This document shows, piece by piece, positions 1-64,000 of a stretch of 64,000 bases of DNA; within the stretch, counting starts at the first letter, position 1; each line of letters begins with the position of its first letter. The stretch spans positions 1,364,001 through 1,428,000 of the forward strand of contig JAENZD010000001.1 in NCBI GenBank assembly GCA_016841445.1, in the 5' to 3' direction. The DNA is from Anaerolineaceae bacterium. Its GTDB lineage: Bacteria; Chloroflexota; Anaerolineae; Anaerolineales; Anaerolineaceae. Both the position numbers and the translations under genes were made by a program. The notes under the pieces are model-generated. The model saw only the letters and a list, made by a program, of their open reading frames with translations. It did no database searches and had not been told where the DNA came from.

Positions 1-685
1 GATGAATTGATTTGATCGATGTGATTCCTTTTGCTCCCACAACAACATGATCAAGGATTGGCATTTCTAACACCTGACCTGTTTCAACCAGCATCCGTGT
101 CAGGTTGATATCTTCGGGACTGGGTGAAGGATCCCCACTGGGATGGTTGTGCACAATGATCAATGATGCTGCATTATGACGAATACCTGATTTATAAATC
201 TCGGCTGGACGAACAGAGGATGAATTTAAGGATCCCCGGTAGAGCTGTTCAGTACGGATGTGGTGGTTTCGGCTGTCCAACAAAATGACCCACAATTCCT
301 CTTGCTCTAGTCCAGCCATTTTATATTGAACTAGGTTTGCAACATCCTGTGGGCTTGTGATCAGAGGCCGATCTTCTGGTGTGAACCGGGAAATACGAAG
401 CCCAAGTTCAATTGCGGCTTTAATTTGTGCCGCTTTGGCTTGACCCACACCATCGATATTGCACAACTCCGTGAAAGTAGCCTTTCGAAGGCCGGGCAAT
501 CCGCCAAATTGGAACAGCAGCTTCTGCCCAATCTGAACCGCACTTGAACCTTTCATACCAACCCTCAACAGAATGGCGAGAAGCTCTGCATCATTCAGTA
601 CACCTGCCCCCTGCTTTTCTAACCGTTCTCTTGGCCTTTGTGATTCTTCGATGTCCTTAATGCGATACCCTTCGTTGTTGTCCAT
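1..685 (-). CDS. radC: RadC family JAB/JAMM protein (3' end cut by window edge)
   Basis: This frame runs from an ATG at 685 to the left edge without a stop, so only the last residues are missing (228 codons visible). The N-terminal half carries the helix-hairpin-helix-like region (NIDGVGQAKAAQI). The C-terminal half carries the JAMM metal site HNHPSGDPSPSPED, encoded near 115-155, followed by the typical LDHVVVG segment. A GAGGT ribosome site lies just upstream of the ATG. RadC proteins are predicted metallo-hydrolases; a repair role is historical and not well supported. The gene is transcribed away from the signalling cassette at 829. Family assignment is very secure; biological role is not. 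Confidence 0.96.
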   Translation of the reverse strand, partial: MDNNEGYRIKDIEESQRPRERLEKQGAGVLNDAELLAILLRVGMKGSSAVQIGQKLLFQFGGLPGLRKATFTELCNIDGVGQAKAAQIKAAIELGLRISRFTPEDRPLITSPQDVANLVQYKMAGLEQEELWVILLDSRNHHIRTEQLYRGSLNSSSVRPAEIYKSGIRHNAASLIIVHNHPSGDPSPSPEDINLTRMLVETGQVLEMPILDHVVVGAKGITSIKSIH

Positions 686-793
686 TTTGATTACCTCGCA
701 CGGTTATGATTAAGAACCCAGCGGTTCAATACTTTCCGATCAATTCAATATTTCCAAACCAATGAAACAGATTTCTCTCATAAATCTACATGA

Positions 794-799
794 TATAAT
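794..799 (+). promoter_or_regulatory. Candidate -10 element for the partner-switch operon
   Basis: A perfect TATAAT lies 30 bases before the ATG at 829. The hexamer 17 bases further upstream (ATTTCT) is a poor -35, so the promoter may depend on an activator or an alternative sigma factor, or the match may be chance. Confidence 0.4.
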
Positions 800-828
800 A
801 ACATCAAATTAAAATTAACTGGTGATAA

Positions 829-1173
829 ATGGAATTTGCAGTCAAGAAATTTGAAAAATGCGATCTTATTACAATATCCGGAAGAGTTGATAGTTATACT
901 GCACCGAATATCGGTATGCTATTGAAATCCCTGATTTCTGATGGCCAAATGAATATTGTCATTGACCTGGAAAAAGTATCATACCTCTCCAGCTCAGGGC
1001 TTCTGGTTTTCGTAAATGCACAAAAATCGCTCAATAAACAGAAGTGCGGCAGGATTCGATTTTCCGGGACATCGGAACTCATTTTTTCTGCCTTTTCATT
1101 AGCAGGATTTGATAAATTATTTGATTTTTACGCCAATACAACCTCTGCAGTGGAAAGTTTCAGGGAGTTTTAG
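829..1173 (+). CDS. STAS-domain anti-sigma factor antagonist (SpoIIAA/RsbV-like)
   Basis: A 114-residue single STAS domain with the family order GRVD...DLEKVSYLSSSGLL. In SpoIIAA/RsbV the phosphorylated serine lies in a D-S-S-G motif; here the equivalent is S54-S55-S56-G57, so S55 should be the phospho-acceptor and the preceding Asp is replaced by Ser. The protein would bind the HATPase encoded 2 bases downstream when unphosphorylated and be released when phosphorylated. The next two genes supply the kinase/anti-sigma factor and the phosphatase, so this is a complete partner-switching set. No sigma factor gene is adjacent, so the final target is unknown. Confidence 0.93.
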   Translation: MEFAVKKFEKCDLITISGRVDSYTAPNIGMLLKSLISDGQMNIVIDLEKVSYLSSSGLLVFVNAQKSLNKQKCGRIRFSGTSELIFSAFSLAGFDKLFDFYANTTSAVESFREF

Positions 1174-1175
1174 CC

Positions 1176-1589
1176 ATGGCAATGCAAACCTTTCCCGGCA
1201 CTTTCAAAAGCCTCGAACCAATCAGCAAATTTATTGTGGAAAAAGCGAAGGATGCAGGCTTCTCAGCTAAAGATGTATATGCTATCCAAACTGCGGTTGA
1301 TGAAGCTTGTTCAAATGTCATTGACCATGCATACGGCGGAGAAAATCTTGGTACTATTAACATCAGGCTAAAAAATTTAAATAGCAAATTAAGCATCATT
1401 ATTTCAGATACGGGTAAACCATTTGATCCGGAAGACATCCCTGATCCGGATATCACCTCCCCGCTGGAAATTCGGAAAGAACGGGGGCTTGGGATCTTCT
1501 TCATGAAAAAATTGATGGATGAAGTTATTTTTGAGTTTTCACCTTCCGAAGGGAACAAGCTAACTCTCATAAAATATAAAGGTAGTTAG
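1176..1589 (+). CDS. Anti-sigma regulatory factor / Ser-Thr kinase (RsbW/SpoIIAB-like HATPase)
   Basis: A 137-residue GHKL ATPase. The N-box is AVDEACSNVIDHAY (about residues 41-54), the G1 box is DTGKPFDP, and the G2 box is ERGLGIFFMKKLMDEV. This is the RsbW type rather than a full histidine kinase because there is no HisKA helix. It is expected to phosphorylate the STAS protein and to bind either the STAS protein or a target factor. The start ATG is 2 bases after the STAS stop and the stop is 2 bases before the phosphatase ATG, so the three genes are very likely cotranscribed. Confidence 0.93.
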   Translation: MAMQTFPGTFKSLEPISKFIVEKAKDAGFSAKDVYAIQTAVDEACSNVIDHAYGGENLGTINIRLKNLNSKLSIIISDTGKPFDPEDIPDPDITSPLEIRKERGLGIFFMKKLMDEVIFEFSPSEGNKLTLIKYKGS

Positions 1590-1591
1590 CA

Positions 1592-4500
1592 ATGCTTGAG
1601 CTCAAAAATGGTCAAAAACCTTCACTGCCATCCACGCAGGATATCTTATACTTAAGTGAACAAATAGCAGCGAACGTTTCCCTCGAGGGTCAGACCAAAA
1701 TTCTGCAAGATTTCCTTAATGAGCATTTCAAAGGGAAGTCACATATCGTTTTCAAATCACCCCGAAAATCTTTACCAATTTCATTTTCCTCGGAACATTT
1801 CCCATTTAACCCTGTTGATTTCTTTCAAAATGAATTTTCAGGAGATCACCTGATATTAAATGACAGTGATCGCGTCTTTTCGGTAACAAAGCTTAAGTAT
1901 GCCGATGAGTTATTTGGGCTGATCATTGTTGAATGGAATATTCCAATTGACGAATCCGTCCTTTATTCGCTTGATCAATTAGCACAGGTAACAAGTTTCA
2001 CTATATACGCAACCATCCAAAAACAGTTAAATGTATGGCGGCAAAAACAGTTGAAACTGGTTCGCTCTGTTTCAGAAAAAATCTCCCAAACCACAGATTT
2101 GGATCAGTTATCTGAGCAGATCACAAGACTTGTCCAGGAAACATTCGAATTCTACTATGTAGCAATTTTCATCATTAATAGTGAGACAAAAAAGCTAAAT
2201 TTTAAAGCAAGTGCTTGCACAGGTGAAAACGACCGTCCCGAATTTGAACAAAAAGACCATCCGGGCTTCTCATTAGGGGAACATATGATTGGATATGTTG
2301 CCAATACCGGGCTGGAATTGATTGCCAACAACGTCAGTGAAGAACCCAGGTACAAAGCTGTCGATTCTCTCACCAACACAAAATCTGAAGCTGTCATACC
2401 CCTCAAGGTTGAATCAAGAATATTTGGTGTTTTCGATGTGCAATCAGATGAGCTGAACGCTTTTGATGAGGATGTCCTCCTTGTTTTGCATGCTTTAGCG
2501 AACAGCATTTCGCTCGCTGTAGAAAGTGCGCAACTTTACCAGGGGCTGCAAAACCAGGCTACCCAACTTTCGATTGTAGGTCAGGTTAGCCGGGCTATAA
2601 CCTATATCCTGGACATTGATGAATTGATCCTGAAAATTGTTTCCATCATTCACGACCGGTTTAATTTCCCTTTTGTTCACCTGTACACGGTTGATCCACA
2701 TCAAGAAAAGATCATATTTAAAGCTGGCAGTGGTTCACGTACAGCGTTATACCAGGAAGCTGGCACGGCATTTGATATCCATTCACCCATTGGGATACTG
2801 CCTTGGGTAGCACAACATGGTAAAACCAAACGGATCAATGATGTAACCAAAGAACCCTTATTTCTTGAATCGCCTTTTTCCTCAGAAATCAGCGGTTCTG
2901 AGATGTCAATTCCTTTAACTTTTGCAGGTAATATCCTGGGCATTCTTGACATTCAAAGTGATCAGATGAACGCATTCTCCCAGGAAGACCAACAACTAAT
3001 GGAAACATTAGCAGACAATATCGCTATCGCCCTACGAAATGCTCGTCTCTACCATTCTGAAAATTGGCGCCGCAAGGTGGCTGAATCCATGCGGGATGTA
3101 GCTGGATTATTGTCTGAGAAAATTGAACTGAAAGACGTTCTCGACCGTATACTCGTCCAGCTTCACATCACGCTGCCCTGTGATATTGCCGGCATATGGT
3201 TATTCAACAGCGATGAAGTTCAGGGCGAGCTACCAATTGGCGATAGGGTCCTGCATTTGGCAGCATATAAAACTGCTGAAGGCTATCCCTCAGAAGAGTT
3301 GGGCAACATCACATTTTTACCAGACAGTTGGGTTAAGGCTTCGTTTGAGGAGAAAGCACCTACAATCCGCCAACCAGGCGATTCAATCGGACCTATTGCT
3401 GAAAAATTTAACCTGGCAGAGAACTACTCCTCAATTTCTGCACCGCTGCATATTGGGGATGAAATACTTGGCATGTTAACACTTGTCCACCATACACAAG
3501 GAAGATACGGCACCGAATCACAAAATATCACTTCTGTTTTTGCGAGTTATGCTGCGATTGCTATCAAGAATACCCGCCTATTTTCAACCTCACAGGAACA
3601 AGCCTGGATATCAACCATCTTATTACAGGTCGCTCAAGCTACACAATCCCTCACCACAATCGACGAATTAGTCACTACAATCGTCAGGTTAACCCCTTTG
3701 GTCGTGGGTGTCAAAGGATGCGCTCTCTTCCTTCGCGAACCTGAAACGGGTATTTTCTCGCTCTACGCGCTATATGGTATCGGTGAATCCTCTGATAACC
3801 TTGATCTCGACAAACCATTACCGTTGATCAATGCACCAATCCTGGATGAATTAGCTGCCATTCAGGAACCGCTTTATGTTCACCATCCAAAAGAAGATTT
3901 CAACCTCCCTGAAACATTTACAACCCAGATGGAAAAAGATACACTTATTCTGCTACCCCTCATTTCGCGCAATGAGGTTTTAGGCGCATTCCTTCTGGCA
4001 AATGAATCAAGCAGCATTAATCAAAATAATCAATTGGAAGTCTTTAGTGAAGAGCGCCTGAGCATCATCCGCGGGATCATTCAACAGACCGCTGTCGCTG
4101 TCGAGAATATCCGATTGCTGGAAGAGAAACAGGAAGAAGCTTATGTTTCGGCAGTTTTGCTTCAATCCGCACAGGCAGTCGTCAGCAGCGAAAACCTTGA
4201 AGACACCCTTGATTCGCTTGTTCAAATCATGCCAATTTTGGTGGGCATCGAATCGAGTGTCATTTATATTTGGGACGATGACGGTTTTTTCAGATCTGCT
4301 CATGCTGAATTAAAAGAAAAATCAGCTCAAGAAGATCTTATCGGAACAAAATATCTGCCTGGTGATTTTCCAATGCTGGATACCGTTTTTCGGATTAACA
4401 ACCCTGTAGTTTTCCCCTTTACAGAAGCTACCTTACCGGCAGAAGACTGGGACCTGGTCCTACCGGATGATGGGCAAGTTGACCCTCTGGCTGTCGTAAA

Positions 4501-5485
4501 TAGCCGTTATCCATTACTAATGGGATTCCCTTTATCAATGCACGAAGATAGGTTTGGTGTTCTCCTCGCATCAGACACAAATATCTCAATTAACCGGGAA
4601 AGGCGTTTTGAACTGATCTGGGGAATAGCTCAGCAAGCCTCACTCGCAATCCAAAATGACATCATAAACAAAGATGTGTTGGAACGCCAACATCTCGAAC
4701 GTGAATTTCAACTGGCAAGGGACATCCAGCAAACATTCTTGCCTGACAAGGTGCCCGACATTCCAGGATGGCAGATAGATGTTCGCTGGGAGACGGCAAG
4801 GCAAGTCGGTGGCGATTTCTATGATTACTTCTTGCTGCCCGATGGTCGTTTAGGTTTTGTGATAGCTGATGTATCTGATAAAGGATTAGCAGCTTCTTTG
4901 TATATGTCCGTAACTAGAACCCTGATCCGAGCTGCAGCCCCCGAATACAAATCCCCCGCCAGGACGCTGGAACGAGTCAATGATCTGCTCCTCGCAAATT
5001 CACAGGACGGGTTATTTGTAACCACATTTTATGGTGTATTGAATCTTGATGAGGGAATTTTAACCTATTCAATTGCAGGGCATAACCCACCAATGATATC
5101 GCGCCATGACGGACAGACGGTCGAGATTTTAGGGAAAGGCGGTATTGCATTAGGTGCACTACCGAATATTCACCTGGATGAACAAATCACTAACCTGCAA
5201 GCGGGAGATTGTTTGGTTTTGTACACCGATGGGGTCACGGAAGCTTTCAACGCTGATGAAGAAATGTATGGTGAAGCGCGGCTGGAAAGGAATCTACAAA
5301 TGACCATCGGTCAGGGGGCTAGCGTTCTGATTGAGACTCTGGAAAAAGATCTTGATACCTTCCGGGGGAGCACCCCGTTGAGTGATGATACAACTATTTT
5401 AGCAATCTGTAAGGAACAATCACTGGCAAATTATCACCGGAACCCTGGTGCCCCGCAAGACGCTATCAACAGTGCTTCCGAATAG
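1592..5485 (+). CDS. Multi-GAF sensor with C-terminal SpoIIE/PP2C phosphatase
   Basis: A 1297-residue soluble sensor. At least five GAF-like repeats can be seen, beginning near residues 155, 327, 496, 676 and 854; the first 130 residues may be a sixth, degenerate one. They are joined by helical linkers with repeating patterns such as LLQVAQATQSL and LLQSAQAVVSS. A linker helix (LEREFQLARDIQQTFLP, about 1034) leads into a PP2C/SpoIIE domain with metal-binding Asp motifs GGDFYD (about 1073), ADVSDKG, YTDGVTEAF and SDDTT. RsbU/RsbP-type enzymes dephosphorylate the STAS partner, so this should be the input and the reset arm of the cassette. The ligand of the GAF domains is unknown. The last 66 bases overlap the opposite-strand gene at 5420. 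Confidence 0.95.
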   Translation: MLELKNGQKPSLPSTQDILYLSEQIAANVSLEGQTKILQDFLNEHFKGKSHIVFKSPRKSLPISFSSEHFPFNPVDFFQNEFSGDHLILNDSDRVFSVTKLKYADELFGLIIVEWNIPIDESVLYSLDQLAQVTSFTIYATIQKQLNVWRQKQLKLVRSVSEKISQTTDLDQLSEQITRLVQETFEFYYVAIFIINSETKKLNFKASACTGENDRPEFEQKDHPGFSLGEHMIGYVANTGLELIANNVSEEPRYKAVDSLTNTKSEAVIPLKVESRIFGVFDVQSDELNAFDEDVLLVLHALANSISLAVESAQLYQGLQNQATQLSIVGQVSRAITYILDIDELILKIVSIIHDRFNFPFVHLYTVDPHQEKIIFKAGSGSRTALYQEAGTAFDIHSPIGILPWVAQHGKTKRINDVTKEPLFLESPFSSEISGSEMSIPLTFAGNILGILDIQSDQMNAFSQEDQQLMETLADNIAIALRNARLYHSENWRRKVAESMRDVAGLLSEKIELKDVLDRILVQLHITLPCDIAGIWLFNSDEVQGELPIGDRVLHLAAYKTAEGYPSEELGNITFLPDSWVKASFEEKAPTIRQPGDSIGPIAEKFNLAENYSSISAPLHIGDEILGMLTLVHHTQGRYGTESQNITSVFASYAAIAIKNTRLFSTSQEQAWISTILLQVAQATQSLTTIDELVTTIVRLTPLVVGVKGCALFLREPETGIFSLYALYGIGESSDNLDLDKPLPLINAPILDELAAIQEPLYVHHPKEDFNLPETFTTQMEKDTLILLPLISRNEVLGAFLLANESSSINQNNQLEVFSEERLSIIRGIIQQTAVAVENIRLLEEKQEEAYVSAVLLQSAQAVVSSENLEDTLDSLVQIMPILVGIESSVIYIWDDDGFFRSAHAELKEKSAQEDLIGTKYLPGDFPMLDTVFRINNPVVFPFTEATLPAEDWDLVLPDDGQVDPLAVVNSRYPLLMGFPLSMHEDRFGVLLASDTNISINRERRFELIWGIAQQASLAIQNDIINKDVLERQHLEREFQLARDIQQTFLPDKVPDIPGWQIDVRWETARQVGGDFYDYFLLPDGRLGFVIADVSDKGLAASLYMSVTRTLIRAAAPEYKSPARTLERVNDLLLANSQDGLFVTTFYGVLNLDEGILTYSIAGHNPPMISRHDGQTVEILGKGGIALGALPNIHLDEQITNLQAGDCLVLYTDGVTEAFNADEEMYGEARLERNLQMTIGQGASVLIETLEKDLDTFRGSTPLSDDTTILAICKEQSLANYHRNPGAPQDAINSASE

Positions 5486-7162
5486 CAACTCCAATATTGG
5501 AGATAAACCATACCCCCCCATCACGATCATATCGGCGTCTTCCTCACTTGCAGTCCGCAGTATTGCACGTCCGACCCCTCCTGACCGCTTCTTAAAATAA
5601 GTATTCTGGCAGCAGTCCCCAAGGTAATTTTCGGCGTCATTAATTAGTTTTTGTCCCTTTTCCGGATTTTTATCAACAACCAGGACAGTGAGTTTAGTTT
5701 GGTATTTGCTAGCGAAATAGGCCGAAACAAACAGCGCTTCTTTGCCTTTAGAACTGCCATCGTAAGCAAGTAGTAAATGATCCATTCTCCCAATCTGGTT
5801 TCGAACAACCATAATAGGTCGCGAGCTTCTCCGAAGGATCGTGCGCATACCAGATGAAAGTCTGCGAAAAATTTTCGGGGATGGCGGATGAGATAATTTC
5901 AGCACGATCAAATCATTGAACTGGGCGCGATCGGTGATCGTTTCAGCAATATCACCCTGAGCAAACACCACCTTGCCATGAACCCCAGATTGAAGAAGTC
6001 TTTCAGAAAAAGCTCTAGAAAATTCAGCTTCTTTTTCCGCTGTCCAGTCTCCCTGGCCGTTGACCACCAAACCGCGCACATCTGCATTCTCCATTTTTGC
6101 TAGAATAACTGCTTGTTCGATAGCAATCCAACTTTCTGGACTGCCATTGATCGCGATCAAAATGTCTGTGAATAAACTTTCACTATTCCCCTTTTTCATT
6201 TCATGCCATTCGCCAGGCGACGTAAAATCTTCTAAAGGTTTTGGCAGCAATATTTTGAGCAACATCTGGCCTACCCTATGAACAACCCTCTTCAACCGTC
6301 TTCCATAGTGACTGACGAAATCAGAAGCAGCTTTTTCAGGACGGATCGACCAACCTAATTTTTCTTGCATATAGGTTTGATGGTCCAAAACCCAAATATA
6401 AAGGTCGGTTTCTGTTCGCTGTGGAAATTCTTGAAGGATTTTTTGTTTTCTGATGACTTCGACGACAGGTTTATAAACATTCTCATACCAATGCGAAATA
6501 GCTTCCTCTGGTGATATCTCTCGTGACTGCTCGATGCCCATATAATGACGGTGGACACGAATATGTTCCTTTAATGTTTCATACTGGCCGGGGAAGGTTA
6601 ATTCCAGGAAGACACCGGGTACAACCTTATCAAAATTCGTTTCTTCAAGAAAATCTGCATATTCAGCTTTTAAGATGATTTCCTCAGGAGAATCCTCAGC
6701 AGATAATGGTACTTTGGTTTTTATTTCGTTTACATTGGCTTCGATTTTCTCAGCACCAATTTGCTTGGCAATGGAAACACGGTGGTTCCCATCCAACACA
6801 AAATAGGCATCCCCAATTTTATAGACGCTGATCGGGGGTAATCCAGGACTGCCTGGTGAGGTCATGCTTGTTTTTACATTAGCCCAGCGTTGCATGTCTG
6901 AGTCGCGTAACGGCAGAAAATTTCTGTCGAAATCTTGATAGCGATTTACACTCCCTATGATTGCATCAACCGGGATTTCCTGAACGCCCTTGGAAGAGCC
7001 CCCAACAGCATGCATTTGTTTACTGATTTCATCATAATGCAGTAGTTCTTTGGATTCTCCGGTGATGACAGACCATAAATGCTGCAATCTTGCTTTCGCA
7101 CGAGCATGTTTAAAATCTTCAAGTGCCCGCATATATTCAATTTGATTCTTTTCGTCCGTCAT
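5420..7162 (-). CDS. ParB-like domain fused to two universal stress protein domains
   Basis: A 580-residue protein. Residues about 60-150 contain a ParB/sulfiredoxin-like module with a VLDGNHRVSIAKQIGA motif close to the GxHR/GERR nucleotide site of ParB relatives. A helical middle (150-310) leads to two Usp domains (about 330-450 and 460-580). The second keeps the ATP-binding pattern G-x2-G-x9-G-S/T (GGYG ... FGST); the first lacks it. The start is well set by AGGAG six bases before the ATG at 7162. It converges on the GAF-SpoIIE gene and overlaps its end by 66 bases. A nucleotide-responsive stress role is inferred; no direct evidence ties it to the phosphatase. Confidence 0.85.
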   Translation of the reverse strand: MTDEKNQIEYMRALEDFKHARAKARLQHLWSVITGESKELLHYDEISKQMHAVGGSSKGVQEIPVDAIIGSVNRYQDFDRNFLPLRDSDMQRWANVKTSMTSPGSPGLPPISVYKIGDAYFVLDGNHRVSIAKQIGAEKIEANVNEIKTKVPLSAEDSPEEIILKAEYADFLEETNFDKVVPGVFLELTFPGQYETLKEHIRVHRHYMGIEQSREISPEEAISHWYENVYKPVVEVIRKQKILQEFPQRTETDLYIWVLDHQTYMQEKLGWSIRPEKAASDFVSHYGRRLKRVVHRVGQMLLKILLPKPLEDFTSPGEWHEMKKGNSESLFTDILIAINGSPESWIAIEQAVILAKMENADVRGLVVNGQGDWTAEKEAEFSRAFSERLLQSGVHGKVVFAQGDIAETITDRAQFNDLIVLKLSHPPSPKIFRRLSSGMRTILRRSSRPIMVVRNQIGRMDHLLLAYDGSSKGKEALFVSAYFASKYQTKLTVLVVDKNPEKGQKLINDAENYLGDCCQNTYFKKRSGGVGRAILRTASEEDADMIVMGGYGLSPILELLFGSTVDSVLRGTRVPVIICQ

Positions 7163-7467
7163 ACAAAACTCCTGTATGATTTATTTGTCTTTCTTCCTGT
7201 CATATTACTGTCTGAAACACCTAATGACAAATTGATTAATAACAATCTACCATAAATTTCATTAAATGAATAATAATTTCTCATTAATCGACTGTTTTCT
7301 TCGGAGGCGGTTACCTGTCTATTGGAACTACAATCTGTCCAATTAAATTCCTCAGGAGAATATTTCGAATAACTGCATGGCATATCAATCATGCTATAAT
7401 TTCAAGGAATATGACCACGAACGACTTTTCGGAACAATTTGTACGCTAAAGGATCAATCAAGAAACA
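7163..7467. other. Intergenic region between divergent genes
   Basis: This AT-rich stretch separates the Usp fusion (minus) from the PfkB gene (plus). It contains a TATAAT on the plus strand at 7395-7400, about 68 bases before the PfkB ATG, with no good -35 at normal spacing. A 77-codon open frame on the minus strand here has no recognisable protein character. Nothing else was recognised. Confidence 0.5.
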
Positions 7468-8340
7468 ATGAAATCTAGTGAGACTGCAATTCAAAAAATC
7501 GGGACCGTACCCATTGACTACCTTGTTATTGGCCATATCACCAAAGATCTCATAAATTCCTCAGAACGTCTGGGGGGAACAGCGACTTTCTCCGGGTTGA
7601 CAGCCAATGCACTCGGATTGAGAACAGGGATCATAACATCATCCTCCGGGGATATAGACCTCTCATCCCTTGAGGAACTTTGGATAAACAACATAATCAG
7701 TGAACACACGACAACCTTCCGGAATATTTCGGATGGTATTTCACGAAACCAATTTCTTTACAAGATCGCGTCGCCGCTCACCAAATCGGATGTACCGGAA
7801 ATGCCTTCCCCACCAAAAATACTTCATCTTGGTCCTGTCGCTGATGAGGTAGACCCAAATATTCTTTCTTGCTTTCCACAAAGCATGAAATGCCTGACAC
7901 CTCAGGGATGGTTTCGTAAGAGAGACGAAGAGAATCGGGTTATCATGAAGCCATGGGCTGCCTATGAGCAAGTCCTTTCCCTATCAGATGCTGCAGTAAT
8001 CAGCCTCGATGATCTAAATAAGGATGAGGTATCCATTGCAAAAATGGCTGCCTCCATCCCAGTATTGGCAGTCACTGAAAACTATAAAGGCGCTCGTGTA
8101 TACTGGCAAAATGATGTCCGTTTTTTCAGCGCGCCTGAGGTAGAATATGTTGACGATACAGGTGCTGGTGATATTTTTTCAGCAGCCTTTTTTTACAGGT
8201 ATTTCTTCACGAAAGACCCCTGGGAAGCAGCGCGTTTTGCAGTGTCAATTGCATCCTGGTCGGTTGAGAGGATGTACTTAGAAAGTATTCCAACAATGTT
8301 GGAAATCACGAAGGCAAAAACGGAAGTGGTAGGATATTAG
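7468..8340 (+). CDS. PfkB-family (ribokinase-like) sugar or nucleoside kinase
   Basis: A 290-residue protein with the PfkB fold. The N-terminal part has the IGHITKD and LGGTATFSGLTANALG segments. The second PfkB signature DDTGAGDIFSAAFFYRY (about 229-245) includes the catalytic-base Asp of GAGD and the anion hole. The first PfkB signature is weak, so the phosphate acceptor cannot be named. The stop lies 10 bases before parA and the gene reads as the first member of a kinase-parA-parB-amidohydrolase run. Confidence 0.82.
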   Translation: MKSSETAIQKIGTVPIDYLVIGHITKDLINSSERLGGTATFSGLTANALGLRTGIITSSSGDIDLSSLEELWINNIISEHTTTFRNISDGISRNQFLYKIASPLTKSDVPEMPSPPKILHLGPVADEVDPNILSCFPQSMKCLTPQGWFRKRDEENRVIMKPWAAYEQVLSLSDAAVISLDDLNKDEVSIAKMAASIPVLAVTENYKGARVYWQNDVRFFSAPEVEYVDDTGAGDIFSAAFFYRYFFTKDPWEAARFAVSIASWSVERMYLESIPTMLEITKAKTEVVGY

Positions 8341-8350
8341 AGGTTAAGTT

Positions 8351-9154
8351 ATGGGCCTGGGAAAAATACATACTATTGTCAATCAGAAAGGTGGTGTTGG
8401 GAAAACAACAACAGCAATCAATCTAGGTGCTTCCCTGGCTTATTTGGGTCAGCGGATCCTGATCATCGACATCGATCCCCAGGCTAACGCAACATCTTGT
8501 TTAGGGATCAATAAGAATAGCGTTGATGGCGGCACCTATGAAGTTCTGATTGGTGCCCAACCAATTCTTTCCCAAATCCTTCATAATCCCCGATTTCGTT
8601 TATCATTGCTTCCCTCATCGCCTGCCCTGGCTGGCGCTGAAATAGAGTTAATTGAAATCCAAAAGCGCGAGTACCGCTTAGCGCAGGTTTTAGAACCCAT
8701 CAGGTATCGTTATGATTATATTCTGATCGATTGCCCGCCATCGCTAGGGTTATTAACTCTTAACGGATTGGTAGCCGCACAAGATGGAGTCTTGATCCCT
8801 GTCCAATGCGAGTACCTTGCCCTGGAAGGCCTTGGGCAATTGACCCAAACCATCAATCGTGTAAAAACCTCACTTTTTAATGAGCTTGAAATTCGCGGCG
8901 TCATTCTGACAATGTATGATGGCAGGACAAATCTCTCTGAAGATGTTGTCAATGAGGTTAGGATTTTTTTTGGAAGCCAGGTATTCAACACATTAATTCC
9001 CCGGTCTATCCGTTTGGCAGAAGCACCCTCTTATGGAATGCCAATATCATTTTTTGCGCCCGGGTCAAGCGGTGCTGTATCGTATGAGAAATTAGCAAGA
9101 GAATTATTAGCATCTGATAAAGTAAATATCCACATGTCAGAGGAGGTAAGTTAA
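8351..9154 (+). CDS. parA: Chromosome partitioning ATPase ParA (Soj)
   Basis: A 267-residue deviant Walker A ATPase. Residues about 11-20 read KGGVGKTTTA, followed by IIDIDPQANAT (A' motif) and ILIDCPPSLGLLT (Walker B). No N-terminal HTH is present, so it is the short chromosomal Soj type that binds DNA non-specifically. Its stop codon TAA shares its last base with the ATG of parB (TAATG), which implies translational coupling. An AGGAGG site for parB lies inside the end of this gene. No canonical parS palindrome was found by eye nearby. Confidence 0.96.
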   Translation: MGLGKIHTIVNQKGGVGKTTTAINLGASLAYLGQRILIIDIDPQANATSCLGINKNSVDGGTYEVLIGAQPILSQILHNPRFRLSLLPSSPALAGAEIELIEIQKREYRLAQVLEPIRYRYDYILIDCPPSLGLLTLNGLVAAQDGVLIPVQCEYLALEGLGQLTQTINRVKTSLFNELEIRGVILTMYDGRTNLSEDVVNEVRIFFGSQVFNTLIPRSIRLAEAPSYGMPISFFAPGSSGAVSYEKLARELLASDKVNIHMSEEVS

Positions 9155-10026
9155 TGGCGCGAAGACCAGGTTTAGGAAAAGGATTAGACGCATTGATCCC
9201 TGCTCGGGGTGACGATGGCTTTCAGACCCCAACACCAACCACACAAGGTGTCACACAGGTACATGTAGATGATATTGAACCCAATCCAAAACAACCTCGC
9301 AGCAGCATGGATCAGGGAGCACTGGAAGATCTGGCTGCATCGATCAGGGAGCATGGTATTATTCAACCCTTGATCGTCTCGAGAATGTCCGGTTCTGGGG
9401 TTTATACTTTGATTGCCGGTGAAAGGCGCCTGGTTGCAGCCAAGTTTGCAGGGCTCACGATGGTTCCGGTCATTGAACGCACCGTATCCGAACAAGATCA
9501 ATTGGAATTAGCACTAATAGAAAATGTGCAGAGGGCAGACCTTAACCCCATTGAGATGGCGGAAGCCTATCACCAGCTCTCAGAGCAGTTTTCTTTAACC
9601 CATGAACAAATTGCTCAGCGTGTCGGGAAAAGCAGAACCAGCGTCACTAACACCATTCGATTGCTCAACCTGCCTGACCAAGCACGAAAAGCTCTACTTG
9701 AAGGATTTATCACCGAAGGACATGCTCGCGCGTTGCTAAGTCTTCCCAATGCACAGGCACAGAGAGCTGCACTCAGCACCGTTCTGAACCTCGAATTAAA
9801 TGTCAGGCAAACCGAAGCTCTGGTTAAGAAATTAAGCGGGGAAAAGCCACCCTCCATACTCAAGCCATTGCCATCACCTGAGATAAAAGACCTTGAGGAC
9901 CGATTGCGAACATTCCTCGGTACCAAAGTCAACCTGAAGGATGGAAAGAAGGGTGGAAGTATCAATATTTATTATTATTCGGATGAAGAATTAAACACTA
10001 TTCTTGATAAGATATTACCAAACTGA
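9154..10026 (+). CDS. parB: Chromosome partitioning protein ParB (Spo0J)
   Basis: A 290-residue ParB. It has the N-terminal basic motif RRPGLGKGLDALIP that stimulates ParA, the central domain with PNPKQPR and AGERRLVAAKFAG, the HTH region (LTHEQIAQRVGKSRTSVTNTIRLL), and a C-terminal dimerisation segment. The CTP-binding motif of most ParBs is GERRxRA; here the second basic residue is Val (GERRLVA), which may be a lineage variant. It overlaps parA by one base and is followed after 3 bases by the amidohydrolase. Confidence 0.96.
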   Translation: MARRPGLGKGLDALIPARGDDGFQTPTPTTQGVTQVHVDDIEPNPKQPRSSMDQGALEDLAASIREHGIIQPLIVSRMSGSGVYTLIAGERRLVAAKFAGLTMVPVIERTVSEQDQLELALIENVQRADLNPIEMAEAYHQLSEQFSLTHEQIAQRVGKSRTSVTNTIRLLNLPDQARKALLEGFITEGHARALLSLPNAQAQRAALSTVLNLELNVRQTEALVKKLSGEKPPSILKPLPSPEIKDLEDRLRTFLGTKVNLKDGKKGGSINIYYYSDEELNTILDKILPN

Positions 10027-10029
10027 CCT

Positions 10030-11625
10030 ATGAAAATCTTCCTCCATGCAAATATCCACACAATTTCAGGCAAAAAGGCTTCTGCTTTTGCTGTCGACAA
10101 AGGCACTTTCATTGCATTAGGGTCTGATGCTGAAATCCTCGGGAAATTTTCTGGACGAGGGAGGACCATTGACCTGGAAGGTAGAACTGTTTGGCCAGGA
10201 CTAATCGATTCACATGTCCACCTGCAGCATTTGGCTGCTGCACAAAACATGGTCGACTGTGAAACGAATACGATTGAAGAATGCTTGCAAAGGGTAAAAG
10301 CTAAAGCAGAACAGCTTCCACCTGATGCATGGGTAAGAGGGCATGGCTGGAATCAAAATAATTGGGAAAACGGCTACGGGAATGCAGAGTTGCTGGAAGC
10401 AATTTGCGGGGGGAGGCCGGCATACCTGACGGCCAAATCCCTGCATGCTGCCTGGGTGAACCGAACTGCACTGGACCGCATCGCTATTGAATTAGGAAGT
10501 CTGGACCCAGATTCCGATGCTTTCCAGAGAGACAACACGGGAGAACCTACCGGTATCCTCTTTGAAGAACAGGGGATGGGCTTAATTGAAAAACTGATCC
10601 CGCACCCCACAAAAGAGGAATTATCAATACAGTTCTTGGATCTTTTTCCAAAATTATGGCGGTTAGGCCTAATCGGAATCCATGATTTTGATGGCATCAC
10701 ATGCTGGTACACACTCAGAGAACTCCATGAGCAGCAAAAATTAGGGGTTAGAGTGACGAAAAATATTCCATTCTCTGATTTTGAAACCTTTATTCAGTCC
10801 GGATTAAAAACAGGAGATGGAGATGACTGGTTAAATATCGGGAACCTAAAAATTTTTGCTGACGGGTCACTGGGTCCCCAAACTGCAGCAATGTCCACCC
10901 CTTATGAAAATTCCAAGGACTCTGGCTTATTACAACTGACTGAAGACGAGATTTTTGAGATCGGTGTTATGGCAGCGCAGCTTGGGATTGGTTTGAGTGT
11001 TCATGCAATAGGTGACCGAGCCAACCATATCGTATTAAATGCATTCGAAAATCTTCGAAAATTCGAAACAGACAACAGCCTTCCTCGCCTGCCACACCGG
11101 ATTGAACATGTTCAGACGATCCAACCAAATGATCTTCCCAGATTAGCAGCATTAGATATCATTGCCTCTGTCCAACCCGTCCATGCTCCATCGGATATGA
11201 CCATGGCAGATAAACATCTCGGTGAAAGAGGGAGATGGACATATAATTTCAAATCATTTATTGAAAGCGGCGCTAAAGTTGTCTTCGGATCCGATGCGCC
11301 AGTAGAACCGATAGATCCTTTCCAGGGTATCCATGCAGCTGTAACGCGGCGCCGGATGGACGGTTCACCTGGCAAAGAGGGCTGGTATCCCAATCAAAGG
11401 ATTTCTCTATCGCAGGCTTTGATGGGCTTCAGCGCATCCCCTGCCATTATTACCCAACGAGGTGATCGCCTGGGTCAGATATCTCAAGGTTATAGGGCAG
11501 ACTTCCTGATCCTCGAAGAAGACCCATTTGTAATCGATCCAAGTGACCTTTACCAAATCAAACCCTCAGCTACTTTCATTGAGGGCGATTGTGTTTTTCT
11601 AAACGATTCATTCCAAATCAAGTAG
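10030..11625 (+). CDS. YtcJ-like metal-dependent amidohydrolase
   Basis: A 531-residue member of the amidohydrolase_3 family. It has the composite beta-sandwich N-terminus ending WPGLIDSHVHL, whose His pair binds metal. It also has the FADGSLG segment, HAIGDRAN, RIEHVQ and the late FGSDAPVEPIDPFQGI motif typical of YtcJ/NfdA relatives, with the C-terminal ADFLILEEDPF strand closing the sandwich. Known members hydrolyse N-substituted formamides or related amides, but the substrate cannot be predicted. It starts 3 bases after the parB stop, so it is probably cotranscribed, although no functional link to partitioning is known. Confidence 0.9.
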   Translation: MKIFLHANIHTISGKKASAFAVDKGTFIALGSDAEILGKFSGRGRTIDLEGRTVWPGLIDSHVHLQHLAAAQNMVDCETNTIEECLQRVKAKAEQLPPDAWVRGHGWNQNNWENGYGNAELLEAICGGRPAYLTAKSLHAAWVNRTALDRIAIELGSLDPDSDAFQRDNTGEPTGILFEEQGMGLIEKLIPHPTKEELSIQFLDLFPKLWRLGLIGIHDFDGITCWYTLRELHEQQKLGVRVTKNIPFSDFETFIQSGLKTGDGDDWLNIGNLKIFADGSLGPQTAAMSTPYENSKDSGLLQLTEDEIFEIGVMAAQLGIGLSVHAIGDRANHIVLNAFENLRKFETDNSLPRLPHRIEHVQTIQPNDLPRLAALDIIASVQPVHAPSDMTMADKHLGERGRWTYNFKSFIESGAKVVFGSDAPVEPIDPFQGIHAAVTRRRMDGSPGKEGWYPNQRISLSQALMGFSASPAIITQRGDRLGQISQGYRADFLILEEDPFVIDPSDLYQIKPSATFIEGDCVFLNDSFQIK

Positions 11626-11688
11626 GATTGAATGAAAAAAAATGATCATTAATAACATATATTAATAGCAATTTTCAGAGCTTTACAC

Positions 11689-11694
11689 TATAAT
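11689..11694 (+). promoter_or_regulatory. Candidate -10 element
   Basis: A perfect TATAAT lies 43 bases before the ATG at 11738, in the AT-rich gap after the amidohydrolase. No good -35 is visible at 16-18 bases. Confidence 0.35.
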
Positions 11695-11737
11695 CTAAAT
11701 AGATAATCGACCAGCTAGTCTTGAATAGGGAAATGCC

Positions 11738-12403
11738 ATGTCGGAAGAAAATGAAAATGTTACACATCAGATCAAATCCTTCAGAGAAATGGATTATCGG
11801 CAATTAGATGACTGTGCTTCTTTTTTAGGTATCTCAGATGAAAGGTACAGGAATATTGAAGAAAATGAACACTTGGTTACTTTGCCGGAAATGGAACTGT
11901 TGAGCATCTTGTTTCAGACTCCAATAACAACCTTCCTCAAGGGTGACTCTATTGAAGATGTGGATTCTCCCTTCAATTCTTCAAGAGTACGTAAAGAATA
12001 CAAGAAATTGCGAAACAAAATGATCCTAGCAAAGATTGAAATTGCATGCCAGAAGAAAAATATCTCAATTCAAGAACTATTAGAAAAAGTAAACCTCTCT
12101 GTAAATGCTGTGGAATCATATGAAGATGGCATTCCAAGAGACCATTTACTGTTCATATGCAATGAACTCTCACTGAGTATTGAGACTCTGCTGGAAGGTG
12201 CAGTAAATTCCGTTGAAAGTCCCAAAGCAGCAGTAAGAGATGAGCACCGGGAACCGGAATTCACGCCAGAACCACCTGAACCAGACACACCGGTCTGGGA
12301 TGATAATAACTTTGATGATCTGGTGAGTGCCATAAAGAGAGCCCCAAAAGATGAACAAGCCCTTTTGGCAAGAATTTTGCTGCAAGAATTAAAGGAATTT
12401 TAA
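11738..12403 (+). CDS. Hypothetical protein with two Cro/CI-like HTH regions
   Basis: A 221-residue acidic protein. Residues about 12-65 (REMDYRQLDDCASFLGISDERYRNIE) and about 80-150 (KIEIACQKKNISIQELLEKVNLSVNAVESYEDG) each resemble an XRE-type helix-turn-helix. A Pro/Glu-rich linker follows (EPEFTPEPPEPDTP), then a short helical tail (DEQALLARILLQELKEF). It could be a transcriptional regulator or an adaptor. No partner is obvious; the next gene is a GNAT protein 62 bases downstream. Confidence 0.6.
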   Translation: MSEENENVTHQIKSFREMDYRQLDDCASFLGISDERYRNIEENEHLVTLPEMELLSILFQTPITTFLKGDSIEDVDSPFNSSRVRKEYKKLRNKMILAKIEIACQKKNISIQELLEKVNLSVNAVESYEDGIPRDHLLFICNELSLSIETLLEGAVNSVESPKAAVRDEHREPEFTPEPPEPDTPVWDDNNFDDLVSAIKRAPKDEQALLARILLQELKEF

Positions 12404-12465
12404 TTAGGACCCAATCCAAAAGCGTCCAAAGAAGGAAGATTGACAACCCTGGAAGAATTTCCATT

Positions 12466-13335
12466 ATGTCTCAAGAAGATACATCTTCGATGGCAGAAAA
12501 AAAGATAATCCACGCCGGCATAGATGATTTTAATGCTCTAGCACTTTTTCTTAACCAAAATAATCAAATCCATCGCCACCTTGATTGGTTTTCTGCATTG
12601 GATTGGCTTGGTAACCAGCCTTATCTTCTCGAGTTAGCTGAAAATCGCATTCACGCAGTTTTGTGTACTGTTCCTGAGATTGATGAAGTAGCATGGATTC
12701 GTGTTTACGGCGTAATGGATCAGGTATCCGACGATGAACCCTGGCATCGCCTTCTCCCCAAAGCCGTTGCTCAACTTAAAAAGATGGGGGTTAAACAACT
12801 TGCCAGTCTATCTTTACATCCCTGGTTTGAACGAATTCTAAATAATTCTGGGTTTAAGAGCCGTCAAAATGTTGTTGTCCTGGAGTGGGAAGGTAACCTG
12901 CCTGATAAAAAACGACTCAATCCCGCAATACTTATCCGTCCTATGAGGATTGATGACCTCCCTGAAGTAACGCAAATTGACCACCTTGCTTTTCCTCCTT
13001 TGTGGCAAAATTGCCAGGTTTGCTTGGAAAAAGCCTTTAATCAAACAGGCATCAGTACCATTGCTTTGCTCAATGATGAAATTGTCGGTTATCAAATCAG
13101 CACGGCGATGACCATTTATGGTCACCTGGCACGGCTGGCTGTTCACCCGGATTTTCAACGCCAGGGAATTGCTTTTTCACTGGTTTATAATCTTCTACAT
13201 CAATTTAAAACCAGGGGATTTTGGCGGGTCACCGTTAATACCCAGTCGGACAATAAATCTTCACTGAGGCTTTATAAATTATTTGGTTTTGTTAAAACGT
13301 CCGAACAGATACCAGTATATGAATTAAGTCTCTAA
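12466..13335 (+). CDS. Tandem GNAT-family N-acetyltransferase
   Basis: A 289-residue protein with two GNAT-like halves. The C-terminal half (about 150-289) has the acetyl-CoA motif LAVHPDFQRQGIAFSLV and a downstream NTQSDNKSSLRLYKLFGF segment. The N-terminal half (about 15-140) has the fold pattern but a poor acetyl-CoA loop and may be inactive. The acceptor substrate is unknown. It lies between a putative regulator and a thiol-disulfide protein. Confidence 0.82.
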   Translation: MSQEDTSSMAEKKIIHAGIDDFNALALFLNQNNQIHRHLDWFSALDWLGNQPYLLELAENRIHAVLCTVPEIDEVAWIRVYGVMDQVSDDEPWHRLLPKAVAQLKKMGVKQLASLSLHPWFERILNNSGFKSRQNVVVLEWEGNLPDKKRLNPAILIRPMRIDDLPEVTQIDHLAFPPLWQNCQVCLEKAFNQTGISTIALLNDEIVGYQISTAMTIYGHLARLAVHPDFQRQGIAFSLVYNLLHQFKTRGFWRVTVNTQSDNKSSLRLYKLFGFVKTSEQIPVYELSL

Positions 13336-13424
13336 ACCTTCGCATTATTATGGGGGAAAATGTATCGCTGGACAAAAATCGGCTTGTATGGCAAAATCAA
13401 CATTTATTCGTCAAGGAGCAATAA

Positions 13425-14093
13425 ATGACCAGACCTTTTAGCAAGCGAGAATTATTACGACAAAAAGCTAAAGAACTGAAACGTAAGCGTTGGCTGACTT
13501 TCGTATTGATTGCATTTGGTATTCTATTGGTTTTTGGCATTGCCATCTCTTTGCCAAGGCTGATCATGCGTGCAAACGGGTATAAAGGCAGTACAGGTTT
13601 CACATTGGGCAATCCAGATGCGCCTGTCACTGTCGAACTTTTTTCATCCTACTTTTGCTCACACTGCAAAGACTTTTCAGACCAAGCAGAAAAATCGTTT
13701 ATTGAAAAATACGTTGACACAGGAAAAGTGTTTTATCGATATATCAACATCCCACCTCAAACTGAACAGGCAATCCTGGGTTCTATCGCTTCTTATTGTG
13801 CTGCTGATCAAAATCGATTCTTTGATTATAAGGAACTGCTTTATACTTACGCGGCAGCTTCGGATGGATTCTCATTAACTAACCTGGAAAAGTACGCAAA
13901 TTTTGTTGGTTTGGATACCAACGAATTTTCTCAATGCCTGAATGCTGGTACCTATTCAACTGCTTATATTAATGATCTTTCCTACGCGAGTTCCTTAGGA
14001 ATTAACTTCACTCCAGCTTTTTCGGTGAATGGCCAGGTCATAACCGCAGCAGAGCTGGATGACACGATTGATTTATTATTGTCTCAGGAATAA
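13425..14093 (+). CDS. Membrane-anchored DsbA-like thioredoxin-fold protein
   Basis: A 222-residue protein. The start is basic (MTRPFSKRELLRQKAKELKRK), one TM segment spans about residues 24-46, and a thioredoxin_4/DsbA domain follows. The redox site is C-S-H-C (SSYFCSHCKDFSDQ, about residues 73-78) and the cis-Pro loop is NFTPAF. It should act outside the membrane as an oxidoreductase for exported Cys proteins. An AAGGAG ribosome site precedes the ATG. No vitamin K epoxide reductase partner is in this window. Confidence 0.88.
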   Translation: MTRPFSKRELLRQKAKELKRKRWLTFVLIAFGILLVFGIAISLPRLIMRANGYKGSTGFTLGNPDAPVTVELFSSYFCSHCKDFSDQAEKSFIEKYVDTGKVFYRYINIPPQTEQAILGSIASYCAADQNRFFDYKELLYTYAAASDGFSLTNLEKYANFVGLDTNEFSQCLNAGTYSTAYINDLSYASSLGINFTPAFSVNGQVITAAELDDTIDLLLSQE

Positions 14094-14141
14094 TCCCTGC
14101 GAGTAACGGAAGAATACCCAGATATTGATCCTGATCAATAA

Positions 14142-14855
14142 TTACATACCCAGGACTTTTTCCAGGAAAAGAACAATCAAAGGAGTCAGTAGTAAAGCCG
14201 GAAGGAAACTGCCGGTACGGATCTTTTTGATACTGAGTAAACTGCTAAGCGCAATCGCCATCAGGACCAACCCACCTACGGCCGTCATTTCCAAAATCAT
14301 GAATTCAGAAAAATATTGGCTAAAAAACCCGGATAACATTGATATTGCACCCTGGTAAACAATCACAGAAATAGCTGAGAAGGCAACACCGATCCCCAAA
14401 GATGACGCAAAAGCAATTGAGGCAAAACCGTCTAAGATTGCTTTTATGACAAGCATTTCAAAATCTCCGGTCAGCCCATCCTGGATCGACCCTAAAATCG
14501 CCATAGGCCCAATAACAAAGATCAGGGATGCCGTCACAAAACCTTCCACAAATTTATGCTGCTGCCCTTCATCCGTATCATGGCGGATAACAGCTCTCCG
14601 AAGCATGATCCCAATTTTTTCCAACCCCTCCTCTATTCGCCACCATTCACCCAATAAGGCACCTATTAATAAACCGCCCAGGGGGATCAATGGATTCGTC
14701 GTATCAAGAAATGACATCAGGCCATACCCGAAGGTGAATAACCCTAGGCCGGCGATAATAGTATTTCGAAGCCGATCAGAAAGGCGGGATCCGATTAAAA
14801 AACCAATTAAAGAACCCAAAATAATCGTACCAACATTAATTAAGGTACCGATCAT
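14142..14855 (-). CDS. DUF554 family integral membrane protein (YdfK-like)
   Basis: A 237-residue protein with about seven hydrophobic helices and the family signatures NVGTIILGSLIGFLIG at the start and LGGLLIGALLGEWWRIE near residue 65. DUF554 proteins are suspected transporters or channels; no substrate is established. It starts one base after the adenosyltransferase stop and is probably the last gene of a minus-strand unit with the two genes upstream. Confidence 0.85.
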   Translation of the reverse strand: MIGTLINVGTIILGSLIGFLIGSRLSDRLRNTIIAGLGLFTFGYGLMSFLDTTNPLIPLGGLLIGALLGEWWRIEEGLEKIGIMLRRAVIRHDTDEGQQHKFVEGFVTASLIFVIGPMAILGSIQDGLTGDFEMLVIKAILDGFASIAFASSLGIGVAFSAISVIVYQGAISMLSGFFSQYFSEFMILEMTAVGGLVLMAIALSSLLSIKKIRTGSFLPALLLTPLIVLFLEKVLGM

Positions 14856-14856
14856 T

Positions 14857-15405
14857 TTAGCTTCCTTTGGTCAACTGGAGTTTCTTGCCAGAATTTTGAA
14901 TTTCAAAAACTTCGAGGATAAAAATCAAAGAAGAAAGACGGTTGATATAGGCTAAGAGGTGTTCATTCTTGAACCCCTTCGTCTCAAAGAGCGCGACGAC
15001 CCGCCTTTCAGCCCTTCTAATGATCGTACGTGCCAGTGACAATGCACTGCTCGCAGGGGTGACACCAGGAATGATGAATGCTCTGGGGAGATCAACCATT
15101 TCTTCTAAAGAGGCGATTTCCTCCTCAAGCTGATCAACATCCTCTTGATTGATCCTGGCAAATTGATCAGCAGTAGCAGCATCTGTAGAAATTTCTGACA
15201 TTAATATATAAAGGGTTTTCTGAACCATAAGGATGATCTGTTTAGTATTTTGATTGTTAGAAAGCGAACGGGCTAACCCTAACGCAGCTGTTGCCTCGTC
15301 TACACTGCCAACAGCTTCAATCACTGCAGAGTTTTTTGAAACCCTGCCAGACCCCAATATTCCGGTATCTCCGGAATCTCCCTCAGATGTGTAAAATGGT
15401 GACAT
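14857..15405 (-). CDS. Cob(I)alamin adenosyltransferase, PduO type
   Basis: A 182-residue ATR of the PduO family. The N-terminal ATP-binding segment is FYTSEGDSGDTGILG, followed by EAVGSVDEATAALGLARS; the C-terminal RTIIRRAERRVVAL motif is also diagnostic. It transfers the adenosyl group of ATP to cob(I)alamin to make coenzyme B12. It lies between a solute-binding protein and DUF554 on the same strand, with no other cobalamin genes nearby. Function is secure from family motifs. Confidence 0.93.
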   Translation of the reverse strand: MSPFYTSEGDSGDTGILGSGRVSKNSAVIEAVGSVDEATAALGLARSLSNNQNTKQIILMVQKTLYILMSEISTDAATADQFARINQEDVDQLEEEIASLEEMVDLPRAFIIPGVTPASSALSLARTIIRRAERRVVALFETKGFKNEHLLAYINRLSSLIFILEVFEIQNSGKKLQLTKGS

Positions 15406-15432
15406 TGATACCCCAGAAAATTAAGAGCCAGG

Positions 15433-17121
15433 TTATTCTTCTACTGTTTGGGTTGGTGTGATTTCTCGGCTGGAAAGAATATACCAGGTTTGGACATTAT
15501 TAAATCGATCAAAGGGTTCCAAAATCGGTCCAAGATTGATTCCCCTGATATCGTTTGTTAGGGCATAGGTGTATACAGGATAGAAAAGCGGCAGCGAAGG
15601 CAGTTCTCGCATGAATAAAACCTGGAAATTGCGATAAAGCCGTTCACGTTCAGCACGATCCACTGTCATCCGCGCTTGTTCCAAAAATTCACTCGCCGAC
15701 CGGTTATCCCATTCAGCATAGTTTTGGCCAGATTGAAGCTGTGCTTGTGCCCAAAACGGATATGGATCTGGGTCCGGTGAGTTAGTCATATCAATTTCCA
15801 CGAGTGCCGCCTGGTAATCTCTGGCTTCCAATGACGCCAAAACCTCATCGTAAGGCAGCGAGTTGAGGACCACGCTTACGCCTAGAGCTTCCCAATCCCT
15901 CTGGATCAATTCTGCTATTCTTGTGTGGAGGGGTGTGTCAGGATGCAGCAATGTCAATTCAATCGGTAAATCGGTTTCTGTTGTAAAAACATCTAGTTCA
16001 TCGTCAAATACAACCCCGGTTGATTCAAACAACGTTTGGGCTTCGACCCTATCATAATCAATCTTCTCCAGGTCAGGATAATACGCCCATGTGCCAGGAA
16101 TAATCGGTCCATTTGCCGGGACAGCTTGTCCACCATAGGCTTGTTCGATGATCAAGTCTCGATTGATCGAGGACATCAACGCCCGTCTGAAGTCGGGGCT
16201 TTCAAGAAAACCAATCTCCGGATTTTCCAAATTCAGGTAGACCATTGTCAAAATCGGTTTGCGTGCTGTATAAACGGACAAATCTGGATTTGCCAAAACA
16301 TCGCTTAAAATGGACTGATCAACCTCACCAAATCCTTCAACTTCACCTTCGTTAAAGGCCGCCATCGCATCTTGCGGCGACGGGTAATATCTAAAGATAA
16401 ACTCATCAAGGAATGGTCGGTCCATAAAATATCCGTCAAAAGCTTCTAAAACAACACCAATGATCTGATCATTTTCCACAAGGAGTCTTTGGAACCGGAA
16501 TGGTCCTGTTCCGATGGGTGCTAGGTTGAACGGATGATCGATCATTACATCCAGGCTTGTCGACCCAAGTATGTGTTCTGGCAAAACCCCAAATGTCAGA
16601 TAATCCAAAAAAGGGGCGAAGGTTTCAGGCAAGAGGAATTGTAATTGATCATCTGAAAGAGCAACAACCTCAACCTCTGCCCAGAAATTACGTAAATCCT
16701 CAGGGATCAAACTGTTGCCACTTTGCAGCAATCCAATCGTGAAAACAATATCTTCGGTCGTGAATGCTTCACCATCATGCCAGAGAATATCATCTTTCAG
16801 GCTGAAGTTATACACTGTGCCATCTTTAGAGACACCCCAGGATTCCGCTAATTCCGCCTGTGGAACACCGCTTGAATCGAAATGTATCAAGCTGTTAAAA
16901 ATCAATTGATCAACAGCTTGATCGGGCTGATTGTACAGGTCAAGGAATGGATTAAGACGCATGAAATTCCCGACCAGCGCTTCCGTGTAAACACCCCCAG
17001 AAATTGGGGAAGGGGTCGATTCAATTTCTTCCGGGCTATCGATTTGTTGGATGATCAACAGAACGCCAACAATCAACCCCGTTAACAAGATAATTAACAA
17101 TTGCCATCGAAATTTTTTCAT
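15433..17121 (-). CDS. ABC transporter solute-binding protein, family 5 (peptide/nickel type)
   Basis: A 562-residue extracytoplasmic binding protein from the ATG at 17121. The reading frame could extend to a TTG at 17142, but that would sit inside the secG terminator hairpin, so the ATG is preferred. A basic N-terminus and one hydrophobic segment (WQLLIILLTGLIVGVLLI) anchor or export it; there is no lipobox Cys. The SBP_bac_5 pattern is clear (LAESWGVSKDGTVYNFSLKDDILWHDGEAFTTEDIVFT written as two adjacent segments; later ALMSSINRDLII). No permease or ATPase genes are adjacent, so it is an orphan component. Confidence 0.88.
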   Translation of the reverse strand: MKKFRWQLLIILLTGLIVGVLLIIQQIDSPEEIESTPSPISGGVYTEALVGNFMRLNPFLDLYNQPDQAVDQLIFNSLIHFDSSGVPQAELAESWGVSKDGTVYNFSLKDDILWHDGEAFTTEDIVFTIGLLQSGNSLIPEDLRNFWAEVEVVALSDDQLQFLLPETFAPFLDYLTFGVLPEHILGSTSLDVMIDHPFNLAPIGTGPFRFQRLLVENDQIIGVVLEAFDGYFMDRPFLDEFIFRYYPSPQDAMAAFNEGEVEGFGEVDQSILSDVLANPDLSVYTARKPILTMVYLNLENPEIGFLESPDFRRALMSSINRDLIIEQAYGGQAVPANGPIIPGTWAYYPDLEKIDYDRVEAQTLFESTGVVFDDELDVFTTETDLPIELTLLHPDTPLHTRIAELIQRDWEALGVSVVLNSLPYDEVLASLEARDYQAALVEIDMTNSPDPDPYPFWAQAQLQSGQNYAEWDNRSASEFLEQARMTVDRAERERLYRNFQVLFMRELPSLPLFYPVYTYALTNDIRGINLGPILEPFDRFNNVQTWYILSSREITPTQTVEE

Positions 17122-17136
17122 AAGTTTAAGATAAAA

Positions 17137-17162
17137 GGGCAACCCTCATTGGCGAGTTGCCC
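17137..17162 (-). terminator. Rho-independent terminator after secG
   Basis: The arms GGGCAAC (17137-17143) and GTTGCCC (17156-17162) pair around a 12-base loop. Read on the minus strand the hairpin is followed by TTTTATCTT, about 50 bases after the secG stop. Confidence 0.8.
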
Positions 17163-17214
17163 AAATTAAATGATTGAAAATAATATCGCCAGAATAATTC
17201 GAGTGTTTATCGAA

Positions 17215-17442
17215 TTATGCCCCGATCAGAACCGTAAGGATCGTCAGCAAAAAGAAAAGTGCGCTGAGACCAATTGTGATCCAAAACAGGATTTTTTCAA
17301 CGCCACGACGTTTGGTATACACCCCACCAGATGTCCCACCGCCGGTAAGACCGCCAAGGCCAACGCCCTTGCTTTGAAGAATGATGCTCGCTATCAGTGC
17401 GATTGACGTTATAATTAATGCAATATGAAACAGATTAGACAC
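17215..17442 (-). CDS. secG: Preprotein translocase subunit SecG
   Basis: A 75-residue protein with two TM helices (about 4-22 and 50-72) and the SecG loop QSKGVGLGGLTGGG in between. It is an accessory part of the SecYEG channel. The start is a GTG at 17442, supported by an AAAGGAGG ribosome site directly upstream and by a strong promoter at 17467-17496. A terminator follows, so it is probably monocistronic. Confidence 0.93.
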   Translation of the reverse strand: MSNLFHIALIITSIALIASIILQSKGVGLGGLTGGGTSGGVYTKRRGVEKILFWITIGLSALFFLLTILTVLIGA

Positions 17443-17466
17443 TCGTGCCTCCTTTTAACAGAGATG

Positions 17467-17496
17467 ATTATACCCATAACAGTTAAAATACGTCAA
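17467..17496 (-). promoter_or_regulatory. Sigma-70-like promoter for secG
   Basis: On the minus strand TTGACG (17496-17491) and TATAAT (17472-17467) are separated by 18 bases, about 25 bases before the GTG start of secG. This is the best promoter match seen in the window. Confidence 0.7.
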
Positions 17497-17500
17497 CCCA

Positions 17501-18568
17501 ATGATTGAAACTAAATTCGCAATTCATATACACACAAATTACTCTGATGGCAATGCTTCTCACCACGATCTGGCCAAAATTGCCAGTCAGGCAGGTTTGG
17601 ATGGGATTATTACGACTGATCACAACATCTGGGTCGAAGGAATCGAAGGATATTATGGCGAAGGTAAAAAGAAAACGATGGTGTTGGTCGGTGAGGAAAT
17701 TCACGACCGTACACTTGAACCACCGGGGAATCATATGCTGGTTGTCAATGCACAAAAAGAAATGCTGCCCTTCAGCCAGGAACCCCAGCGCCTGATTGAT
17801 CAAATTAACCGCAGTGGTGGTTTATCTTTCATTGCACATCCAGTTGAAGACGCGTTGGAAATGTTCGGTGAAAAGGATTTTTCATGGCGGAATTGGGATA
17901 TAGAACAATTTACGGGAATCGAATTGTGGAATCAGTTGAGTGAATTTAAAAGTGTCACAACCGACCTTTTTTCTGCTGCGATCAATGCAGTATTCCCCAA
18001 GCGGATGTCTTTAGGGCCTCTCGACCGTACTTTAGCACTTTGGGATGAGTTGATTTCAACCCGGGGCAAGCCGGTTGTTGCTGTGGGAGGTGTGGACGCC
18101 CATAGGCTTATTAAAGGCTTCGGCTTGATAAAAATTAAACTCTATCCATACCTTCATCATTTTCGAAGTGTTACAACCCATATCCTTCTCCCCACGCCAT
18201 TAACAGGAAAATTCATTGACGATCGGAATAAAGTGATCGATGCTCTCAGGAAAGGGCACTGCTTTGTTGCTTACGATCTCCCTTCACCCACAGAAGGATT
18301 CCTTTTTTCTGCGCATAATAATGATGGAACTTTTATAATGGGTGACCAGATCCGGATGACTGGGGGACTTACATTGCAAATACGCTTGCCACACCGGGAA
18401 CAATGCCGGTTATTGAAAGATGGAAAAGCGATTAAAGAATGGTCAGACCGTGATGTCTGCACGTATACCACAACCGAACCTGGGGTCTACCGTGTTGAGG
18501 TCCTGATCCCATATAAAGGTAAAATGCGGGGTTGGATCTTCAGCAACCCTATTTACGCCTGGCGTTAA
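17501..18568 (+). CDS. PHP-domain metal-dependent phosphoesterase
   Basis: A 355-residue protein with the PHP metal-binding series: HIHTNYSDG (residues 9-17), TTDHN (about 39), FIAHPVEDA (about 111) and GGVDAHRL (about 200). The C-terminal third (about 260-355) is a beta-rich extension ending in a predicted Ig-like or CBM-like fold ([20 protein letters not shown]). The substrate is unknown; PHP enzymes act on phosphoesters. Its stop TAA and the rtcB stop on the other strand overlap inside GTTAAC. Confidence 0.87.
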
Positions 18569-20007
18569 CCTTTGATCACTAATACCGGTCGCAGTCGGGC
18601 GACTTTCCTGGCAATTCCCGCACCCACGACACTCTCCACAACTTGATCGACATCTTTATAGGCTTCCGGGGCTTCTTCAGCTAATCCGGACATGGAACCA
18701 GCCCTGACTTCAATCCCCTGACCTTCCAAGCGCTTCATTAAGTCTTCTCCCCATACTTCGTGTTTTGCTTTTGAACGGCTCATTACCCGACCAGCCCCAT
18801 GGCAAGAAGAACCAAAGGACCGTTCCATGCTTGTTTTTGTTCCCGTCAGGACCCAGGAAGCTGTTCCCATTGACCCTGGGACCAGGACAGGCTGCCCAAT
18901 TTCCTTGTATTTCTCAGGAATATCTTTAGATCCTGGCCCAAAAGCGCGTGTGGCACCTTTTCGATGCACACAAACAGTTTTCTTCTCTCCCTGTATGATA
19001 TGCTCTTCAAATTTTCCAATATTGTGAGCAATATCATAGATTTGGGTGAGATGCCAATTTCCAACTCGCCCGGCCAGGGCTTCCTCAAAAGCCAGACGGA
19101 TATTATTTGCCAACAGCTGCCTGTTTAGAAAAGCAAAGTTAGCACCACAGCGCATCGCCCCAAGATAATCCTGTCCTTCGGTTGATTGGATTGGCGCACA
19201 CACCAATTGTTTATCCGGCAGCACGATCCCATATTTTTGAACGACACCCTGCAGCTTTCTTACAAAATCTGTGCAAATTTGGTGTCCAAACCCGCGTGAA
19301 CCTGTATGAATTTGCACGGCAATTTCTCCCGTGTACAGCCCCATAACTTTTGCTGCATTTTCGTCAAATATCTTTTCAATAACATCCACTTCAATGAAAT
19401 GGTTGCCAGCGCCAAGCGTCCCCAGTTGCGTTCGACCTCTTTCCAATGCTCGCTCACTTAATTTATCTGGGTCAGCGCCTTCTAAATAACCGTTGCCCTC
19501 TGTGTGGCGGATATCTTCTGCTGACGCATATCCTTCTGCTTTTGCCCAACGGGCGCCTTTCACACAGGCCTCTCTCAATTCATCCTTGGTTAACTTGAGC
19601 TGGCTGCCTACGCCCACACCGCTTGGACAGTATTGGTTTATTTTAGTTGCCAGGTCTGGCAGTAGAGGTTTAATTTCACTTGCTGTGATCCGTGATGCCA
19701 GCAGACGTACACCGCAGTTAATGTCATACCCAATGCCGCCAGGAGAAACCACACCATCCTCCATGTCTGCTGCTGCCACGCCGCCAATCGGAAAGCCGTA
19801 CCCCTGGTGCATGTCCGGCATCACCATCACAGCCTCAACCAAACCTGGCAGCGTGCTGACATTGATTGCTTGTTCAATGGATTTATCTGATAAAGTGTCC
19901 TGAATCAGCGACCAGGAGGCAAAAACGCGTACTGGCACACGCATATCCGAGCGGAAATCAGGAGAGATCTCCCATTCAAAATCGCTGATTTTTGAGAACA
20001 TATCCAT
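18565..20007 (-). CDS. rtcB: RNA-splicing ligase RtcB
   Basis: A 480-residue RtcB. Metal and active-site motifs are all present: [14 protein letters not shown] (Cys ligand), [11 protein letters not shown], and the guanylylated His in [15 protein letters not shown]. RtcB joins 2',3'-cyclic phosphate or 3'-phosphate RNA ends to 5'-OH ends using GTP and Mn. The archease gene lies 26 bases upstream on the same strand and supplies its activator. In bacteria this pair serves RNA repair rather than intron removal. Confidence 0.97.
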
Positions 20008-20033
20008 GTTTTTTCCTGTCTACTCTTTGTTTT

Positions 20034-20441
20034 CTACACATCAAAAGTTAGTATTGTCTCAAAACCTTTCTCAGTTTCGATAATTTCCAAAGCATGATAG
20101 GTTACTGCCTTAATCTGCCTCCTCAGTTTTTGAATTTCATGAGCCCCTGCAGATATCTGGATATGATCATCTGATATTTTGGACGAGAAAGCCGAGAGAT
20201 AGATCTCTTTTTCTTCACATAGATATAAGAGCTCGTTCAAAAAATCTACCAGGATGTTCTCTCGATCACTTAATGGCAATGTGAAATCAATTTCTTTCTT
20301 AGTAGTTTCAACATATTCCACCTCCATCAGGTTATACATCCCTTTTGCAGCATATTTGATCAGCGCGTAAAAATCATTCCCCCACACCTTTAATGCAAGA
20401 TCAGCAGTATGGGCAATCTCCGCGTAACCACCATTATTCAT
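20034..20441 (-). CDS. Archease (RtcB activator)
   Basis: A 135-residue archease from the ATG at 20441. The frame is open for 20 further codons upstream, but that part is not archease-like and would run into the divergent fhaA start. The family start AEIAHTADLALKVWG contains the conserved Asp, and the middle has LVDFLNELLYL and the C-terminus VTYHALEI. Archease promotes multiple turnover and guanylylation of RtcB. The pairing with rtcB 26 bases downstream supports the call. Confidence 0.93.
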   Translation of the reverse strand: MNNGGYAEIAHTADLALKVWGNDFYALIKYAAKGMYNLMEVEYVETTKKEIDFTLPLSDRENILVDFLNELLYLCEEKEIYLSAFSSKISDDHIQISAGAHEIQKLRRQIKAVTYHALEIIETEKGFETILTFDV

Positions 20442-20446
20442 CTTGA

Positions 20447-20458
20447 GTATAATTATAC
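20447..20458. promoter_or_regulatory. Divergent overlapping -10-like palindrome
   Basis: GTATAATTATAC is a perfect palindrome between archease (minus) and fhaA (plus), giving a TATAAT on each strand. If both are used, transcripts would have very short leaders (ATGs are 6 and 14 bases away). The -35 regions are weak, so this is tentative. Confidence 0.4.
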
Positions 20459-20471
20459 TGGATTGGAATCT

Positions 20472-21263
20472 ATGAATAAAAATCTTGACCTTATTGAACA
20501 TCGTCTTAGAACGCTATTTGAAGAAGATTTAATAGCGATATTTATCGGTAAGCGCCAAAACCCTCCGTTAATAGACGATCTCATACAATCAATGCGAATT
20601 AATATCAACAATAAAGCCAGCAATGAGCTGTTGTCTCCAAATATTTTCAACATCCACGTGTCATCTGCAGACTATGATGATTGGACGCTGCATCAATCAG
20701 TTCTCGATGAAATTGCAGGCTCTTTGTTCTCATTGGGCGTTTCCGAAGGATTCAACTTTAAAGATCAACCATCTATTTCCATCACAGATGATCCAGCGGT
20801 TAAACAGGGAACTTATCGCATTACGGCAAAATTTTCGCCAAGCACAGAGCCAATGAAAGATACAACCAGCGTAACCAAACCCGAGCAGATTGATTTTACT
20901 GGAACCTTTCCCAAAAATGCGTTTCTTGTTATTAATGGAAAAGAGAATTTTCCGATTGACAAGTTTGTTTTTAATATCGGCAGGCATTCTGATAACGACC
21001 TCTTATTGGACGATCCATATATTTCCAGGCATCATGCACAACTGCGAGCAGTAAACCAGCAATTCGTGATTTTTGATGTTGGATCCAAGGGTGGTATTTT
21101 TGTAAACGGAAGGAAAATCATTCAATCAACCCTTCAAACAGGCGATGTTATTCAGGTTGGCGCAACCCATTTGATTTACATTCAGGATTCAACTTCCCAC
21201 CATTACACAACAACAATGCCTGCAGATGATGGCGATTACCCTCAGGGAAGTCACACTAAATGA
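20472..21263 (+). CDS. FhaA-like protein (DUF3662 plus FHA domain)
   Basis: A 263-residue protein from the ATG at 20472; the frame opens 21 codons earlier, but those overlap archease. Residues 1-115 match the FhaA N-terminal domain (LDLIEHRLRTLFEE, then the VSSADYDDW segment). Residues about 165-245 form an FHA phosphothreonine-binding domain with FNIGRHSDNDLLL, YISRHHAQL and DVGSKGGIFVNGRKI. In Actinobacteria FhaA sits with pknB, pstP, rodA and pbpA and binds phosphorylated cell-wall regulators. Here the same neighbourhood (fhaB, SEDS-PBP) is kept without an adjacent kinase. Confidence 0.88.
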   Translation: MNKNLDLIEHRLRTLFEEDLIAIFIGKRQNPPLIDDLIQSMRININNKASNELLSPNIFNIHVSSADYDDWTLHQSVLDEIAGSLFSLGVSEGFNFKDQPSISITDDPAVKQGTYRITAKFSPSTEPMKDTTSVTKPEQIDFTGTFPKNAFLVINGKENFPIDKFVFNIGRHSDNDLLLDDPYISRHHAQLRAVNQQFVIFDVGSKGGIFVNGRKIIQSTLQTGDVIQVGATHLIYIQDSTSHHYTTTMPADDGDYPQGSHTK

Positions 21264-21685
21264 ATGCGATCTTAGCGTTTGCCCTCAGAATTATTCTGCT
21301 TATATTATTTTATGTCTTCATTGGTTGGATCAGCTATCTTATCTATTCTGATTTAAGAGGATCTGGAAGAATTGGGGCCGGGAAAGCAACCATCCCCCCT
21401 ATTCACTTCCATTTCACAGATAATGATGAGTCTATCGAGAATATATATACGAAATCTGAAATAATATTGGGTCGTGACCCGGCTAGCGACTTGCCGTTAA
21501 GCGATGACAGAATTTCCCTGAGACATTGCAAAATAGCCTACTATCAGAACCAGTGGTGGGTTGAAGACCTTGGGTCAACAAATGGCACCTACTTGAACAA
21601 CGCATTGATCACATCAAATATCGTCCTGATGAATGGCGATATTCTACGCTTAGGACATCAGGAAATCCGTGTAAAAATGGGATAA
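21260..21685 (+). CDS. FhaB-like membrane FHA protein
   Basis: A 141-residue protein with one N-terminal TM helix (about 5-28) and a C-terminal FHA domain (ILGRDPASDLPLSDDRISLRHCKI and DLGSTNGTYLNN as separate segments). It overlaps fhaA by 4 bases (ATGA), so the two are coupled. It would display an FHA domain on the cytoplasmic face beside the SEDS-PBP protein encoded two genes downstream. Confidence 0.9.
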   Translation: MNAILAFALRIILLILFYVFIGWISYLIYSDLRGSGRIGAGKATIPPIHFHFTDNDESIENIYTKSEIILGRDPASDLPLSDDRISLRHCKIAYYQNQWWVEDLGSTNGTYLNNALITSNIVLMNGDILRLGHQEIRVKMG

Positions 21686-21707
21686 TGACTATGAAAAGGA
21701 GTCAAAA

Positions 21708-22574
21708 ATGAATGATACACCTATATTAGCTGTCATCGGTGGGTCTGGACTATACGAATTTGAAGATTTAAATGAGATAAAGACTCTGGAAATAGACACA
21801 CCTTTTGGGAAACCAAGCTCCCCAATTACCCTGGGAAAGCTTGGCGGGAGAACCGTCGCCTTCCTTGCACGGCATGGCATTGGCCACATTTTCCCACCCA
21901 GTAAAGTCCCCTACCGGGCTAATATCTATGCCCTGAAATCCCTTGGTATAAAAAGGATTGTAAGTGTGAGTGCCTGTGGTTCTCTGCGGGAATCTTACGC
22001 ACCAGGCCACATCGTTATCCCAAACCAGGTATTTGACTTCACACATCAACGAGAACGCAGTTTTTTTGATACAGGAATGGTCGCACATGTCAGTGTGGCT
22101 GACCCGTTTTGTGAATCCCTTTCAACTATATTGGAGGAAAGCCTTATCGAACTGGATGCAACCTACCATCGCGGCGGAACCTATATCACTATCGAAGGGC
22201 CAAGGTTCTCAACCAAAGGGGAATCGGGACAGTACCGGCAGTGGGGCATGGATATTATCGGCATGACGGCTTCACCAGAGGTCTTCCTCGCCCGGGAAGC
22301 GGAAATGTGCTACACAACCATGGCACATGTCACCGATTACGATGTTTGGCATGTTAGCGAAGAAACGGTCTCTGTGGATATGGTTATGCGTACCTTGCAA
22401 AAGAATGTGAAATTAGCACAGGGTGCGATCAAACTCATTGTTGCACATATTGATCCATCTGAGTCATGTGAATGCGAGAATTCGCTTCAAAATGCGATCA
22501 TATCCAATCCATCAGCCATATCAAAAGAAAAGCGTCAGCAGCTAGACTTACTGGTTGCAAAATACCTGGATTGA
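21708..22574 (+). CDS. mtnP: S-methyl-5'-thioadenosine phosphorylase
   Basis: A 288-residue MTAP. The sequence shows VIGGSGLYEF at the N-terminus, FLARHGIGH, the phosphate-site region and IGMTASPEVFLAREAEMCYTT near residue 185, followed by HVTDYDVW. These residues mark the MTAP branch rather than inosine/guanosine phosphorylases. It cleaves methylthioadenosine to adenine and 5-methylthioribose 1-phosphate. An AAAGGAG site precedes the ATG. Its place between fhaB and the SEDS-PBP gene has no evident functional reason. Confidence 0.92.
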   Translation: MNDTPILAVIGGSGLYEFEDLNEIKTLEIDTPFGKPSSPITLGKLGGRTVAFLARHGIGHIFPPSKVPYRANIYALKSLGIKRIVSVSACGSLRESYAPGHIVIPNQVFDFTHQRERSFFDTGMVAHVSVADPFCESLSTILEESLIELDATYHRGGTYITIEGPRFSTKGESGQYRQWGMDIIGMTASPEVFLAREAEMCYTTMAHVTDYDVWHVSEETVSVDMVMRTLQKNVKLAQGAIKLIVAHIDPSESCECENSLQNAIISNPSAISKEKRQQLDLLVAKYLD

Positions 22575-22575
22575 T

Positions 22576-25197
22576 GTGAAAGTACTCTTTTCAATCGGAA
22601 ACGATCAATCTGAAAGGGATCAAATCCAAAGCAGATTGATGATCATAGCATTTTTGGTCATCATATGCTATGCCCTCATCCTGACATTGGCACCCGCTAT
22701 CAGGCTCCAATCTGATAGTTCAAATTACATATTCAAACAATGGATTGGCGTTGTGGTTTGGATGACCGTCTTTGCCGGGCTCCATTACCAATCCGCCAAA
22801 AAACTGACCAACCGCGATCCCTATCTCCTGCCAATCGTCGCCCTCTTGAACGGGATAGGTTTGATGACAATCTGGCGTCTTTATCCCAACTTTGGGCTTC
22901 GCCAGAGTATCTGGCTGCTGGTTTCTGGATCTGTCGTCTTTATCGCTTTATATTTTCCATCCTTAATTAAAATACTTCACCGCTATAAATACATTTGGTT
23001 GGTTTTGGGTCTCATCCTTACTGCATTAACAATTTTCTGGGGTACTAATCCAAGCGGGTTTGGTCCCGAACTCTGGTTTGATATCTTCGGTATCTATTTT
23101 CAGCCCTCAGAACCTCTGAAATTATTATTCATTGCATTTCTCGCAGGGTATTTTTCAGATCGGTTTCAAGTCGCCCATGGAAAGTGGCAAACCCTTCTCC
23201 CGGCGCTGATCATCAACGGGATTGCCGTCCTACTGCTCATCTTCCAAAGGGATTTGGGGACTGCCCTAGTTTTTCTTTTTCTTTATTTTGCTATCCTCTA
23301 TGCAGCCCAGGGTAAAAAACTGATTTTATGGCTTTCAGTCCTCTTTTTGCTGATTTCCGCAGCAGCAGGTTATGTTTTTATTGATATCGTCCGATTACGA
23401 ATTGACACCTGGCTTGCACCATTCTCTGACCCTTCAGGGGCATCCTATCAAATCATCCAGTCCTGGATTGCAGTCGCTGAAGGCGATCTCATCGGTACTG
23501 GCGCAGGATTGGGAAATCCAAACCTGATCCCTGTTTCGCTCTCTGATTTTATTTATTCAGCGATCACTGAAGAAACAGGCATTCTCGGGGCTATGGCTAT
23601 CATTTTATTGTTTATTTTCCTGCTTTTCCGCGGGATAAAAATAAGCAAATCAACGCAGAATGCCTTCCAACGCTACCTATCACTGGGTCTCATTTTTTAC
23701 ATTGGCATTCAGAGCATCCTGATCATAGGAGGCAATCTCGGGTTGCTGCCGCTGACAGGGGTCACGCTGCCATTTGTCTCCTACGGCGGAACTTCCCTGC
23801 TGGTTTCTTTCAGCGGTTTATATCTTCTATTGTCTATCAGCAACCAGGCTGTATCCTCTGAAGCTAAGGAATCAATTAAACAACCCAGAATTTCTGTACT
23901 GAGTGGGGTTATGATCGGACTATACATTAGTGAGATGATCGGCACCAGCATTATTGGATTTTGGCTCAGAACACCATTGGTTGATCGGCCTGAAAATCCC
24001 CGCTGGATCATTGAGGATCGCTATTCACAAAGAGGCGATATCCTCGACCGTAATAACCAGGTTATCATCTCAAATACCGGAGAGATTGGTAATTATCAGC
24101 GCACATCAATTCATATCCCCCTCTACCCTGTCATTGGGTATACCAACCCGATCTATGGCCAAACCGGGATTGAATCGAGCATGTATTCCTATCTGAGAGG
24201 CAATCAGGGGTACAGTTTCCAGACGACATTTTGGCAAGACCTCCTCTATAACCAGCCACCGGAAGGTTTGGATATCCGCCTGACACTTGATTTAGACCTT
24301 CAAAAAGAAGCAGATTTGTTATTGGGAGATTCCTCAGGGGCAATTGTCGTGATGAATGCAAATTCAGGTGAAATACTGGCAATGGCATCCCATCCATATT
24401 TTGATGCATCAGAACTAACTGAGGAATGGGAAAACCTGATAGAAAATGAGAATGGGCCGCTGGTCAACCGGGCAACCCAGGGCACCTACCCACCCGGGTC
24501 TGCGATATTCCCATTTATGTTAAGTGCTGCTTTGGAACGAAACTTAATACTTCCGGATCCAAACTCAATATCAGAGATCGTCAATTCACAATGTGCAAAA
24601 TCAATTGAAGGCGACCTAACATGGGGCATATTAGCCAATAATGGCTGCGTGGAAGCGCAAGTAATTTTAGCGGACTTATTAAGTGTTAATGCCGTCGCTG
24701 ACTTTTTTGAGAATTTTGAATTATTTTCCCAACCTGAAATGCATCTAAATATTGCGATAATAGAACAGCCAGGGATTGAAGAGCAGGCAGCATACCTTTG
24801 GGGTGTCGAACCATTAACGATTACTCCGCTCCAAATGGCATTGGCTGCCAGCAGTATCACCAACAACGGCACACGGCCAGGCCCCCGCATTGTTAACGCC
24901 TATCTGTCCCCTTCTGGAGCGTGGGAAACAATCCCTAAATTATCGACCAGCAAGGAGGTCCTCTCACCGGGAATCGCCACAGAGGTCAGCAATGTACTGC
25001 AGGTAGCCGGGGAATCATATTGGAAAGGTTCTGCTCTGCTGGAATCCTCTGACGAAAAGCTGATCAGTTGGTGGGTTGCCGGAACAACATCAGCCTGGCC
25101 TGGCCAACCCATAACAGTAGTTGTCTTATTGGAGTCTGCTGACCAAGCAAAAGCTGAAGAAATTGGGATTTCCTTACTGAATTCGTCCATTCAATAG
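22576..25197 (+). CDS. SEDS (FtsW/RodA) glycosyltransferase fused to a degenerate PBP transpeptidase domain
   Basis: An 873-residue fusion. I prefer the GTG at 22576, one base after the mtnP stop; a TTG at 22555 is also possible. Residues about 20-430 are a SEDS polymerase with FQPSEPLKL, FQRDLGTALVFLF, the catalytic-Asp loop SDPSGASYQIIQS (Asp about 285), ITEETGILG and PFVSYGGTSLL. Residues about 460-873 follow a PBP2 plan (SQRGDILDRN, IESSMYSYLRG, VVMNANSGEILAMAS). The three transpeptidase motifs are lost: SxxK is S642-A-I-F, SxN is replaced by N-N-G, and KTG by K817-G-S. Polymerisation is likely retained; cross-linking by this protein is not. Confidence 0.9.
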   Translation: MKVLFSIGNDQSERDQIQSRLMIIAFLVIICYALILTLAPAIRLQSDSSNYIFKQWIGVVVWMTVFAGLHYQSAKKLTNRDPYLLPIVALLNGIGLMTIWRLYPNFGLRQSIWLLVSGSVVFIALYFPSLIKILHRYKYIWLVLGLILTALTIFWGTNPSGFGPELWFDIFGIYFQPSEPLKLLFIAFLAGYFSDRFQVAHGKWQTLLPALIINGIAVLLLIFQRDLGTALVFLFLYFAILYAAQGKKLILWLSVLFLLISAAAGYVFIDIVRLRIDTWLAPFSDPSGASYQIIQSWIAVAEGDLIGTGAGLGNPNLIPVSLSDFIYSAITEETGILGAMAIILLFIFLLFRGIKISKSTQNAFQRYLSLGLIFYIGIQSILIIGGNLGLLPLTGVTLPFVSYGGTSLLVSFSGLYLLLSISNQAVSSEAKESIKQPRISVLSGVMIGLYISEMIGTSIIGFWLRTPLVDRPENPRWIIEDRYSQRGDILDRNNQVIISNTGEIGNYQRTSIHIPLYPVIGYTNPIYGQTGIESSMYSYLRGNQGYSFQTTFWQDLLYNQPPEGLDIRLTLDLDLQKEADLLLGDSSGAIVVMNANSGEILAMASHPYFDASELTEEWENLIENENGPLVNRATQGTYPPGSAIFPFMLSAALERNLILPDPNSISEIVNSQCAKSIEGDLTWGILANNGCVEAQVILADLLSVNAVADFFENFELFSQPEMHLNIAIIEQPGIEEQAAYLWGVEPLTITPLQMALAASSITNNGTRPGPRIVNAYLSPSGAWETIPKLSTSKEVLSPGIATEVSNVLQVAGESYWKGSALLESSDEKLISWWVAGTTSAWPGQPITVVVLLESADQAKAEEIGISLLNSSIQ

Positions 25198-25257
25198 ATA
25201 ATATCTCAGAAATACTTAACAGCAATTTATTAAAGTGATTTAATTTTGTGGACTAAA

Positions 25258-25289
25258 AAAGCAGATGATTGAGTTCAACCATCTGCTTT
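25258..25289 (-). terminator. Terminator after tyrS, possibly bidirectional
   Basis: AAAGCAGATG (25258-25267) pairs with CATCTGCTTT (25280-25289) around 12 bases. On the minus strand the stem is followed by TTTTTTAG, just after the tyrS stop. On the plus strand, 60 bases after the SEDS-PBP stop, the tail is weaker (TTTACG). Confidence 0.8.
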
Positions 25290-25297
25290 ACGAGGCA

Positions 25298-26509
25298 TCA
25301 AATTACTTTGATAAACCTTCTTTTCCCGACCTGGACAACAACCGGGGGTGTCAGCACCAGATATGGATCTTCAGCTGCTTTTCCGTCAATTTTTACCCCG
25401 TTTTGTTCGATCAACCGTCTGACCTGGCTTTTGCTTTTAACGAGGCCGCTATCAACAAGGATATCCAACAAAACTGGCTCTCCTTCAGGATGAAACTCTG
25501 GCATTTCATCCGGCGTGTCTCCCTTTTGGAACAGGTTAATAAAGTGCTCTTTCGCTTTCTTTGCCTGTTCCTCATCATAAAATGCTGCGGTGATCTCCTC
25601 AGCAAGCATCATTTTTGCATCCCTGGGGTGTGTTTCTCCGGACCTGACTTGTTCCTCGAAGGACTCCACCTTGTCGACACCCCAGCGGGTCACAAGCCTC
25701 GCATAACTCGACATTGCCTTATCCGGAACGCTCATGACCTTGCCAAACATATCCTCTGCTGATGTATTCAAAGGGATATGGTTCCCGAGTGATTTACTCA
25801 TCTTGATCTCGCCATCGGTTCCAGGGAGGATGCCGAGGATGACGCCGATGTTGGGTTTCTTATCATAGTACGTCATGATTTTTCGTGCTGCGGTCATAAT
25901 ATTGAACATTTGATCAGTACCGCCAACCTGGACATCAGCATCCAATGCATAGGCATCGTAGCCCTGCATCAATGCATAAAACAATTCATGCAGGTAGACT
26001 GGCTCATCATTATCCCATCTTTTACGGAAATTAACACGTGTCAGGAATTGCTGAAGGGTGAAATTTGAAGCAAGGTAGATCAGTTCTTTGAAAGATAGAT
26101 CGGATAACCATTCTGCATTGTATCGAATTTCAGTTTTTTCGCGATCCAGGATTTTGAAGGCTTGTTCAGCATATGATTCAGCGTTCATTTTGGCTTCATC
26201 AGAGGTCAATTGTGCCCGTAATTTATCTTTATCAGATGGATCTCCAATCAATGCTGTATAAGTACCAATCACAAAAATGACATGATGTCCTAACTCCTGG
26301 AATTGGCGAAGCTTTCTCATGGTAACCGTATGGCCAATATGCAAATCCGAAGTCCGCGGGTCGTACCCACAGTAAACTCTCAATGGTCGCCCTGTCGTTT
26401 CAGACAGTATCAAGCGCGCTCGAAGTTCTCCCGCCATTGCTTTTTCAGTCTCAGGGTCTCCATATTCTACACCACGCATAAGATATGCTACCTGCTGATC
26501 AACATTCAT
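25298..26509 (-). CDS. tyrS: Tyrosyl-tRNA synthetase
   Basis: A 403-residue class I synthetase from the ATG at 26509, which has a GAGGAGG ribosome site; the frame opens 19 codons earlier without one. The HIGH motif is SDLHIGH, the KMSKS motif is EIKMSKS, and DVQVGGTDQ lies between them in the tyrosine-binding region. The C-terminus has an S4 RNA-binding domain (KSKSQVRRLIEQNGVKIDG). It is of the TyrRS subgroup with the KMSKS lysine form. Hairpin terminators lie on both sides, so it is probably monocistronic. No T-box leader was recognised. Confidence 0.96.
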   Translation of the reverse strand: MNVDQQVAYLMRGVEYGDPETEKAMAGELRARLILSETTGRPLRVYCGYDPRTSDLHIGHTVTMRKLRQFQELGHHVIFVIGTYTALIGDPSDKDKLRAQLTSDEAKMNAESYAEQAFKILDREKTEIRYNAEWLSDLSFKELIYLASNFTLQQFLTRVNFRKRWDNDEPVYLHELFYALMQGYDAYALDADVQVGGTDQMFNIMTAARKIMTYYDKKPNIGVILGILPGTDGEIKMSKSLGNHIPLNTSAEDMFGKVMSVPDKAMSSYARLVTRWGVDKVESFEEQVRSGETHPRDAKMMLAEEITAAFYDEEQAKKAKEHFINLFQKGDTPDEMPEFHPEGEPVLLDILVDSGLVKSKSQVRRLIEQNGVKIDGKAAEDPYLVLTPPVVVQVGKRRFIKVI

Positions 26510-26550
26510 CTTCGCCTCCTCAGTAATCCGTTTCTGTTTCGTGACAAAAT

Positions 26551-26580
26551 AAAACGCGCCCGTCATTCAAGGCGCGTTTT
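26551..26580 (-). terminator. Perfect-stem terminator between the LiaF-like gene and tyrS
   Basis: AAAACGCGCC (26551-26560) pairs exactly with GGCGCGTTTT (26571-26580) around a 10-base loop. On the minus strand it is followed by TTTTATTTTG, so it should end transcripts of the gene that stops at 26673. Confidence 0.82.
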
Positions 26581-26672
26581 GTGCCTCGGACGGGTGTTTT
26601 ATTCATGCATAATAATAAAATTTGCTAATTAACATCTTGATAATATTATAACGAATAATCGACAATTCTGCA

Positions 26673-27209
26673 TCACAATAAGGATGGTTTGATCATAATT
26701 TCAGAGACAAAAGCAGTTGTATGGATCAAAACATGTTTCTCTACAGAATCATAATTGGGAGACCGATACTGCATTGCGCCTATGAACCGCTCCTGTTTAC
26801 CTTCTGGTGCTTTAACTTCTGACACAAATGCGGCCGATTCGACCTCAATCCCGACACCATCTGGAAGAATGATCCTTACTTCTTTCACGAACCCGATTAA
26901 TTTGATCGTATTTTCTCTATCATGAAAGATTGCATCTGTAAAATCCAGCCGTGTTTCCCCGACAAAAGACCATAATTCAATATTCCGCACGTCCCATACA
27001 CCAGTTTTTCGGATTTCGCCGAAAAAGGTCATTTTCACATCAACATCAGGGCCAGCCATTTGTGGTCGAAGAAGAAGGAGTAACCCAAGACCCATTAAGA
27101 TTAGCGGGCCAATAAAACGACCAACACTTATATCAAACACAACCTCAAACAATGAGATTAACCCCAAAACAATCAGAATAATCCCCACAACAATCTGCCA
27201 CCTTTTCAT
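26673..27209 (-). CDS. LiaF-like membrane protein
   Basis: A 178-residue protein from the ATG at 27209, chosen because AGGAAAGG lies about nine bases upstream; in-frame ATGs at 27218 and 27233 are less well placed. Two TM helices (about 4-24 and 30-47) precede a soluble beta domain (FFGEIRKTGVWDV ... AFVSEIMIKPSLL) that matches the LiaF/DUF2154 C-terminal region with repeated turns of a beta-helix. LiaF proteins restrain cell-envelope stress kinases, but no kinase is adjacent here. Confidence 0.75.
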   Translation of the reverse strand: MKRWQIVVGIILIVLGLISLFEVVFDISVGRFIGPLILMGLGLLLLLRPQMAGPDVDVKMTFFGEIRKTGVWDVRNIELWSFVGETRLDFTDAIFHDRENTIKLIGFVKEVRIILPDGVGIEVESAAFVSEVKAPEGKQERFIGAMQYRSPNYDSVEKHVLIHTTAFVSEIMIKPSLL

Positions 27210-27384
27210 TTTTACCATCCTTTCCTGATACATATTATATCAAAATCATAATATAAATATCATTATCTATCATTGATAAGATTATTGGCTGGTTACTTAA
27301 ACATCATACTGGATTGATCAAAAATCTTTATTGCCTTTCGCTGTTGATCATATTTATTACTGATATAATCATTGTGGTGTAAAA

Positions 27385-27888
27385 ATGAAACAACCTGTTC
27401 TGGTTTTGAATGCCAACTTCCAACCGATCAATATCACCACCACCTACCGCGCGATCAATCTTATGTTGGCAAAAAAGGCAACATTGATCCTGAACGGTCG
27501 TGGTGTCATTCATTCTGTATCTCGAACTTTCCCCTTGCCATCAGTTATCCGTCTTACACGAATGATTAAGCGGCCGCGTCCAATTGTAAAACTGACCCGG
27601 AAAGAAATCTTTCGAAGGGATAATTACACCTGCCAATACTGTGGAAGAAAGTCAAAAACGCTGACGGTTGATCATGTAATTCCTCGAAGTTTAGGCGGTA
27701 AAACCAAGTGGCACAATGTCGTTACAGCTTGCCCGCGATGCAATCACCTTAAAGGGGGACTAACACCGGAACAATCCAGGATGTTCCCGATTAAAATGCC
27801 AAAACGCCCCCCAAGTACTGCAACATATTTATTTGGAAAACACCTTAACGAAAATCTTGAATGGGAGAATTTTTTAATTGGTTGGTAA
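27385..27888 (+). CDS. HNH endonuclease family protein
   Basis: A 167-residue protein with a C-terminal HNH domain: RDNYTCQYCGRKSKTLTVDHVIPRSLGG, given here as CQYC, VDHVIPRS, WHNVVTACPRCNHLKGG. The two CxxC pairs bind structural zinc and the DH/N/H residues form the metal active site. The N-terminal 75 residues (VLNANFQPINITT) are the usual extension of this subfamily, found widely as a lone chromosomal gene. Its physiological substrate is unknown. Confidence 0.88.
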   Translation: MKQPVLVLNANFQPINITTTYRAINLMLAKKATLILNGRGVIHSVSRTFPLPSVIRLTRMIKRPRPIVKLTRKEIFRRDNYTCQYCGRKSKTLTVDHVIPRSLGGKTKWHNVVTACPRCNHLKGGLTPEQSRMFPIKMPKRPPSTATYLFGKHLNENLEWENFLIGW

Positions 27889-28016
27889 TTTCAATAGGAT
27901 AGAGATCGCCTGAAATTCGACTGTTAGTTTCTCTCACATTTTCCGATCGCACGAATCGATTGGATGTAAATCTGAATTTTTCCAAAAAATCGATTTTATG
28001 GATTACCACCATTTCC

Positions 28017-28865
28017 TTATTTCAAATCCTCAGATTCAAGTACTTCTTCTTCCTGAGTTGTTCCCTTAAAGAACAAGGTTTTGCGGTGTCGCCAAACAAG
28101 GAATGCTGAAGAAGCAAAAGCGATCAACAGCATCAGCACCTGGTTTGCATTGATTCCGCCGACGATGCTGACATCAAGTCTTAGAAACTCCATCAAAAAC
28201 CGGAAAATGGGGTATGAAATGAGATAGGTCAGGAACACATCCCCATTTTTGAGCCTATCGCTGAATTTCCTTGATAGCCACAGTAATAATCCCATATTTG
28301 CCAGGTTGAAAATCGATTCATAGAGAAACAACGGATGATACGTTGCCACATCCATAAATTCCGGAAGGCGATATTTCGGATCAATTGTAATAGCCCATGG
28401 TAAATCACTGGGGCTGCCATACACTTCCTGGTTAATAAAGTTGCCCCACCGGCCAATAGCCTGTGCAAGGGCAAGCCCCGGCGCGATGATATCCGCCCAA
28501 AGCCCAAAAGAAATATCCCTTTTCCTGGCATACAGATAAAAAGCAAGCGCTCCACCAGCAACACCACCGGGAATGCCTAATCCGCCTCGCCAGATTGCGA
28601 TCGCAGCAAGCGGGTGTGTAAGGTAATACATCGTTGTAATACCCTGTTCAACCATCGACGCAGGCGGTGTCAGAATGTGCCAGATCCGCGCACCAATGAC
28701 ACCCCCAAGGATGATCCAAACCAGGCTGTCCATAACAATTTCTGCATTTTCTCCCCTGCGCTTTGCTTCAAAGTGGCTCAAGACTGCCGCTGCGACAATC
28801 CCCAACATAATCAATAATCCATAATAATGGATCGTAAATGGTCCAATTGAAAATCCAGTTTCCAT
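28017..28865 (-). CDS. lgt: Phosphatidylglycerol-prolipoprotein diacylglyceryl transferase
   Basis: A 282-residue membrane enzyme with about seven TM helices and the Lgt signature GRWGNFINQEVYG near residues 139-151, plus HYYGLLIMLG at the N-terminus and RFLMEFLR near the C-terminus. It attaches diacylglycerol to the lipobox Cys of prelipoproteins; several such lipoproteins occur in this window. It starts 2 bases after the upstream phosphatidyltransferase and is the last gene of the long minus-strand run. Confidence 0.96.
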   Translation of the reverse strand: METGFSIGPFTIHYYGLLIMLGIVAAAVLSHFEAKRRGENAEIVMDSLVWIILGGVIGARIWHILTPPASMVEQGITTMYYLTHPLAAIAIWRGGLGIPGGVAGGALAFYLYARKRDISFGLWADIIAPGLALAQAIGRWGNFINQEVYGSPSDLPWAITIDPKYRLPEFMDVATYHPLFLYESIFNLANMGLLLWLSRKFSDRLKNGDVFLTYLISYPIFRFLMEFLRLDVSIVGGINANQVLMLLIAFASSAFLVWRHRKTLFFKGTTQEEEVLESEDLK

Positions 28866-28867
28866 GA

Positions 28868-29497
28868 TTACTTTTCCTCACTTGAATTTGTGTTTTTTGC
28901 CTGACGCCAGACAAACCAAATCCTTTGAATTGCTGTAAAATGGGTTAATATTGCTAAAATCCAAAGAGAGATATTCAGGTAGTTAAATATGATACCAGGT
29001 ATCAATATTATATATCTTTCAGCTCGTGAGAGGAGTCCAATTTTTGCTGAAAATCCCACCGCTTCAGCCCGGGCTCGAGCATAAGATACCATAATTGATC
29101 CAACAGCAGCGAAAAAAACCAGCAGTGTACTGCCTGGGTTATTCATTCGAACGAAATAAACAGCCAAACCGCCAAATAAGAAAATTTCAGAATACCGGTC
29201 TGAAATCGAGTCTATGAATGCGCCATAGCTGCTGCTTTCATTGCGAAGTCGAGCCATGACGCCATCCAAAGCATCCAAAGGCCCTACAAGCATCGCCAGC
29301 AATCCGCCCCATAGAAGTTCTCCAATAGCGATCAATATGCCCGCTAAGAGATTGCCTAGTAACCCAACAGCCGTTATTGCATTCGGCCTGATTCCGATGC
29401 GTGAAAAGAAACCCGCAACTTTTTCTAGCGTACCTCGAAAGAATCGCCTCAGGAAATCCGTGAATGTGGATGGGTCGGATTTCTTTATTGCGCACAT
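28868..29497 (-). CDS. CDP-alcohol phosphatidyltransferase (PgsA-like)
   Basis: A 209-residue membrane protein with the CDP-alcohol motif D-G-x2-A-R-x8-G-x3-D-x3-D: LDGVMAR ... GAFIDSISD. The amphipathic start (FTDFLRRFFRGTLEKVAGFF) is typical of the family. It transfers a phosphatidyl group from CDP-diacylglycerol to an alcohol, probably glycerol phosphate or inositol phosphate; the acceptor cannot be fixed from sequence alone. It lies between ftsK and lgt, which uses phosphatidylglycerol. Confidence 0.88.
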   Translation of the reverse strand: MCAIKKSDPSTFTDFLRRFFRGTLEKVAGFFSRIGIRPNAITAVGLLGNLLAGILIAIGELLWGGLLAMLVGPLDALDGVMARLRNESSSYGAFIDSISDRYSEIFLFGGLAVYFVRMNNPGSTLLVFFAAVGSIMVSYARARAEAVGFSAKIGLLSRAERYIILIPGIIFNYLNISLWILAILTHFTAIQRIWFVWRQAKNTNSSEEK

Positions 29498-29539
29498 GAT
29501 CGTAAATTTATCGTAGGAAAAAGAAATATAATCATTTGA

Positions 29540-31789
29540 TCATTCGTCCTGGTCATCATCCAGATCAATCAGAATTTCCCGTTCTTTCCCACCGCCCTGG
29601 GATGGACCTATCACACCCATTTCTTCCAACTGGTCCACTAAACGGGCTGCCCTTGGGTAACCAACCCGCAGCTGTCGTTGGAAATAAGATGCGCTGGCAT
29701 GGCCTTCTTTCTTGATCAATACAATGGCCTCCTGGATTAAGGTTTCATCCTCATCTCCATCCTCGTCATCGATGCCAACTTTTTCTTCCCATGGTGGCGC
29801 TTCACGATCATCATAACGAGGCTGGGCTTCTGCAAGATCTTCTTTATTCTGTCTTTGCCACCAGCGGATAATTTTTTTCAATTCCGGGTCCGTGACGATC
29901 ACCCCCTGGGCACGCATTGGGATTCCGATTTCCGGATGAAGGAAGAGCATATCGCCCTTTCCCAAGAGCGTTTCTGCACCGCCGGTATCCAGAATCACAC
30001 GGGAGTCAATTGATGAAGCGACTGTGAACGATATCCGGGTTGGGAAGTTCGCTTTGATCAGCCCTGTGACGACATCTGTACTGGGGCGTTGGGTCGCAAC
30101 GATAAGATGAATCCCAATGGCTCTCGCTTTTTGGGCTAAACGGATCACAGCGTGCTCCGTCTGGTCAGGCGCAGATATCATTAAGTCAGCCAATTCATCA
30201 ATCAAAATCACAATCTTCGGCAATTTTGGCTTCCCCTGGCGTTCAATTTTCTTGTTATATGAATCGATATTGCGCGCCCTTGCTTTTTCGAGCAGCTTAT
30301 AGCGAAAATCCATTTCTGTTGTTGCCCATCGCAAAATGCCAAGGATACGTTCAATTTCAGTTTCTACATTCCCCATCAGATGCGGCAAGCCATTAAAACG
30401 CATCAATTCCACCCTTTTTGGGTCGATCATCGCTATTTTAAGATCTTCCGGGGTGTTGTTCATGACAAGGCAAGCAGTCAATGCAGTAATACACACACTT
30501 TTCCCTGAGCCCGTGGTGCCTGCGATCAGTAAATGCGGCATGGTTGCCAGGTCAGCAACAACCGGGCGTCCTGAAACGTCCCTGCCAAGTGTCAGGGCAA
30601 GCGGTGAATTAACCCGGTGAAAGGTCTCTGATTCAATCAGGGGTCTTAAGGCAACGTCTGACGAGTTTGGATTTGGAATTTCAATCCCAACATAAGATTT
30701 GCCAGGTACAGGCGCCTCAATTCTCAGCCGCTCTGCCGACAAAGCCAGGGCCAGGTCGCGCTGAAGAGAGGATATTTGGGAAACCCGGATCTTTTGACGA
30801 TCATCCTCTGTGCGATCAATATAACCCGGTTCGATGGCAAACTGGGTGACAGTTGGACCGGTTCTAAAACCAACCACCTTCGCGGGGATGCCAAATTCAT
30901 CCAGGGTCTTTTCAATCAAACCCGCAGTCAAATTGATGCTGCGCTTGTCCGGTTTGAATGTTTCCCCTTTCAAAAGCAGCTCCATGGGTGGGAGGTCTCG
31001 CGAACGTTCAGCGGGTTTGTCAGGTTTTTCATCATCCAGGGATGGGGTATCAAAGGATTTTCTAAATTCAGGTGGCAGCCAGACCTCTTCTTTGGTCTCT
31101 TTTTCAGGCTGTGTTTTGGTTTTCTGTACCTCAATTTCAGCTGCTGCAATGCCATTCATGCGTTCAGGCGTTGGATCACTTGCTGCTGGCATTTTTTCAA
31201 GCTGCTTTTTTACCATTGCTTCAATTTTTGGGAAGACTCGGAATGCACTGAGCAGTGAAAGGATCAGTAATACTGAAATAAAAACAAAACCTGCCGTTAC
31301 ACCAATCGCAGCGCGAAAGATTTCTGCTATTCCCCAACCTATAGTTCCACCAAGATTTTGTCCGGATTGCAGATCGGCTAATGAATTACCGTCAATAATT
31401 GAAAATGCAGCTAATATTAAGAAAAATGATAACTCGAGGGATAGAATACGAAGAAGTTCAATTTTTTCCGGAGGTTGCTTTCGCCACCTAACAACTTGAA
31501 GCCCAATAATAATTATCCCAATCGCAAACAGGTACCGCCCAACCCCAATCCAGGTTGTGAATTTTTGGTCAATGAAATTTACAACAGCCCCAGAAGTAAT
31601 GCCTAAAAAAGTGAGCAGCAGAATAAGACCAAAAGCCATCAACAACACACCAAGAATATCCCAGCCGTACCTAAAGAATCGCTGTAATCCGGCGTTTATT
31701 TTTCCCCAGGAAATGTTGCCTTCAGCGAATAATGGCTGTTGTGATGTTTTTCCTTTTTCTTTTTTGGATTTCTCTGTGCGTCGAGCCAT
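29540..31789 (-). CDS. ftsK: DNA translocase FtsK/SpoIIIE
   Basis: A 749-residue translocase from the ATG at 31789; a TTG at 31801 in frame is less likely. Four TM helices lie in residues about 40-205, then a charged linker (about 205-270). The motor domain has Walker A GTTGSGKSV (about 422) and Walker B VILIDELADLM. The C-terminal winged-helix gamma domain (about 685-745; YFQRQLRVGYPRAARLVDQLE) reads polar DNA motifs. The linker is short compared with E. coli FtsK, as in SpoIIIE-like members. It follows the S1 gene by 4 bases. Confidence 0.96.
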   Translation of the reverse strand: MARRTEKSKKEKGKTSQQPLFAEGNISWGKINAGLQRFFRYGWDILGVLLMAFGLILLLTFLGITSGAVVNFIDQKFTTWIGVGRYLFAIGIIIIGLQVVRWRKQPPEKIELLRILSLELSFFLILAAFSIIDGNSLADLQSGQNLGGTIGWGIAEIFRAAIGVTAGFVFISVLLILSLLSAFRVFPKIEAMVKKQLEKMPAASDPTPERMNGIAAAEIEVQKTKTQPEKETKEEVWLPPEFRKSFDTPSLDDEKPDKPAERSRDLPPMELLLKGETFKPDKRSINLTAGLIEKTLDEFGIPAKVVGFRTGPTVTQFAIEPGYIDRTEDDRQKIRVSQISSLQRDLALALSAERLRIEAPVPGKSYVGIEIPNPNSSDVALRPLIESETFHRVNSPLALTLGRDVSGRPVVADLATMPHLLIAGTTGSGKSVCITALTACLVMNNTPEDLKIAMIDPKRVELMRFNGLPHLMGNVETEIERILGILRWATTEMDFRYKLLEKARARNIDSYNKKIERQGKPKLPKIVILIDELADLMISAPDQTEHAVIRLAQKARAIGIHLIVATQRPSTDVVTGLIKANFPTRISFTVASSIDSRVILDTGGAETLLGKGDMLFLHPEIGIPMRAQGVIVTDPELKKIIRWWQRQNKEDLAEAQPRYDDREAPPWEEKVGIDDEDGDEDETLIQEAIVLIKKEGHASASYFQRQLRVGYPRAARLVDQLEEMGVIGPSQGGGKEREILIDLDDDQDE

Positions 31790-31793
31790 AATT

Positions 31794-32807
31794 TCACTCA
31801 AAACTTTCCAATCTCAATCCCAGCCGCCTTTTTTGGGGGTTGAGGTTCAATACAATGGCCGTCACCTGTTGGCCCTGGTGAAGAAAGTCATTAATTGCAG
31901 TGCATCCTGAAGGGAAACGCATTGATGAAACATGAATCAAACCTTCAATACCTTCATCAAGACGGGCAAAAGCACCATATTTGACAATGTTTGAGATCGT
32001 AACTTCCACCAGATCGCCTTGGGAAAGGTTCTTAGCAACAGCCTCCCAGGGATTTTCACTCAAACGTTTCAAAGACAAGGCAATTCGCCCTTGTTCTTCA
32101 GAAACCTGGATAATCATGACCTTTACTTCCTGACCTACGCTTAGAATCTCAGATGGATGCTTGACCCTACCCCAGGACAGCTCTGAAATATGGGCAAGTC
32201 CTTCAAGACCACCGAGGTCAATAAACGCGCCAAAATTGGTAATATTGGTCACCACGCCGTCAGTTACGTCCCCTTCTTTCAGGCAGTTCAGCAAATGCTT
32301 TCGCTGTCCTTCTTCCGCTAAAGCAGCCCTTTCCGAGAAGACAATGCGTTCTTTTTGCTGCACACATTCAATGACTTTTAACGATATCAACCGTCCCAGA
32401 TAACTGATCAGATATTGTTCGCGGTCTTCTTCCTTGTGATCAGCAGGCAGATCAATCAGGTGAGAAGCAGGTACAAACCCATGGATATCATCACCGGACA
32501 CTAATACACCCCCACGGTTATATCCCACAACCTCCAATTTCATGATTTCATCTTTAGCATATATTTCGCGAACACGAAACCAATTTACAGATGATTTTGT
32601 TTGTGCCGGTTCTGCATGCGTAATTTTTTCCGCTAATACCGGTGTTTTTACATCGTCTTGTGGTTCTATTTTCGGTTCGTCAGCCAGTACTGCTGCCCAC
32701 CATCCCTCATCAGGCTCTGCTGGAAAATCCGCTCCCGTTGATTTTCCCAATTGGTCTTCCATTAATTTTCTCTCCCTGCTGCGTTTTTCAGCAATATTTG
32801 AGGTCAT
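31794..32807 (-). CDS. Protein with three S1 RNA-binding domains (ribosomal protein S1-like)
   Basis: A 337-residue protein with a disordered, acidic first 75 residues and three S1 domains (about 80-155, 165-245, 255-335). Domains 2 and 3 are canonical (VTNITNFGAFIDLGGLEGLAHISEL split across the domain; VKYGAFARLDEGIEGLIHVSSM). Domain 1 is more divergent (NRGGVLVSGDDIHGFVPASHL). This number of domains is near that of short S1 proteins outside Proteobacteria. It overlaps the upstream receptor gene by 4 bases (ATGA). Confidence 0.88.
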   Translation of the reverse strand: MTSNIAEKRSRERKLMEDQLGKSTGADFPAEPDEGWWAAVLADEPKIEPQDDVKTPVLAEKITHAEPAQTKSSVNWFRVREIYAKDEIMKLEVVGYNRGGVLVSGDDIHGFVPASHLIDLPADHKEEDREQYLISYLGRLISLKVIECVQQKERIVFSERAALAEEGQRKHLLNCLKEGDVTDGVVTNITNFGAFIDLGGLEGLAHISELSWGRVKHPSEILSVGQEVKVMIIQVSEEQGRIALSLKRLSENPWEAVAKNLSQGDLVEVTISNIVKYGAFARLDEGIEGLIHVSSMRFPSGCTAINDFLHQGQQVTAIVLNLNPQKRRLGLRLESFE

Positions 32808-34717
32808 TTCTGATCCTCTTCACGTGCTGCGAGTTCCATGCCTATAATTGCTTTCGAAACCGCCTCTAATGCTACTCGTTGTTTCCGGTAGAGATCAGCC
32901 TCTGACATTGATAAACGGATGGCGACCTCTCGAACTTTTCTTCCCTCAACAAATTTCATTTCTAATATATTATATAATATCCACTCCGCTGTGAAATGCC
33001 GTTCCCCCTCCGGCTTGATATTCTCAATAGCAGATCTCAAGATTCCCCTCAGTGCATTCGTGGGGTTTCCATCGTATTCATCAAGTGCAGTTTGTACGAT
33101 CCTGAGACGCAGCAGCGGGCTTTCTGTGAGCTTTGGGCCGCCCCAATAGTGCGATAGGGCATCCTTGACCCATGAGACAAAATCTTCCTCAGGCAGGTCC
33201 ACCTCATCCAGCAGTACGCTGGTTTTGTTGAATGATGAAGCAGCTCTTAATTGCTGAATTAAAGCCACTTGGGGCTGCAGCGATTCCATGGAGCTGATCA
33301 CTTGCTTCTGCATATGCCAATCTCTTAAGGCAATACCTACCCGATAGGCCAACAAATTAATAGATTCGACATGCTCCGGATCCATTTGCTGCCCTTCCTC
33401 CCAGGGAAATCCGCAGATACCTAACATAACCTTCCCATTATTAGGATCATCAAAAACAAGCGGAATCAGCATATGACCACTCCAGAAGAAGAAATTCTCG
33501 TCCTGCCCTGCCTGTGTTTCCAGGGAAAGTGAAATCATTTCATCAGAATTATTAATCTTCTTAAACTCAGTGTCATCCCCGCTCGTTGTTAGCATTTCGA
33601 GGCCATCTTTATCCATCATTGCGATGAATGACCCCTTAACCTGCAGCAGATCACAGATCGTTGCCGTAACGATTTCCAAAAATTGTGAGAGATCAGACCG
33701 GGTCAACAAATGGTCTTCTAAAGACTGCATCCGAATAATATCTTTTCGATCGGTTCCGTAGAACAATAAACGTTCCCAAAATGGTGCCAGCAGTGTAATG
33801 ATGTACTCAAGAAACAAGATAACAGCCACCATCCCCATCGGGACAAAAGCATTATAGGGTTCATCCCAAATCAATCCAAACCGGCGAACAATCGTTGTAA
33901 CAGCCAGGACAATGGATGCAGTAAAAGGACCGCGCATGAACCATTTAAACAGCCGGCTCTTGATGATCCGGTCTGGCCAGGTTACCCCAAAAAATGCCAC
34001 TGCATACGTCATGATGACCAGGAATCCCCCAACTGCCAGGCTGCTAATGCTGACAAGAACCCAGAAGATATAAGGAGATTGAGAGAATAAACCTGAACCA
34101 AATAGAAGAAATGGGAAACTGCCAACAGCAGCCATCGTCGCCCCCGCCAGGAGGTAGATCATCCTGCGCCGGCTGGTCTTGGTGACGGTCCGCTGAAAAG
34201 CCCTGAATAAGATCGATCCGGAAACAATCATAACACCCACATAATAAATGGCAAACAAATTTGTGAATTCAGTCCGCACCAGGTAGGGTGCTGGTGAATC
34301 AGCACCAGCATACGGACCGACGATGATATTCAGTGGGATCGTGATGGCAACTATTAATGAAAAGAGATATGTCAGTCGAACAGCCCATAAGCGACGTCCG
34401 CGGCTGGGCCTACCGGTTAAAGTCAGCAATGAGTCCGAAAAATGTAAATAAGTCGCTGGGAGAAAGACGATGCCAACCCATTTCAGCTTGAGCATCACTT
34501 CAATAATTACAGGCTGCTCGCTGACACCAGCAATCGTTTCTGCTGTAAAAACAAGTGCCACACAAAACAAAATAACTAGAAAAGCTCTTACAACCCGTTC
34601 GCGGATGTTATACGCGAGGGCATATAACAACAATGAAAGCGCAGTGATTGCCACACCTGCAGTTAAGATCTGGCTGATCGTTCGAAGTATGCCTTCCCAA
34701 GTTATCCCTAAAAACAT
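32804..34717 (-). CDS. Multi-TM sensor with GAF domain and C-terminal HTH-like region
   Basis: A 637-residue protein. Residues 1-330 hold about eight TM helices resembling the 7TM input region found on some histidine kinases. Residues about 345-475 look like a GAF domain (LEIVTATICDLLQVKGSFIAMM), and residues about 560-625 a helix-turn-helix (VREVAIRLSMSEADLYRKQR). There is no kinase, GGDEF or phosphatase domain, so output would have to be through the C-terminal helices. It is translationally coupled to the S1 gene. The architecture is not one I recognise as a named family. Confidence 0.7.
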   Translation of the reverse strand: MFLGITWEGILRTISQILTAGVAITALSLLLYALAYNIRERVVRAFLVILFCVALVFTAETIAGVSEQPVIIEVMLKLKWVGIVFLPATYLHFSDSLLTLTGRPSRGRRLWAVRLTYLFSLIVAITIPLNIIVGPYAGADSPAPYLVRTEFTNLFAIYYVGVMIVSGSILFRAFQRTVTKTSRRRMIYLLAGATMAAVGSFPFLLFGSGLFSQSPYIFWVLVSISSLAVGGFLVIMTYAVAFFGVTWPDRIIKSRLFKWFMRGPFTASIVLAVTTIVRRFGLIWDEPYNAFVPMGMVAVILFLEYIITLLAPFWERLLFYGTDRKDIIRMQSLEDHLLTRSDLSQFLEIVTATICDLLQVKGSFIAMMDKDGLEMLTTSGDDTEFKKINNSDEMISLSLETQAGQDENFFFWSGHMLIPLVFDDPNNGKVMLGICGFPWEEGQQMDPEHVESINLLAYRVGIALRDWHMQKQVISSMESLQPQVALIQQLRAASSFNKTSVLLDEVDLPEEDFVSWVKDALSHYWGGPKLTESPLLRLRIVQTALDEYDGNPTNALRGILRSAIENIKPEGERHFTAEWILYNILEMKFVEGRKVREVAIRLSMSEADLYRKQRVALEAVSKAIIGMELAAREEDQK

Positions 34718-34735
34718 TCGAAAAGGTCCTTTGGC

Positions 34736-35281
34736 CTAACGGACAAAACGGCTGAAAAATATTCCGAGTTCTCCGTTAGGAAAGTAGTGATCACGATAAC
34801 CACAAAAATTAAAACCAAGCTTCTGCGCCATCTGTATAGCCGGGTCATTCTTAGACTGCATTTCGAGGAACAATGTATGAAACTGGCGATGTGAAGCCAG
34901 GTCAAATATCGCTAAGATTAACCCGCTCCCAATCCCCTGCCGGCGCTGTGCCGCGGATATCACCAGGTCGGATATTTTCGCAGATTTCGTATCAGCCTCA
35001 GCTTGCATCTTGACATATCCTACCGGTTGTTCTCCATAAAAGGCGACTAAGAAAGCTTCTGTCAGGTTGATATCCGTTATGATTTTCTGACGCTCTCGTG
35101 GATATGCAACAAAAACACGCCTTGGAAGGCGAACCCGTCGAAATTCAACTTTGGAGGTTTCCTGATCGGTCTCCAATGCCATTTGCCATACATACTCCGT
35201 ATAGTAACCATGCTCAAAAGTGCTTAACTTTTCAAAATTTTCAGGTTGAATGGTGCGAATTTCGATTTCAGGCATTTTCAA
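34736..35281 (-). CDS. GNAT-family N-acetyltransferase
   Basis: A 181-residue GNAT protein with the acetyl-CoA motif ISAAQRRQGIGSGLI (about residues 107-121) and a C-terminal MAQKLGFNFCGYRDHYFPNGE segment resembling RimI-like enzymes. It starts one base after the stop of the Ig-like protein gene and is followed after 18 bases by the sensor gene. Acceptor unknown. Confidence 0.85.
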   Translation of the reverse strand: MKMPEIEIRTIQPENFEKLSTFEHGYYTEYVWQMALETDQETSKVEFRRVRLPRRVFVAYPRERQKIITDINLTEAFLVAFYGEQPVGYVKMQAEADTKSAKISDLVISAAQRRQGIGSGLILAIFDLASHRQFHTLFLEMQSKNDPAIQMAQKLGFNFCGYRDHYFPNGELGIFFSRFVR

Positions 35282-35282
35282 T

Positions 35283-35981
35283 TTACTCCTCTAATATAAC
35301 TTCTATACCAATAATACAGGAAGGCATGGCTTCACCAACATTATTAAGCGGTACCACCTGCAGCAGATAAGGACCTGGTACCAGCTCGCTTGTGTTCCAG
35401 TTGCCCAGCGTCTCATCTAATTTTATCTGATCTTCTGCGGCGATCGTTATCCAATTGATCGTTCCGGTCGTTGAGTATTCATACTTGTAATAACCAAAAT
35501 CCTCCACATTAACCGTACCTATGATCTCAACAATACCGCTGACCCGCTGACCATTGGCTGGGGATGAAATCTCCAGGACATCTTCTTCACATTCTGATTG
35601 GAGAGCTTCCTGGGAAATTGTCGGCGTTGATTGGGGAGATGCCGGTTGCGATTGATCTGCAGATAGGGTTGTGGTCAGCGTCGCCATGGGGTCCATGTTT
35701 GCCCCACTCGTAACGGATGATGCAGGTAGTTGCGGGCTGATGACCGTCACAAGAAGAAATTCTCCGACCATCAATAAAATGATCAATGTTAATCCAGTAG
35801 AAGCTGAAATGAGTTTCCGCCCAGCAATATTCCGCTCAAGGCCAAAGACGGCTCTCCGCCATTCGGCAATGCTCAGGATGAGCTTGCGCAAATAGACCAG
35901 GGCGCCAATGCCCAGCAGTACGAAAATCCCAGTGCTGAAAGATACCAGCCCGCGTAAAACGCTATCCAGGAAACTGTTCAT
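35283..35981 (-). CDS. Membrane protein with extracytoplasmic Ig-like domain
   Basis: A 232-residue protein. Two TM helices (about 12-30 and 58-80) flank a basic cytoplasmic loop (EWRRAVFGLERNIAGRK). After the second helix comes a Ser/Thr/Pro-rich linker (about 85-125) and a beta-sandwich domain (VLEISSPANGQRVSGIVEIIGTV ... PYLLQVVPLNNVGEAM, two segments) of the bacterial Ig type. Such domains often bind surface polymers. It sits between purine nucleoside phosphorylase and the GNAT gene in a tight run. Confidence 0.7.
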   Translation of the reverse strand: MNSFLDSVLRGLVSFSTGIFVLLGIGALVYLRKLILSIAEWRRAVFGLERNIAGRKLISASTGLTLIILLMVGEFLLVTVISPQLPASSVTSGANMDPMATLTTTLSADQSQPASPQSTPTISQEALQSECEEDVLEISSPANGQRVSGIVEIIGTVNVEDFGYYKYEYSTTGTINWITIAAEDQIKLDETLGNWNTSELVPGPYLLQVVPLNNVGEAMPSCIIGIEVILEE

Positions 35982-36034
35982 TAATTAACGTTCTCAAATC
36001 CCAATAAAATTGACATTAAATTCACAGTAAAAAA

Positions 36035-36871
36035 TTAAATTTTCGATAAAAATCCACGGACTAGTGTGGTGAGTTTCGGAACAAGGACTTTTCCAGCCTC
36101 AAGGACTTCTTCATGTGTTGTGACAGTGCTTCCGTCCAGGTTTGCTTTATTGCTGATCCCGGAAATGCCCAACACGCACATCCCGCCGTGACGGGCAACA
36201 ATCACCTCGTGCACAGTTGACATGCCAACAGCATCTGCCCCGATAATATTCAAAAATCGCAGCTCAGCCGGAGTCTCAAAAGAAGGACCCGCAAGCGCAG
36301 CATACACCCCCTGCTGGTAGGGGATCTTTGCTTCTTCACAGGTTTCACGAGCCAATTTGAGCAGTTCTTTATCATAAGGCTGGCTCATATCCGGAAAACG
36401 GACCCCAAATTCATCCAGGTTGGGCCCTTTAAGTGGATTTGCCCCACCCATGCCAATCAGGTTGAGGTGATCCGTGAGCAGCATCAGGTCGCCCGGGACA
36501 AAATCAGGGTTGATCGCACCAGCAGCATTCGTCACGATCAGTTTGGAGCAGCCCAGGGTTTGCATCACTCGGACAGGGAGCGTGATCCTGCCCATGCTGT
36601 AGCCTTCATAAAAATGGGACCGCCCCTGTAAAACTATCACGTTGACCCCTTCCAGCTCCCCAATCACCAATCGCCCTTTGTGTCCATGGACGGTCGATAG
36701 CGGCCAACCCGGGATCAGCCGGTTCGGTATGACAACAGCATTCTTAACACTATCGGCCAGGTCCCCCAATCCTGACCCCAGGATCATCCCTACCTCGGGT
36801 TTAATCTCAATCCTTGAGCTGATCGCCTCTGCGGCTCGCTCGATATCTTTAATCGTAATAAAATCTGTCAT
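36035..36871 (-). CDS. Purine nucleoside phosphorylase (trimeric, 6-oxopurine type)
   Basis: A 278-residue PNP of family 2. Motifs are GMILGSGLGDLAD, TVHGHKGRLVIG, VLQGRSHFYEGY, VTNAAGAINPDF, and the purine-site segment VGMSTVHEVIVARHGG with ISGISNKA, where the Asn favours hypoxanthine and guanine. It splits purine nucleosides with phosphate. It heads the minus-strand run that ends at lgt; the next gene starts 53 bases downstream. A near-palindrome GAACAAGTGTTA lies in its promoter region (36910-36922). Confidence 0.93.
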   Translation of the reverse strand: MTDFITIKDIERAAEAISSRIEIKPEVGMILGSGLGDLADSVKNAVVIPNRLIPGWPLSTVHGHKGRLVIGELEGVNVIVLQGRSHFYEGYSMGRITLPVRVMQTLGCSKLIVTNAAGAINPDFVPGDLMLLTDHLNLIGMGGANPLKGPNLDEFGVRFPDMSQPYDKELLKLARETCEEAKIPYQQGVYAALAGPSFETPAELRFLNIIGADAVGMSTVHEVIVARHGGMCVLGISGISNKANLDGSTVTTHEEVLEAGKVLVPKLTTLVRGFLSKI

Positions 36872-36905
36872 GGAATCCTCTTTAATCTCATTCGGGTTTA
36901 ATCGT

Positions 36906-36924
36906 ATTATAACACTTGTTCAAT
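36906..36924 (-). promoter_or_regulatory. Minus-strand -10 element with an imperfect GAAC-N4-GTT site
   Basis: On the minus strand TATAAT (36911-36906) lies about 35 bases before the ATG of the PNP gene. Directly upstream is TTGAACAAGTGTTA, one base short of the GAAC-N4-GTTC palindrome. The 11-mer AACACTTGTTC on the plus strand is identical to the core of the site at 45536-45551. Confidence 0.4.
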
Positions 36925-37074
36925 CCCATTTGATTCTTTAGCGGTTTTTTCTCAAATAATAGCAACAAGCTTTTTATCCTCTTTGAGCTTATTTCCACAG
37001 CAGCTTTGGAAGGAAATTTGTGAATATAGAATATAATTAAATCCTGCAAACCAACCCTATCTTGATGGAGAGCA

Positions 37075-37311
37075 ATGGGTAAGAACGAAGACTATAAAAA
37101 AAGGCAGAAAAAAGAAAAGAAAACGCTTTTAGGTTTATTTTTTGCACGTGAGGAACAAGATAAAGCGTATTTTCCTGATCTAAAAACGCAGTGGGGAAAA
37201 ATGGATCAAAATGAACGAGTCAAGTTCATCCTGGGTGCCCTGGTTGGCTTGATCATAATTGTTGGTGCGTTGATACTGGTGTATATCGCGCTGGTTGCAA
37301 TCCGGGGTTGA
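37075..37311 (+). CDS. Small membrane protein of unknown function
   Basis: A 78-residue protein with a very basic N-terminus (KKRQKKEKKT), a soluble segment and one TM helix near the end (FILGALVGLIIIVGALILVYIAL). A GGAGAG site precedes the ATG. I do not recognise the family. It stands alone between two minus-strand genes and ends in a terminator hairpin. Confidence 0.65.
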   Translation: MGKNEDYKKRQKKEKKTLLGLFFAREEQDKAYFPDLKTQWGKMDQNERVKFILGALVGLIIIVGALILVYIALVAIRG

Positions 37312-37317
37312 TCCCGG
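37302..37317 (+). terminator. Terminator overlapping the stop of the small membrane gene
   Basis: CCGGG (37302-37306) pairs with CCCGG (37313-37317) around GTTGAT and is followed by TTTCTT. The hairpin contains the TGA stop at 37309. Confidence 0.55.
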
Positions 37318-37422
37318 TTTCTTAATCAGTTCAATGACTACACGTGATTATAAAAATATACCGCTTTCTTTCTATCCTGATTTCCTGAACACTTTTTACC
37401 TGACCCCCAGATGACCTGCCCA

Positions 37423-38913
37423 TCATCCTGACAACCGTAAAAATGTATTTTTCAAGAGCGGATAAAGCTGATGGTATGTCGTGAATAGTTCATTATATTT
37501 TGCTGTGTCTTTCCCGGGTTGGGTGCGTTCAACAACTTGAATGGTTGTACGGCAAGCCTCTTCCACGCTTGAAAACACACCATCACCGCACGCAGCCAGC
37601 AGGGCTGCCCCGTAAGCAGCACCTTCGATCGAATTCACCATTACGATCTCTGTCCCCAGCACATCAGCCAGGATTTGCCGCCAAATTGCGCTGCGTGAGC
37701 CGCCTCCAGTGATCCGCACCTGGTTAAACGCCTTCAATCCTGATTCCCGCATCAATTCAAAGCAATCCCTTAGTCCAAAGGATATCCCTTCAACAACGGA
37801 CCGTGCCATATGCCTGGCATCATGCCGGACTGTCATCCCAATAAAAGCACCCCTGGCCAGCGGATCGGGATAAGGGGTCCTCTCGCCGGTCAGGTAAGGT
37901 AAGAAAATCAAGCCCTGGCTGCCGGCTTCAACGTCAGACAGAGTTGAAAGCAGCTGATCGAAATCCTGCTTGGGAAAGAACGTGTCACGGTACCAGCGCA
38001 AACTGCCGCCTGCACAGAGCATCGCGCCCATCATCAACCATTTTCCCTCCAGGGAATGGCAGAAGGTGTTCAACCGTCCCTCATGAGCCGTATACGGAGC
38101 GTCTATTGCTGCGACAACCACACCAGAGGTCCCAAGGCTGATCGAAATGATCCCTTCCTCTACAGCCCCTGTGCCAACCGCGCCTGCCTGCTGATCACCG
38201 CCCCCACCAAAAAGTGGTGTCCCAGATAATAACCCGGTCGCTTCAGCTGCATTAATTGAAATTTCACTCGTCTTTTGAGTCCCCTCAAAGGTTTCTGGTA
38301 GATAGGATTTGTGAATATCAAATTCCTGTAATAATGCCTCCGACCAGTCACGCGTTTCAACATCAAACAATATTATCCCTGATCCCCCGGCCTTATCCAG
38401 CCCATATTGACCTGATAACTTATAGCGGATGTAATCCTTCGGCAGGAGGATCTGGCGGGTTCTTTCCCAAATTTCCGGTTCATGGGTCTGCACCCACAGG
38501 ATCTTCGGCAGGGTGAAACTGGTCAGGGCATCGTTTCCCGTGATTCTGACGAGCGGCACCTTGCCAATTCTCTCTCGGATCTGATCACATTCCGCCCCAG
38601 TGCGCTGATCATTCCATAAGATCGCCGGTCTGAGGACCTGCCCCAATTCATCCATCAGCACGAGGCCATGCATCTGCCCCGTCAGCCCCACACCTTTGAC
38701 ATCCTTTGGATTCACACCTGCTTGAGCAATAACCTGCTGGATGCTCAGTTTGGTCGCTTGCCACCATAAGTCCGGGTGCTGTTCGCTCCAGAGCGGCTTG
38801 GGGGATTGACAGGAATAGGAATTTGACTGCGCACCGATCACTTGGCCCTGCTCACCGATCAGCAGCGCTTTGGTTGCAGTGGTTGAGACGTCAATGCCGA
38901 GGTAAATATTCAT
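37423..38913 (-). CDS. xylB: Xylulokinase
   Basis: A 496-residue FGGY kinase. The ATP site begins GIDVSTTATKALL, the substrate region has TGQMHGLVLMD and ILWNDQRT, and the second domain has GGGGDQQAGAVGTG and SLGTSGVV. Length and the MHG motif fit xylulokinase, which makes xylulose 5-phosphate. No xylose isomerase or transporter is adjacent, so a related ketose or polyol substrate is possible. Confidence 0.9.
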   Translation of the reverse strand: MNIYLGIDVSTTATKALLIGEQGQVIGAQSNSYSCQSPKPLWSEQHPDLWWQATKLSIQQVIAQAGVNPKDVKGVGLTGQMHGLVLMDELGQVLRPAILWNDQRTGAECDQIRERIGKVPLVRITGNDALTSFTLPKILWVQTHEPEIWERTRQILLPKDYIRYKLSGQYGLDKAGGSGIILFDVETRDWSEALLQEFDIHKSYLPETFEGTQKTSEISINAAEATGLLSGTPLFGGGGDQQAGAVGTGAVEEGIISISLGTSGVVVAAIDAPYTAHEGRLNTFCHSLEGKWLMMGAMLCAGGSLRWYRDTFFPKQDFDQLLSTLSDVEAGSQGLIFLPYLTGERTPYPDPLARGAFIGMTVRHDARHMARSVVEGISFGLRDCFELMRESGLKAFNQVRITGGGSRSAIWRQILADVLGTEIVMVNSIEGAAYGAALLAACGDGVFSSVEEACRTTIQVVERTQPGKDTAKYNELFTTYHQLYPLLKNTFLRLSG

Positions 38914-39352
38914 ATTAGCTTCCTAAAAAAATACTGAATGTATTGTATGTGTACTTTATTAAAATTATAATTTAGAAAATTGATCCAACAAAAACAATAA
39001 ATTTCTTTTAATTAGCCAAATTCCATTAGTTGATTTTCAAAATTTAGAAGCGATCAGATAAACGACATTGGTCTATGGATCAAAGAAATGAGACTTTATT
39101 ATTTTTGATAATATGATCACCACCAACCTTGCATCAATTTTGCTTGCATGCAACAGGATTCTTTTGAAACCGATTGTAGAATTCCAACAAGCTGGTGTTG
39201 ACTTCTTAAGACAACTGCACCTGATATAGGCACAATCGATTTTAAATTTCTAACCATTCTTGAGAGCCTTGTGTGAATTCAACAATAGATTGGGGAAAAC
39301 GGTATACTGAAACGAAACAGGTTTAATCAATATCTATCCAGGAGAAGCCGGT
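38914..39352. other. AT-rich intergenic stretch
   Basis: About 440 bases between xylB (minus) and the small four-TM gene (plus). There is a TATACT at 39303-39308 that could be a -10 for the plus-strand gene, without a convincing -35. A short repeat TTGCATCAATTTTGCTTGCATGCAA lies near 39128. No gene or RNA was recognised. Confidence 0.45.
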
Positions 39353-39688
39353 ATGAATAAAAGACTTAAAGAAGCGCTTATTGGCGGTGCCTTGTTGGGC
39401 ATTATCTGTGTGGTTGGGGCGTATCTTCGCTCGGGGTCCAGTGCCTCGCCTGGTCTGATATTCTCACTTTGGTACAACCGGGTTATCATCGGTCTGGCTG
39501 TGGGTGCTCCGTGGAAGACAACAAGTAGAAGCAAAGCGCTGCTCCGTGGGGCCATTCTTGGGCTTTTAGTATCGTTTGCCTTCTACAGCTCGACAGGATT
39601 TACAGACCATATCAGTTTTGTCGCCGGAATTGTGTATGGTGTAGTACTTGAAGGATGGCTCAGTAGAAAAAACAGGAAGAGTGATTAA
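39353..39688 (+). CDS. Small four-TM membrane protein (full-length copy of a repeated gene)
   Basis: A 111-residue protein with four hydrophobic helices (about 8-24, 35-52, 62-80, 87-103) and glycine-rich faces (ALIGGALLGII, AILGLLVSF, VAGIVYGVVLE). AGGAGAAG precedes the ATG. A truncated homologue lies at 44411-44592: the segment from ALLRGAILGLLVSFAFY to WLSRK matches at about two residues of three. Both copies are followed by the same terminator hairpin and a tRNA-like sequence. Function unknown. Confidence 0.7.
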   Translation: MNKRLKEALIGGALLGIICVVGAYLRSGSSASPGLIFSLWYNRVIIGLAVGAPWKTTSRSKALLRGAILGLLVSFAFYSSTGFTDHISFVAGIVYGVVLEGWLSRKNRKSD

Positions 39689-39822
39689 CAATATAAAAGC
39701 AGATAATGTGCAATTTAATCAACAAGGTCTTATTACCATCTGCGGTAATCAGAAAAATTGGATACCCAGAAGTTGAGGTGTTCTAAGTTACCGTGATTAA
39801 TTTTGGAATTCCCTTAAAACAA

Positions 39823-39847
39823 AAATCTCCCTTGACCCGGGAGATTT
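39823..39847. repeat. Terminator-type hairpin, repeat copy 1
   Basis: AAATCTCCC (39823-39831) pairs with GGGAGATTT (39839-39847), loop TTGACCC. The same stem recurs at 43078-43102 and 44590-44614, each time just 3' of a tRNA or tRNA relic read on the minus strand. Confidence 0.85.
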
Positions 39848-39854
39848 TCTTCGA

Positions 39855-39927
39855 TGGCGAAGGGCGGATTTGAACCGCCAAAACACGACTAATGAGTCCA
39901 CTGCTATAATAATGATCCACCTTACAC
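39855..39927 (-). pseudogene. Decayed tRNA copy (CAT anticodon region still visible)
   Basis: On the plus strand this begins TGGCGAAGGGCGGATTTGAA and continues CCGCC, identical to the 3' acceptor and T-arm of the intact tRNA at 44622-44693. The anticodon part keeps AATGAGTCCACTGCT. The D-arm and the 5' acceptor strand are scrambled (ATAATAATGATCCACC in place of CTACCATTGAGCTACTTCGCC), so the acceptor stem cannot form. Confidence 0.8.
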
Positions 39928-39998
39928 CCCTCAATCCATAATCAAATTACGCCAAAATTATCGGTAAAAGTGTAATGCCAAATCAGGAATTTCTTGGT

Positions 39999-42809
39999 TT
40001 AATTTCCTTTTTCTACCAATGGAACAAAGATTTGCCAGATTTCCTCGTTCCTGGTGGCAACCGTTTCTGCAAAATTGTCACCTGGATTTGGGTCGCCTTC
40101 TGGAATTGTGATCTCTACAGTATTGGTGTACGTCTGAAAAGGGTTACCTGGATCGGCAAGATTGGCGCGGAACAAAACCCAGCCGGTTTCTCCTGGCAAG
40201 AGTTTATTGAAGTTCCATTGAAACACTTCACCATCAAATTCCCAACCAGTCAGCCGATCCGGCTCAAACTCAATGGTTTGCCAACCACTCCACTCAGTGT
40301 CTGGGGGCATCGTATCAATCACCTGGATATCATAAACCGCTTCACTACCGATATTTTCAAACTGAACCAGGTAGATCAACTGCCAATCCTTCAACCATTC
40401 GTGGAATTTATGGATACGCAAAATGGGAAGCGGCGGGTAAATGTACTCACGCCATTCAGATACGTTGTCATCGAACTGCACCTCTTCTTCCACCAGAAGG
40501 TTGATGGCTGCCGTATTGACCAGTTCTGTACCAGGTTGAGCGTAAGCATCAATTGCCAGTACCACCTCGATATCACCACCCAAGCCATTTTCCAGACCGG
40601 AAATTTGCCACTCGGCAATGTCATTGTTGAGAAAGTCAGGCGTTAAGGGATTCCCCTGCTCCCAAGCACCCATAAAAGTTGTTTTATTCGGGAAGGTTTC
40701 TGTCAGGACAAATGGACCTACAGGCATATTCCCTGTGTTCTCATAATGAAGGTTGTAATGGATTAGTCCCCCAGGGATTAGCTGGCCGCTTATCCATCCC
40801 TTATCAATGTTTACATTTATGTGAGGCTGGTCAACTTGGCCTTCCCAGACAGCTTCATTTTCTCCTACAGAAAGATTATTTGCAGCGTTGATCTGTGCTG
40901 TATTAATAAGCATATCGCCGTATTCTGCAGATGATGCGACTTGGGCTCGTAAATAAACTGTTACACACGTGCCAGCGCTTATGGTGGGACGAGACACAAT
41001 CAGTTGGCTCGGATCACTCGATTGCAGCGTCCAGCCCGTTTCGTTGGTCCACCAGCTTTCCAATGACAGCCCTGGGGCTAGTTGGTCACTCAAAGTTGCT
41101 GTACTGCTGCTTGTAATACCCTCATTACAAACATCCAATACAAAGATAACATACTGATCTGCTGCAGGATTGTCAGTCAAGGCGTTCTTACCAATATTTA
41201 GATATGTTTCATTTGGATTTATAGTGTTTTCCAGTGTCGAGGTCTTTTCCCAGGGATAACCCTGGTCGCTTTCAGTACTGGTTATGACAGAGACCGTATT
41301 CGTAACGCTTTCAGTTCCAGTAACTTCTGCAAAGAAGTCAAATTGAGTGCTCTGACCAGGCTCAAGCGTACCTACCTGCCAAACAATCGGCCCACTGCCT
41401 TCTCCGGTATGTGGAAAACCACTGGAGTCCTCCAGATATGCCAGGCCATCCATCTCATCAGTCAGAACAATTTCTTCAGCTGGAGCGCTGCCCTCGTTCC
41501 ATAAAGATATCAGGTATTGAGCATTCCCGCTCTGGGTCAGCTCCCCAAGGGCTTCCATTTGCACTCGGAGGTAAGGTGCAGGTTCTTCAAAGACATCTAT
41601 TACGCGATCACCGTCAGGCTCAATATACATGACGGCGACCTCCTGACCTGGCTGAATGTCCCACTCAGTTACCGGATTCCACTCGCATGAGAAAGGCACG
41701 GAGCCATCCGGTTCAGCCCAAGATTGTTTTATTGGCGCATCACCAATCCCATTATTCCAAGCCCCCCACGGGTGACATTCGACAACCAGAGGTTCAGTTA
41801 ATGAAGGGGGTGCCACAATTGTCCCACTTACCACATCGTTCTCAGCGTCAACGATGGTTTCGATCAACCCTGCCTCAATCAACTTGGTGTAACCATTACT
41901 CACCTCAATGTGAATCAGATCAAATGGTTGAATGTCAGGTTTTGTCGGCAGCCAACTCCAATCCTCAGTTATAAAACCTTCAGCTCCCGACCCTCCGCTC
42001 CACTCGCTGGTGACATCCGCAGTGGCTTTCAGCGTGTCAAACGAGTCATTGGCTGAAATTTCAAGGCTCTGACCGGCGTGGTAGTTTCCACCAACCTGAT
42101 CATAGCCGAGATTAACCCACATCCAGGGCCACCCAGCGATCGTGATCACCGAGTTTCGATCAGGCTGATAGTATCGAATAGCGACCAAATCGCCAATCTG
42201 TAAATCCCAAATGGTGTCGAAGTCGCAGGTGAACCTGCCGCCATCAGCCTGAGCCTGGGTGTCCACCACCGGTCCCATCTCCTCCCAGATTTCACAGGAA
42301 ACATCCAACTGCACACCAGCGAATTCGGCGACATCCAGCATTCCAGACACTTTATTCTCGGATGCATTCAGGCTATCCACAAGAATTCCCCCGATGGGGT
42401 TGATTGCCTCAGTTTCACTCTCAGTTAGAACTGTTAGGTGATCACCCGGAATAATATCGGGACACCAACCACTCATCCAATCCCCGCAGTCAATGAAAAA
42501 ATCCCCTGTTCCATCAGGGGAGGTATATGCTTCCCCTTTTAAGATGCCTTGACTATCAGTCAATGTGATATTTATTGTTGAGAATTCGGATTCCGTTGTA
42601 TATCCCGCCACCCAATCCTGGCTGTAGTTAACTTCAAACTCCAAAGATGATCTTGCATTGTCTAGATGACTGGATGCTTGTATCACATCATCTGGAACCT
42701 GTGCAGCAGAATTCTTGTTGGAAATCAAATGAAGGCTAGATATTGCTAAAAACAAGCCAATTCCTACAATAAACAACCACTTAGAAGAAAACGAATGGTT
42801 GTAGAACAT
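39999..42809 (-). CDS. Large exported protein with DUF11-type repeats
   Basis: A 936-residue protein from the ATG at 42809, chosen because AAAGGA lies eight bases upstream; an ATG at 42827 is in frame. A signal-anchor (KWLFIVGIGLFLAISSLHLI) is near the start. Residues about 25-400 are beta-rich and unrecognised. At least four DUF11-like repeats follow (starting near 420, 540, 665 and 795), each with N-E-G/N-T-G cores such as SLWNEGSAPAEEIVLTD and LHYENTGNMPVGPFVLTE. The protein ends WQIFVPLVEKGN, like the short hydrophobic tails seen on many Chloroflexi surface proteins. It is probably a surface or adhesive protein. Confidence 0.75.
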   Translation of the reverse strand: MFYNHSFSSKWLFIVGIGLFLAISSLHLISNKNSAAQVPDDVIQASSHLDNARSSLEFEVNYSQDWVAGYTTESEFSTINITLTDSQGILKGEAYTSPDGTGDFFIDCGDWMSGWCPDIIPGDHLTVLTESETEAINPIGGILVDSLNASENKVSGMLDVAEFAGVQLDVSCEIWEEMGPVVDTQAQADGGRFTCDFDTIWDLQIGDLVAIRYYQPDRNSVITIAGWPWMWVNLGYDQVGGNYHAGQSLEISANDSFDTLKATADVTSEWSGGSGAEGFITEDWSWLPTKPDIQPFDLIHIEVSNGYTKLIEAGLIETIVDAENDVVSGTIVAPPSLTEPLVVECHPWGAWNNGIGDAPIKQSWAEPDGSVPFSCEWNPVTEWDIQPGQEVAVMYIEPDGDRVIDVFEEPAPYLRVQMEALGELTQSGNAQYLISLWNEGSAPAEEIVLTDEMDGLAYLEDSSGFPHTGEGSGPIVWQVGTLEPGQSTQFDFFAEVTGTESVTNTVSVITSTESDQGYPWEKTSTLENTINPNETYLNIGKNALTDNPAADQYVIFVLDVCNEGITSSSTATLSDQLAPGLSLESWWTNETGWTLQSSDPSQLIVSRPTISAGTCVTVYLRAQVASSAEYGDMLINTAQINAANNLSVGENEAVWEGQVDQPHINVNIDKGWISGQLIPGGLIHYNLHYENTGNMPVGPFVLTETFPNKTTFMGAWEQGNPLTPDFLNNDIAEWQISGLENGLGGDIEVVLAIDAYAQPGTELVNTAAINLLVEEEVQFDDNVSEWREYIYPPLPILRIHKFHEWLKDWQLIYLVQFENIGSEAVYDIQVIDTMPPDTEWSGWQTIEFEPDRLTGWEFDGEVFQWNFNKLLPGETGWVLFRANLADPGNPFQTYTNTVEITIPEGDPNPGDNFAETVATRNEEIWQIFVPLVEKGN

Positions 42810-43077
42810 ACCAAAGGTCCTTTCCATGACAGTCTACATTTTCCCATTTTATCATTTCGTTTCTTTCCGTGTCAATTTGCAGTGTCATTAAATCAAATAA
42901 GAACATCCTCATGGATTATTTTATGACGTTTTTCACCAAGAATTTCATAAAGGCATCACACTCCCTTACAAATAATATTGGTGAAGAATAAGGATTGTTT
43001 TAACATATGCGGTAAATTGATAACGATTCCCCCAAATACCAATAGCCTAACACGAATTTATATATTCCAGTAACCAA

Positions 43078-43102
43078 AAATCTCCCTTTTCTCGGGAGAT
43101 TT
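43078..43102. repeat. Terminator-type hairpin, repeat copy 2
   Basis: AAATCTCCC and GGGAGATTT with loop TTTTCTC; stem and loop are identical to copy 3 at 44590-44614. Confidence 0.85.
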
Positions 43103-43109
43103 TACTGTG

Positions 43110-43160
43110 TGGCGAAGGGCGGATTTGAACCGCTGACCATTAGTTTATTGCTCTTCTTTG
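43110..43160 (-). pseudogene. tRNA 3'-end relic
   Basis: On the plus strand TGGCGAAGGGCGGATTTGAA then CCGC are identical to the 3' end of the tRNA at 44622. After that the match fades (TGACCATTAGTTTATTGCTC), so only the acceptor 3' strand and T-arm survive. Confidence 0.75.
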
Positions 43161-43346
43161 CTGATCAAGAACAAGTGTCCCAAAAAACCTGATATCTGGC
43201 TTTGATTTTATGGTACGTTTCTAATAAACTGCCATTAAAACATAAGTTGAGGTTATAAACACAGAATTTTGAATATATTATTTTTGACTTGAAAAACTAA
43301 TATTTGATTTGGATCCAGACACCGAAAAAGCTATCACGTTTCCTCA

Positions 43347-44153
43347 TCAGGATCCAATCACATCCAGAAGATATCCTGATTCTATTCTTTTTGATAATTG
43401 CTGGACAAATCGTGCCATGGGTGCACCATCAATCACATCATGATCAAGTAAGATTGTCATCTGTAAAAATTCCCGAATTTCGATATTTTTCCCTACAACG
43501 CCTGGTTTTTTTATGATCGAGCCAACCCCGAAAGAGATAGGATGAACACTGGTATGGAGAAACGATCCCCGCACGCTTCCCATCATACCAATTGGGGTTA
43601 TGGAGACACTGCCCATCATTTTATTAGCCAGTTTTGGCTGTTTTAAAATAAAATACCAGAATAATCTTCGAAGAAAAGCAGGTAAAAAATAATATAAATA
43701 CTGGAATCTATTCCTTTTATTATCTCCAAGGACAGTATCATTCTCTTGTAATATTTGCACTCTCGCTTTTTCAATCTCCTTTGTTATATCAACAATACTT
43801 TTATCATTTGTCTTTTGCAACACATAGGGTATTGGGACAAATGCGCCTTGAATTTCTCTTTCAATTAAAATCCCAACATCAATATCCTTGAATGTTATGA
43901 CTTTTCTTTTTCCAACCAAATAGCCGTGAGCTTGGGGATATTCCAACAAAGTAGAGCTGATCGTTTTGATTAACCAGGCGGTGAAGGATAGTTGGGTATT
44001 TTCTTTGATCCGATAATCTCTGATCTTCTGAAGCGAATCAGTCACATCAAATTCCAAGAAACCAGCCATATGATGCTTTCTTTTCCCAATATAAACTGTA
44101 TCAAAAGTCGCTATTCGAGATTTTGGAAAATTTGATTCAATGAAATCGCTCAT
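43347..44153 (-). CDS. Stand-alone 2-oxoacid dehydrogenase E2-type acyltransferase (CAT-fold)
   Basis: A 268-residue catalytic domain of the E2/chloramphenicol acetyltransferase fold. The active-site motif HxxxDG is present as DHDVIDGAPMARF near the C-terminus. The N-terminal part has SFTAWLIKTISSTLLEYPQAHGYLVG. There is no lipoyl domain and no E1/E3 gene nearby, so it is not part of a standard dehydrogenase complex. A hydrophobic segment (YYFLPAFLRRLFWYFIL, about 152-168) is unusual and may touch a membrane. GGAAGG precedes the ATG. Confidence 0.8.
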   Translation of the reverse strand: MSDFIESNFPKSRIATFDTVYIGKRKHHMAGFLEFDVTDSLQKIRDYRIKENTQLSFTAWLIKTISSTLLEYPQAHGYLVGKRKVITFKDIDVGILIEREIQGAFVPIPYVLQKTNDKSIVDITKEIEKARVQILQENDTVLGDNKRNRFQYLYYFLPAFLRRLFWYFILKQPKLANKMMGSVSITPIGMMGSVRGSFLHTSVHPISFGVGSIIKKPGVVGKNIEIREFLQMTILLDHDVIDGAPMARFVQQLSKRIESGYLLDVIGS

Positions 44154-44410
44154 TTCACACCTTCCAAGAGAGTAAATAATGTTTATTCAGAATTATTATA
44201 CGTCGAATGCTGTCAGGTAAATTATTCAAATGAAAATTAATCAAGATGATGTTGATCAGCCAATTACCAAAGGAAAATGATAAAAACTCAGGAGTTAACA
44301 TTTGTCAATAATAGATTTGTTGTAGCCGTTAATTAGCAGATTAATAACGATCAAACTCACTCGATGATGTCGTTGATCGATTTATATACAGGAGAAGTAA
44401 ATAAGTACAA

Positions 44411-44592
44411 ATGAATGAAACAGGAGCTCATTGACGGTGCGCTTCGTGGGGCAATTTTGAGACTCCTAGTCTCCTGTGTCTTCTACGGATCTACAGGGTT
44501 TGAAGATACTATCATTTTTATGGCTGGAATTGTGTATGGTGTATTACTTGAATTTTGGCTTAGCAGAAAAACATGGAAGAGTGAAACAAAAA
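44411..44592 (+). pseudogene. Truncated copy of the small four-TM membrane gene
   Basis: From 44415 the frame reads LIDGALRGAILRLLVS, then STGFEDTIIFMAGIVYGVLLE and WLSRK, which is the C-terminal half of the protein at 39353-39688. The N-terminal two TM helices are missing, as if the region between two GGTGC/GCGCT repeats had been deleted. The likely original ATG at 44411 now hits a stop after seven codons. The open frame continues through the terminator and the antisense of the tRNA to 44729, where its translation is the familiar anti-tRNA pattern, not protein. Confidence 0.75.
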
Positions 44593-44614
44593 TCTCCCTT
44601 TTCTCGGGAGATTT
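44590..44614 (-). terminator. Terminator of the tRNA gene, repeat copy 3
   Basis: AAATCTCCC (44590-44598) pairs with GGGAGATTT (44606-44614), loop TTTTCTC. On the minus strand it follows the tRNA 3' end by 7 bases and continues into TTGTTTC. Confidence 0.8.
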
Positions 44615-44621
44615 CATTTTG

Positions 44622-44693
44622 TGGCGAAGGGCGGATTTGAACCGCCAACCAATGGCTTATGAGTCCACTGCTCTACCATTGAGCTACTTCGCC
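44622..44693 (-). tRNA. tRNA with CAT anticodon (elongator Met or Ile2)
   Basis: The minus strand gives a 72-base cloverleaf. The acceptor strands GGCGAAG and CTTCGCC pair fully, discriminator A is at 44622, and CCA is not encoded. The D-arm is GCTC...GAGC, and the T-arm is GGCGG-TTCAAAT-CCGCC. The anticodon loop is CTCATAA with the CAT anticodon at 44661-44659. The anticodon stem closes with A31 opposite G39 instead of a pair. From sequence I cannot decide between elongator Met and the lysidine-modified Ile tRNA; length and D-loop make an initiator less likely. Confidence 0.93.
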
Positions 44694-44764
44694 AGTACAC
44701 CTTTTTTGGTGTTCGATATCTTACTATGAGTTCTATGAATTGTCAATAAAATTTATCCTCATAC

Positions 44765-45496
44765 TCACCGGCGACCTGCCGTTTTTGCATTTAATGAATG
44801 GTAAGGAACCTCTTCCTGCATTGAAAAATAGGATGGTTCGGGACGGGAACGCTGTTTCTCGTGGCTGATCCCAGTGGTTTTGAATCCTGCCGGTACCGAA
44901 CGCAAGCCTGCTGCTGCTTGAGCGGCTTTGCTCTGTGCCTGGCGGAACTCACGCTGGGAAAGGCTGGATTTTGGTGGTGTCGTCTCACCTCGCAGCAATT
45001 GGTCGCTTTTCTTTGAGAAAGTGCCAACCAGTAAAACCCGGATCACCCATACCATCAGGGCAATGAAGATCGGCACGATTTTTGTCACGAAGGTCGCATT
45101 GACCATCCCCTCACTGACCACGGTATGGGTCTGCATGGCGATCACCACGCCCCACCACGTCAGGATAGCATTCATCGTTGCTGCCATGAACCAGGCTCCA
45201 AACAGGTACCAGACCTTGCGCGGCTCTTCATTTTCAGCCTGCGGTGCAAACAAGCGTGCAATCCCGGCAAAGTCAATTCCGCAGAAGGCAATTGAAAGCA
45301 GAGTCGCCCAGCGAACGCCCATGAAACGCAAGTCACCTAGCAAGTCAGTAAGGGCAAAATCGGTGGTGCTGAAATTGAAGGATTCAAATGCCACCAGGGC
45401 TAAAACGAATATCAGAAAATAGACGAAGCCCTTCCGGTTTTTGATTTGAACTAAGGATTTTGAAAAAGATGATTGAATTGTTCGAGAGATATTCAT
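44765..45496 (-). CDS. Membrane protein of unknown function behind an SOS-type palindrome
   Basis: A 243-residue protein with about four TM helices (about 24-42, 62-80, 95-120, 140-163) and a basic, Gln/Ala-rich cytoplasmic tail (SQREFRQAQSKAAQAAAG). GGAGG precedes the ATG. I do not recognise the family. A perfect GAAC-N4-GTTC palindrome lies 40 bases upstream of the ATG, suggesting LexA-type control; if so, a membrane role during DNA damage, such as division control, is possible but unproven. Confidence 0.65.
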   Translation of the reverse strand: MNISRTIQSSFSKSLVQIKNRKGFVYFLIFVLALVAFESFNFSTTDFALTDLLGDLRFMGVRWATLLSIAFCGIDFAGIARLFAPQAENEEPRKVWYLFGAWFMAATMNAILTWWGVVIAMQTHTVVSEGMVNATFVTKIVPIFIALMVWVIRVLLVGTFSKKSDQLLRGETTPPKSSLSQREFRQAQSKAAQAAAGLRSVPAGFKTTGISHEKQRSRPEPSYFSMQEEVPYHSLNAKTAGRR

Positions 45497-45534
45497 GTGA
45501 TCCTCCAGGTATTGAATGTTAGCTAATATACAGT

Positions 45535-45552
45535 ATAGAACACTTGTTCTAT
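45535..45552. promoter_or_regulatory. Perfect GAAC-N4-GTTC palindrome (LexA/DinR-type box)
   Basis: ATAGAAC-ACTT-GTTCTAT has 7-base arms without mismatch. The core GAAC-N4-GTTC is the SOS box of Bacillus and Actinobacteria. It lies 40 bases before the ATG of the membrane protein gene at 45496, where an operator would be expected. Confidence 0.6.
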
Positions 45553-45640
45553 TTTGTCAATACCATCTTTCAATATCCAAAGCTCTTCTTCCAAAAATAC
45601 ATATGCAAATGTACAAAATAATTCTCCCCCTTAAAACACT

Positions 45641-45672
45641 TCACCCCCCAGGGTTACGACCCAAGGGGGTGA
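45641..45672. terminator. Strong hairpin after SH3b lipoprotein A
   Basis: TCACCCCC (45641-45648) pairs with GGGGGTGA (45665-45672), with an inner stem GGGT-TACG-ACCC. It lies 20 bases after the gene stop on the minus strand. A very similar hairpin follows the paralogue at 46687-46720. The U-tract on the minus strand is weak (GTGTTTTAA). Confidence 0.6.
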
Positions 45673-45691
45673 TATTTCTTAAGTCTTCAGA

Positions 45692-46528
45692 TCAGGGATA
45701 TATACAGGGGGATGGAACACCTGCACCGTTGCGATAACCGCACCACTCAAACGAGCTGCTTACGTTACCATTGAACTGGTTGGGGTTCAACCAGTGGAAC
45801 AGAAATGAACCAGAATCGCCGGAGCCCATCCAAGTCCCTGAAAGTGTCATAAAATCTGCAGACAAACTGCCGGTCAATGAATAAGCTTCAGCATCGTAAG
45901 TGAATGTACCGCTTACGGTGGAATCTGATTGAGTGAGATTGACGGTGAAGTTTTCGTACGGTCCACCAAGCGGGCCATATTTCGTCGTCCAGGTCCCGTT
46001 CCAATCAACGACAGGCGTCGGTGTTGGCGGTTGAGTGTAATAGGGCAAGCTTTCCAGCGGACCTTCCACCGTTGCATAATAGCCCCAGATCCAGCAATCA
46101 CCACTGCCGCTGGGATTATTGATGATCCAATAGTCCCCAGCCTGATATCGGCCAACCACATTGCCAGTTACACCAACCGTCAATGCGCCGACGATATCGT
46201 AGAGCTCACCAGGGCCTCTTCGGCAGTTCGTATTAACATCCACTTGTGCTTGTGGGCTTGAAAGTGTTTGGGTCAGCGTTTCGGTGGCGGTCAGGGTCAC
46301 CGTTGGCGTGACTGTTTCTGTCGGTGGTACCATTTCGGTGTTGGGAACAGCCGTTGTGGCTGCCACTTCACCCTCCCCCATCCCAGCCTGTGTCTGAGCG
46401 ATGGAGGTCTGCACAAGCGCATCGGTATCTGGGGTTTCATCACCCCCAAGGATTTGTTCGCAGCCTGACAGCAAAAGCAATGGTATAACGACAAAGGATA
46501 AAGTAATTAGTAACTTTTTACTTCTCAT
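45692..46528 (-). CDS. SH3b-domain lipoprotein A
   Basis: A 278-residue lipoprotein: signal peptide with lipobox LSGC (Cys23), a Thr/Pro-rich linker (about 55-90; TVTPTVTLTATETLT), an SH3b-like domain (about 95-155; NTNCRRGPGELYDIVGALTVG and later CWIWGYY), a second PTPTP linker and a C-terminal beta domain (about 175-278; GTWTTKYGP, WLNPNQFNGN, CGYRNGAG). The C-terminal domain resembles lipocalin-like METSYNTASE folds only in length; I cannot name it. The paralogue at 46740 has the same plan. A GGAGAA site precedes the ATG. Confidence 0.8.
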   Translation of the reverse strand: MRSKKLLITLSFVVIPLLLLSGCEQILGGDETPDTDALVQTSIAQTQAGMGEGEVAATTAVPNTEMVPPTETVTPTVTLTATETLTQTLSSPQAQVDVNTNCRRGPGELYDIVGALTVGVTGNVVGRYQAGDYWIINNPSGSGDCWIWGYYATVEGPLESLPYYTQPPTPTPVVDWNGTWTTKYGPLGGPYENFTVNLTQSDSTVSGTFTYDAEAYSLTGSLSADFMTLSGTWMGSGDSGSFLFHWLNPNQFNGNVSSSFEWCGYRNGAGVPSPCIYP

Positions 46529-46686
46529 GGTATTCTCCGTTCATTATTTTATTTTAAATTGTCGATATATTAATTATGGGGAAGATTTGAGCTAATGTCA
46601 ATTTTAAGAAAAATCTGATTTACCAAAACCATTCATAATAATTAGAACAAGATCGAATGCGCCGAACCGATCTCCCCATTAACCAC

Positions 46687-46720
46687 TTCACCCCCCAGGG
46701 CTGTTGCCCCAGGGGGTGAA
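46687..46720. terminator. Strong hairpin after SH3b lipoprotein B
   Basis: TTCACCCCC (46687-46695) pairs with GGGGGTGAA (46712-46720). It lies 20 bases after the stop of the minus-strand paralogue. A T-rich tail is found on the plus side (ATTTTTAATTTT), so its action as a terminator for the minus-strand gene is uncertain. Confidence 0.55.
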
Positions 46721-46739
46721 ATTTTTAATTTTATTTAGA

Positions 46740-47579
46740 TCAGGGATATAAACAGGGTGATGGCATTCCCGCACTATTGCGGTAGCCGCACCATGCATTC
46801 GTGCCGCTGTCCTCATTCCCGTTGAACTGGTTGGGGTTCAACCAGTGGTATAGAAGCGGCCCGGTCGTTGTTCCATTATCCCATGTCCCGGAAAAGGTCA
46901 TGTAATCGGTGGACAATGTCCCGTAAACAGTATATGGCGTTGTCATGAAGGTAAACGATCCATTGATATTAGAGTCGGTTTGGTTAAGGATAACGGTGAT
47001 ATCATAATACGGTCCGCCGGGAGGCCCATACTGAGTCGTCCAGGTGCCTGTCCAATTAACAGCCGGTGTCGGTGTGGGCGGCTGGGTGTAATATGGCAGG
47101 CTGTCCAGCGGTCCTTCAATCGTTGCGTAATAGCCCCAAATCCAGCACTCACCACTGCTAGTAGGATTCTCAATAACCCAGTAATCTCCTGCTTGATAGC
47201 GGCCGACAACATCCCCGATTTGTCCCACAACCAGTGCGCCCACGATGTCGTAGAGCTCACCAGGACCTCTTCGGCAATTCGTGTTTACATCCACTTGTGC
47301 TTGAGGATTTGACAGGGTTGGGGTCAGCGTCTCTGTTGCCGTCTGGGTGATGGTGGGGGTCACTGTCTCAGTTGGTGGAATAGATTCGGTATTCGGAACG
47401 GCTGTCGTAGCCTCAACCTCACCTGCTCCCATTGCAGCCTGCGTTTGGGCAATCGAGGTCTGCACAATTGCATTGGTATCCAGTGTTTCATCTCCCCCTA
47501 AGAGTTGTTCACAGCCTGATAGCAGAAACAAGGGAATAAAAACTAAGGATAAAGTAAATAAAAATTTCTTGTATTTCAC
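46740..47579 (-). CDS. SH3b-domain lipoprotein B (tandem paralogue)
   Basis: A 279-residue paralogue of the protein at 45692-46528, alike from signal peptide to C-terminus. It has lipobox LSGC (Cys23), Thr-rich linker (TVTPTITQTATETLT), SH3b domain (VDVNTNCRRGPGELYDIVG, CWIWGYY) and C-terminal domain (GTWTTQYGPPGGPY, WLNPNQFNGN, CGYRNSAG). The start is a GTG at 47579 with CGGAGG upstream. The SH3b part is more conserved between copies than the C-terminal domain, which suggests that the last domain carries the specificity. Confidence 0.8.
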   Translation of the reverse strand: MKYKKFLFTLSLVFIPLFLLSGCEQLLGGDETLDTNAIVQTSIAQTQAAMGAGEVEATTAVPNTESIPPTETVTPTITQTATETLTPTLSNPQAQVDVNTNCRRGPGELYDIVGALVVGQIGDVVGRYQAGDYWVIENPTSSGECWIWGYYATIEGPLDSLPYYTQPPTPTPAVNWTGTWTTQYGPPGGPYYDITVILNQTDSNINGSFTFMTTPYTVYGTLSTDYMTFSGTWDNGTTTGPLLYHWLNPNQFNGNEDSGTNAWCGYRNSAGMPSPCLYP

Positions 47580-47743
47580 GTAATCCTCCGTTCATTATTC
47601 GATATTAAATTTTCGATATTTCTATTATGTGGCAAATTACGTATGCTGTCAATTATTCAATTTTTCCCAAAGTGTTTAATCAAACCTACACGATATGGGA
47701 CGTGATCTTCGTCAAAAAATTATTTAGTAACAATGAGTCTTGT

Positions 47744-48451
47744 TCATCCTAACAAATGGAAAAATCCCCAGGCCAGGCTGAACTGCGCTAAATGATAAGT
47801 AATTCGTACCAACAATTTAGCATTCTGAACAGGTTTGATGAACCGGGAATAGGCCAGAAGCAAATCTGAGATTGTAAACAAAACCGCCCCAATGGGCAGC
47901 AGCAAATAATCCTTCGAATAATCGGAGAGGATGACAACAAGGATCAATGCTGCAGCGGCCATGCCGCTCAGAGACCAGGCATAGACCTGTATCGGCCGCC
48001 AGATATGCTTCCCATCTGAAAGCGGCTTGAATAAGCGATAAAAATATCCAAGAAAAAGTGACCATCCAACTAAAACTAGAATTCCCCCAAAAATAGATCT
48101 GGAAGTAATCCCGCCGCCCCTTAATTCTAATATCAATTGAATCAAAAAAAGGGCAAGGTACAGCAGATGGCCGGCTAAAAATGCCCCCAATCCCCATAAA
48201 AACCACTTGTTTTGAAGTAGAAGGAAAAAATCGCCAAGCAAACCGAATAATTGTGCCGAGATGAGAAAGAAAACAAGGCCATTGATTTGGCCTTCAGCAA
48301 TAAACAAAGTCCAGGCGATAACAGAACCCATCGCTAGCATTTTAGTCAGTGCTCGAATGCGATGCCAGTTAAACAAAACTGTTGCCCAATCTAAAAGGAA
48401 GAATAAAAAAACGGAAAAATTCCAAATCAGATTGGCCCCGCTTTCAGCCAT
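47744..48451 (-). CDS. YhhN/TMEM86 family membrane protein (lysoplasmalogenase-like)
   Basis: A 235-residue protein with about eight TM helices and the YhhN signatures LFGLLGDFFLLL, FLAGHLLYL and a late LFTISDLLLA. Animal TMEM86B and some bacterial members hydrolyse lysoplasmalogens; activity here is inferred only from family. Its ATG lies within the last codons of era (8-base overlap), so it should be translated from the same mRNA. Confidence 0.85.
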   Translation of the reverse strand: MAESGANLIWNFSVFLFFLLDWATVLFNWHRIRALTKMLAMGSVIAWTLFIAEGQINGLVFFLISAQLFGLLGDFFLLLQNKWFLWGLGAFLAGHLLYLALFLIQLILELRGGGITSRSIFGGILVLVGWSLFLGYFYRLFKPLSDGKHIWRPIQVYAWSLSGMAAAALILVVILSDYSKDYLLLPIGAVLFTISDLLLAYSRFIKPVQNAKLLVRITYHLAQFSLAWGFFHLLG

Positions 48452-49367
48452 GGCTTAGACCATACCGCCTCAAGAAGTCAGGGTTATTGCGCCAGTTCTT
48501 TTCAACTTTGACAGTCAGGTCAAGGAAAACCGGCTCTCCGCTCATGTCTTCAATTTCCTGGCGTGCCAGGGTGCTGATCTGTTTGATCATGCTGCCCCCT
48601 TTCCCGATCACAATCCCCTTTTGTGAATCCCTTTCCACAAAAATCGTGGCGTGGATATAACGGGTTGCGTCGTCTCGGAGGGTGTAATCATTAACCCTGA
48701 CGAATATGCTGTAGGGCACCTCATCACGGAGCTGAGTTAATGCTGCAGATCGGATCAGGTCTTCAGCAATTTCACGCTCGTAGGTCGTGGTGATTTGTCC
48801 CTCAGGAAAAAACTGCGGTCCTTCATTAAGATTGGTGATCACTTTTTCTAAAAGCGTTTCTCGTCCGGTTTCCGTTATCGCTGATATTTCCACCGAATCA
48901 TCGAATTTCAGCAAATCCAGGTAGGACTTTTTATGGATTTCTAAAGCCGCTGGATCAACAAGATCCATTTTGTTGAGCACCAGAAGTTTCATTACATCTC
49001 CTGAGATTTTCTGAATTTCTTCCGCCAGCCTTTTATCCTCCTGGTCTGGGAATTGGCTGGCATCAACAATAAACAAAATCAGATCAGAGTCCATCAAAGC
49101 GTATTGAGCTTCTTCATTGATGAACTGGCTCAATTTGTAATCACCGGAATGTAAGCCAGGGGTATCCACAAAAACAATCTGCGCATCATCTGTGGTCAGG
49201 ATGCCCAGCTGACGCCTTCGGGTTGTTTGTGGCTTAAAAGAAACCGCAGCAATCTTTTGGCCAATATAATGATTGAGCAGCGTTGATTTTCCAACATTGG
49301 GTTTCCCAACCAATGCAACATAACCCGATTTATAGCCTTGAAAATCCATCTTATCAATATCGCTCAT
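48444..49367 (-). CDS. era: GTPase Era
   Basis: A 307-residue Era from the ATG at 49367, preceded by GAGGTG; a TTG at 49379 is in frame. The G domain has G1 GKPNVGKST, G3 DTPGLH and G4 NKMD. The C-terminal KH domain holds VIGKGGSMIKQI. Era binds 16S rRNA during 30S maturation. The downstream YhhN gene overlaps its end. Confidence 0.96.
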   Translation of the reverse strand: MSDIDKMDFQGYKSGYVALVGKPNVGKSTLLNHYIGQKIAAVSFKPQTTRRRQLGILTTDDAQIVFVDTPGLHSGDYKLSQFINEEAQYALMDSDLILFIVDASQFPDQEDKRLAEEIQKISGDVMKLLVLNKMDLVDPAALEIHKKSYLDLLKFDDSVEISAITETGRETLLEKVITNLNEGPQFFPEGQITTTYEREIAEDLIRSAALTQLRDEVPYSIFVRVNDYTLRDDATRYIHATIFVERDSQKGIVIGKGGSMIKQISTLARQEIEDMSGEPVFLDLTVKVEKNWRNNPDFLRRYGLSHG

Positions 49368-49412
49368 GAGACACCTCAATCCATTACTTGAACTACCTTT
49401 ATTTTATTATCT

Positions 49413-49931
49413 TCAAACCAGACGATTATCCGCAACTTGATGCCCCTCTAAGCTCAAAAGAAATGCCTTTGTCTCAAGCCCATTGAGGTAGCCATGCAGC
49501 ATTTTATCCGCCCCCAAAACCCGGTGACAGGGGATCACAATTGGCATGGGGTTGCTTCCCAAAGCACTGCCAACCGCACGAGCAGCCCCTGGTTTACCAA
49601 GCCGCGCTGCAATTTCTCCATAGGTCTTCCATCCCCCGTAAGGAATGCTGGCAGTGATTTTAAGGACATCCCTTTGAAATTGGGGGATTGAATCCCAATC
49701 GATCATCACAGAAAAATTCTTTCGAATACCAAACAAGAATTCATTCATCTCAGCCAGCAGCGAGCCAATCACCTCCAGCCCTGTCAACGATGGAGCTGAC
49801 TCATTAAAACCTGCTGTCTCTTTGAATTCAACTAAGGAACTGAAATTAACTCGTAGAAGCCCTTTGTCACCAGCAGCAAAACTGATCGGCCCCACTGAGT
49901 CATGTGTCAATTCACCAAAAGTTATTCCCAT
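49413..49931 (-). CDS. ogt: Methylated-DNA--protein-cysteine methyltransferase (Ogt/MGMT)
   Basis: A 172-residue alkyltransferase. The C-terminal domain has FQRDVLKITASIPYGG, YGEIAARLGKPGAARAVGSAL and the active-site PCHRV (Cys acceptor). The N-terminal 75 residues form the usual ribonuclease-like cap. It removes alkyl groups from O6 of guanine in a single-turnover reaction. It lies 45 bases upstream of era on the same strand. Confidence 0.94.
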   Translation of the reverse strand: MGITFGELTHDSVGPISFAAGDKGLLRVNFSSLVEFKETAGFNESAPSLTGLEVIGSLLAEMNEFLFGIRKNFSVMIDWDSIPQFQRDVLKITASIPYGGWKTYGEIAARLGKPGAARAVGSALGSNPMPIVIPCHRVLGADKMLHGYLNGLETKAFLLSLEGHQVADNRLV

Positions 49932-50281
49932 GGTTAAACCTCAAATATCGAATTTTCCAGTCCTTTTCAATCTTACCTTAAATCACATTTTCCAACATGG
50001 AAACCCTGGTGGCAAATCAGATCACTAGTTGTTAAGTAATCATAGGGCAATCGTAGGGTAAGCGTCAAGCAAAATATCGAAATTTTTTGTATCATAATAA
50101 CAAGAAAAACTTCTCTTCTTCTCCTCCTTAAGTGAGCGTGCCAGGGTCGGCGTCCCCGGCACGCTCTACATTTTAATTACGCAGATGATTAATAGGCAAT
50201 AAAATTGGGAAAATTTCCCCGCTGGTCATTTTCATGAATTATAATAAACACAGCCATCAAGAATACATTTTGGAGAAACTA
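49932..50281. other. Intergenic stretch between ogt and the PRTase gene
   Basis: It contains the hairpin at 50134-50166 and a pyrimidine-rich run (ACTTCTCTTCTTCTCCTCC, near 50109). An upstream in-frame ATG at 50234 for the PRTase has no ribosome site. Nothing else was recognised. Confidence 0.45.
50134..50166. terminator. GC-rich hairpin
   Basis: GAGCGTGCC (50134-50142) pairs with GGCACGCTC (50158-50166), with an inner GGG/CCC. It is followed on the plus strand by TACATTTTAATT. No gene ends into it from the left, so it may belong to a small transcript or a lost gene. Confidence 0.5.
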
Positions 50282-50836
50282 ATGGATCAAAAACGAAAAA
50301 CTTATGGGATTGATATCGCCGGCGTTCATCGTGAATTGCAATTATTCGAAGTCAAACCAGGATTGAAAATTGCCATCCTGAATATCCTCGGCGATACAGA
50401 ACTGGTTGAAGCTTGTGCTGCTGCCCTTGCTGAAAAGCTTTCAAACTTGAGATATGATGTTTTAGTAACGGCTGAAGCAAAGAGCATCCCGATCGCCCAT
50501 GCCCTTTCCGTGGCAACCGAAAAACCCTACGTCATATTACGAAAATCATATAAGCCTTATATGGGTGACGCAATCCAATCCGAGACATTATCCATCACGA
50601 CGGGTGAACCGCAAACACTCTATCTCGATGAAAAGGATTGGAAAATGATCAACAAAAAGGATGTCGTGATCCTCGATGACGTGATAAGCACCGGTTCAAC
50701 TTTGCAGGGCATGCGGATGATCCTTGAAAAAGCAGGCGCAAAGGTCAAAGCGGAAGCCGCAATCTTGACTGAAGGTGAACGGGCAAAATGGGCAAACATT
50801 ATCTCATTAGGACACCTTCCCGTATTTACAGACTGA
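50282..50836 (+). CDS. Purine phosphoribosyltransferase (adenine PRTase-like)
   Basis: A 184-residue type I PRTase from the ATG at 50282, which has GGAG six bases upstream; the longer frame from 50234 has none. The PRPP motif is VVILDDVISTGSTLQ (about residues 121-135), and the flexible loop and adenine-type start (VTAEAKSIPIAHALS) resemble Apt and archaeal hypoxanthine PRTases. It should salvage a purine base. A perfect terminator follows at 50862. Confidence 0.82.
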   Translation: MDQKRKTYGIDIAGVHRELQLFEVKPGLKIAILNILGDTELVEACAAALAEKLSNLRYDVLVTAEAKSIPIAHALSVATEKPYVILRKSYKPYMGDAIQSETLSITTGEPQTLYLDEKDWKMINKKDVVILDDVISTGSTLQGMRMILEKAGAKVKAEAAILTEGERAKWANIISLGHLPVFTD

Positions 50837-50861
50837 AAGGTTTTTTCTACTTAAAAATATT

Positions 50862-50890
50862 CAAACGGCCAGCGGAAAACTGGCCGTTTG
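50862..50890 (+). terminator. Perfect-stem terminator after the PRTase gene
   Basis: CAAACGGCCAG (50862-50872) and CTGGCCGTTTG (50880-50890) pair over 11 bases, loop CGGAAAA. The tail is short (TCCATTT), so it may also act from the other side. Confidence 0.7.
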
Positions 50891-51066
50891 TCCATTTAAT
50901 AACCCCCCACCCGGAGATTGAATTGTTTGAAATTAATATTATGATAATGCGTGACGAATGACTACTTACTGTGTTAAGTATTCATAGTGGATGGAACTTT
51001 TCGGACTATTATTCCGTCTCATTAAAACAAATTATTCAGAAAATCGGTATGGAAAGGAGGAGGTCC

Positions 51067-51159
51067 ATGAGTGCTGTAATTTATTTTGTGGTTGGTGCGA
51101 TCAGCCTGGTTTTTGCCTTGATCAGCTTTGCTGGTTTGGACCAGAAAAATGATGAGTGA
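51067..51159 (+). CDS. 30-residue single-TM micropeptide
   Basis: The ATG at 51067 follows a strong AAGGAGGAGG ribosome site at the ideal distance. The peptide is hydrophobic (SAVIYFVVGAISLVFALISF) with a short charged tail (DQKNDE). A longer open frame begins at 50971, but its first 32 codons are not protein-like and have no ribosome site. The gene ends 84 bases before a terminator. Function unknown; small single-TM proteins often modulate larger membrane complexes. Confidence 0.65.
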   Translation: MSAVIYFVVGAISLVFALISFAGLDQKNDE

Positions 51160-51242
51160 TCATCATTATAAGTTCATCCAGGTGCTGCTGCAGCACGGGT
51201 GGCCTTCTATAAAGCAGATTGAAAAACTCACAATGTCATAAG

Positions 51243-51269
51243 AAAACCGTCGGACCAACCGGCGGTTTT
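51243..51269 (+). terminator. Terminator after the micropeptide gene
   Basis: AAAACCGTCGG pairs with CCGGCGGTTTT (one T-G pair) around ACCAA and continues into GCTTTT. Confidence 0.7.
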
Positions 51270-51342
51270 GCTTTTATGGATGCCCGCTATGGTAAATTCC
51301 TGTTAAAATAAAGCTAACTTGTAAAGTCACCCAGGAGAAATC

Positions 51343-52050
51343 ATGCACATCCGTATCGGCATCGAAAACAATATTGAAGGACGAACAATCGCCTGGGCTT
51401 TAGATTATCCGGGCTGTTTTGCTTATGGCATGGATGAAGCCGAAGCACTGATACAAATGCCCCGTTCATTGCTCCAGTACGAGAAGTGGATCAAAGATCA
51501 TACCTCCAACGCATGGGTCAACTTTGACGACCTGGAAATGCGGGTTATTGAACGTTTTGAGACATTCCGCATGGGAGAGGATTGCAAACCTGCCCCTCCA
51601 GGAGAAGGCTACGAAATCAATGCCTGGTTCATTGACGATTGGCGGCCTTTATCGACACAGGAAATCCAAAACGCTCTTAAAATATTCCGCTGGCAGCGTG
51701 ATGAATTGCTGGCAGGATTGAGCACTTTGGATCAGGTAATTATAGAAAGGCAGTATCCCGGGCAGCGATGGAATATCCTCGGGATTGCCAAGCATATCGC
51801 AAACGCTGAATTTTGGTACCTGTTGAGGCTGGACCTTACATCCTTTTCACACGAAGACCTTTATCCGGAACCAATTGCGAGGCTGGGTCAAATGGCTGAA
51901 CAGATTGAGGATTCATTTCCAAATTTTGCAGATCAAGTGACCGTTAGGGGAATTGATGGCGAGATTTGGTCTTATCGAAAAATTGTACGCCGTACTTTAT
52001 GGCATCAGCGTGACCATATTGAGCATATCAAAGAACTGGCGTTTCAATAG
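51343..52050 (+). CDS. HicB-like N-terminal region fused to a DinB-like four-helix domain
   Basis: A 235-residue protein. The first 50 residues (IGIENNIEGRTIAWALDYPGCFAYGMDEAEALIQM as two segments) resemble the partial RNase H fold of HicB antitoxins. From about residue 105 a DinB/YfiT-like helix bundle follows, with the metal-binding His pattern KHIANAEFWYL and LWHQRDHIEHI. DinB-type proteins are often thiol-dependent transferases or of unknown function. AGGAGAA precedes the ATG. No HicA toxin is adjacent. Confidence 0.75.
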   Translation: MHIRIGIENNIEGRTIAWALDYPGCFAYGMDEAEALIQMPRSLLQYEKWIKDHTSNAWVNFDDLEMRVIERFETFRMGEDCKPAPPGEGYEINAWFIDDWRPLSTQEIQNALKIFRWQRDELLAGLSTLDQVIIERQYPGQRWNILGIAKHIANAEFWYLLRLDLTSFSHEDLYPEPIARLGQMAEQIEDSFPNFADQVTVRGIDGEIWSYRKIVRRTLWHQRDHIEHIKELAFQ

Positions 52051-52068
52051 TTCTGGTGGGTTAAACAC

Positions 52069-52098
52069 AAAGCAGGCGCCTCACCAAACGCCTGCTTT
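52069..52098 (+). terminator. Terminator after the HicB/DinB-like gene
   Basis: AAAGCAGGCG (52069-52078) pairs with CGCCTGCTTT (52089-52098) around 10 bases, 18 bases after the stop. Confidence 0.8.
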
Positions 52099-52302
52099 GC
52101 TACGTTAACCTCACCTAGTAATCTCTGTCAAGGAGAAAATCCTCAACAAGTAGATTCAGGATAAACTTGAAAGGAGAGTAATCAAATTCCCTAAATCTCT
52201 ATAAGAATATCATAGGCCTATTAAAGAAAATCAAATGATATGTTATGAAATTGTTAATACCAACAAATCCAATGATCCTTCCTTTCAAAATTGCTTATGG
52301 CT
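52099..52302. other. Non-coding stretch before the LTD gene
   Basis: Together with the terminator and promoter on either side, this is a 306-base gap. The sequence is AT-rich; an isolated AAGGAGA motif occurs at 52132 and another at 52171 without a following open frame. Confidence 0.4.
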
Positions 52303-52331
52303 TTGGCAATCTGCTTGAGGTATGCTATCAT
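52303..52331 (+). promoter_or_regulatory. Sigma-70-like promoter for the LTD-dnaX run
   Basis: TTGGCA (52303-52308) and TATCAT (52326-52331) are separated by 17 bases, 25 bases before the first start codon at 52357. Confidence 0.6.
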
Positions 52332-52356
52332 TTGACATGATAGGAAGGCAAACACC

Positions 52357-52890
52357 GTGAAGAAAAAACCTCATCTCTTCATTTTCATCCTTGTAAACAT
52401 CTTTGTTTCTGCCTTAACAACCCTTGGGGTAATATTTCTCTGGGAACGGGCTCATCCGCGGGCAGCAGCAAATAATGAGAACAACGCTGAAATTATTAGT
52501 CAAACTGATAACGAAGCACCAAGACAAGATCAGGAAAATCCCGAACCAGCACTGACATTGGTTGAAGATGATCTATCAATCACGATCTATGCCGTAGTTG
52601 GAGCCGGCAACCTGGATGCGGAGTATGTCGAAATCCGGAACCTCTCCAGCGGTGCGGTTGATCCAGCCGGGTGGCAGCTGGTTGATGAGGATGGGCATTC
52701 TTTTACCTTCCCATCTTCACCCAGTTGGGTATTAAACAGCGGCGGCGCTGTTAAAATCCTATCAAAAAAGGGTAATAATTCAGTGATAGAATTATTCTGG
52801 CAGTCAGACGGTCCCATCTGGCAATCGGGTGAAACAGCAAGCCTCCTTGATGCAGATGGTAATATCATCGCAACATATTCAATACCTTAA
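52357..52890 (+). CDS. Exported protein with lamin-tail domain (LTD)
   Basis: A 177-residue protein starting at a GTG (52357) with AGGAAGG upstream. One N-terminal TM/signal segment (about 6-29) and an acidic linker precede an LTD domain (about 70-177): EYVEIRNLSSGAVDPAGWQL, the TFPSS loop and the end LLDADGNIIATYS. LTD domains are Ig-like and common on exported bacterial proteins. dnaX starts 15 bases downstream, so the two may share a transcript by position only. Confidence 0.8.
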   Translation: MKKKPHLFIFILVNIFVSALTTLGVIFLWERAHPRAAANNENNAEIISQTDNEAPRQDQENPEPALTLVEDDLSITIYAVVGAGNLDAEYVEIRNLSSGAVDPAGWQLVDEDGHSFTFPSSPSWVLNSGGAVKILSKKGNNSVIELFWQSDGPIWQSGETASLLDADGNIIATYSIP

Positions 52891-52905
52891 ATAAAGTACA
52901 TAACT

Positions 52906-54594
52906 ATGGCAAAAGCACTCTACAGAAAATGGCGTCCGCAGGATTGGGATGAAGTTACTGCCCAGGATCATGTTATTCAAACCCTGCGAAATGCAGTGAT
53001 CAACGATCGTGTTGCCCATGCTTACCTGTTTACAGGACCCCGCGGCACAGGCAAAACGACTACAGCCCGCCTGCTGGCGAAAGCGGTCAACTGCATCGAG
53101 CCTGACCTGGGCAAGCGGCCTTGTAACACCTGTGAGAATTGTATTGGGATCACCCAGGGACGTTTTATGGATCTGATCGAAATTGATGCGGCATCCAACA
53201 CCAGTGTGGATGATGTCAGAGATTTGCGGGAGAAGATCAATTTTTCACCTTCGCAGGGAAAATTCAAGGTTTACATTATCGATGAAGTTCATATGCTCTC
53301 AACAGCAGCTTTCAACGCCCTGCTGAAAACACTGGAAGAACCCCCGCCGCATGCCATTTTCATCCTGGCGACAACCGAAATCCACAAAATACCCGCTACC
53401 GTGCTGTCACGCTGCCAACGGTTTGAATTTCGACGGATTCCAATAGATCAAATCGTCCGGCATTTAGAAGAAAAAAGCAAACTAGAGGGGCTTAAAGTTT
53501 CTAAAAGTGTCTTCACTGAAATAGCCCGGCAGGCCACAGGCAGTTTACGCGATGCCATCTCCCTGCTGGATCAATTAACCTCAACAACCGCCGATATCAC
53601 CCTTGAAATGGCTCAGGACATACTTGGCACCGCCACAAACTTAAGTGTTATTGAAATTATTGATGCCCTGGTTGATAAGGACACCACAAAGGGTTTGGAA
53701 CAGATCAACAAGACCCTTGACGGCGGTGCAGACCCCCGACAACTTGCCCGGCAAATCGTTACATACCTGCGTAATGTCTTGCTGTTCAAAATGAATATCC
53801 AGAATCTTGTCGATGTAACTGAAGTTTTACAGGAAAAAATATTTCATCATGCAGAACAAATGACCCTCTCAGAAATCCTGAGCGGCATAGAAGCATTTAA
53901 CAAGGCAACGAATGAGGAACATGCCAATTGGCATCCCGGATTGGGGCTCGAATTGGCATTCACATCTTACCTTTTGGACCCTCAAGAAAGTAACCAATCG
54001 CAGCCTCAGGGTAGTAATAATACGGATGAGAAGAAACCCTCAAGGTCTTCACAACCATCAAAGCGTGAAGATAAAACAAACCCAGCAGAGTCCCAGCCTG
54101 AAAAAAAACAAAAAAAAGTAAAACCCGTTAAAACAAAAGAAGAACCAATAGCAGAGGAAAAGCCCCTCGCTGAACAAGAGATCGTGCCTGAAGAATCAGA
54201 ACCTATTGAAAATTCAGTTGAGGATGGCGATGAGATTTCCATCAGCCAAATTCAATCATCATGGCGGGAGATCAAAGGGATGGTCAAGCAGCATAATCCC
54301 CGGACAGTGGGTTTGCTGAACAGCTGCAAATTATCCGGTGTGAGGGGAAATACCCTCATCCTGGGTTTCTCATCTGAAACATTAAAAGAAATGATGGGGA
54401 AAGAAGGCAACACAAACTTGCTTTCAGACATCCTGAGTGAAGTGATGGGACAGCCAATGCTGGTGAAGTGCATCGTCACAACAAAGGAAGGCGGCTCGGT
54501 TCCACCAGACTTACAAATTGAAAAGGGCGGCATGGTTAGCACAGCTACCCGTGACCTGGGTGGTAGAATCAGCAGTGCACAAGAAGATATATAG
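52906..54594 (+). CDS. dnaX: DNA polymerase III subunit gamma/tau
   Basis: A 562-residue clamp-loader ATPase. It has YRKWRPQDWDEV at the start, Walker A GPRGTGKTTTA (about residue 45), a four-Cys zinc module (CIEP...CNTCENC), the DExx box IIDEVHMLS and the sensor SRCQRFEFRRI. After about residue 365 a Lys/Glu/Pro-rich linker leads to a C-terminal domain (about 445-530; WREIKGMVKQHNPRTVGLL) of the tau type. A run of A's in the linker (54105-54118) resembles slippery sites used to make gamma, but no reading-frame evidence supports this here. Confidence 0.95.
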   Translation: MAKALYRKWRPQDWDEVTAQDHVIQTLRNAVINDRVAHAYLFTGPRGTGKTTTARLLAKAVNCIEPDLGKRPCNTCENCIGITQGRFMDLIEIDAASNTSVDDVRDLREKINFSPSQGKFKVYIIDEVHMLSTAAFNALLKTLEEPPPHAIFILATTEIHKIPATVLSRCQRFEFRRIPIDQIVRHLEEKSKLEGLKVSKSVFTEIARQATGSLRDAISLLDQLTSTTADITLEMAQDILGTATNLSVIEIIDALVDKDTTKGLEQINKTLDGGADPRQLARQIVTYLRNVLLFKMNIQNLVDVTEVLQEKIFHHAEQMTLSEILSGIEAFNKATNEEHANWHPGLGLELAFTSYLLDPQESNQSQPQGSNNTDEKKPSRSSQPSKREDKTNPAESQPEKKQKKVKPVKTKEEPIAEEKPLAEQEIVPEESEPIENSVEDGDEISISQIQSSWREIKGMVKQHNPRTVGLLNSCKLSGVRGNTLILGFSSETLKEMMGKEGNTNLLSDILSEVMGQPMLVKCIVTTKEGGSVPPDLQIEKGGMVSTATRDLGGRISSAQEDI

Positions 54595-54618
54595 GTAATA
54601 ATTTTGAAAGGAAATTAA

Positions 54619-54960
54619 ATGTCTAAAGGATATAATCGGCCTCGCACACCAAAAGGCGGTGGCGGTATGATGGCCCAAATCCAGCAAATGCAGGAGCAAA
54701 TGGCTCAAGCACAGGAAGAATTAGCTAAAGAGACTGTAACCGCAACCGTTGGAGGTGGTGTGATCAGTGTCACCATGACCGGTGACCAGGTATGCCAATC
54801 TATCACTATAGCACCCGAATTGCTCGATGATGCAGATCCAGAGATGCTCCAGGACCTCATCACAAGTGGTGTGAATGCTGCGCTTGATAAATCCAGAGAA
54901 CTTGCTTCAGATAAAATGAGCCCATTTACAAGTATGTTGGGTGGTTTAGGTTTAGGCTAA
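54619..54960 (+). CDS. YbaB/EbfC nucleoid-associated protein
   Basis: A 113-residue protein with the YbaB core: a helix rich in Gln and Met (MAQIQQMQEQMAQAQEEL), a beta segment (VTATVGGGVISVTMTGDQ) and a C-terminal helix (LQDLITSGVNAALDKSREL). It is placed between dnaX and recR as in most bacteria, which strongly supports the call. A GGAAA site precedes the ATG. Confidence 0.95.
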   Translation: MSKGYNRPRTPKGGGGMMAQIQQMQEQMAQAQEELAKETVTATVGGGVISVTMTGDQVCQSITIAPELLDDADPEMLQDLITSGVNAALDKSRELASDKMSPFTSMLGGLGLG

Positions 54961-54976
54961 AAGGGATCGATCCACT

Positions 54977-55585
54977 ATGCGAGTTCTTCCGGAACCTGTT
55001 CAGAAACTAGTTGACGCCTTCGCTCGATTGCCGGGTGTGGGTCCCAAAACGGCATCTCGCCTCACTTTCTACCTGCTGCGTGCAGACGAAGATATCTCAA
55101 AAAGCCTGGCTGATGCGTTAATTGGCATCAAACAGGAAACGGAACTATGCGAAATATGCTTTAATATCACACGTAAGGGGGACAAAATGTGTGAAATTTG
55201 CGCAAGTGAAGCGCGCGACCGGGATATATTATGCATTGTTGAAGAACCGCTTGACGTTTTGGCAATTGAAAAAACAGGCGGGTATAACGGTCTATACCAT
55301 GTCCTGCATGGCGTCATCTCCCCTATTGAAGGCATTGGACCTGAAGATCTCAAAATTAAAGATCTGTATGAACGGCTTAAGAAAGAAAAAATCAACGAGA
55401 TCATCCTAGCAACCAACCCCAGCATGGAAGGTGATGCCACAGCCATGTATTTGCATGAACGCCTGAGCCCCATTGATGTACGGATTACAAGACTGGCTTT
55501 AGGCTTACCTGTTGGCGGTGACCTGGAGTATGCTGACCAGAATACCTTGCTTAGAGCTTTTGCTGGACGGCGGGATTTGGATTAA
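54977..55585 (+). CDS. recR: Recombination mediator protein RecR
   Basis: A 202-residue RecR with N-terminal helix-hairpin-helix (FARLPGVGPKTASRL), a C4 zinc finger (CEICFNITRKGDKMCEIC), a Toprim domain (CIVEEPLDVLAIEKT) and the C-terminal Walker-like GLPVGGDLEYADQ. It loads RecA with RecO/RecF at gaps. It is the last gene of dnaX-ybaB-recR and is followed by a terminator. Confidence 0.96.
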   Translation: MRVLPEPVQKLVDAFARLPGVGPKTASRLTFYLLRADEDISKSLADALIGIKQETELCEICFNITRKGDKMCEICASEARDRDILCIVEEPLDVLAIEKTGGYNGLYHVLHGVISPIEGIGPEDLKIKDLYERLKKEKINEIILATNPSMEGDATAMYLHERLSPIDVRITRLALGLPVGGDLEYADQNTLLRAFAGRRDLD

Positions 55586-55604
55586 TCCCTTCGAAGCATA
55601 ATAT

Positions 55605-55628
55605 AAAACGCCTTCTTGGCGTTTTTTT
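55605..55628 (+). terminator. Terminator after recR
   Basis: AAAACGCC pairs with GGCGTTTT around TTCTT and ends in a run of seven T. Confidence 0.88.
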
Positions 55629-55629
55629 A

Positions 55630-55657
55630 TTTACACACAAAAATATTGCGCTATAAT
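55630..55657 (+). promoter_or_regulatory. Sigma-70-like promoter for the flavodoxin gene
   Basis: TTTACA (55630-55635) and TATAAT (55652-55657) are separated by 16 bases, about 40 bases before the ATG at 55698. Confidence 0.65.
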
Positions 55658-55697
55658 ATTGGAAGCAATTAATCTATTTCTTAAGGAGAGGTGCTGG

Positions 55698-56162
55698 ATG
55701 GTAGAGCGTTTGGTTATCTATGATTCGTTTTTTGGCAATACACAGAAAATCGCGGAATCAATCGGTGAAGCCTTGGGCGATGCTGTCGTAAAAAAGGTAT
55801 CAGAGGTCTCACAAGATGATTTGGAAAATCTTAAGATTTTAATTGTCGGCTCACCAACTCGAGCCTTCCAGCCCAGCCCGGATATTAAAAGTTTTCTAAA
55901 ACAATTAGATAGCAACGCACTTGAGGGCGTAAAGGCTGCTGCGTTTGATACCCGGATTCCCATAGACAAAACGGACTCTGGCTTCTTGCGCACCTTGATA
56001 AAGATCTTTGGCTACGCTGATAAAATAATTGATAAATCACTGCAGAAGGCAGGCGCTGAAATTGCCCTTGAAGGCAATGGCTTCGGTGTATCGGACTCAG
56101 AAGGTCCTTTGATCGAGGGTGAGATTGAACGGGCGCAAACCTGGGCAAAACAGATTTTATAA
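55698..56162 (+). CDS. Flavodoxin-fold protein
   Basis: A 154-residue protein from the ATG at 55698, which has AAGGAG nine bases upstream; an earlier ATG at 55659 is in frame without one. The FMN phosphate loop is DSFFGNTQKIAESIG (about 8-22), with VGSPTRAFQP in the second flavin loop. It should be an FMN-binding electron carrier or a flavodoxin-like regulator; no partner is adjacent. Confidence 0.85.
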   Translation: MVERLVIYDSFFGNTQKIAESIGEALGDAVVKKVSEVSQDDLENLKILIVGSPTRAFQPSPDIKSFLKQLDSNALEGVKAAAFDTRIPIDKTDSGFLRTLIKIFGYADKIIDKSLQKAGAEIALEGNGFGVSDSEGPLIEGEIERAQTWAKQIL

Positions 56163-56499
56163 AAATTCTAAAAAATCAATATCATTCAATGAAGCAAATG
56201 TAATTACGCTTTTAAAAACGCAAAATGCTGGTTTCTAAACATTAATGGGACCTGATTAGCCCAACTGTCTGCGCATCAAACCTGTTGAGCTTAACCTGAA
56301 TTATCTGGATAACCTTTTTTAGATCTGGTTTCTAATACACGCGTTAACGCATGTTTTCTGCGGTTGATTCGCCGAGAATGCTGCTCGAGGTGTTCAATAT
56401 TGAAGATTACAACGCCCTCACAACATCTTTTCCCATAATTGTCCTCAATTCATTTCATTATCTATCAAATAATCCCACTGATGAGAAAGGATAAATACC
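56163..56499. other. Intergenic stretch with a start-less open frame
   Basis: No clear gene. On the minus strand 56449-56291 is open (about 52 codons) and codes for a plausible basic helix (EHLEQHSRRINRRKHALTRV) ending in a TAA, but it has no normal start codon or ribosome site. It may be a gene relic. Confidence 0.35.
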
Positions 56500-57123
56500 A
56501 TGAAAAAACTTTCATTATTCTTAGTTGTTATACTCTCGATCGCCTGCGCCTTGTCTCCGAAAGCGGCAGAGACCGCTGAGCCTACAACACCTCCCCCGCC
56601 AACAGAAACAGAAACACCGGTCTCAACACCCACACCAACACCCCTTCCAATGACCGATAATGATTTTACAGAAATGGCATTGGCTGCATGTGCAACGCTG
56701 GAAAGCGCTTTGCAGGATATTACAAACGCTACCAATCCCTTCTATGAGCGATATAGCCTGACCTCAGATGCTTACCAGGTCGCTGTCGATGGCTTATCTG
56801 ATCTGAACCCTGATGAATCTTCCGCACCTAACGCTGCTTCTTTTATGGAGTATATACAAACAATACCCGGCCTTTATAGTGATTATGGTGATGCAATTAC
56901 TGCCTCGTTTGACCAATCCGGGTTGATGTACCAGGAGATTTCCTTTTATGCTGTCATCGAAGAAGGAAAGGGCTTTATGGTCTTTGCTAACGAAGAATGG
57001 CACGAACTCGTCGTGGAAGAAGATCTCAAACTAAACTTTTATGAGACGAAAGAAAAATTTAAATCTGTTGCAAATCAATTAAACCTTGGATCTTGCGCCT
57101 CAATAGACCCGATCTTTGATTAA
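56500..57123 (+). CDS. Lipoprotein of unknown function
   Basis: A 207-residue protein with lipobox-like LSIAC (Cys16), a Thr/Pro-rich linker (about 25-48; PTTPPPPTETETP) and a helical domain (about 50-207) that I do not recognise. A GAAAGGA site precedes the ATG. It stands alone between flavodoxin and alaS. Confidence 0.7.
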   Translation: MKKLSLFLVVILSIACALSPKAAETAEPTTPPPPTETETPVSTPTPTPLPMTDNDFTEMALAACATLESALQDITNATNPFYERYSLTSDAYQVAVDGLSDLNPDESSAPNAASFMEYIQTIPGLYSDYGDAITASFDQSGLMYQEISFYAVIEEGKGFMVFANEEWHELVVEEDLKLNFYETKEKFKSVANQLNLGSCASIDPIFD

Positions 57124-57218
57124 ATCATCTCAACCCAAGTTATTCAAACCTCTTTAATCAAAAACAATTTAGCACCAACAATAAATTTGCAACGATTATG
57201 ATATGTCTTTGCGCGTCT

Positions 57219-57248
57219 TTTACAATACCTCTGCAAATAGAATATAAT
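57219..57248 (+). promoter_or_regulatory. Sigma-70-like promoter for alaS
   Basis: TTTACA (57219-57224) and TATAAT (57243-57248) are separated by 18 bases, 42 bases before the alaS ATG. Confidence 0.65.
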
Positions 57249-57289
57249 TCAAGGGTTACGGTTCAATAGTCATTATTGCAGGAGTTAGA

Positions 57290-60022
57290 ATGCAGGAAAA
57301 ACGCCGCGGCGCTGAAATTCGCCAATCTTTTATCGATTTTTTTGTTGAACATGGCCATACTTTTGTACCCTCATCATCGCTCGTACCTGGTGGGGATTCA
57401 ACGCTTCTATTTACAAATGCTGGTATGGTGCAGTTCAAAGATGTTTTCCTTGGCATTGACCAACGTCCTTATTCCCGTGCCGTCAATTCTCAAAAATGTT
57501 TGCGCGTTTCTGGCAAGCATAATGATCTCGACCAGGTCGGAAGGGATAATACCCACCACACCTTTTTTGAGATGCTCGGAAACTGGTCTTTTGGCGATTA
57601 TTATAAAAAAGAAGCCATTTCCTGGGCCTGGCAGCTTCTGACAGAAGTATGGGACCTACCCAAGGATCGCCTATGGGCAAGTTACTTCAAGGACGAGCTG
57701 GATGAAATCCCTGAAGATCGCGAAGCGGCAGAAATCTGGCTATCACAGCCCGGCTTCAACCCGGATCATCTGCTGGCTTTTGGCCGCAAGGAGAACTTCT
57801 GGGAAATGGCTGATACAGGTCCTTGCGGGCCTGATTCCGAAATTCATTATGACCGGGGTCCTGAATTCTGCGAATGCCAGGATGAACCGGGGCATGTTTG
57901 CCAGGTCAATGGCGACTGCGGTCGTTTTCTTGAATTTTGGAATAACGTTTTTATCCAATATAACCGCCTTTCACTCACTGAACTGGTTCCCCTGGAGAAG
58001 AAACATGTTGACACAGGCATGGGTTTTGAAAGGATCGTATCAATCCTTCAGGATGTCTCTTCCAATTACGAAACAGACCTTTTTATGCCGCTGATCCGAA
58101 AGGTTCAATCCCTGACGGGGCACAGCGATCACGAGCGCAAAGACAACCTGACCCCCTACCGGGTGATTGCCGATCACGCACGAGCCACAGCCTTCCTGAT
58201 TGCGGATGGTGTGGTACCCGGCAATATCGGCCGCAACTATGTCTGCCGCATGCTGGTCAGGCGTGGTGCTCGCTTCGGGATGAAACTTGGTTTACATGAT
58301 CCTTTTATGGCAGCAATCGCCCAGGTTGTGATCGATGAATATGGTGATTTCTACCCTGAGTTGAAACGCAATGCTGCCGCAATACTTGATAACCTCACGA
58401 GAGAAGAAGAACAGTTCCAAAAGACGGTTAGCGCTGGTCTTGAGCACTTGAGCGAATACCTGGAGGAACTTAAGAATTCTAAGCAAACACTTCTGGATGG
58501 TGAGCGAGCCTTTGATCTTTACGCAACATTAGGTCTGCCTCTTGAGATCACCCGCGACATCGCCCAGGAACAGGGTCTGGATGTTGACACAAAAGGCTTC
58601 CAGGAGGCAATGGAAGTACACCGGGTCGCGTCCGGTGCTGGGAAAGAGTTTGGTGAAATGGGCGGCAGAGACGTTGAAGTGTATGCTGCACTGCTCGAGG
58701 ATTTACGCCAATCCGGGAAGTTAGGTGCTGGCGGCGTAACGTACACACCCTACCAACCCATCCGGGAACCGCTGGAAGTTTTGGCATTGATCTCTGCTGC
58801 TACGCCAGCGGATCAGGCTAAACCAGGAGATCAGGTTGCTGTTCTCCTCCCCAAAACATGGTTCTATGTCGAATCAGGCGGCCAGGTATCGGATACCGGT
58901 CAGCTTACCAGCGCCACAGGTAAAGAATGGACCATTCGGATTAAGGAAATGCAGAAACCTGCTGCAGGCGTGATCGTACATATCGGTGAGGTTACTCAAG
59001 GCACACCCAAAGTCGGTGACATTGCATTTGTACAGGTGGATGAAACACGGCGGACACAGATCATGCGCAACCATACTGCCACCCACCTTATGCATGCTGC
59101 TTTACATGACGTTTTAGGTGAGCATGCACGCCAGGCTGGTTCACTGGTCGCCCCGGACCGGCTGCGGTTTGACTTCAATCATCCCAAACCGATGACACGG
59201 GAAGAGATCCTGGCAGTTGAGGCCCAGGTAAATCAATCGATTCTGGCGAACTATGAACTTAAAATCGTCGAAAAACCGCTCCAGGAAGCGATTAATGAAG
59301 GCGCGATGGCACTCTTTGGAGAAAAGTATGGGGCTGAAGTACGCACGATCAGCATCCGGGATGAACATCCCTTCTCTTATGAATTATGCGGCGGCACCCA
59401 TGTCGATGAAACCGGTGATATTGGTTTGTTTATCATCACTTATGAAGGCAGCATTGCTGCCGGCGTCAGGCGGATTGAAGCCGTGACCGGCTGGAAAGCC
59501 TACCAGATCGCCCGCGAACGTATGAACCTGCTGGATAATATCAACCAGTATCTTGGCACATCTCAAGATGAAGCAATCCAAAAGATCAAGAACTTATCAG
59601 CTGACCTTGCCGCAAGCCATAAGGAAGTTGAAAAACTGCGTTCAAAACAAGTGGCGAGCGCATTCGAGGATAAATTATCCCAGCCAGAGATGATCGAAGG
59701 CGTTCGTGTTTTACGAACGACATTGCCGGACGCAGACATGGATGCCCTCCTGGCTATGGCCGATAAATTCAGACAGAAATATGGATCGGGTGTTGTTGTT
59801 TTGGGTTCTGTGCAAGGCAATAAACCCATATTGATGACAGCTATCACGGATGACCTTGTGGAAAAAGGCTTGCACGCTAGTAAATTGATCAAACAAGTTG
59901 CCGGTATCATTGGCGGTGGCGGCGGTGGCCGGCCAACGCTTGCGCAAGCTGGCGGTAAAGATCCATCGAAATTGGATGAGGCTTTAGATCAGGTTGCAGT
60001 TTACCTCAGGGAAAATCTATAA
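57290..60022 (+). CDS. alaS: Alanyl-tRNA synthetase
   Basis: A 910-residue class II synthetase. Motif 1 and 2 regions are FTNAGMVQFKDVFLG and HHTFFEMLGNWSFGDY. The editing domain has HTATHLMHAAL and the CGGTHVDETGDIG segment. The C-terminal C-Ala region has a glycine run (IIGGGGGGRPTLAQAGG). An insert with CECQDEPGHVCQVNGDC-like Cys residues near residue 205 belongs to the longer bacterial form. GGAG precedes the ATG. A cotranscription with mutS 99 bases downstream is possible. Confidence 0.97.
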   Translation: MQEKRRGAEIRQSFIDFFVEHGHTFVPSSSLVPGGDSTLLFTNAGMVQFKDVFLGIDQRPYSRAVNSQKCLRVSGKHNDLDQVGRDNTHHTFFEMLGNWSFGDYYKKEAISWAWQLLTEVWDLPKDRLWASYFKDELDEIPEDREAAEIWLSQPGFNPDHLLAFGRKENFWEMADTGPCGPDSEIHYDRGPEFCECQDEPGHVCQVNGDCGRFLEFWNNVFIQYNRLSLTELVPLEKKHVDTGMGFERIVSILQDVSSNYETDLFMPLIRKVQSLTGHSDHERKDNLTPYRVIADHARATAFLIADGVVPGNIGRNYVCRMLVRRGARFGMKLGLHDPFMAAIAQVVIDEYGDFYPELKRNAAAILDNLTREEEQFQKTVSAGLEHLSEYLEELKNSKQTLLDGERAFDLYATLGLPLEITRDIAQEQGLDVDTKGFQEAMEVHRVASGAGKEFGEMGGRDVEVYAALLEDLRQSGKLGAGGVTYTPYQPIREPLEVLALISAATPADQAKPGDQVAVLLPKTWFYVESGGQVSDTGQLTSATGKEWTIRIKEMQKPAAGVIVHIGEVTQGTPKVGDIAFVQVDETRRTQIMRNHTATHLMHAALHDVLGEHARQAGSLVAPDRLRFDFNHPKPMTREEILAVEAQVNQSILANYELKIVEKPLQEAINEGAMALFGEKYGAEVRTISIRDEHPFSYELCGGTHVDETGDIGLFIITYEGSIAAGVRRIEAVTGWKAYQIARERMNLLDNINQYLGTSQDEAIQKIKNLSADLAASHKEVEKLRSKQVASAFEDKLSQPEMIEGVRVLRTTLPDADMDALLAMADKFRQKYGSGVVVLGSVQGNKPILMTAITDDLVEKGLHASKLIKQVAGIIGGGGGGRPTLAQAGGKDPSKLDEALDQVAVYLRENL

Positions 60023-60121
60023 GGCAGAGCACCCACGCTGATTCAGGATCAACCAAGGCAGCATTGTTGATAAAACCACAATCCATAACATCGTTCCTGT
60101 AAGGAATTTAAGGGTCAGTTA

Positions 60122-62692
60122 ATGACGAAAGTTACACCGCTACGACAGCAATATCTCGATATCAAAAGGAAGCACCCGGATGCCATCGTATTCTTTCGCC
60201 TGGGTGATTTCTACGAGACCTTCGACGAGGACGCAAAGATTACTTCACGCGAACTGGATATTGTGCTTACGTCCAGACCCGTTTCAAAAGGCATCAGGGT
60301 TCCAATGGCGGGCATCCCGCACCATGCAGCAGAGAATTACCTGTCTCGCTTGATCGAAAAAGGGTACCACGTCGCGATCTGTGAGCAGGTCAGTGACGAG
60401 CCGGAGAATGGGTTAGTTCCCAGGGAGGTTGTTAGGGTCATCACACCTGGTACGGTTGTGGAACCTGCCTTGCTTCAGCACCATCAAAACAACTACCTCG
60501 CAGCCACCTTCTACCAGGATAACCGTGCAGGTGTTGCCTATGTTGATATTTCAACGGGGGAATTCGCGGTAACAGAAATCTCAGGAAAAGACATCATCAA
60601 TCAAGTTCGTGGTGAAATTTTCCGGTTAAGACCTTCAGAGGTTCTTTGGCCTGACTCCTTGCCCAAAATCGAGGGGCTGCCCGGTTTTCTTTCTGATTAT
60701 GAAAGCTGGCATTATGAGTTGGGACGCTGCACTGACATACTGCAGGACCATTTCAAGGTGACAACCCTGGATGGCTTTGGTCTGCGTGGAAAACCAATGG
60801 CGGTGCGTACCGCTGGCGCAGTACTTTCCTATATTGAGGATACGCAGCGTGAATCTCTAAAGCTTTTAAACAGTCTGAGCACTTATACCCTGGATGAGTT
60901 CATGGTATTGGATGCTGAAACACGTCGAAACCTCGAACTGACAGAAACCATCCGTACCGGAAAGACGCAAGGGTCTTTACTCGATATCCTGGACGAAACC
61001 CAAACCCCCATGGGGGGGCGCCTATTACATCAATGGGTCAGCAAACCGCTATTGGACGTCGGGCACATCAATAAAAGGCTCGATGCGGTTGAATTCCTTT
61101 TTAAGAACGGCCTGCTCAGGGCTGAAGCCATGGAAGCCCTGGCAGATTTTGACGACCTTGAACGCCTGACCAACCGTGTGATCTCTGGCCATGCCATACC
61201 GCGTGATCTTGTCGCAATGCGGGAAAACCTTTCCCGCCTTCCAGCACTGAAAGATATCTTCCCGGAAGATACCAAGGGGCTGCATACCACCCTTTCACAA
61301 ATTCACGCTTGCAGCCAGTCGCTCGCACTGCTTAAATCAGCGATCCAGGATGATCCGCCCGCCACTTTGGCCAATATTGGGATCATTCGGAAAGGTTTTT
61401 CCGCAGAATTAGACAATATTCTGGATTCATCTAGCCATGCTCGCCAGTGGATTGCAGAACTTGAGAAAAACGAAAAGAAACGCACAGGTATCAAATCACT
61501 GAAAGTGGGTTACAACAAGGTTTATGGTTATTACATTGAAGTCACGAAATCAAACACCGGGCTTGTACCTGAGGATTATATCCGTAAGCAGACACTGGTT
61601 AATGCCGAACGCTATATCACACCTGAATTAAAAGAATATGAAACACTGGTTCTGAATGCTGAAGAGCAAATCCACGAAATTGAGATTCGCGTTTTCAGAC
61701 AAGTTTGTGATGAGCTTGCAGAAGGTTCCAAAGCGTTGCTCGAAACAGCTCGGGGATTGGCTGAATTGGATGCGTATCTATCGCTGGCAGAAACGGCTGC
61801 GCTCAATGGCTTTCACCGTCCCGAAATTGTGGAAGAAAGATGCCTGACCATCCACAACGGAAGGCACCCCGTGGTAGAAAAATTACGATCTCAGGAGCGT
61901 TTTGTTCCCAACGATGCTATCATGGCAGATGATGAAATCATTAGGATCATCACCGGGCCAAATATGAGCGGTAAATCAACCTTCTTGCGCCAGGTTGCAC
62001 TGATCGTGCTTATGGCACAAATGGGATCTTTCATTCCAGCAGAAAAGGCGAAAATTGGTTTGGTAGACCGCATCTTTACCCGGATCGGCGCCCAGGATGA
62101 GATCCATGCCGGGCAATCAACATTCATGGTTGAGATGATCGAGGCGGCCAATATCCTGCATCATGCCACCCCGCGCAGCTTACTCATCCTGGATGAGATT
62201 GGTCGTGGTACAAGCACTTATGATGGTGTTTCGATCGCTTGGGCGATGGTTGAATTCATTCACAGCCATCCTGAATTGAAATCTTACACTTTATTTGCCA
62301 CCCATTACCATGAATTGACCCAACTGGCTGACCTGCTCCCAGGTGTACGAAACTATAATGTCGCAGTTTCCGAATCCGATGGTCGGGTCGTATTTCTGCA
62401 TAAAATCATCCCCGGCGGAGCTGATCGTTCCTACGGCATCCATGTAGCACAAATCGCAGGCCTTCCCAAACCTGTTATCCAGCGCGCCAATGAGATACTC
62501 AAACAGCTGGAAGACTCCTCAGGCACAACGCTGAAAATGGAAGAAACGATGCAGCAGCAATTAGCCTTATTCCCGGAAAATAATGCCCTTCTGGAAGCAT
62601 TTAAGGACCTGGACATCAACAGCCTGACACCGATTGAAGCACTCAACTTGCTTTACGATTGGAAACGTCGTTTCCTAAGCGACAACCAGTAA
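60122..62692 (+). CDS. mutS: DNA mismatch repair protein MutS
   Basis: An 856-residue MutS1. The mismatch-reading motif is GDFYETF (Phe-x-Glu) near residue 30. The ATPase has Walker A GPNMSGKST, Walker B LLILDEIGRGTS and the downstream ATHYHELTQL. The C-terminal helix-turn-helix follows (GIHVAQIAGLPKPVIQRA). No mutL gene is present in the window. Confidence 0.97.
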   Translation: MTKVTPLRQQYLDIKRKHPDAIVFFRLGDFYETFDEDAKITSRELDIVLTSRPVSKGIRVPMAGIPHHAAENYLSRLIEKGYHVAICEQVSDEPENGLVPREVVRVITPGTVVEPALLQHHQNNYLAATFYQDNRAGVAYVDISTGEFAVTEISGKDIINQVRGEIFRLRPSEVLWPDSLPKIEGLPGFLSDYESWHYELGRCTDILQDHFKVTTLDGFGLRGKPMAVRTAGAVLSYIEDTQRESLKLLNSLSTYTLDEFMVLDAETRRNLELTETIRTGKTQGSLLDILDETQTPMGGRLLHQWVSKPLLDVGHINKRLDAVEFLFKNGLLRAEAMEALADFDDLERLTNRVISGHAIPRDLVAMRENLSRLPALKDIFPEDTKGLHTTLSQIHACSQSLALLKSAIQDDPPATLANIGIIRKGFSAELDNILDSSSHARQWIAELEKNEKKRTGIKSLKVGYNKVYGYYIEVTKSNTGLVPEDYIRKQTLVNAERYITPELKEYETLVLNAEEQIHEIEIRVFRQVCDELAEGSKALLETARGLAELDAYLSLAETAALNGFHRPEIVEERCLTIHNGRHPVVEKLRSQERFVPNDAIMADDEIIRIITGPNMSGKSTFLRQVALIVLMAQMGSFIPAEKAKIGLVDRIFTRIGAQDEIHAGQSTFMVEMIEAANILHHATPRSLLILDEIGRGTSTYDGVSIAWAMVEFIHSHPELKSYTLFATHYHELTQLADLLPGVRNYNVAVSESDGRVVFLHKIIPGGADRSYGIHVAQIAGLPKPVIQRANEILKQLEDSSGTTLKMEETMQQQLALFPENNALLEAFKDLDINSLTPIEALNLLYDWKRRFLSDNQ

Positions 62693-62808
62693 ATATCCTA
62701 AAATTTTTCCTATATATTAGAGTCAAATTTCCTTATGCAAGTTTTGTTTACCGCTTCATTTATGGTAATAATTAATTATGTAAATGACCAATATTAAAAA
62801 GGTGGCAT

Positions 62809-63153
62809 ATGCCTGATCTAACCCTGCAGAAATGCGTACCGTGCGAAAGTGGCGCACCAGCCCTGACAGAAGAGGAAATTGAGGATTACCGAAAGGATGT
62901 TCCGAGATGGAAAGTGCTTGAGATTGAAGGGGTCAAACGTCTCAAGCGAAGGTTCTCCTTCGAAGATTTTGCCCAAGCGTTAAAATTCACCAATAAAATC
63001 GGTGAGATCGCAGAAGAACAGGACCACCATCCGCTAATTAAACTGACCTGGGGAAGGGTTACCATCGAATGGTGGACACATGCTGTTGATGGACTGCATA
63101 AGAACGACTTCATCATGGCAGCAAAGACGTCCCAAGCTTTCGAAAACTTCTAA
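62809..63153 (+). CDS. phhB: Pterin-4a-carbinolamine dehydratase
   Basis: A 114-residue protein with the family motif EEQDHHPLIKLTWGRVTIEWWTH (as EEQDHHP and VTIEWWTHAVDGL), where the two adjacent His and the later His form the active site. It dehydrates 4a-hydroxytetrahydropterin formed by aromatic amino acid hydroxylases, or may serve molybdopterin enzymes. The first 20 residues contain CVPC, common in bacterial forms. No hydroxylase is adjacent. Confidence 0.93.
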   Translation: MPDLTLQKCVPCESGAPALTEEEIEDYRKDVPRWKVLEIEGVKRLKRRFSFEDFAQALKFTNKIGEIAEEQDHHPLIKLTWGRVTIEWWTHAVDGLHKNDFIMAAKTSQAFENF

Positions 63154-63303
63154 CTTCTCACGTTATCGCTTATAGCAAGAAAATCAATACAAACGTAGAG
63201 GGAATTGCTGGTCAGTCGACCAGTTCGACCAATTGTGTCTTGAGTTATGATTTCATTTATCGATCAAACATCAACACAAATTAGGATGAAAGGTCTTCAC
63301 TAA

Positions 63304-63492
63304 ATGAACCAAGATAAAAAACAAAAAACTTCTTATGTGGGTTTAGGAATCATTTTTGGCGTTCCATTTGGTTTTCTACTCGGCCTTCTGCTTTTCCCAG
63401 ATAATCCAGCCGCAGGCATAGGCATCGGCATAAGCCTCGGGATTATTATTGGGGCTATCATGGATGCTCAAAAAGGGAAAATAAACAATTAA
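63304..63492 (+). CDS. Small two-TM glycine-zipper membrane protein
   Basis: A 62-residue protein with two glycine-rich hydrophobic helices (VGLGIIFGVPFGFLLGLLLF and AGIGIGISLGIIIGAIM) joined by a short PDNPA turn. The pattern of Gly every fourth residue suggests tight helix packing or oligomerisation. GAAAGG lies upstream. No family recognised. Confidence 0.6.
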   Translation: MNQDKKQKTSYVGLGIIFGVPFGFLLGLLLFPDNPAAGIGIGISLGIIIGAIMDAQKGKINN

Positions 63493-63657
63493 TTGGTTTG
63501 AAAGTTGAAACATAAGCAATTGAAATCTTCCCACCTTAGTCTTCTCACAGTGAAAAAGTATTCTCAAAGTCAGCACAATAAGATTCGCAACTATGAGATT
63601 CATCAGCAATCTGTATGGTAAATTATCTTCAATTCCTGGATAACTAAAATAAAATTT

Positions 63658-64000
63658 TCAGGATTCTTCTTCATCATCCATGTTAAAATTACTGACAGCT
63701 AAATGAGTGAAATCATTCAAACCCCATACAACCCATTTATGTTTCTCGGGTTCATAATAAACCGTTGCATAAGCTGTGTTCACAAACCTGAAATGAATGC
63801 CCTGACCGCTCGCCTGAGGTGTCATACCAAAAACAACATGCAGCGCTTGATTCAATATTCCGCCATGTGAGACAACCAGATAACGAGCAGGCGGTCGCTT
63901 TAAGATGCTGTGGATAGCTTTACCAGCCCTGAGGTAAAGTGCCCAATTCCCTTCTCCAGTTTCTGCCATTGTATCGTAAGGTGTGAAGAATTCCGGTTTG
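63658..64000 (-). CDS. Histidine phosphatase superfamily protein (5' part beyond window edge)
   Basis: The C-terminal 114 codons of a minus-strand gene are visible; the frame is open to the right edge. YLVVSHGGILNQAL contains the second catalytic His of the phosphoglycerate mutase-like fold, and the GEGNWALYLRAGKAIHSIL helix precedes it. The first RHG motif lies outside the window, so it is not known whether it is complete. Substrate unknown. Confidence 0.82.
   Translation of the reverse strand, partial: KPEFFTPYDTMAETGEGNWALYLRAGKAIHSILKRPPARYLVVSHGGILNQALHVVFGMTPQASGQGIHFRFVNTAYATVYYEPEKHKWVVWGLNDFTHLAVSNFNMDDEEES

Follow-up and report, generated by a model that had tools for sequence, protein, structure and literature searches.

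A third SEDS polymerase in Anaerolineaceae fused to a PbpA-type protein without its transpeptidase motifs

The window analysed here is a stretch of 64,000 nucleotides from an Anaerolineaceae bacterium. It carries a gene (22576..25197, plus strand) encoding a SEDS polymerase followed in the same chain by a penicillin-binding protein (PBP) of the PbpA type. We read the product, with a probability of roughly 0.7, as a third SEDS polymerase whose cognate PbpA-type PBP became catalytically dead, was then fused to it and has been kept as a structural activator in cis. Judged from its sequence, the protein belongs to the SEDS polymerases and descends from the PbpA-type PBPs, and it is not an active class B PBP. 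A search of the open-licence PMC literature turned up no earlier account of a natural fusion between a SEDS protein and a dead PBP.

Domain layout and the SEDS half

The gene is a single reading frame of 873 aa with a GTG start at 22576, which overlaps the 3' end of the preceding gene; a TTG at 22555 is a possible alternative start further upstream. A Pfam search of the protein gave matches to PF01098 (SEDS; aa 106-424, 1.3e-67), PF21922 (PbpA-type dimerisation domain; aa 486-565, 5e-8) and PF00905 (transpeptidase domain; aa 588-813, 3e-20). The SEDS half was assigned to aa 13-424 (22612..23847); it matches solved RodA/FtsW structures by sequence, and about 12 long helices are predicted for it in the structure model. 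The PBP half consists of a single transmembrane helix (aa 439-463, 23890..23964), taken from the secondary structure of the model, a PbpA-type pedestal or dimerisation domain (aa 464-585, 23965..24330) and a degenerate transpeptidase domain (aa 586-873, 24331..25194), which rests on the PF00905 match and on a fold match. All of these features are on the plus strand.

Substituting D262 of E. coli RodA abolishes polymerisation (PMC6207328). The equivalent residue of the fusion protein is, by alignment, D324 (23545..23547, plus strand), and an Asp is present at this position in every FtsW, RodA and third-SEDS sequence that was aligned (38 of 38 in alignment A3). The initial annotation had named D285, in the loop SDPSGASYQ, as the SEDS Asp; this was wrong, as D285 aligns with D220 of E. 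coli RodA, a position that is variable in this phylum. Because the FtsW of the genome has an Asn at the D285 position, we had first considered a swap, with a dead polymerase and a live PBP on the FtsW side and the reverse in the fusion. This idea was dropped, since the E. coli RodA numbering places D262 at D324 and this Asp is found in all three SEDS proteins. The polymerase half thus retains the catalytic Asp, together with the cavity motifs, and looks able to polymerise.

When a tree was inferred from the SEDS half by maximum likelihood, the third SEDS proteins formed a clade separate from RodA and FtsW with a support of 100/100. The SEDS half of the fusion falls outside both of these clades and is orthologous to neither protein in the tree. 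The same genome also encodes its own RodA (with mreBCD) and its own FtsW (in dcw).

Two observations concern these other SEDS proteins. The mreBCD-linked RodA (L041 109-1227, minus strand; relatives L074-L112) has an Asn at the position of E. coli RodA D159, the site reading QPNLS versus QPDLG in nearly all sampled genomes of the family, and the Asp at this position is kept by the third SEDS and, with few exceptions, by FtsW. At one locus (L095, G017:C1:2440900-2443400) FtsW and MurG are found in one frame of ~765 aa (PF01098, PF03033 and PF04101), while the other sampled genomes of this genus (g17, which has no fusion) show an FtsW frame of ordinary length; the long frame may be either a real fusion or a sequence error.

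Loss of the transpeptidase motifs

Alignment with active relatives of the same locus places the lost SxxK site at S642-A-I-F645 (24499..24510), the lost SxN site at G690-C691-V692 (24643..24651; family consensus GCP) and the lost KTG site at W816-K-G-S819 (25021..25032), all on the plus strand. The last of these reads W816-K817-G818, or K817-G-S when shifted by one residue. W816, which stands where KTG has its lysine, is invariant (38/38 sequences), and so are W783 and W832. The absence of all three catalytic motifs, claimed from the window sequence at the outset, was borne out in the fusion protein, and a full triad was found in none of its fused relatives (0/134). As for the exact placement of the motifs, S-A-I-F was correct; N-N-G was not, as the SxN site is the GCV about two residues later; and K-G-S is indeed present at the KTG site, but its likeness to the motif is not conserved, the conserved residue being W816. 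Nor did the alignment give a proper triad elsewhere in the domain: an alternative SxxK...SxN...KTG in this order was found in none of the 136 sequences scanned, which comprised the fusion itself, its 134 fused relatives and a single unfused one, with some species represented twice.

In most of the 136 sequences the SxxK serine has given way to Thr, Ala, Asp, Pro or Asn, and a Ser at the old nucleophile site is kept in 7/38. SxN has been changed to GCP or deleted among the fused relatives, and in families f2 and f4 the segment around it is deleted. Three isolated relatives (L167, L187 and L205) still have the lysine of SxxK, one of them reading SALK. They were rejected as cases of retained catalysis and the lysine was treated as chance, since the remaining motifs are missing. 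Two further sequences were excluded as evidence, L253 (truncated by a contig end and automatically labelled dead) and L238 (rearranged in the SxxK region). The motif loss recurs across the whole family and its sister families, and the loss in the fusion therefore exceeds what chance would give. From these alignments, it is near certain that the fusion has lost transpeptidase catalysis.

Distribution, locus and order of events

Of 121 genomes sampled from the family of the window, about 99 carry the fusion (E < 1e-100). It is missing from 12/12 genomes of the genus g17 (G017, G049, G065, G076, G084 and seven more) and from 2/2 genomes of another genus (G013, G046). The checked genomes of these genera have RodA and FtsW as their only SEDS proteins, and such genera are natural losses that are usable for a comparison of morphology. 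A species-wide scan with patterns from the PBP half, using one genome per species for 84,980 species, gave 171 relatives, and the 80 best of these were retrieved; Brevefilum, Anaerolinea thermolimosa, Ornatilinea apprima and Bellilinea caldifistulae are among the named ones. At six loci (L116, L249, L129, L130, L228, L231) the third SEDS gene has no adjacent PBP gene; some of these loci are close to contig ends, and the PBP may sit elsewhere (e.g. G208 C3:184 kb).

Upstream of the fusion, on the same strand, are an FhaA homologue (FhaA_N and FHA, PF12401 and PF00498; 20409..21263), an FhaB homologue (hydrophobic N-terminus and FHA, PF00498; 21260..21685) and a phosphorylase of the PNP/MTAP superfamily (PF01048; 21708..22574). 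Among the best 80 of the 171 relatives, some of whose loci end at contig ends, the fhaA and fhaB genes are found in the flank of 68 loci and the phosphorylase in the flank of 69. The conserved phosphorylase marks the locus as orthologous. Divergent from fhaA are the genes for an RtcB RNA ligase and an archease (18565-20501, minus strand), which are a known functional pair and ordinary here.

In M. tuberculosis the gene order of the corresponding locus is fhaA-fhaB-rodA-pbpA. Both loci have FHA genes (fhaA/fhaB at 20409-21685 in the window) next to sequences for a SEDS protein and a class B PBP of the PbpA type, and M. tuberculosis PbpA and the PBP half of the fusion share the likeness to the PF21922 dimerisation domain. 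However, rodA and pbpA are separate genes in M. tuberculosis, whereas here the two are one chain with a dead PBP; M. tuberculosis PbpA is acylated by penicillin in crystals (3upo and others), whereas the fusion has no triad; and adjacent kinases are absent from the fusion locus. Five Ser/Thr kinase genes were found in the genome and none of them adjoins the locus. Of the initial suggestion that FhaA and FhaB link the fusion to Ser/Thr phosphorylation, the synteny stood (the 68 of 80 loci above) and the adjacent kinases did not, and we regard this tie as one of the weaker claims.

Natural SEDS-PBP fusions have been noted before (PMC10449877), and they resemble the window protein in having SEDS and then PBP in one chain. 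Another probable case is the Atopobium parvulum protein of structure 4jbf, with a PBP part numbered 523-946; its PBP domain was solved with beta-lactams, whereas the PBP half in the window has no catalytic residues. One relative from another class of the phylum (L071/L133) is likewise fused, with the same domain order and with FHA genes upstream, but it is active and retains STFK, SSN and KTG, unlike the fusion in the window. In general, active SEDS-PbpA pairs elsewhere in the phylum are mostly unfused: outside the class, and also in some of its families, the locus consists of an unfused SEDS gene and then a PbpA-type PBP with SxxK, SxN and KTG.

Unfused dead relatives, which persist as full-length genes, are intermediate, with GxxQ or AxxQ, with SCP or ACP, and with HAS, HAA or HGG. 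The decay forms a stepwise series from SxxK to GxxQ, from SCN to SCP, ACP or GCP, and from KTG to HxG. By parsimony on the SEDS-half tree, the character active or dead needs two changes, one in Anaerolineae and one in a distant single row, and the character fused or unfused needs five changes within the dead group. Support is moderate (85/74) for the branch of the dead group and 99/99 for the one that unites this group with the closest active sister. On the simplest reading of these sequences, catalysis would have been lost first, once within the class Anaerolineae, and fusion would have followed several times; an early fusion with later fissions could stand in place of repeated fusion. L070, the sole fusion from outside the class that is dead, has GCP although the tree places it among active relatives, and it may as well be an independent loss as a misplacement in the tree.

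Constraint on the dead half and its possible role

The ratio dN/dS was about 0.06-0.23 for the PBP half against 0.05-0.19 for the SEDS half in 40 close pairs, by simple Nei-Gojobori counts on pairs that are not independent. An AlphaFold2 model of the fusion, built with 38 sequences, had a pLDDT of 88.8 and a pTM of 0.81. Compared with solved structures, the PBP half (aa 480-873) gave its best fold match to the Atopobium PBP domain (Z 41.6 over 368 residues), and the M. tuberculosis PbpA structure gave Z 41.4. Its PF21922 domain and its PBP fold both place it with the PbpA type. The confidently predicted fold and the purifying selection indicate that the dead half is not junk.

A control comparison by region showed where the constraint lies. 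Relative to SEDS, active pairs had an identity of 0.84 for the pedestal and 0.95 for the transpeptidase domain, and dead pairs had 0.82-0.95 and 0.61-0.68; the transpeptidase/pedestal ratios are 1.13 for active and 0.72-0.75 for dead pairs. The transpeptidase domain has thus come under relaxed constraint, whereas the pedestal has not and is conserved as strongly as the SEDS half. In RodA-PBP2, and in class B PBPs generally, the pedestal contacts the polymerase, and it would do so in the fusion as well.

SEDS proteins need their class B PBP partners (PMC10449877, PMC10257715, PMC12713402). RodA is stimulated by the transmembrane helix of PBP2 (PMC10449877), and PBP2 controls RodA through conformational motion and not through direct coupling of the active sites (PMC10257715). 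For B. subtilis PBP2B the catalytic activity is dispensable and the protein itself is not, and the serine-dead SpoVD S311A of C. difficile, with its SEDS partner, still supports asymmetric division; such laboratory mutants separate SEDS support from catalysis (PMC12713402). Those proteins are dead by mutation, whereas the fusion in the window represents a natural, clade-wide loss followed by fusion.

That selection keeps a dead partner intact suggests that this partner really serves to hold the polymerase and switch it on. We infer that a PbpA-type PBP lost its transpeptidase chemistry in an ancestor shared by a large part of Anaerolineae, and that fusion with its SEDS partner came later. Through its transmembrane helix and pedestal, the PBP half would hold and switch the SEDS half, in the way that RodA and FtsW are controlled by their class B PBPs. 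The fusion protein would polymerise glycan strands, and FtsI, PBP2, two further PBPs, a class A PBP or L,D-transpeptidases would cross-link them. The initial annotation had already proposed a structural or regulatory partner in cis, and this gains support from the clade-wide loss, the predicted fold, the purifying selection and the constraint on the pedestal; by analogy with the systems above, the PBP half likely functions as an activator of the SEDS half. The genome also agrees with the proposal that other enzymes do the cross-linking: a search for other PBPs found five with intact SxxK/SxN/KTG (FtsI, PBP2, two without a polymerase domain and one of class A), and there are six YkuD (L,D-transpeptidase-type) domains. 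Two intact-motif PBPs are in tandem (L043 325-4917, plus strand; G000 contig C2), with an N-terminal region that resembles a lipoprotein signal and a putative NTF2/MecA_N-like domain.

Some findings count against an activator. The dead half is evidently dispensable in some lineages, as about a sixth of the sampled genomes of the family have no fusion and the SEDS gene of a few relatives has no PBP beside it. In addition, the transpeptidase domain has been retained, and it would be superfluous for an activator made purely of transmembrane helix and pedestal. Its retention could reflect a new binding role, in which the old cleft, now devoid of Ser/Lys, serves to sense or recruit a binding partner, be it a ligand or a protein (nascent glycan, stem peptide, an active PBP or a divisome protein), or brakes the polymerase. 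The domain is full-length in the family of the window and still under purifying selection, with the three invariant tryptophans, one of them in the place of the KTG lysine, and the periplasmic interface in RodA-PBP2 can also inhibit (PMC10257715). However, its constraint is clearly relaxed compared with active relatives, and the loss of the SxN segment in f2 and f4 makes a single conserved pocket doubtful, so that we consider such a role unlikely. The relaxed constraint, the local deletions and the relatives without an adjacent PBP would also suit a functionless, decaying remnant that is carried along by fusion to a needed polymerase, but this is highly improbable given that every close pair has a dN/dS far below 1, that the fold is predicted with high confidence and that dead, unfused genes persist at full length. 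Transpeptidation through unusual residues, for which the few old-site serines and the isolated SALK might be cited, is hardly credible, as no nucleophile or general base is conserved at any triad site, the Ser is mostly replaced by Ala, Thr, Asn or Pro, and the conserved C673 and C691 have counterparts in active SCN relatives and are more simply read as structural.

With the dead PBP half taken as an activator in cis, the question of whether the activator and cross-linking roles of class B PBPs are separable, previously addressed with engineered mutants, is here put to a natural experiment. The active, dead-unfused, dead-fused and PBP-less relatives form a ready set for mapping the parts that activate the polymerase. 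As a module for cell-wall polymerisation, the fusion would also be expected to escape acylation by beta-lactams. More tentatively, a large part of the class may have a polymerase-only SEDS machine, in which the pseudo-transpeptidase would be a new regulatory or sensing domain; glycan polymerisation and cross-linking, which other systems couple inside a single SEDS-bPBP complex, would then be uncoupled by design.
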